Below, piece after piece: positions 1 to 23,469 of a stretch of 23,469 nt of DNA. Made by a program: the position numbers and the translations under genes. This DNA comes from a virus: positions 1 to 23,469 of the IMG/VR virus record IMGVR_UViG_3300036832_001445. One strand, given 5' to 3'. A model generated the notes under the pieces. That model did not search any database. It was not told where the DNA came from and saw nothing but the letters and a program-made list of their open reading frames with translations. Numbering within the stretch: position 1 is the stretch's first letter; each line of letters opens with the position of its first letter.

Positions 1-4
1 CCGC

Positions 5-541
5 ATGGCGAAGACCGAGGGGCTCACACAAGCGATGGTCGCCGAGGCGGGCGGGCTGCCCGGCCAGAACGCGATCTCGCGCCTCGTGTCCAATCACAAG
101 ATGGGACCGTCCGTCGAAACGTTCACCCGCGCCGTGCAAGGGCTGGGCATTCGCGTGTCGCAATTTTTTGCGGAGTTGGAGTACATCGATGACCTCGCCG
201 CGGCGAAAGACGCCCTCGAACACGGACGGATCGAGGTCGGCGTCGATCTGAAAAAGAGCGACAAGACCGTTTTCGTCGCGGTCAACACTAAGGATCAATC
301 CCCGCCGCGCCGGGCGCGCGGCTATCGCCAACGCCTCGACGACCTCGAACAGGCCCTGGGTACTCAAGATGATCGTGCCATTTCCAATGCCCAACGAATC
401 GCACACCTCGCCGACCTCACCGCACAACTCGACCGACGTTTTGCGGACTTGGCAGCATCTGTCGCAGCACACCGAAACACTGATCCTGCTGCACCCCGAC
501 ATCGGCCGACTCCTCGTAAACGGGTTCGCCGAAGCGCTTGA
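5..541 (+). CDS. Cro/CI-type helix-turn-helix protein, possibly N-terminally truncated by the window edge
   Basis: Residues about 5-58 look like an XRE/Cro-CI helix-turn-helix: a glutamine after LT, the turn GGLPGQNAISRL, then a third-to-fifth-helix pattern (SVETFTRAVQGLGIRVSQFF). The family binds operator DNA in phage switches; here that role is inferred. The usual first helix is mostly missing before LTQ, and the frame is open to the window edge, so the true start may lie upstream. After residue 95 the protein becomes charged, with a probable coiled coil (about 105-155) and a basic tail. Third-codon-position GC drops sharply after about position 360, exactly where another frame gains good codon bias. 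The C-terminal third is therefore either translated in two frames or the result of a frameshift. The gene heads a plus-strand cluster of small genes. Confidence 0.7.
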   Translation: MAKTEGLTQAMVAEAGGLPGQNAISRLVSNHKMGPSVETFTRAVQGLGIRVSQFFAELEYIDDLAAAKDALEHGRIEVGVDLKKSDKTVFVAVNTKDQSPPRRARGYRQRLDDLEQALGTQDDRAISNAQRIAHLADLTAQLDRRFADLAASVAAHRNTDPAAPRHRPTPRKRVRRSA

Positions 542-653
542 ACTGGCGACCGCGCACACCGCCGCGGAAGCCCACGCCGCGGACGGCTTCGTCACGGTGT
601 ACGTCGACACCTACGCCGCGCTCGTGAAGGAGAAAATTCGTGGACTTCTCTGA
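369..653 (+). CDS. Hypothetical protein overlapping the HTH gene in the +1 frame
   Basis: This 94-residue frame overlaps the last 173 bases of the preceding gene. No family was recognised. It is mostly helical, with a plausible hydrophobic pattern around TLILLHPDIGRLLVNGF and a long Ala-rich helix. Support: third-codon GC is high here while it collapses in the other frame, and the end overlaps the next gene's GTG start by 14 bases in the usual phage manner. Against: no Shine-Dalgarno is visible before ATG 369, ATG 387 or TTG 441, so the start is uncertain. It could also be the true C-terminus of the HTH protein, joined by a frameshift near position 360. Confidence 0.5.
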   Translation: MIVPFPMPNESHTSPTSPHNSTDVLRTWQHLSQHTETLILLHPDIGRLLVNGFAEALELATAHTAAEAHAADGFVTVYVDTYAALVKEKIRGLL

Positions 654-1140
654 CCGGGTTCTGGGCGCGTGGGTCGCGCGCCAACTTCGAGCCCGTCACG
701 ATGCGGTGATCCTGCGCATCGGTCGCGATGCCTTTGCGCGCGAGGACTTGGCGCACGTGTCGTGCTTCCACTTCACCGCCGCGGCGAATCTGTCGGCGAT
801 TCTCAATCGCACCTTCGAGGTGAAGGACACGCGCGATGTGTTCGAGCACATCACGCCCGCGATGCTGGCGCTCCCGCGCCTCGGCTCCGTCGCGATTGCC
901 GTCCTGGGCGCGGCCTTCGAGGCCAAGGGGCTCGGCGGCACCGCGCCGCTTGAAACGTGGGTTCGGCGTCACACGCCGAAGGACGCGCCGATCCACACGT
1001 TCGCGTCATTGAAAGGCCACGACGCCGCCGAGGCCGCGGCGGAAAGCAAACAGACCAAATCGCGAGTCACCGCACGCCGGTACAAGGCGCACCGGCTGCG
1101 CGTCTCTCGGTTCACCAAGCGCCAGCAGAGGGCGAGTTGA
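640..1140 (+). CDS. Hypothetical phage protein, 166 aa
   Basis: GTG start preceded by AAGGAG at 627-632 with 7-base spacing, one of the better ribosome sites in this cluster. The protein has an N-terminal charged helix, a central segment with a DVFEHITP motif and a hydrophobic Ala/Val-rich helix (RLGSVAIAVLGAAFEAKGLGG), and a Lys/Arg-rich tail of about 35 residues that could contact nucleic acid. No family is recognised with certainty and no catalytic motif is visible. The stop codon overlaps the next start (TTGA), so the two are probably translationally coupled. Confidence 0.75.
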   Translation: MDFSDRVLGAWVARQLRARHDAVILRIGRDAFAREDLAHVSCFHFTAAANLSAILNRTFEVKDTRDVFEHITPAMLALPRLGSVAIAVLGAAFEAKGLGGTAPLETWVRRHTPKDAPIHTFASLKGHDAAEAAAESKQTKSRVTARRYKAHRLRVSRFTKRQQRAS

Positions 1141-1517
1141 TCAACGAAAAACGATTACGGGAGTTGCTCACGTACCACGAACATGCGGCCGATTCGATCC
1201 GCACGGTGATGGCGCTCGCCAACGGTCACGCGGTGAAGGCGAAACAGAACGGCCATGCGACGGTCCTGGCCCATGCGCTCGCGCTCGATGCCGACCGCCG
1301 CGAGGTCGCACCGGCCAAACGCAAATACCACAAGGGGCACACCGCCGCGGTGACAAAGCGCCGCGCGCACACGAAAGCGTTCCTCGATCACTTCTCCACC
1401 ACGACGCCGCGCACGACCACGGAGGGCATGAAGTTGATCGGCTCGATGGTGCGGTACGGATATCTGAAAGCCAAAGGTGACGGTTACCTCCGCACCGACA
1501 AACCGTTCACGCCGTAG
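1137..1517 (+). CDS. Hypothetical protein with a winged-helix-like C-terminus
   Basis: The frame is open further upstream, but TTG 1137 is chosen because it overlaps the preceding stop as TTGA and follows a purine-rich GAGGGCGAG. The upstream extension is an arginine-rich shadow of the neighbouring gene. The 126-residue product starts with a helical segment (EKRLRELLTYHEHAADSI), has a basic middle, and ends with a helix followed by GSMVRYGYLKAKGDGYLRT. That ending resembles the recognition helix plus beta-wing of a winged helix-turn-helix. DNA binding is an inference from this pattern only. Confidence 0.7.
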   Translation: MINEKRLRELLTYHEHAADSIRTVMALANGHAVKAKQNGHATVLAHALALDADRREVAPAKRKYHKGHTAAVTKRRAHTKAFLDHFSTTTPRTTTEGMKLIGSMVRYGYLKAKGDGYLRTDKPFTP

Positions 1518-1586
1518 TCAGTCGCGTGCGCCCAACGCGCGCGCCCCGGCCGCCCGCCGTCCTTCACAAAGCTTGACGCACCAGAC

Positions 1587-1614
1587 CTGTCAGGAAGGGC
1601 GATTCGGAAATCGC
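1587..1614 (+). promoter_or_regulatory. Two small inverted repeats before the DUF3846-like gene
   Basis: The only sizeable gap in the plus-strand cluster (1518-1619) contains CCTG-T-CAGG near 1587-1595 and a perfect GCGATT/AATCGC hairpin with a CGGA loop at 1599-1614, just before the ATG. A TTGACG at 1573 could be a -35 box, but no good -10 follows at 17 bases. The repeats could be an operator or a leader hairpin. Nothing here proves a promoter. Confidence 0.3.
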
Positions 1615-1619
1615 ACACG

Positions 1620-1928
1620 ATGGCCATGTGGATCACGGCAGTCAGCGACCAGTTTATCGAGGTCGAGCCGGACAACGGCTCGGCCTTCACAGTGCAGGAG
1701 CTTCAAGAGTTCGTGGGCGGCTACATCGAAATCGTGCGCGGCCCACGCTTCGCGAACGGCCCGACGTTCATCGTGATCAACGAAGACGGCAAACGCACGT
1801 TGCCGCGCAACGGGTTCGCGACCTATCTCTATCACCTGGGCGGCGGCCCGTTCGATGACTGGATCGTCGGCGATGTGCTGGTGTGCTCACGCGCGGAACT
1901 CGGAGAAGACGATGAGCCAGAGGAATGA
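1620..1928 (+). CDS. DUF3846-like small protein
   Basis: 102 residues. The order of motifs matches the DUF3846 pattern: an N-terminal beta segment, LQEFVGGYIEIVRG, a middle strand (TFIVINEDGKRTLPRNGFAT), and the closing DDWIVGDVLVC. Such proteins are common in phages and plasmids of many hosts and have no established function; similarity to DNA-mimic proteins is sometimes suggested but not visible here beyond the acidic tail (ELGEDDEPEE). ATG 1626 is an alternative start two codons later. It overlaps the next gene by 17 bases. Confidence 0.8.
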   Translation: MAMWITAVSDQFIEVEPDNGSAFTVQELQEFVGGYIEIVRGPRFANGPTFIVINEDGKRTLPRNGFATYLYHLGGGPFDDWIVGDVLVCSRAELGEDDEPEE

Positions 1929-2118
1929 TCGGTACGTGATCTGGTCGATTGAACACACGGCATGGTGGCGACCCGCGCGAATGGGTTACACGATCCGCCT
2001 GGACGAAGCGGGCCACTACGACAGCGCCGAAGCCGCCGCCATCGTCACCCGCGCGAATATCGTGTCGTTCAACGAAGCGATGATCCCGCTCTGGTGTCTG
2101 GAGAAGGACGCATCGTGA
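1912..2118 (+). CDS. Small phage protein with WSIEHTAWWRP motif, 68 aa
   Basis: The start is set by GGAGAA at 1902-1907 just ahead of ATG 1912; the longer open frame upstream is a shadow of the previous gene. The sequence carries WSIEHTAWWRP, then GYTIRLDEAGHYDSAEAAAIV. This tryptophan-rich opening followed by a Y(D/T)xxEA helix is a pattern I recognise from small phage proteins of unknown function. Its stop overlaps the next gene's GTG (GTGA), so coupling is likely. Confidence 0.8.
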   Translation: MSQRNDRYVIWSIEHTAWWRPARMGYTIRLDEAGHYDSAEAAAIVTRANIVSFNEAMIPLWCLEKDAS

Positions 2119-2339
2119 CCAGCGAATTACGGGTCGGCGTCATCGACGGCGCCAACGCGGCCCGGGTCGAAAAGAATCGCGACGACTGCACGCGACACGT
2201 CTGGGTCGACCCGGCCGAACCGCTCGCGACTCGGCGCGCCGTCGTGCCGATCATCGGCACGCTGCCCGAGATGATGAAACGCGGACGCACGTACCGGTGC
2301 GAGACATGCGGCGCGATCTTCGTGGTGCCGCCGCGATGA
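2115..2339 (+). CDS. Small putative zinc-ribbon protein
   Basis: GTG start overlaps the preceding stop (GTGA) and follows GGAGAAGG at 2100-2107. The product is 74 residues and ends with RGRTYRCETCGAIFVVPPR, a half zinc-ribbon knuckle (CxxC). Only one further Cys (DDCTRHVW, with a nearby His) is present, so a full zinc site would need that Cys/His pair or dimerisation. This is the last gene of the plus-strand cluster; its stop lies 9 bases from the stop of the facing operon. Confidence 0.7.
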   Translation: MTSELRVGVIDGANAARVEKNRDDCTRHVWVDPAEPLATRRAVVPIIGTLPEMMKRGRTYRCETCGAIFVVPPR

Positions 2340-2348
2340 ACATGCGCG

Positions 2349-2486
2349 TCAGCGGATCGGAATCGATTGCAGCAACAGCGCGACGGTGATCAACAGCACC
2401 GCCACCCAGAGCGGCGCCCGGTTCATCGCCGCCGCCACCGTGACCACGAACGCCGCCAGCGCGAGCAGTAGAGCAATCGTGAGCAT
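2349..2486 (-). CDS. Small two-helix membrane protein (holin candidate)
   Basis: 45 residues. ATG is preceded by AAAGGAG at 2494-2500, so this short start is preferred over the longer basic frame. Two hydrophobic segments (about 3-21 and 25-41) flank a short turn (NRAPLW), with an Arg at the C-terminal end. The size and hairpin topology fit a class II-type holin or another phage membrane peptide. It is the last gene of the virion operon, next to a lipoprotein candidate. No endolysin is seen nearby, so the lysis role is an inference. Confidence 0.65.
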   Translation of the reverse strand: MLTIALLLALAAFVVTVAAAMNRAPLWVAVLLITVALLLQSIPIR

Positions 2487-2490
2487 GGCT

Positions 2491-2679
2491 TCACTCCTTT
2501 GCGGTCCAGCGGTCGGGCTCGCAGGTCCAGCCGCAAATCCCTTCCGCACACGCCGGGTTGACGAGCACGCGCGAGGGTAAGCCGTCCTGGCAGATGTGCG
2601 ACGGGACGATCCGCACGCCGGTCCGACAGCCACACGAGGCGACCGCCACGAGCGCCGCGGCGGCGAGCTTCAGAGCCAT
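2491..2679 (-). CDS. Small putative lipoprotein, Cys-rich (outer-spanin-like or other)
   Basis: 62 residues, beginning MALK followed by a hydrophobic Ala/Val stretch and VAVASCGC, a lipobox-like signal (A-S-C) predicting acylation at Cys16. The mature part has several Cys (HICQDG, PACAEGICGWTC) and ends PDRWTAKE. A short Cys-rich lipoprotein beside a small membrane protein fits a spanin partner or a surface lipoprotein. However, it lacks the Pro-rich body typical of Rz1, so the spanin reading is weak. The start overlaps the upstream gene by 10 bases and the stop abuts the next gene's ribosome site. Confidence 0.65.
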   Translation of the reverse strand: MALKLAAAALVAVASCGCRTGVRIVPSHICQDGLPSRVLVNPACAEGICGWTCEPDRWTAKE

Positions 2680-3650
2680 CCGCCGTCGTCGTTCATCCCG
2701 CCGTTGCCGTAGCCCCAGACCTTCGCGTCGGTGCCCTTCACGTTGTCGATGGTGCAGCACGCGTAGTACCCGCGTTGGCTGCCATCGTCTTCGTTGGGAT
2801 GCTCCGACCCGGACCCCCACGGGTCGCCCGTGAACTGGAGGATCGCTTGGTCCTCGCAGAGCCGGAACTTGTGGAGGTTGCCCTGCTCGCCGAACGTCCA
2901 CAGCGTGTCAACGATGCGCGCCTGGAGCTCGGGCACGTCCCACTTCGAATCGGCCTGATAGTCGATGCCGTCGCAGTCCGTTCCGAGGTCCTCCCAGAAT
3001 CCGAAGCGCCCGCGGGGATCGCCGTCCGCAAACCAACTCGTGACGTGCGGATAGAAGTGGCACCAATTGCTGACGCCGTAGGCGTGCGCGGTCTGCCCGA
3101 CCCACTTCACGATCTCGATGGTCGGCGCGCCCGGCACGTTGAAGCTATCCATCTCGAAGGCGGGAATCACTTCGTCGACGACCTTCGCTTCGAGCAGCGC
3201 CATCAGCAGCGGGCCGATCCGATCCTGATACTGCTGCGGCGTCATGTCGCGCGGGTCGTAGACCTTGCTCGCCAGCGAGACGACGACGTACTTCATCCCG
3301 AGCTTGTGGAGCAAACCGCAGTCGTCCACGAACTTATTGAGGCTCGGGTCGCCGCCCACCGGGTCCCATAGCGCGTTGCTCGCCCAGCGGCACCAGTGCG
3401 TGTAGCCGCGCTCCAAATGGCGGTCGACCATCTGCGGCCACCACACGTTGCGATCCTGTTTGTAATCGAGCCCGCAAATGACGCGCTCGGGATGTTCGCT
3501 GCTGCCGCCGCTCGGGCCACCGGGCACCGCGGGCAGTCCCGGACACGGCACCGCCCACCAGTCGCCGCGCAGATAGTCGCGCGTGTGCGGCGGCACCCAC
3601 GGCAGAACTTTGTCGTAACTTCCCTCTGGCGCCGGAGGGAACGTCCGCAC
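2670..3650 (-). CDS. Virion-associated TIM-barrel-like protein (glycoside-hydrolase-like fold)
   Basis: 326 residues with a GTG start. The pattern of alternating beta strands and helices with conserved aromatics and acids suggests a TIM barrel: an N-terminal WWAVPCPGLPAVPGG segment, HLERGYTHWCRW, KYVVVSLASKVYD, VIPAFEMDSFN, GVSNWCHFYPHVTSW, GIDYQAD, then EDQAILQFTG and a closing VWGYGNGG. I recognise this layout from phage proteins coded near tail-fibre genes, annotated only as structural or putative hydrolase. Catalytic acids cannot be assigned, although E and D in EMDSFN and E in LCEDQ sit at strand ends. It may be a saccharide-binding or degrading spike, or simply structural. The ribosome site is poor; no other in-frame start was found in the short gap upstream. 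Confidence 0.75.
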   Translation of the reverse strand: MRTFPPAPEGSYDKVLPWVPPHTRDYLRGDWWAVPCPGLPAVPGGPSGGSSEHPERVICGLDYKQDRNVWWPQMVDRHLERGYTHWCRWASNALWDPVGGDPSLNKFVDDCGLLHKLGMKYVVVSLASKVYDPRDMTPQQYQDRIGPLLMALLEAKVVDEVIPAFEMDSFNVPGAPTIEIVKWVGQTAHAYGVSNWCHFYPHVTSWFADGDPRGRFGFWEDLGTDCDGIDYQADSKWDVPELQARIVDTLWTFGEQGNLHKFRLCEDQAILQFTGDPWGSGSEHPNEDDGSQRGYYACCTIDNVKGTDAKVWGYGNGGMNDDGGWL

Positions 3651-3673
3651 GATCGGCGGCGGGACGGGCCGCT

Positions 3674-3949
3674 TTACACGAAAGGGGTGAGGGTGACGAC
3701 CACCTCCCGGTCGTCGTCCGCGTCATCGACGGTCAGGTACTCGCAGTGCGATTTGAAGCCGTCGGCCTGGACGAGAAACGTGACCTGCGCGCCATCGGGG
3801 ATATCCTCATCGAGCAGCGCGACATCGGCGTACCCGTTGCCATCGGTGAAGCGGGTGAACGTCGTCCCTGTGTTCTGAATGTTCGCGGACACGTAGGCCG
3901 AGGGGATCGGCAGGTGTTCGGTGCTGACCACGGTGGTGCGGATCGTCAT
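3674..3949 (-). CDS. Small beta-sandwich (Ig-like / carboxypeptidase-regulatory-like) protein
   Basis: 91 residues; start fixed by AAGGAG (3954-3959) and an ATGA overlap with the gene before it. The strand pattern, including TTFTRFTDGNGYADVALLDEDIPDGAQVTF and FLVQADGFKSHCEYLTV, is typical of CarboxypepD_reg/Big-like domains. Phages often carry these on virion surfaces, where they may bind sugars weakly. Its place after the fibre genes suggests an accessory virion protein, but no function is proved. Confidence 0.7.
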   Translation of the reverse strand: MTIRTTVVSTEHLPIPSAYVSANIQNTGTTFTRFTDGNGYADVALLDEDIPDGAQVTFLVQADGFKSHCEYLTVDDADDDREVVVTLTPFV

Positions 3950-4197
3950 GGGGCTCCTTGTGGGACGGGGACGCCGTCGGGAATCGTGAGCGTCAGCGCG
4001 GTGTCGTCGAGCGCGAAGTGTTGCGCCTGCGGGTCGAACCCGAGCGTCACCGCGAGGTCGGCGACGAAGGCGTTCTGTTCGCGCTGCGCCGTCAGCAGCG
4101 CCTCGCGCGCCTGGGCGGCGACGGTGGCGCGGTGCGCCGCCCGTTCGGCCAGCGCGGTGAGTTTCCAAAACGTGGCGGCGTCGAGCGTGTGGGTCAT
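3946..4197 (-). CDS. Small hypothetical protein with N-terminal coiled coil
   Basis: 83 residues. Start chosen at the ATG that overlaps the preceding stop as ATGA. Residues about 5-50 form an Ala-rich amphipathic helix (heptads of A/L/F), followed by a small domain ending ALDDTALTLTIPDGVPVPQ. No family recognised. Position in a tightly coupled set of small genes after the S74 fibre suggests a virion-associated or assembly role. Confidence 0.65.
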   Translation of the reverse strand: MTHTLDAATFWKLTALAERAAHRATVAAQAREALLTAQREQNAFVADLAVTLGFDPQAQHFALDDTALTLTIPDGVPVPQGAP

Positions 4198-4532
4198 CCG
4201 ATCACTCCCGACATCAGCGTCCAATCGGTGTGCAGTTGCGATTCGATATCGGGATCGCCCGCCGCGCTGATGACGCCGCCGACGGTGAAGTTGTAGCTCG
4301 TCTCGAAATTGAAAATGTTCGGCCGTCCGACGAAGGACGACGCGAGCTGTTGCGCCGTCTGCTGCGGATTGTTGATCACCCGGTTCGCGAACTGCGCGCG
4401 TTCGGTGTGATGTTGCGTGACCGGATCTTCGTTCAACACTTCCCACGCGACCTTGCCGAGCGCGTTTTCGAGCCGCTGTTGGAACCGCCGATCATCGGCC
4501 AGGGCTTGTTGGGTGTACGCATCGTTCGCCAT
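4194..4532 (-). CDS. Hypothetical phage protein, 112 aa
   Basis: Start at the ATG overlapping the fibre stop (TGATG), with AAGGA about 8 bases upstream. The sequence opens with a helical segment (QQRLENALGKVAWEVLNEDP), then HHTERAQFANRVINNPQQTAQQLA, and finishes with a conserved-looking Val/Ile end (WTLMSGVIG). I recognise this pattern as a frequent phage protein coded near tail fibres, function unknown. It could be a small virion or fibre-assembly component. Confidence 0.7.
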   Translation of the reverse strand: MANDAYTQQALADDRRFQQRLENALGKVAWEVLNEDPVTQHHTERAQFANRVINNPQQTAQQLASSFVGRPNIFNFETSYNFTVGGVISAAGDPDIESQLHTDWTLMSGVIG

Positions 4533-5527
4533 CAGTTCAGTCCTTTCAATGCGGCGATCTCGGCGCGAAGGGCCGCGAGCGCGGCGGCGTGCTGTTGCCA
4601 ACCGACGATCAGATCAGGGACGTACTTCGAGTAGTCGGTCGACCACGGGCGCAGGAGTCGGCCTTCGTCGTCACGCTCGTCGGTGCCGGGTATGTTGGCG
4701 AACGGCGCGACCTCGTGCGCGTCCTGCGAGAACACGCCGCGGGCGGGCGTGCCGTCGGCGATCCACTCGTAGTCGTGGATCTCGGTGCGTTCGAGGACGG
4801 TCGTGTCACGCGCGAGGCCGCGATCGGTTTTGAGGCGCGCATCCGACGACGTGAGGAACGCCGTCGCTGTGCCCGAGGTCTGCACGCCACCGACTGGGCC
4901 GTTTGCATTGTAAAAGGCAAAAATACTCGCTGCCCCCGTTCCGACGTTGCCGAACAAGGCCCCCCCGCCGTTAGCCGTGAAGCTCGTGAACTGATTCCCG
5001 ACGCCGCCGCCGAGCGGCCCACCATTCAATTCACCGGCGGGGCTGATCCACCAGCGCTTAAATCCACTCGTCCAAAACTCCATCGGCCCGCTGGCATTCA
5101 CACACGCGAAGATCAACCCACCCGCGCCCGCTTGACTAATCGTGGTGCCGTCGGCCCGTTGGTATCCGGCAGCCGGGACGTAGGTCGACGAGAACGTCTG
5201 CATCGCGCACGTGTACGCACGGGCATCGTTGGCAAGATAAAATGTCGTCACGGCCGCGCCCCCCGCCGCCGTGTTCCGCAGGACCAAGGCTTGTTCGCCG
5301 CTGCCGCTGGCGGAAAATGAATGCGTGCCGAAAGCGACCACAGAGAATGTGCCGTTGATCGTCTGGTTGCCGGTGAACGTGTTCGCGCCCGCGAGTTGCG
5401 CGACCTTCGCGAGCGCTCCATCGATCTGGTTGTACAGCTCGGTCTTCCACGCGTTGTTGATCACGGTGCCGGTGGTGCCGGTGCCGTCGTCGTCGAGCCA
5501 ATCGGTGCGTACGATGGTGACAGGCAT
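4532..5527 (-). CDS. Tail fibre/spike protein with C-terminal S74 intramolecular chaperone
   Basis: 331 residues; start is the ATG overlapping the hub stop (TAATG), with an AAAGAGG site upstream. The N-terminal part (MPVTIVRTDWLDDDGTGTTG, then TVINNAWKTELYNQID) is a common tail-attachment opening. The middle (about 50-220) is Gly/Ala/Thr-rich beta structure. Residues 227-330 form a Peptidase_S74 domain: SDARLK at 228-233 supplies the Ser228/Lys233 dyad at the spacing seen in endosialidase chaperones (Ser...Lys five residues apart). This is followed by HDYEW, GVFSQDAHEV, the YSKYVPDLIVGW segment and a terminal coiled coil. In the family this domain trimerises the fibre and then cuts itself off before the Ser. 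It probably forms the host-recognition tip. Confidence 0.9.
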   Translation of the reverse strand: MPVTIVRTDWLDDDGTGTTGTVINNAWKTELYNQIDGALAKVAQLAGANTFTGNQTINGTFSVVAFGTHSFSASGSGEQALVLRNTAAGGAAVTTFYLANDARAYTCAMQTFSSTYVPAAGYQRADGTTISQAGAGGLIFACVNASGPMEFWTSGFKRWWISPAGELNGGPLGGGVGNQFTSFTANGGGALFGNVGTGAASIFAFYNANGPVGGVQTSGTATAFLTSSDARLKTDRGLARDTTVLERTEIHDYEWIADGTPARGVFSQDAHEVAPFANIPGTDERDDEGRLLRPWSTDYSKYVPDLIVGWQQHAAALAALRAEIAALKGLN

Positions 5528-8500
5528 TAGCTGGCTACCTCTTTGATCAACCGCAGCAATTCGTCGTACGTGAAGCGCAGACTCGACGCCTGCACGGTGT
5601 AGGTCGGGTTCAGGTGCGGGATGTAGAACTTCGTGATGCTCACCCGCTGAATCAGGAACGTGCCGCGCAGGTTGATCGGCGGCCCGAGGTTGATCCCGAT
5701 GGGGCGACCCGCGTGCGTGTTGATGTCGCGGGAGACGTAGTTCACGGTGATGACGCCGACCTTCCCATCGACATCGCGGGCGGCGAGCAGCTCGAGTTGC
5801 GCCTGACACCGCGCCACGCCTTCGGTGTAGGAGAGCCGCCGATCCTGAATCTCGTTTTCGATGACGCCGTCGCTGCCGGGAATCTGCGCGCGCACCGCGG
5901 CCTGGGCGGCCAGGTCGTCCACCTGCACGAAGATGTTGACCTGATCGCCCTTGAGGACCGGGTACTTGATCGCGCCGATGCCGCTGGTCGGCACGCCGGT
6001 CAGCATCGGCGCCGCGACGACTGTGGAGTTGTACGAAATGGTCGCCGAGATGCTGCCCGGTCCCGTCACCGGAATCCCGATCAGACTGTTGCCCGAGATG
6101 CCGGTGTACCGCACGACTTGCGATCCCACCTGCGCCCAGCCGCCCGCCGTCAGGAACCCCGCGACGCTCGCGCACAAGAGCGACGATGATCCCGCCAAGA
6201 CGTTGCCCGACGGCTGGGCGAGGCTCGACGTGTCCGAGGTCGGCACGTTGGCGCCGAGCGTGGCATCGGCCGCGGCGTCGAGCCACGCGGTCGTCACGTT
6301 GTCGGCCAGAATTTTGAGCAGCTTCAGTTGGGCCGCGCCCGCGGCGGTGCGATAGAGCTTGCGTGATGTGACCGTCGTGGCGCCAATCGGAATCGCGCTC
6401 AACTGGACCTGTTGCGCGATGGCGGTGTTGACGGTGGGCGCCGCGGCCGCGAGGCTCGCATCCCCATAGAGATCCGTCCACGTCGTCGTGGTGTTGTCCC
6501 AAAACGTCGCGATGAGTTTCAACGGGCCGCCGCCGACGGCCGAGCGATAGAGGTTGCGCGCGGTCACCATCGCATTGCCGAGCGGAATGTTGGTGATCGG
6601 GATCTGGCGCAAGGCTGCACCGTTCACGGTCGGCGGCGCGACACCGAGGGCGGCGTTCGCCTTCGTGTCGTCGTACGTGGTGCTCGTGTTATCAGCGATC
6701 TGTGCGAGCAAGCGCAGCCCCGCGCCGCCCGAGCGCCGATAGAGATTCCGGTACCCCACGTTCGCATCGACGCCGGTCCCTCGGGGAATGCTCGTGAGAT
6801 GCACCGCCGTGGTGACCAAGGCCGTGTTGGTGAGGGGTGGCGTGTTCGTGCCGAGCGCCGAATCGGCCTTCGTATCGTTGTACGAGGTGGTCGAGTTATC
6901 GGCGAACGTGACGAGCAGTAGCATGGGCGACGTGGTGCCCGCCTTCGAGCGGTAGACGTTCCGCGCGTAGACCCCCGCCGGCCCGGTGGGAATCCCACTG
7001 ATCGGAATCGTTTGCAACGGTGTCCCGTCGGTCCCCGGTGTCGTATTCGACGACGGCGGCGACACGCTGCCGGCCCCGTAGTACCCGCAGCCGACCGTCG
7101 TCGTGATGTTCGACAACGTCATTTCCAACTGCCAGTATCCCGGCACGCCCGGGTAGCCGTGATAGATCGCGATCTGCGTCACGCGGGAGTCTGGCGACGC
7201 GAACACGGTCACATTGATATTGCAGCCGCTGTTCGGATCGTTGACGTACCCCAGCACGTAATCGCCATTGGCCGGGGACCACAGCGTTTCCCCCGAGGAC
7301 GTTCTGTAGGCATAGCAAAACGTCTCGTACGTGCCGACGGGCTGTGCATTCCCGTTGTGAGTCGTCGTCGCCGTACATCCGGGTGGCTGCGTCGGATTCG
7401 GCACCCGCGTGCTGGCCGACATGCCCGTCGCTCCAGGCGCCGTCGCACCAGCCGTTGTCTCGCCGCGCGCGGTCAGGAAGGTCGTGCAGTACGTATGCGA
7501 GCCGATGGTCACCGCGCCGCCCGCCGTCGCCGCATTCACGGTCGGCACACCCGGTGCCGGGATCGGCGTGCCGCCGATGGTGATCGCGCCGCTGATCGGA
7601 CCGGGCGTCGTCTCGCCCGCCGCGTGACCGAAGGACACCGCGTAGTCGTGCGTGCCGTCATCAGGACCGGCGCCAATGGCGCCCGCCGCGGGCGTCGGCG
7701 CGGTGGTCGGCGGCTGCGTCACGCCACTGCTCACACTGGCGGAGGGACCGGGCGTCGTCTCCCCGCCGCTCGCAATCATGAACGTCACCGCGTACACATG
7801 GAGGCCCGGTTCCGGTCCGCTGCCCAAGACCGGCGTGCCGAGTGCGGGCGCCGCGGTCGGCACGGCCACGACACCGACGTTGACGGTGCTGAGGGGACTG
7901 GGCGTGCATTCCCCGACGGCGGTCGTATAGGTGACCGCGTAGCTATGGACGCCGACTTCGATGCCGGTGCCGGGCACGACGGCGGCATTGATCGCGCTCG
8001 ACGGCGACGCGCCTGGACCGACCAGCGAGCCGCGCCCGCCCGCATCGAGGCCGGTGTAGTTCACGCGCTGCTGCCCGACCAGCACGACGCCGCCGGCCGC
8101 GAGATACCACGCGGCGGTGATGACGGGAATCTGCGCCGCGCCCGGCGCGAGTTGTTCGAGCGCATCCGAGCCGCCGAACTCGCCGAGGCATCGCGTGATC
8201 ACTGGCGACAGGTCGCGCACCCACGCCAGATCCCGCAGCGAGAGATGCACCGCATTGAGCATCGTCGGCGCCGTCTGGCTCACGTCCTCGAAAAAGAGGT
8301 GCACGACTTTGGTGTAGGTGCAGTTCCAGTCGCCGCCGACGCGCTTGGTGAGCTGCGACCACGCTTCCGTGAGGTCCTGCTCGGTGAACGTCATCACGTC
8401 GATCAGTTCGGCGCCGATGTCCGCATCGACCTGCAACGTGTAGCCGCCGGTCGTGTACGTCATCAGGCTCGCGGCGATGGCCGCGACGGTGGTGTTGGTG

Positions 8501-8976
8501 AACAGCGCCGACACCTTCCGCCGATTGAGCCCCCACGTGTAGTCAATCAGCGCCGCGTCGTACACCATGTTCGGTGGCGCGGGTTTGCCGAGATAGTGAT
8601 GGTTCGTGCTGAGAATCGTGCCGCCGAATTCGCGTTTCAAATTGTTGATCGAGCCGAGCGTGATGATGACATCCGCGCCCTCGACCGGCACGATCCCGCG
8701 CACCGTCATGGCGCCCGTCGACGGCGTGTGGTTGATCGATTCGTTGACGGTCAACGACGCCACGAGGATGCCCGTGCCTGGGGCGGCGTTCGAGCCGTAG
8801 GGCACGCCGTTGATCGCGATGAACGGTTTCGTGCTGTGGTAGTTCGAGCGCGTCGCACCCGAGCGCGCGACCTTCGACAGCGCGTACAGCGGCACCTTCG
8901 TGCCGACCAGCACGGGCCAGCCGGATCGGGTCGCCCCCGACCGCGCGATGCCGGACCGCGAGGGCAGGAGCTTCAT
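5527..8976 (-). CDS. Large modular tail hub / central tail protein with two repeat families
   Basis: 1149 residues. N-terminal region (about 50-285) resembles the hub domains of siphovirus tail-tip proteins; residues 1007-1149 (DQVNIFVQVDDLAAQAAVRA, GVIENEIQDRRLS, then NLRGTFLIQRVSI and FTYDELLRL) match a conserved C-terminal part of such hubs. The region between holds inserted beta modules: a Gly/YTG module (287-336), five Fn3-like repeats with consensus HxYAVTFxTAxGETTPGP (341-575), four repeats of about 66 residues with consensus (R)xLYRxxxGxxxLKLL...DNxTTxxxD (656-916), and a second RYTG module (930-985). The extreme N-terminus repeats ARSGATRS (11-18, 37-44). Such modules usually decorate the tail tip and may bind surface sugars. 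Overlaps its neighbours by ATGA and TAATG. Confidence 0.85.
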   Translation of the reverse strand: MKLLPSRSGIARSGATRSGWPVLVGTKVPLYALSKVARSGATRSNYHSTKPFIAINGVPYGSNAAPGTGILVASLTVNESINHTPSTGAMTVRGIVPVEGADVIITLGSINNLKREFGGTILSTNHHYLGKPAPPNMVYDAALIDYTWGLNRRKVSALFTNTTVAAIAASLMTYTTGGYTLQVDADIGAELIDVMTFTEQDLTEAWSQLTKRVGGDWNCTYTKVVHLFFEDVSQTAPTMLNAVHLSLRDLAWVRDLSPVITRCLGEFGGSDALEQLAPGAAQIPVITAAWYLAAGGVVLVGQQRVNYTGLDAGGRGSLVGPGASPSSAINAAVVPGTGIEVGVHSYAVTYTTAVGECTPSPLSTVNVGVVAVPTAAPALGTPVLGSGPEPGLHVYAVTFMIASGGETTPGPSASVSSGVTQPPTTAPTPAAGAIGAGPDDGTHDYAVSFGHAAGETTPGPISGAITIGGTPIPAPGVPTVNAATAGGAVTIGSHTYCTTFLTARGETTAGATAPGATGMSASTRVPNPTQPPGCTATTTHNGNAQPVGTYETFCYAYRTSSGETLWSPANGDYVLGYVNDPNSGCNINVTVFASPDSRVTQIAIYHGYPGVPGYWQLEMTLSNITTTVGCGYYGAGSVSPPSSNTTPGTDGTPLQTIPISGIPTGPAGVYARNVYRSKAGTTSPMLLLVTFADNSTTSYNDTKADSALGTNTPPLTNTALVTTAVHLTSIPRGTGVDANVGYRNLYRRSGGAGLRLLAQIADNTSTTYDDTKANAALGVAPPTVNGAALRQIPITNIPLGNAMVTARNLYRSAVGGGPLKLIATFWDNTTTTWTDLYGDASLAAAAPTVNTAIAQQVQLSAIPIGATTVTSRKLYRTAAGAAQLKLLKILADNVTTAWLDAAADATLGANVPTSDTSSLAQPSGNVLAGSSSLLCASVAGFLTAGGWAQVGSQVVRYTGISGNSLIGIPVTGPGSISATISYNSTVVAAPMLTGVPTSGIGAIKYPVLKGDQVNIFVQVDDLAAQAAVRAQIPGSDGVIENEIQDRRLSYTEGVARCQAQLELLAARDVDGKVGVITVNYVSRDINTHAGRPIGINLGPPINLRGTFLIQRVSITKFYIPHLNPTYTVQASSLRFTYDELLRLIKEVAS
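6229..7011 (-). repeat. Four roughly 66-residue repeats inside the tail hub gene
   Basis: Four consecutive units share I-P-x-G-x-x-x-V/A-x-x-R-x-L/V-Y-R, then LLxxxxDNxTTxxxD, then A(D/N)xxLGxxxPxxN (residues about 656-722, 725-785, 789-851, 856-916). Sequence divergence is high enough to suggest old duplication. They are a second type of beta repeat, distinct from the Fn3-like ones. Confidence 0.65.
7252..7956 (-). repeat. Five Fn3-like repeats inside the tail hub gene
   Basis: Five segments of about 48-56 codons share the pattern H-x-Y-A-V-x-F/Y-x-x-A-x-G-E-x-T-P-x-P (residues 341-369, 389-418, 439-468, 490-517, 546-575). The first three are closest. The fourth and fifth replace parts with TYCTTFLTARGETTAG and ETFCYAYRTSSGETLWSP. 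Family: fibronectin-like beta sandwiches are frequent on phage tails; assignment here rests on the pattern. Confidence 0.6.
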
Positions 8977-11561
8977 GTCCCGTACGGCAAGCGGATGCCT
9001 TGCCCCTTCATCAGTGCGACGTTCGCATCGCCCACCGCGCGCGCAATCGCGTCCGGCGTGCCGAGCGGCTGCGTGATGTTGATCGTCTGGTAGATCACCG
9101 AGCCGCCGCCCGCCCGTCCGGCCGACCCGCCGTAGAGGATGTTGCTCGCGCTGTCGTCGTCCAAGGGCACGATGGCTTCTTTGCCGTGGAGTTCGACTAT
9201 CGTGCCGCTGCCGAAATCACCCGAGCCGCCTTCGCCGAATTTCGGCACGCGCGGTCCCGAATACTGACCACCCGGCGTCCCAACCGACTGGCCCGGCCCC
9301 CACGTGCCGACGTTCCCCTGCGCTGCGAGTTGATCGTAGAACTTCGACAACTCTTGGTTGAGCGTTTGGAGATCGGTCGTGTCGAGGACGATGGTGTTGT
9401 GGAAACTTTTGAACGCGTCGTCCGCGTGCTGCGCGGCTCTCGCCGCCGCGTCGCTCACCGCTTGCGCCGCCGCGTTGGCGTCATCTCGCAACTGTTCTAA
9501 TTGGGCCTGGGAGTACTTCGTGTAGTCGTTCAGCGCCCGCTGGTACGTGGTCGCGGCCTTGTCGGCGACCTGTTCCAGATTGCTTTTCTGCGCCTCGGTG
9601 GATCGATTCGACGCGTCGATCTTTTGCTGCTCCGCCTTGTCCGCGGCGATGGCCTGGGCGTAGATCGTGTCGGTGAACTGCTGCTCGATGAGGTTCTCCT
9701 GTGCCGTCTGCGAGATCCCCTCGACCTTCTTCGCGTGCAGCGCATCGAGCGCTTTCATCGCGGTCGTGTAGGCGTCCGTCTGGAGCTGGATCGCGCCCTT
9801 CGCGTCGAGCCCCTGCGCGGCGTTCAATTTCGTTTGGGCCTCGAAATTGGCGAGGATCTGCGCGTTCGTCGCCTGCGCGATCTTCAGATTCTCCTCGGCT
9901 TGCTTCTGGAGCTCCTTGTTGGTTTTGCCCACTTCCTCGTCGTGGAATTTTTTCACCACTTCGAGGAATTTCGCGTTGTCCTTCAGGGCTTCGGTTTCAT
10001 CTTTGATCGCGTCCGCTTCCGCTTTGACCTGCTCGGTCGTGACGCCATAGAGTGCGGCGATCTTGCTCTGTTCGAGGCCCGCCTGGATGTAGTACTTGAT
10101 CCCCTCGACCACCGTCCCGCTCAACTTGTCGAGCGTCTCCTGATAGGTGGCGCCGACCGAGTTCACGGCGGTCCACAGGTCGATGTGCTTTTGCGTTTCG
10201 ACATCGAGGTTTTTTTGCATGTCGGCGAGGTTCGCGATGGCGGTCGCGTCACTGGCCGCGGTCGCGGCGTGCTTGCTTTCCCATTCGCTGAGGGCTTTCC
10301 AATGCCCCTCGACGGCTTGTTGACTCGTCGCGAGCCGCCACAGTTTGTCGGTCATGTCCTCCGTCTCGGCGACGGGGAATTTGATCGGGAGATTGACCGT
10401 GCCGCGGAAGGTATCCCATGCCGCGCTCGCCCACCCGAATTCTTCGCCGAGCGCGTGCATGGTGGCGCCCCACGGTGTGTACACCGCGTAATCCGCCGCG
10501 AGTTTGGCGCCCTGGCTGGCGAGCCCGATAAACTCCGTCATCGCCGGAATCAGCGGGCGCACGAGCGTTTGCGCGAAGTCCTCGGCGTGCACCTTCAACG
10601 ACGCGATCTGCATGTCGAACTGTTCGGCGTTGTGCGCTTCCTCCGGCGTCAAGATGTGCGTGTCGGCGGTCATCGCTAACGCGTCGTGCATTTTCAGGAG
10701 GACCGGAATCAGGTTGCCGGTTTTGTCGCGGAAGATTTCCGCGTCGGCGGCGGCGCGTTCGGCGGGATCGGTGGTCGCGGCCAGTCCATCGGCGATGAGT
10801 TCGAGATAGTGATCCGGCCCGACCGCTTTCAATTGCTCCGTGGAGAGGCCGATGCGGTTCAGTCCTTTTTCAACGATGTCGCTGTTTTCCCCCATCCCCT
10901 TGGTGAGTTTGAAAAACGCATCGCCGAGCGTATCGAGACTGCTGCCCGCGACCGTCGCCGCGCTCGAGTATTGGGACAACGAGCCCACGGTCATGCCGGT
11001 GCGTTCGCTCATGTCCTGCACGGCGGCATCGGCCTTCGCGGTCTGCTCGGCGAATTCGAAAATCTCTTTGCCCGCGACGATCGCGGCGGCGCCGATGCCG
11101 ACCACCGCGACTGCGGTCGGGCCAATCGATTCGGCCAGCGCGCCCATGCCCTGTTGCGCCGTCTGCAGCGGATGTTCAATCGCGTCGCCGATGTCGAAGC
11201 CCTTGACGAACGACCCCCACGATCCCTCGGCGGTTTTCGCGGCGTCGGCGATGGCTTGGATGTCGGGCGGGATTTTCTCGTTGGTCGCGTGCAGTTTCGC
11301 GATGGCCGCTTCCATCGTTTCCCCCGCGCGCGCAAGCTCGTCGCCGGTCAGCGTCGCGACGCCGCCGACCTTTTCGATGGCCGCGGCCATCAACGTGGCT
11401 TCCTGCACGATCTTCTGGCCGGTGAAGGAATCGGCCATGCGCGAGAGTTGTTTTTCCACGCTGGCCGCGCCCGACTCGAACGACTTCAGCTTCACCGTGG
11501 ACGCGTCAACCGCGTTCTGAAAATCGGTGAAGTCCGCGTTGAGATGTCCGGTGAGCGGCAT
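8973..11561 (-). CDS. Tape measure protein
   Basis: 862 residues, start MPLTGHLNADFTDFQ, three bases after the stop of the frameshifted chaperone product. The N-terminal part is a typical tape-measure opening with helical heptads. A hydrophobic helix (AVAVVGIGAAAIVAGKEIFEFAEQ, about 150-175) is followed by TAKADAAVQDMSERTGMTV and a SQYSSAATVAG motif typical of phage tail tape measures; then come long Ala/Lys/Gln coiled-coil stretches (about 450-740). The C-terminal end is Gly-rich with GGSVIYQTINITQPLG. The protein sets tail length and is ejected with the DNA. By the usual rule of about 0.15 nm per residue, the tail would be near 130 nm. Confidence 0.93.
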   Translation of the reverse strand: MPLTGHLNADFTDFQNAVDASTVKLKSFESGAASVEKQLSRMADSFTGQKIVQEATLMAAAIEKVGGVATLTGDELARAGETMEAAIAKLHATNEKIPPDIQAIADAAKTAEGSWGSFVKGFDIGDAIEHPLQTAQQGMGALAESIGPTAVAVVGIGAAAIVAGKEIFEFAEQTAKADAAVQDMSERTGMTVGSLSQYSSAATVAGSSLDTLGDAFFKLTKGMGENSDIVEKGLNRIGLSTEQLKAVGPDHYLELIADGLAATTDPAERAAADAEIFRDKTGNLIPVLLKMHDALAMTADTHILTPEEAHNAEQFDMQIASLKVHAEDFAQTLVRPLIPAMTEFIGLASQGAKLAADYAVYTPWGATMHALGEEFGWASAAWDTFRGTVNLPIKFPVAETEDMTDKLWRLATSQQAVEGHWKALSEWESKHAATAASDATAIANLADMQKNLDVETQKHIDLWTAVNSVGATYQETLDKLSGTVVEGIKYYIQAGLEQSKIAALYGVTTEQVKAEADAIKDETEALKDNAKFLEVVKKFHDEEVGKTNKELQKQAEENLKIAQATNAQILANFEAQTKLNAAQGLDAKGAIQLQTDAYTTAMKALDALHAKKVEGISQTAQENLIEQQFTDTIYAQAIAADKAEQQKIDASNRSTEAQKSNLEQVADKAATTYQRALNDYTKYSQAQLEQLRDDANAAAQAVSDAAARAAQHADDAFKSFHNTIVLDTTDLQTLNQELSKFYDQLAAQGNVGTWGPGQSVGTPGGQYSGPRVPKFGEGGSGDFGSGTIVELHGKEAIVPLDDDSASNILYGGSAGRAGGGSVIYQTINITQPLGTPDAIARAVGDANVALMKGQGIRLPYGT

Positions 11562-11564
11562 AGG

Positions 11565-12097
11565 TCAGAATTCCGGGAAGTCCATCGGGTCCGCCTTCGG
11601 CGTCAGCAGTTCAACGAGAATGTCGTAGTCGTCGCGGTCTAGTTCGCGGACCCACTCGACGCGCCAACCGCAGCGAACGGCGATGGAGAGATCGCGGGCG
11701 CGTTCGGCTCTCCACCCTGCCCGTTTTTTTCCGCCTCACGTTCGGCATCCATCGCCGCTTCGTGGGCCTCGATGGCGAGCTTGATCTCGCGGAAGGACGC
11801 CGGCGCCAGGTCCCTGAGCACTTTGGTCAGTTCTTGGATCGACAACCCGCGAATCGAATCGGCCTCGCCGGTGACACTGCGCCAATCCACGAGGTACGCC
11901 GTCACCAGCGCGACGCCGGTTTCCGAGATGTTGTGCCGCCAGAAGCCCGAGCGCTCGTCGGTGCCCTCGACCCATTCGTAACTGCGGGAGAACTGATCGC
12001 GCTGTTCGCCGCACGTCAACCGCTTCCGCACGATCAGCGTGTCGCCGTTGGCGAGCGTGAGCACCGCGGTTTCGGGTCGGACGAAACAAATTCCCAT
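11565..12097 (-). CDS. Tail assembly chaperone, -1 frameshifted (G-T type) fusion product
   Basis: The same start, followed by a -1 shift at A_AAA_AAC (11729-11723), yields 125 residues of the G part plus 52 of a T part, 177 in all. The T part starts RAGWRAERARDLSIAVRCG, contains WRVEWVRELDRDDYDILVEL, and ends at DPMDFPEF with a TGA at 11565-11567, just before the tape-measure ATG. This is the expected size, order and character of the T extension in siphovirus chaperone pairs, which is needed for tape-measure loading onto the tail tip. No independent start codon is needed. Rate of shifting cannot be judged from sequence. Confidence 0.85.
11639..12097 (-). CDS. Tail assembly chaperone, short (G-type) product
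   Basis: 152 residues. Start fixed by AAAGGAG at 12102-12108. An N-terminal beta region (ETAVLTLANGDTLIVRKRLT), a central helical region (GVALVTAYLVDW and LSIQELTKVLRDLAPASF) and an Ala/Glu-rich tail match the Gp-G class of tail chaperones. These coat the tape measure during tail assembly. After codon 125 the zero frame becomes low-complexity (GQGGEPNAPAISPSPFAAVG) and stops, while the -1 frame continues sensibly. The gene is directly before the tape measure, as in lambda and its relatives. Confidence 0.9.
   Translation of the reverse strand: MGICFVRPETAVLTLANGDTLIVRKRLTCGEQRDQFSRSYEWVEGTDERSGFWRHNISETGVALVTAYLVDWRSVTGEADSIRGLSIQELTKVLRDLAPASFREIKLAIEAHEAAMDAEREAEKNGQGGEPNAPAISPSPFAAVGASSGSAN
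11723..11729 (-). other. Programmed -1 ribosomal frameshift site, A_AAA_AAC
   Basis: On the minus strand the zero frame reads GAA AAA AAC GGG, so the heptamer A_AAA_AAC lies exactly in the slippery register. A GGGC...GCCC pairing with a 19-base loop begins right behind it and could form a modest stimulator, but the spacing is too short to be sure. This is the only location where moving one base back opens a frame reaching the next gene. Confidence 0.85.
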
Positions 12098-12107
12098 GCG
12101 ACTCCTT

Positions 12108-12425
12108 TCAGCGTTCGGGCGGGCCGAGCGTGGCGACCAACTGCGTGTCGCCGATCTGGATCGTCTCGGTGACCAGTGGAAAGCACCACAGCCCCTTGAG
12201 CCCTTCACGTTTGCCGGTGAACAACAACGGACGCTGGCGCAACCGAAACTTGTCCGCGCGCGCGAACGTCGCACTCAGGCGCCACCGGCCGTCATGCGTC
12301 TGGTCGGGTTTGTGGTGCACGATGATCCACTGCCGGATCGTCGCGGCCTCGCGCACGTTCCAGTTAGCGCCCCAGAGGATCGCGCCCGTCGAGCCGCGGA
12401 TCGCGACGTTGCCGAGGACTCCCAT
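12108..12425 (-). CDS. Small beta-rich tail-associated protein
   Basis: 105 residues: ILWGANWNVREAATIRQWII, then a run of strands including LSATFARADKFRLRQRPLLFTG, and an end reading IQIGDTQLVATLGPPER. It lies between the tail tube and the tail chaperone, a slot where many siphoviruses have a small beta-rich protein of unknown function. No clear Shine-Dalgarno. It overlaps the chaperone's ribosome site at its stop. Likely virion or assembly related; family not recognised. Confidence 0.75.
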   Translation of the reverse strand: MGVLGNVAIRGSTGAILWGANWNVREAATIRQWIIVHHKPDQTHDGRWRLSATFARADKFRLRQRPLLFTGKREGLKGLWCFPLVTETIQIGDTQLVATLGPPER

Positions 12426-12431
12426 CGCGCG

Positions 12432-12830
12432 TTAGGGCTGGGTCGGCCCCGTCCACGATGCCGCCGCCTTGAACGTCGAGGACACTTTCGGCGCGCCCTT
12501 CACCGTGGCGTCGATGTCCGCGTCGAGGTACGCCTTGCCCTTCCACCCGAACCCTGCCTCGTTCGTGTTGGGCGTGAGCAGCAACATCCCCGGTGTCGTC
12601 GCATCGACCGCCTCGAATAGTGTGAGGTCGGTACTGTCCCAGTACCCGCCGATCGTGCCGCTGATGTCCTTCAAGCCGGGCACGTAGACCTTGTTCAGAT
12701 CCTGAAAGCAGGTAACGTCCTCGTAGTCGGTTTTCTGCGACAGCTTCCACGCGTTCAGCGCGATGAGCGGCACGGGAGTGACGCCCAAAGGGTCGTAGGA
12801 AATCTGTCCGTAGCGGCCGGTGAGAATCAT
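12432..12830 (-). CDS. Major tail (tube) protein
   Basis: 132 residues, AAAGGA at 12839-12844. The pattern opens MILTGRYGQISYD, continues with LNAWKLSQKTDYEDVTCFQDLNKVYV and GLKDISGTIGGYWDSTD, then LTLFEAVDA..., GKAYLDADIDATVKG and FKAAASWTG. This is a characteristic siphovirus tube-protein sequence (beta sandwich with an inner-face alpha helix). It is small, so no added Ig domain is present. It follows the tail terminator and precedes the chaperones in standard order. Confidence 0.9.
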   Translation of the reverse strand: MILTGRYGQISYDPLGVTPVPLIALNAWKLSQKTDYEDVTCFQDLNKVYVPGLKDISGTIGGYWDSTDLTLFEAVDATTPGMLLLTPNTNEAGFGWKGKAYLDADIDATVKGAPKVSSTFKAAASWTGPTQP

Positions 12831-12851
12831 GATCTCTGTCCTTTCGTTGTG

Positions 12852-13286
12852 TTACGCCCCGACCGTCGCCAGCGCGCGGTACTGCCCGCCGCGGTGCTGC
12901 CACCGGATCGATTTGTCGGCCTCGTCCACTTCGGTGTTTCGCACTCGTTGCTCGCGCTCCATCGTCACGCAGCCGTATCCGGTGACGGTGAACAGCGCCC
13001 GCGCCAACAACTGATCGATGCGATAGGCCGCGGCCTTGATCTGTTTCGTCGCGACCGTCGACGCCTCGACCGCTTTCACCACGTAGAGCACGTCTTCGAG
13101 CGCCCGACCTTGGAAGGTGTCCACGTCCGCCGGGACCAACACCGACACAATCGCGAATTGCTTCGCGCCCGGTGGGGCGATGTCGATGAACACGCCGTCC
13201 ACGAGAAGGGGCTTCAACGTCGCGTCGTTGGCCAACAGGTTGACGATGGCCGCGTCGAGGTCCGAGCCGTCAGGCAACGTCGGCAT
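12852..13286 (-). CDS. Tail completion/terminator protein (DUF3168-like)
   Basis: 144 residues. Features: an N-terminal helix (LDAAIVNLLANDATLKPLLV), strands including QFAIVSVLVPAD, the central VLYVVKAVEASTVATKQIKAAAYRI helix, and a C-terminal ERVR-type beta end (EQRVRNTEVDEADKSIRWQHRG). This matches the Gp17/DUF3168 tail-terminator family that caps the tube and joins it to the head. It overlaps the upstream gene by 17 bases. Confidence 0.85.
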   Translation of the reverse strand: MPTLPDGSDLDAAIVNLLANDATLKPLLVDGVFIDIAPPGAKQFAIVSVLVPADVDTFQGRALEDVLYVVKAVEASTVATKQIKAAAYRIDQLLARALFTVTGYGCVTMEREQRVRNTEVDEADKSIRWQHRGGQYRALATVGA

Positions 13287-13716
13287 CGCCGGTCACCTCC
13301 AGCCCCGCGCGCTCCAACAGATCGCGAATGGCTTCCCACATCGCGAGCCGGTTCTTCTCCATCGCCGGGACAAACGCCGGCGTGCCCGGCATGATGCCGG
13401 TTTCGTGCAGCACGCCCGCCTTTGTGTAGTAGTGCCGCGCCTGCGATCCGTACTCGAACAACCACGCGTGCGGCGCGCTACTGAGCACCTTGATGTCCAC
13501 GCCGAGGCCATCGCCGCTCAGTTCCTCCTGACTCACGTGGTCGCGAAGGTTGCCCGTCAGGTGCTTCACGTCGCCGTACTTGCTCTTGATGTCGGTCACC
13601 GCGCGATTGGCGGCGCCTTCGATGATGTGCCGCGCTTCGCCCGCGAGCTGCTGCGGCAGATCCCGCAACTCCGCTTTCAGTTCGTCGAGCCCGTCGATGC
13701 GGAAGCTCGCACTCAT
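13270..13716 (-). CDS. HK97 gp10-like tail/connector protein
   Basis: 148 residues opening with FRIDGLDELKAELRDLPQQL, then EARHIIEGAANRAVTDIKSKYG, and a central WLFEYGSQARHYYTKAGVLH, APAFV-like PGTPAFVPAMEKNR and a terminal helix. This order is a clear match to the HK97-gp10 family, which acts at head-tail joining or tail assembly. Start overlaps the upstream stop as ATGA. Confidence 0.9.
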   Translation of the reverse strand: MSASFRIDGLDELKAELRDLPQQLAGEARHIIEGAANRAVTDIKSKYGDVKHLTGNLRDHVSQEELSGDGLGVDIKVLSSAPHAWLFEYGSQARHYYTKAGVLHETGIMPGTPAFVPAMEKNRLAMWEAIRDLLERAGLEVTGDADVA

Positions 13717-14084
13717 GACACCGGCTCCACGACGCCGAGCACGAGCTCCTTGCAGCGCTCATCGACGTTGACGATCCCGACCACGCTCGCCGTGTGCGGC
13801 CGCAGGTAGTTGTCGGTCCACGACACCCGCGTCTGGATCGTGACGCCTGGATGGAACGGCATAAACACGAGCAAGGTCGCGCTCGCGAGTACGGTGCCCT
13901 GGGCGTACCGCTCGATATCGCGCACCGCCGCGGGCAGAATCGACGCATCGAGCGTGGGCGGGTCGAGCGGTGCAAACGATTCCGTATACCCGCCGTCGCC
14001 GTCAGGGACCGGCGGCCCGGGCGCGTCGAGGGACACCCGCTGCGCCCTGGCGCTGATCGGCGTCTGCATTCCGATGAGGCCCAT
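13713..14084 (-). CDS. Head closure protein (head-tail joining)
   Basis: 123 residues, beta-rich: QRVSLDAPGPPVPDGDGGYTES, then a middle helix AVRDIERYAQGTVLASATLL, and VTIQTRVSWTDNYLRPHTASVVGI followed by a short end. It sits between the gp6-like adaptor and the gp10-like protein, where the SPP1 gp16-type closure protein belongs, and the size fits. ATG 14069 (five codons later) is an alternative start. Its stop/start overlap with the next gene is ATGA. Confidence 0.8.
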   Translation of the reverse strand: MGLIGMQTPISARAQRVSLDAPGPPVPDGDGGYTESFAPLDPPTLDASILPAAVRDIERYAQGTVLASATLLVFMPFHPGVTIQTRVSWTDNYLRPHTASVVGIVNVDERCKELVLGVVEPVS

Positions 14085-14088
14085 GTGT

Positions 14089-14676
14089 CTACGTCACCCA
14101 GATCAAGCGATACGGCGCGATGCATTCCTCGTAGCCCATCGGCACCATTTCCATGTGTCGCGCTTCCGATGCGAGGTCGCGGCCCATCGTCGCGAAATGC
14201 GCCGTGAGCAGTCCGACCGCTTGCACGAGCAACGGCGCTTCCGCTTTCAGGTCCGCCGCGGTCGGCCAGCCCGCGACGACGACCCACGTGCCGGCACTCG
14301 GCATCGCGAACTGAATCGCGCGCGTCGAGGCGTTCGCCTTGAACGTGATCACTTCACCCGTCGGCGCCGTGATCTGCTGCACCGGCCACGCTTGCCACGG
14401 CAGCGGGACGTACGCCAACGGGTCGATGCTGTCGGCATAGGTGACGTGGCGCGTCTGCGTGAGCAGCGCCAGCCCGGTATCCTGTTCGACCTGGCTGCGA
14501 GCGGCGGCGATGAAATCGTCCATCAGCGCATCGCGCGGATCGCCCGCGGGCCAGTTCAGCCCCGCGCGCAGCTTGCCTTCATCGAGCGTGATCGGTTCCT
14601 CGGTCGGCGCGACCACGAGGACCGAGGACACGATGAGCGGCTGTTGCCACGGTGCAGTGACGAACGGAATCGTCAT
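14089..14676 (-). CDS. Head-tail connector/adaptor (HK97 gp6-like)
   Basis: 195 residues. The motif EPITLDEGKLRAGL followed by DALMDDFIAAARSQVEQDTG and a helix-to-strand region, then PLPWQAWPVQQI and a long Ala/Leu helix (LVQAVGLLTAHF), is typical of gp6-like connectors that bind under the portal. The gene follows the small Cys protein with an ATGA overlap. Confidence 0.88.
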   Translation of the reverse strand: MTIPFVTAPWQQPLIVSSVLVVAPTEEPITLDEGKLRAGLNWPAGDPRDALMDDFIAAARSQVEQDTGLALLTQTRHVTYADSIDPLAYVPLPWQAWPVQQITAPTGEVITFKANASTRAIQFAMPSAGTWVVVAGWPTAADLKAEAPLLVQAVGLLTAHFATMGRDLASEARHMEMVPMGYEECIAPYRLIWVT

Positions 14677-14942
14677 GCGCGCCTCCGACGTTTGTAGGTC
14701 GCCGTCGTGACCTCGCCCGGTTGCAACGTGACGACGCGGTCGGGCGGCGGCGGACTGACCGCCGGCCGACTGGCCGCGAGTTGCTCATCGCGCATCGGCA
14801 GTTGATTGATGACGATCCGTTTGTTCGTCGCGTTCGGCGTCCCGTCGTAGTCGGCCGACGTGCACGTCGTATGCGGTGCGTCGTCCACGGGACACCGCCG
14901 CGGCGTCGGCCAGAAGATCGGCGACGGCGTGCCCCACCACAT
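14673..14942 (-). CDS. Small Cys/His-containing hypothetical protein
   Basis: 89 residues. Start at the ATG overlapping the preceding stop (TAATG); the longer frame runs into its neighbour. It begins MWWGTPSPIFWPTPRRCPVD, with CPVDDAPHTTC resembling a short metal-binding knot, then a central strand (KRIVINQLPM), a Pro-rich linker and a basic end (YKRRRRA). I have seen comparable CP(V)xxxPHTTC proteins in this genome slot. Function unknown. Confidence 0.6.
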   Translation of the reverse strand: MWWGTPSPIFWPTPRRCPVDDAPHTTCTSADYDGTPNATNKRIVINQLPMRDEQLAASRPAVSPPPPDRVVTLQPGEVTTATYKRRRRA

Positions 14943-15280
14943 TACGCGGCCCTCCCCGACTGCCACGCGGCGCCCTGCCAGTTCGCTTCGCTGCCGTCAC
15001 CGAGCACGACGTACTGCCCGGTCGTCCACGCCGTCGCGGGCGCGGCGGTGATCGTGTCCATCGCCGTGAACACGTCCGGCGCTTCGGCGTTCGCAGGGGT
15101 CCACGTACCCGGTGTGCCCGCGGTCGCGCCCGTCGCATTGGGACCGTTGTTGCTCCAGCCGGGAATGTTCGTGTCGATGGGAACCGGCGGCGGCTCCGTC
15201 GACGAGATGCCCTCATCCGCGGGGCTGTTGCTCCAGCCCGGCGGCGGTGCGGCGGCTTGCGCGGTGACTTCTTCGTCCAT
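14942..15280 (-). CDS. Head decoration/fibre candidate with carbohydrate-binding-like end
   Basis: Start at ATG 15280 rather than 15319, as GGAG at 15287-15290 sits 7 bases upstream. The 112-residue protein has a Pro-rich disordered first half with two GWSN motifs (15-18, 41-44), then GTWTPANAEAPDVFTAMDTI and TAWTTGQYVVLGDGSEANW, ending WQGAAWQSG. The tail resembles CBM5/12-like carbohydrate-binding modules (W, GxY...GD..W...W). Coded right after the capsid gene, it is a plausible surface decoration. Alternatively it is a scaffold accessory; no proof either way. Confidence 0.6.
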   Translation of the reverse strand: MDEEVTAQAAAPPPGWSNSPADEGISSTEPPPVPIDTNIPGWSNNGPNATGATAGTPGTWTPANAEAPDVFTAMDTITAAPATAWTTGQYVVLGDGSEANWQGAAWQSGRAA

Positions 15281-15293
15281 CGGTGACTCCAGT

Positions 15294-15326
15294 TCGCACG
15301 GTGCGCCGTCGTGACGCACCGTGCGA
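15294..15326 (-). terminator. Perfect 12-bp stem hairpin behind the capsid gene
   Basis: TCGCACGGTGCG (15294-15305) and its reverse complement (15315-15326) enclose a 9-base loop. It lies between the capsid stop and the next ribosome site in a 57-base gap, the largest between structural genes here. No U-tract follows, so it may be an attenuator, an mRNA end-protector or a weak terminator lowering downstream expression relative to the capsid. Structure is certain; effect is inferred. Confidence 0.6.
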
Positions 15327-15337
15327 GAGATCGCGGT

Positions 15338-16627
15338 TTAGATCAGCCCCGTGACTTTGCCGAAGGCGCCAGGACGGTAGACGGCGAGCGCGAGCCGTTC
15401 CTCCGCGCGGATCGCGACCAAGTTTCGGACGAAATAATCTTGGTGGCTGTTGCTCGCTTCGACCCGGATGCCGCCCTTGCGGAACACCTGCGACATGGTG
15501 CCGAACGCGCCGACCAGCGCGGTGTTGGCGACGATGGACGGCGTGACGGCGACGGGCGTGCCCCACACCGATGCGGTCGGCAGCGACGCGAACGGTCCGC
15601 CGCCGAGGTACTCGCCCGTGGTGGTCTTCGCCGTGGCAATCGTGAACCAGTTCGCCGGGTTCAGCACGACGCCATCGGGATAGACGAACGCCGTCGTCGC
15701 AATCGCGGTGATCTGTCGGAGAATCGCATCGACGTTGGTTTCCGGTGGAGTCGCCGCACCGTTGCGCACGACCGGCGCCGCGAGGCCCACGCGATTCATC
15801 ACGCCCATGAGATTCGGCGGCGTGCCGTTGCCGTTGAGCAACTGATCTTCTTCGGCAAGCTGCACGCCGAGGATCAATCGCGCATCGATGTACGACTGGA
15901 TCGCGGGCACGTCTTCGAGCATTTCCTCGGTGACCGGCAACCAATGCGCGATCTTCGAGACGGGGTCGGTGTGCTGATCGAACGTCAGCGCCGACTCCGG
16001 TTTTGCGCTGCCTTCCGCGACAGTCGCCGCCGCATTCGTGAACGCGGTTTCAATCATGTAGATGATCGCGTTCGAGGTCGCGGTGCCCGACGCCATCAGG
16101 TCCGCGACCATGAGGCGCTTGAACAGAATCGACTGAATCCCCGGCATGTACTGCGGCACGATGAGTTTGCCGCCGACAGCGGGATCTTCCGTGAGCGTCG
16201 TTGCGCGCATCGGCCCCATGCACTCGACGGCGGGCGACGCCCATGCCGAGGGCCGACGGTGCAGGCCGCTGCGGAAAAACTGCTGCACGTTGGCGTCGGA
16301 CACGAACTGCTGCCCGATGGAGCGTCGGTCGATAGGTGCGAGCGGCGCCCCGCCATTCGCCTGGATGCCGCCGGTCAACGCGTTCACGCGCGCGCGAAGT
16401 TCCGCGTCGCCGCGCATCCCATCGAGCTTGGCCTTGATGGCCGCACCTTCCGCGAGGACGGTATCGATCTGCTGTTTTTCCTCGGCGGTCATCGGACGGC
16501 CGGTCGTGGTGCTGCCGTCCGCGTTGGTGACGGTGGCGGCGTCGCACGTGTGCGCGATGTCGTTGATCAGCGCCGTCGCTTTTGCCGCGACCGCGGCGAG
16601 ATCACTTTCGAGTTGGGCGATTTTCAT
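15338..16627 (-). CDS. Major capsid protein, HK97 fold with delta domain
   Basis: 429 residues; start overlaps the protease stop (ATGA). Residues 1-85 form an acidic/Ala coiled coil (an HK97-type delta domain acting as internal scaffold), with TAEEKQQIDTVLAEG the clearest part. From about 100 the mature subunit follows: GGKLIVPQYMPGI, the E-loop region with AAATVAEGSAKPES, SKIAHWLPVTEEMLEDVPAIQS, VVLNPANWFTIATAK, GTPVAVTPSI and EERLALAVYRPGAFGKVTGL. No separate scaffolding gene is present, consistent with the delta domain. The prohead protease next door would remove this region during maturation; the cut site is not visible. Confidence 0.95.
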   Translation of the reverse strand: MKIAQLESDLAAVAAKATALINDIAHTCDAATVTNADGSTTTGRPMTAEEKQQIDTVLAEGAAIKAKLDGMRGDAELRARVNALTGGIQANGGAPLAPIDRRSIGQQFVSDANVQQFFRSGLHRRPSAWASPAVECMGPMRATTLTEDPAVGGKLIVPQYMPGIQSILFKRLMVADLMASGTATSNAIIYMIETAFTNAAATVAEGSAKPESALTFDQHTDPVSKIAHWLPVTEEMLEDVPAIQSYIDARLILGVQLAEEDQLLNGNGTPPNLMGVMNRVGLAAPVVRNGAATPPETNVDAILRQITAIATTAFVYPDGVVLNPANWFTIATAKTTTGEYLGGGPFASLPTASVWGTPVAVTPSIVANTALVGAFGTMSQVFRKGGIRVEASNSHQDYFVRNLVAIRAEERLALAVYRPGAFGKVTGLI

Positions 16628-17640
16628 TTCAGTTGTTCCAGTTGCAGCACGAGCGCTCGCCGCTCGTACTCGATTAGGGCCGGGTCGCGCGCGACGTGTG
16701 CATCGTTGGATCGCGAGTCCGTGTGCACAGGTGGAGCGTCGACCGCAGCGCGCGTCCCGACGACCGGCATCGGCATCGGTGCCGGTGTCGTCGGTTGCAT
16801 GACCCGCGCGAGCGTTTCCTGACTGGTGGCGATGCGATCAATCAATCGGGCATCGAGCGCGTGTTCTGCACTGAGCGTGCGGCCCTGGCCGTAGCCGTCG
16901 CGCACGTCAACCGCGCGCACGCCGCGGCCCTTGGCGACATCGCCGACGAAGCGGCCGTACGAGCCGTCCACGAGCCCCTGCACGTGCGCCATCGCGTCGA
17001 GAGACAGCGGGCCGCCGTCGGCGCCTTCCGCTTTGTATTTGCCCGCGGACACGACCGAGCGTTTCACGCCCATCTGCGCAAGCGCTTCGCTGATGTCGTT
17101 ATGAATCGTGTAGACGCCAATCGACCCCACGAGCGCCGACGGCGAGGCCACAATCTCGGTCGCGCCGCTCATCGCCCAATACGCCGCGGATGCCATCAGG
17201 TGATTGGCGTGCGCGATCACCGGCTTGATGCTGCGCGCCCGCAGGACCTCGCGCGCGAATTCCGACGCGCCCGCGACGTTGCCGCCGGGACTATCGACAT
17301 CGAACAGGATCGTTCGGACGTTCGGATCGGCGACCGCCGACTGGAGCTGCTCCGTCAGTGCGTCAAACGTCGTCCCGCCCGACGCTTGGGTGAACATGTT
17401 CATCCGCGGCGCGATGACGCCGTGGATCGGAATCACCGCGAGGGCTTTGTCCGTTGCGGTCGGCGCTTGTCGCGAGGCCCGCGCGTCGAGCGCCTCGATG
17501 ATGGCGCCATCGTCGGGCTCCAGTCCCGCGAGCCGCTGCGCCAGGATGTCGGCGATCAGCGCCCGCATCGGCGGCGTGATCGCCCACGGATGTTCGAGCG
17601 CGAAGGCGACGAGATGCGCGTAGTTACGCGGCGTCGGCAT
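16624..17640 (-). CDS. Prohead protease, S49 (SppA-like)
   Basis: 338 residues. The S49 core: LAVIPIHGVI (67-76), FDVDSPGGNV (113-122), the nucleophile Ser151 in LMASAAYW, GSIGVYTIH, and Lys203 in SAGKYKAEG. The 52-residue gap from Ser to Lys equals that of bacterial SppA (Ser147/Lys199 of Bacillus), so the Ser-Lys dyad is well placed. Residues about 275-338 form a Pro-rich linker and a terminal helix that may act as scaffold or anchor. It cleaves the capsid delta domain. It overlaps the portal by 17 bases. Confidence 0.93.
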   Translation of the reverse strand: MPTPRNYAHLVAFALEHPWAITPPMRALIADILAQRLAGLEPDDGAIIEALDARASRQAPTATDKALAVIPIHGVIAPRMNMFTQASGGTTFDALTEQLQSAVADPNVRTILFDVDSPGGNVAGASEFAREVLRARSIKPVIAHANHLMASAAYWAMSGATEIVASPSALVGSIGVYTIHNDISEALAQMGVKRSVVSAGKYKAEGADGGPLSLDAMAHVQGLVDGSYGRFVGDVAKGRGVRAVDVRDGYGQGRTLSAEHALDARLIDRIATSQETLARVMQPTTPAPMPMPVVGTRAAVDAPPVHTDSRSNDAHVARDPALIEYERRALVLQLEQLK

Positions 17641-18961
17641 CGGAGTCCTCCACAGGCGGTACCAGCGAGAGCGGCGCGGGCGCGTCCGTCGCCGCCGGCC
17701 CCGCCGCCGCCTCCGCGGTCGCGATGTTCGCGTCCACGGCGTTCGCCGGGCCGCCCTGTTGCGCCGCCAATTGATCGGCGGTCGGATCGTCAGTGATGCG
17801 CGGGAGGTTCAGCCGCGCGCGCGCTTCGTTCGCCGTCATGAACGCGCGACGGACCGCCACTGCGAGCGACGAAGTCTGCTCCTCAAAATTGCCCTTCAGC
17901 TTTTCGGCGATGTTGAACTCGCAGTAAATGTCGTCGCTCGCCTTCACCTCGGGCAGCAGCCACAGTTGAACCGCCAGCTCGATCATCGTGAGCCACGGCC
18001 CGAGCGTGTCCGCGTACAACTGCTTGTGCTGTTCCTTGATGTTCGAGAACGTCGCGTGTTCGAGGTCGCCGACGAACGGCGGCGGGATGTGATAGGCCGC
18101 GGCACACTCGGTGCGCGAGAGCTTGCGCGCCTGGATGTACTCCGAGTCGCGGAAGGTCTGCCCGTTCGGCACGTAGTGCATCCCGTCTTCGAGCACCGCG
18201 ACCGTGCCCGAGCCGTGGGCACCGGCGTGCCGCGCTTGAAACTGCTCGCGCCACGATTGCTTCTGGGCGGGCGTCCACCGCGGCGCGTCCTTCGGCCGTT
18301 CGATCACGCCGCCGACCTGCGCGGAATTCAGCCAGAAGTTTTCGCGGTGATCCGCCGCGGCGTTTTCCTCGGCGAGCATTCGCGCGAGCGTCACCAGTGG
18401 CGACAAGCCCATGACCTCGTTGAGCGGGTTGTAGCCGTTGAAGTAGACGATCTCGGTCAGGTCAACGAGCTGCGGTTCCGCCCCGCGCGGCGTGAAGATG
18501 TAGTGGTCAGGCAGCAGACCGCCGACCACGATCATTTCGTGCGGCGGCAGTCGCACGAGCCCGATGCGATCCGGCAACCGGACCTTCATCCAGTACGCGT
18601 TGAAATAGACGGCGAGATCCGCCACGAGACTCTCGATCAGGCGGTAGCGCGTCGTCGCGTAGTTCGGATGCTCGATCCAATCGACAATCGGGAGGTCGGC
18701 GGCGGTGAGCCGCACGCGGTCGGTGTCGGAGATGCGGCGATACCAATGCAGCCCGCAATCCGCGATGCCGCGCGCGAGGAAATCCACACACGTGCGGATG
18801 TTGGGTTGCAGCGCGTAGACCTGGGAGAACGCCCACGCATTGCCGCCCGCGCCGTACCACGCCGACCACGAGGACCCGATGGGATTTCGAAACGCGTCGT
18901 AACTGTGATCGGGTGACGACGCCAGCGTGCGCAGTTTCCCGCCGGACACCACCGTCGCCAT
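17624..18961 (-). CDS. Portal protein, HK97 type
   Basis: 445 residues. Features of the family: YALQPNIRTCVDFLARGIAD, the LPPHEM region, TEIVYFNGYNPLNEVMGLSP, AENAAADHRENFW-like helices, DSEYIQARKLSRTECAAAYH followed by IPPPFVG, and FSNIKEQHKQLYADTLGPWL. The C-terminal tail is Ala/Pro-rich and acidic. As a dodecamer it forms the DNA channel at the capsid vertex and docks the terminase. Confidence 0.93.
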   Translation of the reverse strand: MATVVSGGKLRTLASSPDHSYDAFRNPIGSSWSAWYGAGGNAWAFSQVYALQPNIRTCVDFLARGIADCGLHWYRRISDTDRVRLTAADLPIVDWIEHPNYATTRYRLIESLVADLAVYFNAYWMKVRLPDRIGLVRLPPHEMIVVGGLLPDHYIFTPRGAEPQLVDLTEIVYFNGYNPLNEVMGLSPLVTLARMLAEENAAADHRENFWLNSAQVGGVIERPKDAPRWTPAQKQSWREQFQARHAGAHGSGTVAVLEDGMHYVPNGQTFRDSEYIQARKLSRTECAAAYHIPPPFVGDLEHATFSNIKEQHKQLYADTLGPWLTMIELAVQLWLLPEVKASDDIYCEFNIAEKLKGNFEEQTSSLAVAVRRAFMTANEARARLNLPRITDDPTADQLAAQQGGPANAVDANIATAEAAAGPAATDAPAPLSLVPPVEDSDADAA

Positions 18962-19185
18962 TAGTCGATCACCTGCACGAACGCGACGTTGCTGCGATGC
19001 ACGAGCACATCGCCGTCGGCGGGCTCAGGATTCAGACCGGGCTTCAACACATCCGCCTTCTTCAGCAGCAACCACGCGCCACGCGACTGCCAGAGCACGC
19101 CGCGAAGCGCCGTGTCACGTTCCGCAATCAGATGAACAACAACCGATCGATGGAGGAAAGGCGGACGCCACCACAGCCAGGACAC
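18961..19185 (-). CDS. Small beta-barrel (Sm/SH3-like) phage protein
   Basis: 74 residues from GTG; an in-frame stop just upstream rules out a longer form. Strands occur at SVVVHLIAE, ALRGVLWQSRGAWLLLKKADV and a closing DVLVHRSNVAFVQVI, a pattern like an Sm/LSm fold (VxVxL...GxLxxxxxxxxLxxA...xVxVxRxxVxxIQV). Proteins of this type and slot (between terminase and portal) recur in siphoviruses; function unknown. It overlaps the portal start (TAATG). Confidence 0.7.
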   Translation of the reverse strand: MSWLWWRPPFLHRSVVVHLIAERDTALRGVLWQSRGAWLLLKKADVLKPGLNPEPADGDVLVHRSNVAFVQVID

Positions 19186-19234
19186 CGCGAGCCAGTGTCA
19201 GGCCGACGGCTCGCGCGCGGATTTTCTGTTGGGT

Positions 19235-19423
19235 TTATTCGTCGCGGTCGTCGGCAAGCTCGCGCCGCAAGCCACGGCGCAAGAGTTCTGGCACGCTCAC
19301 GCCGGTCCGCTGGGATCGGTCGTAGGCGCGGTCATAGTCGGAGGACGGCACCAACACTTGCACGGTCGCGGGTTGGTCACCGGGCGTGAGAGGCGGGCGG
19401 CCTCGGCCACGCGGTTCGCTCAT
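19235..19423 (-). CDS. Ribbon-helix-helix DNA-binding protein with AT-hook-like N-terminus
   Basis: 62 residues from ATG 19423; ATG 19438, five codons upstream, is an alternative. The start MSEPRGRGRPPLTPG contains the AT-hook core RGRP; then TVQVLVPSSDYDRAY is the ribbon and RTGVSVPELLRRGLRREL the two helices of a CopG/Arc-type RHH. The protein ends acidic (ADDRDE). Between terminase and the small beta protein, it may repress late transcription or bind the packaging region. This is inferred. No clear ribosome site was seen. Confidence 0.7.
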   Translation of the reverse strand: MSEPRGRGRPPLTPGDQPATVQVLVPSSDYDRAYDRSQRTGVSVPELLRRGLRRELADDRDE

Positions 19424-19461
19424 TTGGTCGGTGACCATTTGAACACGGAACCGCTTGACTT

Positions 19462-21141
19462 CTACGCAACAATCAACACGGGATCTTCGGCGGGCTCGGG
19501 CTCGGTCGTGCGGATCGCGAGGTTCCACGCGATTGCGAGCGCCACAATCGGATCGATGCGCCCGCGGCTGCGCTTTTTGACAGGGTAGATGTTGTCCTTC
19601 CCGTCGCGCTGCACCACCACATTGCCCGCGCACCAGAGCATCAACGGATCGCCTTCGGTGTCCATCTCGCCGGCCAGCACCGCCGCTTCGAGGGCGAGAC
19701 AGCCGCTCGACATGCCCGCGTAGGTTTGCGACACCTCGAGGATCTGATCGGTGTCGAAGCCGTCATCCCGGGTCAGTTGCGTGATCAACTGGTCGGCGTG
19801 CCACGGATCGAACCCCACCCGCAGGATCGTGGCCTCGTCGCGCAGCGCGGCCAGGGCGTCACGGATGACTTGGTGATCCACGCGCGTGCCCGGCACCGCG
19901 ATCAGGTACTTGGCCTCGGCCCATTCGACGTACTGCGCGCGGTCGCGGCGGGCGCGCTCCTGCAACGTGTCGGCGGGCGTCCACACCCATCGCCGCGCAT
20001 ACCAGCGCGGCCGGGTCGGCGTCGGCGGAAACAACGCGAGCATCGCGGTCAGGTCCAGCTTCGCCGCGAGGTCGATGCCGACGTAGCACTCGGCGCCGCG
20101 CAACAGGTCGGGCGCCCACGTTGTCTGTCCTTGGCGCCACCCGTCAGTCGAGAGCCACGGCTGTAAGGTGTTGACCCACAAGTTCAAATGCTTCTGTTTG
20201 TAGGCCGCGGCGGCGCCGGTGATGCCGAGCGCTTTGGTGACCTTCTGGCGAAGGTCGTCCGGGTTCACCGACACGCCGTAGTTCGGATTTGCTTTGCGCG
20301 CCGTCGTGTCGAGCGTCCAGTCATCTTCCGGGTCGGCGTGCGCGATGAACGCGAAATAGGTTTCATCGACCCGCGTCCGGTCGAGGATCTCGCACGCATA
20401 GATATGCTCGCGACCGCATGGTGATGCAAGGTCATCCCCGGCGGTCGTGATCTTGAAGATCACCGGCTGTCGCCGCGCGCTCGTTGACGTTTCGAGCACG
20501 TCGATGGTCCCGCGGGTTTTGTACTTGTGGATTTCGTCGAGGCTGATGAAATGCGCGTTCAATCCGTCGAGCGAGTCTTCGTCAGCGCCGAGCGGTTCGA
20601 GCTTCGACGCGCTGACCTCCTGATAGAGATTCGATTTCAGGACCGCGATCCGTGTCTTCAAGCCGCTCGAAATCACAAGCTGCTTCGCGTCACCGAAGAC
20701 GATGCGGGCCTGATCCTTTTTCGTGGCGGCGCAGTAGCCCTCCGCGCCGGGCTCGCCGTCGAAAAAGGTCACGTAGACGGCGACCACGGCATCTTCGAGC
20801 GACTTGCCGTTTTTGCGCGGTAGCTCGTTGTACGCATGGCGGAAGCGCCGGTACTCCGTCTCGCAATGCACCCACCCGAACAGCGAGCCCAACCGGAACA
20901 CCTGATACGGTTCCCAGCGGATGAACTGCCCCGCCCACTCACCGCGGTAGTGTTTCAGTTGTTCGCCGAAGCGCAGGAACCGATTCGCCCGTTCCACGTC
21001 GAAGCGGTACGGAAACGCCGGCGTCGCTTCGCGACTGCGGTCGTGTTCGTGTCGCTCACACGCGAGCTTGTGATATTTGCCAGCCGGGACCCGCCCGCGC
21101 AGGACCGTGCGAGCGTAGTGATCGATCTCGTGACGCGCCAA
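19462..21141 (-). CDS. terL: Terminase large subunit, HK97 (Terminase_1) type
   Basis: 559 residues. ATPase: a deviant Walker A LPRKNGKS (107-114), Walker B FISLDE (198-203, D202/E203) and the coupling motif TTAGDD (232-237). Nuclease: D357 in GIDLAAKLD, D445 in GFDPWHAD, D530 in GRIDPIVALAIAW. Start is TTG 21141, supported by GGGGAGG at 21146-21152, since no ATG lies in a sensible place. The protein packages genome DNA into proheads. The absence of a portal-distal extra domain and the family fit suggest a cos (HK97-like) packaging strategy, but this cannot be read from the protein alone. Confidence 0.95.
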   Translation of the reverse strand: MARHEIDHYARTVLRGRVPAGKYHKLACERHEHDRSREATPAFPYRFDVERANRFLRFGEQLKHYRGEWAGQFIRWEPYQVFRLGSLFGWVHCETEYRRFRHAYNELPRKNGKSLEDAVVAVYVTFFDGEPGAEGYCAATKKDQARIVFGDAKQLVISSGLKTRIAVLKSNLYQEVSASKLEPLGADEDSLDGLNAHFISLDEIHKYKTRGTIDVLETSTSARRQPVIFKITTAGDDLASPCGREHIYACEILDRTRVDETYFAFIAHADPEDDWTLDTTARKANPNYGVSVNPDDLRQKVTKALGITGAAAAYKQKHLNLWVNTLQPWLSTDGWRQGQTTWAPDLLRGAECYVGIDLAAKLDLTAMLALFPPTPTRPRWYARRWVWTPADTLQERARRDRAQYVEWAEAKYLIAVPGTRVDHQVIRDALAALRDEATILRVGFDPWHADQLITQLTRDDGFDTDQILEVSQTYAGMSSGCLALEAAVLAGEMDTEGDPLMLWCAGNVVVQRDGKDNIYPVKKRSRGRIDPIVALAIAWNLAIRTTEPEPAEDPVLIVA

Positions 21142-21145
21142 CGCG

Positions 21146-21152
21146 CCTCCCC
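21146..21152 (-). promoter_or_regulatory. Ribosome site deciding the TTG start of terL
   Basis: GGGGAGG lies 4 bases before TTG 21141 on the minus strand, in the 12-base gap between the terminase genes. It is the only strong site there, so TTG is accepted as the start. Confidence 0.6.
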
Positions 21153-21153
21153 A

Positions 21154-21681
21154 CTACTTCTCGGTTGCGCCTCGACTCCGGATTAACTGTGGACGGGTCG
21201 GCGCCACCGCGGGCGCTTGATCGAATTCGGTGAACGGATCGGCGTCGGGCTGCGCGGCGGCGACCACACGCGTGCGACTCGACGGCGTGAGCCCGAGTTC
21301 CGGCCACAGCTTCGTGCAGCCCGACAGCGCTTTGGTCGCAATCGACAGGTACGGATTCGGAATCGGGTACCCGTTCGGCGTTTGAATGACCATGCCCGAG
21401 GTTCGCACGCGTTCGCTCGCGTCGAGGTACCGCGCCCATTCGAGGCAGAGGGCCAACAGCGCCGCGCGGTCGGCGTCGGTGATCTGCCGCGCCCGGTGCA
21501 GCATCGGCGCCAACCGCTGCCACTCCTGCAGCGCAGTCGGTACCTCCGCGAGCTCGCGCGGCGGGATCACCCATGTGTCGTCGGTGCTCGGCGGGCGCGG
21601 CTCGGCCTCGTTGAGCGGGCGCTTGCCTGGGTTGCCTTCGAGCCGCCGCCGCCACGACGGGATCGGTTTGCGTCCGTTCAT
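21154..21681 (-). CDS. terS: Terminase small subunit, P27 family
   Basis: 175 residues from ATG 21681. MNGRKPIPSWRRRLEGNPGK followed by RPLNEAEPRPP is the signature opening of P27-type TerS; then PRELAEVPTALQEWQRLAP, the helical core DRAALLALCLEWARYLDASE, and NPYLSIATKALSGCTKLWPE with a C-terminal oligomer/TerL tail. It recognises the packaging site. Two bases separate it from the gene before it (TAG-GA-ATG). The first 18 bases nearly equal those of that gene. Confidence 0.9.
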   Translation of the reverse strand: MNGRKPIPSWRRRLEGNPGKRPLNEAEPRPPSTDDTWVIPPRELAEVPTALQEWQRLAPMLHRARQITDADRAALLALCLEWARYLDASERVRTSGMVIQTPNGYPIPNPYLSIATKALSGCTKLWPELGLTPSSRTRVVAAAQPDADPFTEFDQAPAVAPTRPQLIRSRGATEK

Positions 21682-21683
21682 TC

Positions 21684-21935
21684 CTAACCTTGCGGGTTCG
21701 GCGTAAGCGCCATGAGTTCGTCGGCCTCGACGACGTGGATCAGGCGCATCGGCCGATTGAGTGTGTTCGCGATCTCTTGCATCTGCTGGAGAACCCAAGG
21801 CGATTCGGCCAACCGCCGCCGCGCAAAGACCGCGTTCATCGGCCCGAGCGGTGTCATCACCATCTTCATGCCGTAGTCGCCGGTCTCGTCTTCACCCACC
21901 CACGCGTACAGGTCCACCGGTTTGCGCCCGTTCAT
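21684..21935 (-). CDS. Small phage protein with WVGEDETG motif
   Basis: 83 residues. Opens MNGRKPVDLYAWVGEDETG, then GMKMVMTPLGPMNAVFARRR and a helical middle, ending LIHVVEADELMALTPNPQG. The start WVGED(E)xG and a final strand-helix are familiar from small phage proteins before terminase genes; function unknown. Start overlaps the upstream stop (ATGA). Its first 18 bases differ by only one base from those of terS. Confidence 0.7.
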   Translation of the reverse strand: MNGRKPVDLYAWVGEDETGDYGMKMVMTPLGPMNAVFARRRLAESPWVLQQMQEIANTLNRPMRLIHVVEADELMALTPNPQG

Positions 21936-22114
21936 CGGTTGATCAATCCACAGAGGATGCCGAGGTGCAAGTACATGATCTGCCGCGGCGTGCGATCGGC
22001 CCGATCAGCGTCGTGGTAGTACTCCCACATCAGTCTCGCGATGAAGACCGGATCGGCCCCGCCTTCCGCCGCGGCGGCAATCGCGTCGGAAAGCTTTTGA
22101 TCCTCGGCCGTCAC
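21932..22114 (-). CDS. Small hypothetical protein, 60 aa
   Basis: GTG start overlapping the DUF5131 stop as GTGA; the longer frame is an antisense-like shadow. Helical throughout: DQKLSDAIAAAAEGGADPVF, IARLMWEYYHDADRADR, RQIMYLHLGILCGLI. No family recognised. Both overlaps indicate translational coupling with its neighbours. Confidence 0.6.
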   Translation of the reverse strand: MTAEDQKLSDAIAAAAEGGADPVFIARLMWEYYHDADRADRTPRQIMYLHLGILCGLINR

Positions 22115-22854
22115 GAGAACAACCCCACGCGCGCGAGCGGAATCACCCGCGGCGTTGGATACTCCCGCACGATCTGTCCATCGAGGGTGATGCCCATCTC
22201 GGTGCGCGGCGCCGCGGACTGCTTGAAGAAAAACGCGGTCCTGGCGCGCGTGGCCTTGGCCCGCAGCTCGCGCACCCACGCGTGATCCATCGGCCGGAAG
22301 TCCGGCCCCGATTCGCCACCGACGATCAGCCAATCGATTTTCCGCAGGTTCAAGGACGGCATCGGGCCGAGCACCGGCTCCGCGGAGATGAACCGCACCG
22401 CGGCGGGAATCGCGCGCAACGTGTCGGCGCGGTAGGTGTGCCGGTCGTTCTCGATGCTCACCCCGAGCCAGACGTTCGGATAGCCGCGGCCCCAATCCGG
22501 CGGCAGATGCGCGACGATGCGATCATCGCGCTTCGTGAGGATCTGGAAGTGCAGATGCGGACACGCGCGGATGACGGCCCACGCTTCAGCCCGCCACGGA
22601 TCGGCGTCTTCGTGAAACCAATCCGACCACGAGCAGGTGAAGACGCGCGCGGTGCGGCCCGCGGCCGCGGCCTCACGCTCCCACTTGAGCGGTTGCCCCC
22701 ACGTTTTCGTGCGCGTCACGACCGAGGGATCTTGGCCGTAGCGTTCCTGAGCCGTGAACATGTAGCAGTGCGCGCAGCCAGGAGAGATTTTCGAGCAGCC
22801 GCGCCACGGGTTCCAGGTGTGTTCGGTCCACGCGATGATGGTTTCGTTGCTCAC
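22111..22854 (-). CDS. DUF5131 / phage Gp37-Gp68 family radical-SAM-like protein
   Basis: 247 residues from a GTG that is the first start after an in-frame stop. The family opening TEHTWNPWRGCSKISPGCAHCY holds C20, C27 and C30 (CX6CX2C), a cluster motif like that of radical-SAM enzymes. Further family blocks: HFQILTKRDDRI, PNVWLGVSIEND, RFISAEPVLGPM, DWLIVGGESGPDFRPM, and FFFKQSAAP. The biochemical role in phages is not settled; an iron-sulfur enzyme acting on nucleic acid or nucleotide is plausible. It lies in the operon just upstream of the packaging genes rather than in an early-gene cluster. Confidence 0.9.
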   Translation of the reverse strand: MSNETIIAWTEHTWNPWRGCSKISPGCAHCYMFTAQERYGQDPSVVTRTKTWGQPLKWEREAAAAGRTARVFTCSWSDWFHEDADPWRAEAWAVIRACPHLHFQILTKRDDRIVAHLPPDWGRGYPNVWLGVSIENDRHTYRADTLRAIPAAVRFISAEPVLGPMPSLNLRKIDWLIVGGESGPDFRPMDHAWVRELRAKATRARTAFFFKQSAAPRTEMGITLDGQIVREYPTPRVIPLARVGLFS

Positions 22855-22869
22855 GAGGTCACCCGCATG

Positions 22870-23130
22870 TTACTGCTCCGCCTTTTTTTTGCGGAACTGT
22901 TCTCGCCGCGTCTGCCAGCGCCAGCCGTGCGCGCCGCAGGATTCATCGAGGGCGCGATCTTGATGCCCGCCGATCACAGGTTCGCCGCAATGCGTGCAGA
23001 CTCGCCGCGGGCGTCCCGCCTTTTGGGCGTTCTGCTTTCGCGCGCGTCGTTGCTTCGGCGTGTTCGCGAGCCCGCCGAGTCGCCCGAGGGCGGCGGCGGG
23101 ATTTTCTGGTACCAGAGTTTTTTTAGGCAT
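22870..23130 (-). CDS. Small basic protein with CxxC zinc-knuckle motif
   Basis: 86 residues, first gene of the operon. The Ala/Arg/Lys-rich N-terminal part (LGRLGGLANTPKQRRARKQN) precedes a metal-site-like CTHCGEPVIGGHQD...ESCGAHGW: CxxC, then H, C and H. It ends with basic RKKKAEQ. It may bind nucleic acid. It is not an HNH enzyme, as no such catalytic motif is present. A promoter-like patch lies right before it. Confidence 0.65.
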   Translation of the reverse strand: MPKKTLVPENPAAALGRLGGLANTPKQRRARKQNAQKAGRPRRVCTHCGEPVIGGHQDRALDESCGAHGWRWQTRREQFRKKKAEQ

Positions 23131-23143
23131 AGTTAGCGCTTTG

Positions 23144-23152
23144 ATTGTAGCA
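23144..23152 (-). promoter_or_regulatory. Extended -10 promoter candidate for the virion operon
   Basis: On the minus strand, TGCTACAAT (extended -10 plus TACAAT) sits 13 bases before the first operon ATG, with an AT-rich stretch just upstream in otherwise GC-rich DNA. No TTGACA-like -35 is seen at 17 bases, which is compatible with an extended -10. An AGCGCT palindrome follows at about 23134-23140 and could be an operator. The leader would be very short. Confidence 0.45.
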
Positions 23153-23160
23153 GGATAAAA

Positions 23161-23330
23161 ACGCGCGGCGGCGGTTGTTGCAGAGCGGCGGCGGTCGCGC
23201 GCGGCGGCGGCGGGCGGTCGCGAGAGCGGCGGGCGGCGGGCGGCGGCGGTTGCCTGGGAGAGCGGCGGGCGGCGGGCTGGGAGGGCTGGAGGGCGGCGGC
23301 GGGCGGGCTGGGAGGGCGGGAGGGCGGGAG
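23161..23330 (+). repeat. G-rich low-complexity block with potential G-quadruplex
   Basis: No gene fits here. The plus strand is strongly G-rich with internal direct repeats: a 20-base repeat at 23222-23241 and 23258-23277, and a 15-base one at 23272-23286 and 23303-23317. Seven GGG tracts with loops of 1-2 bases run from 23301 to 23328, fulfilling the G3+N1-7 quadruplex rule. The strand bias is in the non-coding (plus) strand; RNA of the minus-strand genes would be C-rich here. Possible roles: packaging or replication signal, transcription barrier; none shown. Confidence 0.75.
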
Positions 23331-23332
23331 AG

Positions 23333-23360
23333 CGGGCGCCCGCTTGGCGGCGGGCGCCCG
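23333..23360 (-). terminator. Perfect 10-bp hairpin downstream of the truncated gene
   Basis: CGGGCGCCCG occurs at 23333-23342 and again at 23351-23360. Because it is its own reverse complement, the copies form a perfect 10-bp stem around an 8-base loop. It lies 8 bases after the TAA of the truncated minus-strand gene, where an intrinsic terminator would sit. No U-run follows, but the very GC-rich stem plus C-rich tract could still end transcription. Confidence 0.55.
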
Positions 23361-23368
23361 AGGCGGGC

Positions 23369-23467
23369 TTACGATGCCTTGCGGCGGGCGGCGGGCTTGG
23401 CGGCGGGCTTGGCGGGCGCGGGCTTGGCGGTCGCCTTGGCGGCGGGCTTGGCGGGCGCGGCGGGCGC
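23369..23467 (-). CDS. C-terminal tail of a Lys/Ala/Pro-rich (histone-like) protein, partial
   Basis: Read from the window edge, 32 codons run in one frame to TAA: APAAPAKPAAKATAKPAP, then AKPAAKPAARRKAS. Such Ala-Lys-Pro tails occur on histone H1-like or HU-type DNA-binding proteins and on AlgP-like proteins. Only the tail is seen, so the folded domain, if any, is outside. It could belong to the phage or, if this is a prophage edge, the host. Its hairpin (23333-23360) probably ends its transcript. Confidence 0.6.
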   Translation of the reverse strand, partial: APAAPAKPAAKATAKPAPAKPAAKPAARRKAS

Positions 23468-23469
23468 GG

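Follow-up and report, generated by a model that had tools for sequence, protein, structure and literature searches.

A probable lambda-type G/GT tail assembly chaperone pair in a metagenomic viral contig, from a new family with a variable -1 shift signal

Results

Gene layout of the locus

The window analysed here, the whole 23,469 nucleotides of IMG/VR virus record IMGVR_UViG_3300036832_001445, comes from a soil phage and carries an HK97-type structural module. The genes run from small and large terminase through portal, S49 protease, capsid, head completion, a gp10-like gene, major tail protein, a conserved 105-residue ORF and G/GT to the tape measure. The major tail protein (12432..12830, minus strand, 132 residues) matches PHROG major tail protein with an E-value of 7e-6, and the tape measure protein (8973..11561, minus strand, 862 residues) matches PHROG tape-measure families at 1e-13. 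The 105-residue ORF between major tail protein and G (12108..12425, minus strand) has no significant family match; 76 of 90 related loci have it ahead of G, and it is likely an unnamed tail-module gene.

Elsewhere in the window, a DUF5131 (PF07505) gene at 22114-22854 (minus strand, E 2e-71) lies directly upstream of the terminase genes. The stretch 23133-23469, at the contig end, is of low complexity with Arg/Pro/Ala repeats in translation; it may reflect the end of the assembly or a repetitive region. An ORF at 5-541 on the plus strand, opposite to the structural genes, has by eye the look of a helix-turn-helix regulator (LTQAMVAEAGGLPGQNAISRLVSN), which would suit a temperate phage. Scanning the whole window for Rfam families and tRNAs gave no hits.

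The gene designated G, the zero-frame tail assembly chaperone, occupies 11639..12097 on the minus strand and encodes 152 residues, of which approximately 1-125 are structured and the last 27 form a tail. Its assignment rests on the ORF, an AlphaFold model and a fold match. The start codon is the ATG at 12097, with a Shine-Dalgarno-like AAAGGAG (12102..12108, minus strand) 4 nt ahead of it. Near the end of the structured part stands A_AAA_AAC, a canonical slip heptamer, at 11723..11729 (minus strand), in exact zero-frame register at codons 124-125 as the first-pass annotation had it. The heptamer consists of the third base of codon 123 and codons 124-125, the zero frame there reading GAA AAA AAC; a run of seven A at 11724-11730, followed by C, contains most of it.

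The -1 frame extension T (11565..11723, minus strand) comprises 52 codons (11568-11723) and the TGA at 11565-11567. Reading in the -1 frame gives R126-F177, exactly 52 residues, for a G-T total of 177, and the stop is followed by CCT and then by the tape-measure ATG at 11561, so that three bases lie between, precisely as first described. The zero frame ends at a TAG (11639..11641, minus strand) created where the T frame has a CTA codon for leucine. Its tail (GQGGEPNAPAISPSPF...) is of low complexity, which had also been pointed out, and is largely a shadow of the T frame. We agree further that ordinary gene finding misses the T domain.

Relatives and conservation of the slip site

Four scans of viral contigs yielded 160 related loci which, with the window, represent 121 distinct sequences. 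Every one of the 121 has its T domain in the -1 frame relative to G. The shift region contains exactly one in-register heptamer with a run of six to nine A (A6-A9) in 120 of 121: 73 sequences have A9, 23 have A8 (two of these as A_AAA_AAG), 17 have A7 then C, and seven have A6 then C. A9 is the longest run at the site, with none longer in the family. The sole related locus without an A run, L101 (3330-3380), reads GAG AAA CGC and keeps its T domain intact in the -1 frame; its site is either broken or a different shift signal. The shift regions of L156 and L157 read AAA AAA AAG, or A_AAA_AAG, the dnaX-type heptamer, and the third base of the slip codon is thus C, A or G across the family.

AAAAAAC as such is no rarity in the window (3 observed, 1.1 expected); the heptamer is judged to be beyond chance because of its register and its conservation across relatives, not because of motif rarity. 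In 90 nonredundant loci, totalling 541,638 bases at 66% GC, 72 runs of A8 or A9 occur at the site, and elsewhere on both strands of the same bases there is one run of 8 and none of 9.

Gene order is conserved as well. In 88 of 90 loci G is preceded by a major tail protein gene, and a long ORF follows G/GT in 85 of 87, with its start no more than 15 nt from the T stop in 82 of 87; the window's own tape measure has a downstream match in 43 of 90. Neither a profile search of genome contigs with the GT alignment nor a search of cultured and annotated phage records found a relative of the full G-T protein. An actinobacterial host is hinted at, without proof, since the window's portal is nearest to those of Arthrobacter phages, and a terminase search of genome contigs returned one contig of an Actinomycetales MAG, at 59%.

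Coding constraint in the T frame

The -1 frame opens just 4 nt upstream of the GAA codon leading into the heptamer, and in the window it contains no ATG, GTG or TTG before the conserved core, so only a change of frame can express T. The core itself is strongly conserved, with the pattern SDLxIAxRCGWRYEWVRxLDxDxYxVLVE. Within the coding overlap (14 codons, 65 loci), amino-acid entropy is 0.65 bits in the T frame versus 1.32 in the zero frame, and third positions of the T frame are the most variable. The T frame is the constrained frame and dominates selection in the dual-coding stretch.

The leucine codon over the zero-frame stop is CTA or TTA in 38 of 45 cases versus 4 of 371 elsewhere in T (75 loci), an excess partly to be expected, as neither TAG nor TAA can arise at that offset without one of these codons. 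In the downstream gene CTA accounts for 1.2% of the codons for leucine. Because these rare codons are almost absent from the rest of T, their use here suggests that ending G at the zero-frame stop is itself under selection.

Families and folds of G and T

The window's own G and T have no significant match to any database family, and searches of Pfam, NCBIfam and PDB likewise gave none. An AlphaFold model of G residues 1-125, built from 60 sequences, has a pLDDT of 93.8. Among viral models, its fold matches the tail assembly chaperone of Bacillus phage Gemini (E 1.8e-4, TM 0.62/0.68) and Mu FS-gp41, going by its name a frameshift product (E 1.7e-3, TM 0.60); a fold search of PDB found nothing. 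With Mu gp41/FS-gp41 and the Gemini chaperone the likeness is one of G fold, at about 20% identity, and T is unmatched. The model of T is a small domain of three helices (pLDDT 88), for which no fold matches were found.

By sequence, some G or T members weakly match the PHROG families phrog_344, phrog_508 and phrog_1442 (tail assembly chaperone) and the unnamed phrog_9046, none of which the window's own protein matches. For G, the best match is to phrog_344, at E 1.8e-5, from a distant member (L022), and 37 of 60 sequences match phrog_9046 weakly. G is therefore homologous to known tail chaperones by fold, and by sequence for some family members only. Similarity of T to known T families, which the first-pass annotation had put forward as a check, is weak: Pfam gives nothing significant, and 21 of 60 T sequences hit phrog_1442, none with an E-value below 0.023. 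Because the matches are this weak, we call T a new family rather than a recognizable known one. Both families are unknown to Pfam and known to PHROGs by weak matches only.

A predicted hairpin downstream of the heptamer

A predicted stimulatory hairpin with a 9-bp stem (GGUGGAGAG/CUCUCCAUC) spans 11682..11716 on the minus strand and begins 6 nt past the heptamer. This arrangement of heptamer, 6-nt spacer and 9-bp stem agrees with the RNA structure within about 5-9 nt expected for stimulated -1 shifting. Taken alone, the window's hairpin is not stronger than in dinucleotide shuffles (z 0.73). Because the overall minimum free energy of the downstream region is not below that of shuffles either, only a localised stem is claimed. 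No Shine-Dalgarno-like stimulator stands at about 10 nt upstream; there is just a GAGG near the run, and pairing to the anti-Shine-Dalgarno at the usual spacing is weak.

The stem appears at the same columns in other A_AAA_AAC loci, with a compensatory double change from C-G to A-U. Across these loci 89.5% of cells are paired, versus 32-61% when the arms are slid. Among nonredundant loci, the two arms pair at -14.5 kcal/mol or lower in 17 of 18 with A_AAA_AAC (A6 or A7 then C), in 1 of 18 with A8 and in 2 of 52 with A9. This contrast between hairpin and run length survives phylogenetic contrasts (r -0.45, P 7e-6), which draw on only six independent switches, of which five go the expected way in the pairing shown, on a tree with few well-supported branches. 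The T protein sequence itself accounts for much of the stem. Under synonymous-codon controls the A_AAA_AAC group gives z -1.4 (Fisher P 1.5e-5, kinship ignored) and the A9 group z -0.2; significance is reached for the A_AAA_AAC group only, not for the window alone, and the stem excess is local, at +4.

Discussion

The most probable explanation, at about 90%, is that this gene is a lambda-type frameshifted tail assembly chaperone pair, G and GT, produced by a -1 slip. It is of a known kind and a new family, and the shift signal varies unexpectedly within that family. The gene shows the position of the G/GT class, an in-register heptamer of the form X_XXY_YYZ in the overlap, a conserved -1 ORF without a start codon, and a chaperone fold for G. 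The programmed fusion of G to a T domain proposed by the first-pass annotation is thus supported by register, conservation, fold, the lack of a start codon and gene order; these are direct observations, as are the site itself and the coding constraint.

We infer that most ribosomes would end at the zero-frame TAG to give the 152-residue G, and that a presumed minority would slip back one base at A_AAA_AAC, aided by the predicted hairpin 6 nt downstream, to give the 177-residue G-T. By analogy with lambda, the tape measure protein would be coated by many G and a few GT, and T would bring in subunits of the major tail protein, which would let the tail polymerise to the right length.

The slip heptamer of lambda is G_GGA_AAG, different from that of the window; no sequence similarity was detected between lambda gpG/gpGT and the window family, whose T is about 52 residues in the window. 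Shared with lambda are a position flanked by major tail protein and tape measure, a -1 shift near the end of G, and a C-terminal T made in the minority product (PMC5009743). In lambda the tape measure is bound by G and the tail tube protein by T, and -1 shifting at a low rate keeps G:GT near 30:1 (PMC5009743); chaperone genes of HK97-like phages shift at 6-7% in a reporter (PMC3711429). The G-T of the haloarchaeal Haloarcula virus HCTV-2 uses a slip heptamer identical to the window's (PMC5009743), and the likeness to this archaeal virus lies in the heptamer. The novelty first attributed to both slip sequence and T domain accordingly divides. The T family appears to be new, with no significant Pfam match; the slip sequence is not, since it is canonical and, moreover, already reported for HCTV-2 (PMC5009743). 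E. coli shifts less strongly at A_AAA_AAC than at A_AAA_AAG (PMC5009743).

The nearest cultured phage by portal, at 44.6% identity, is Arthrobacter phage LittleTokyo, which has the same gene order as the window and an annotated joined tail chaperone. Its chaperone is unlike the window's: the tail of its G has no A run, and profile comparison finds the two unrelated, which rules it out as a relative of the window's G-T.

Formation of the fusion by RNA polymerase slippage, with an extra A in the mRNA, instead of by the ribosome is improbable for this gene. The slip site is an A homopolymer, and most relatives, the 73 with A9 and the 23 with A8, have run lengths at which bacterial RNA polymerase slips: transcriptional slippage is typical of runs of 8 nt or more (PMC3711429), and slippage at A9 is efficient (PMC5009743). 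The base after A_AAA_AAA is also A in 54 of 70 loci, a ninth A that a ribosomal heptamer does not need. A homopolymer of at least 8 nt is, however, present in the A8 and A9 relatives and absent from the window, where A7, like the A6 of seven relatives, is under length for ordinary RNA polymerase slippage. In addition, the A6 and A7 loci retain both the A_AAA_AAC register and the downstream hairpin, features of ribosomal shifting. Ribosomal shifting is favoured for the window, with its A7C and stem.

A T produced on its own as a small protein, through reinitiation or translational coupling and with no fusion to G, is very improbable. An ATG, GTG or TTG does occur in the T frame near the site in 16 of 84 relatives, but the window and 68 of the 84 loci have no start codon for T, on which ground an independent T gene is rejected, and conservation of the A run would then be without reason. 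A sequencing or assembly error, a pseudogene or a chance open frame can be dismissed, for although homopolymers are error-prone, the contig is metagenomic and L101 lacks the run, the same -1 frame recurs in all 121 sequences, T is under amino-acid constraint, A6 and A7 examples exist, and run length is equal in 59 of 59 locus pairs with 90-99.9% identical flanks, so that homopolymer sequencing error is not the cause.

With the G/GT pair as the preferred reading of the gene, a further and tentative proposal, one we would not back at even odds, is that the family may reach the same G-T fusion by two routes, with about six switches between them. One would be ribosomal -1 slippage at A_AAA_AAC with a hairpin, in the window and its like; in the other, RNA polymerase would slip at A9, with no hairpin, in the majority of relatives. 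Since A_AAA_AAA is itself a ribosomal slip site, transcriptional slippage at A9 is offered as a hypothesis. If the two-route proposal is true, tail-length control would hinge on transcription slippage, a dependence that we did not find in the literature searched. The locus brings to light a large family of frameshifted tail chaperones that had gone unannotated, with 120 related sequences beside the window. As run length and hairpin vary within it, the family constitutes a natural experiment on whether a phage can replace ribosomal frameshifting by slippage during transcription and still obtain the product ratio that its tail requires.
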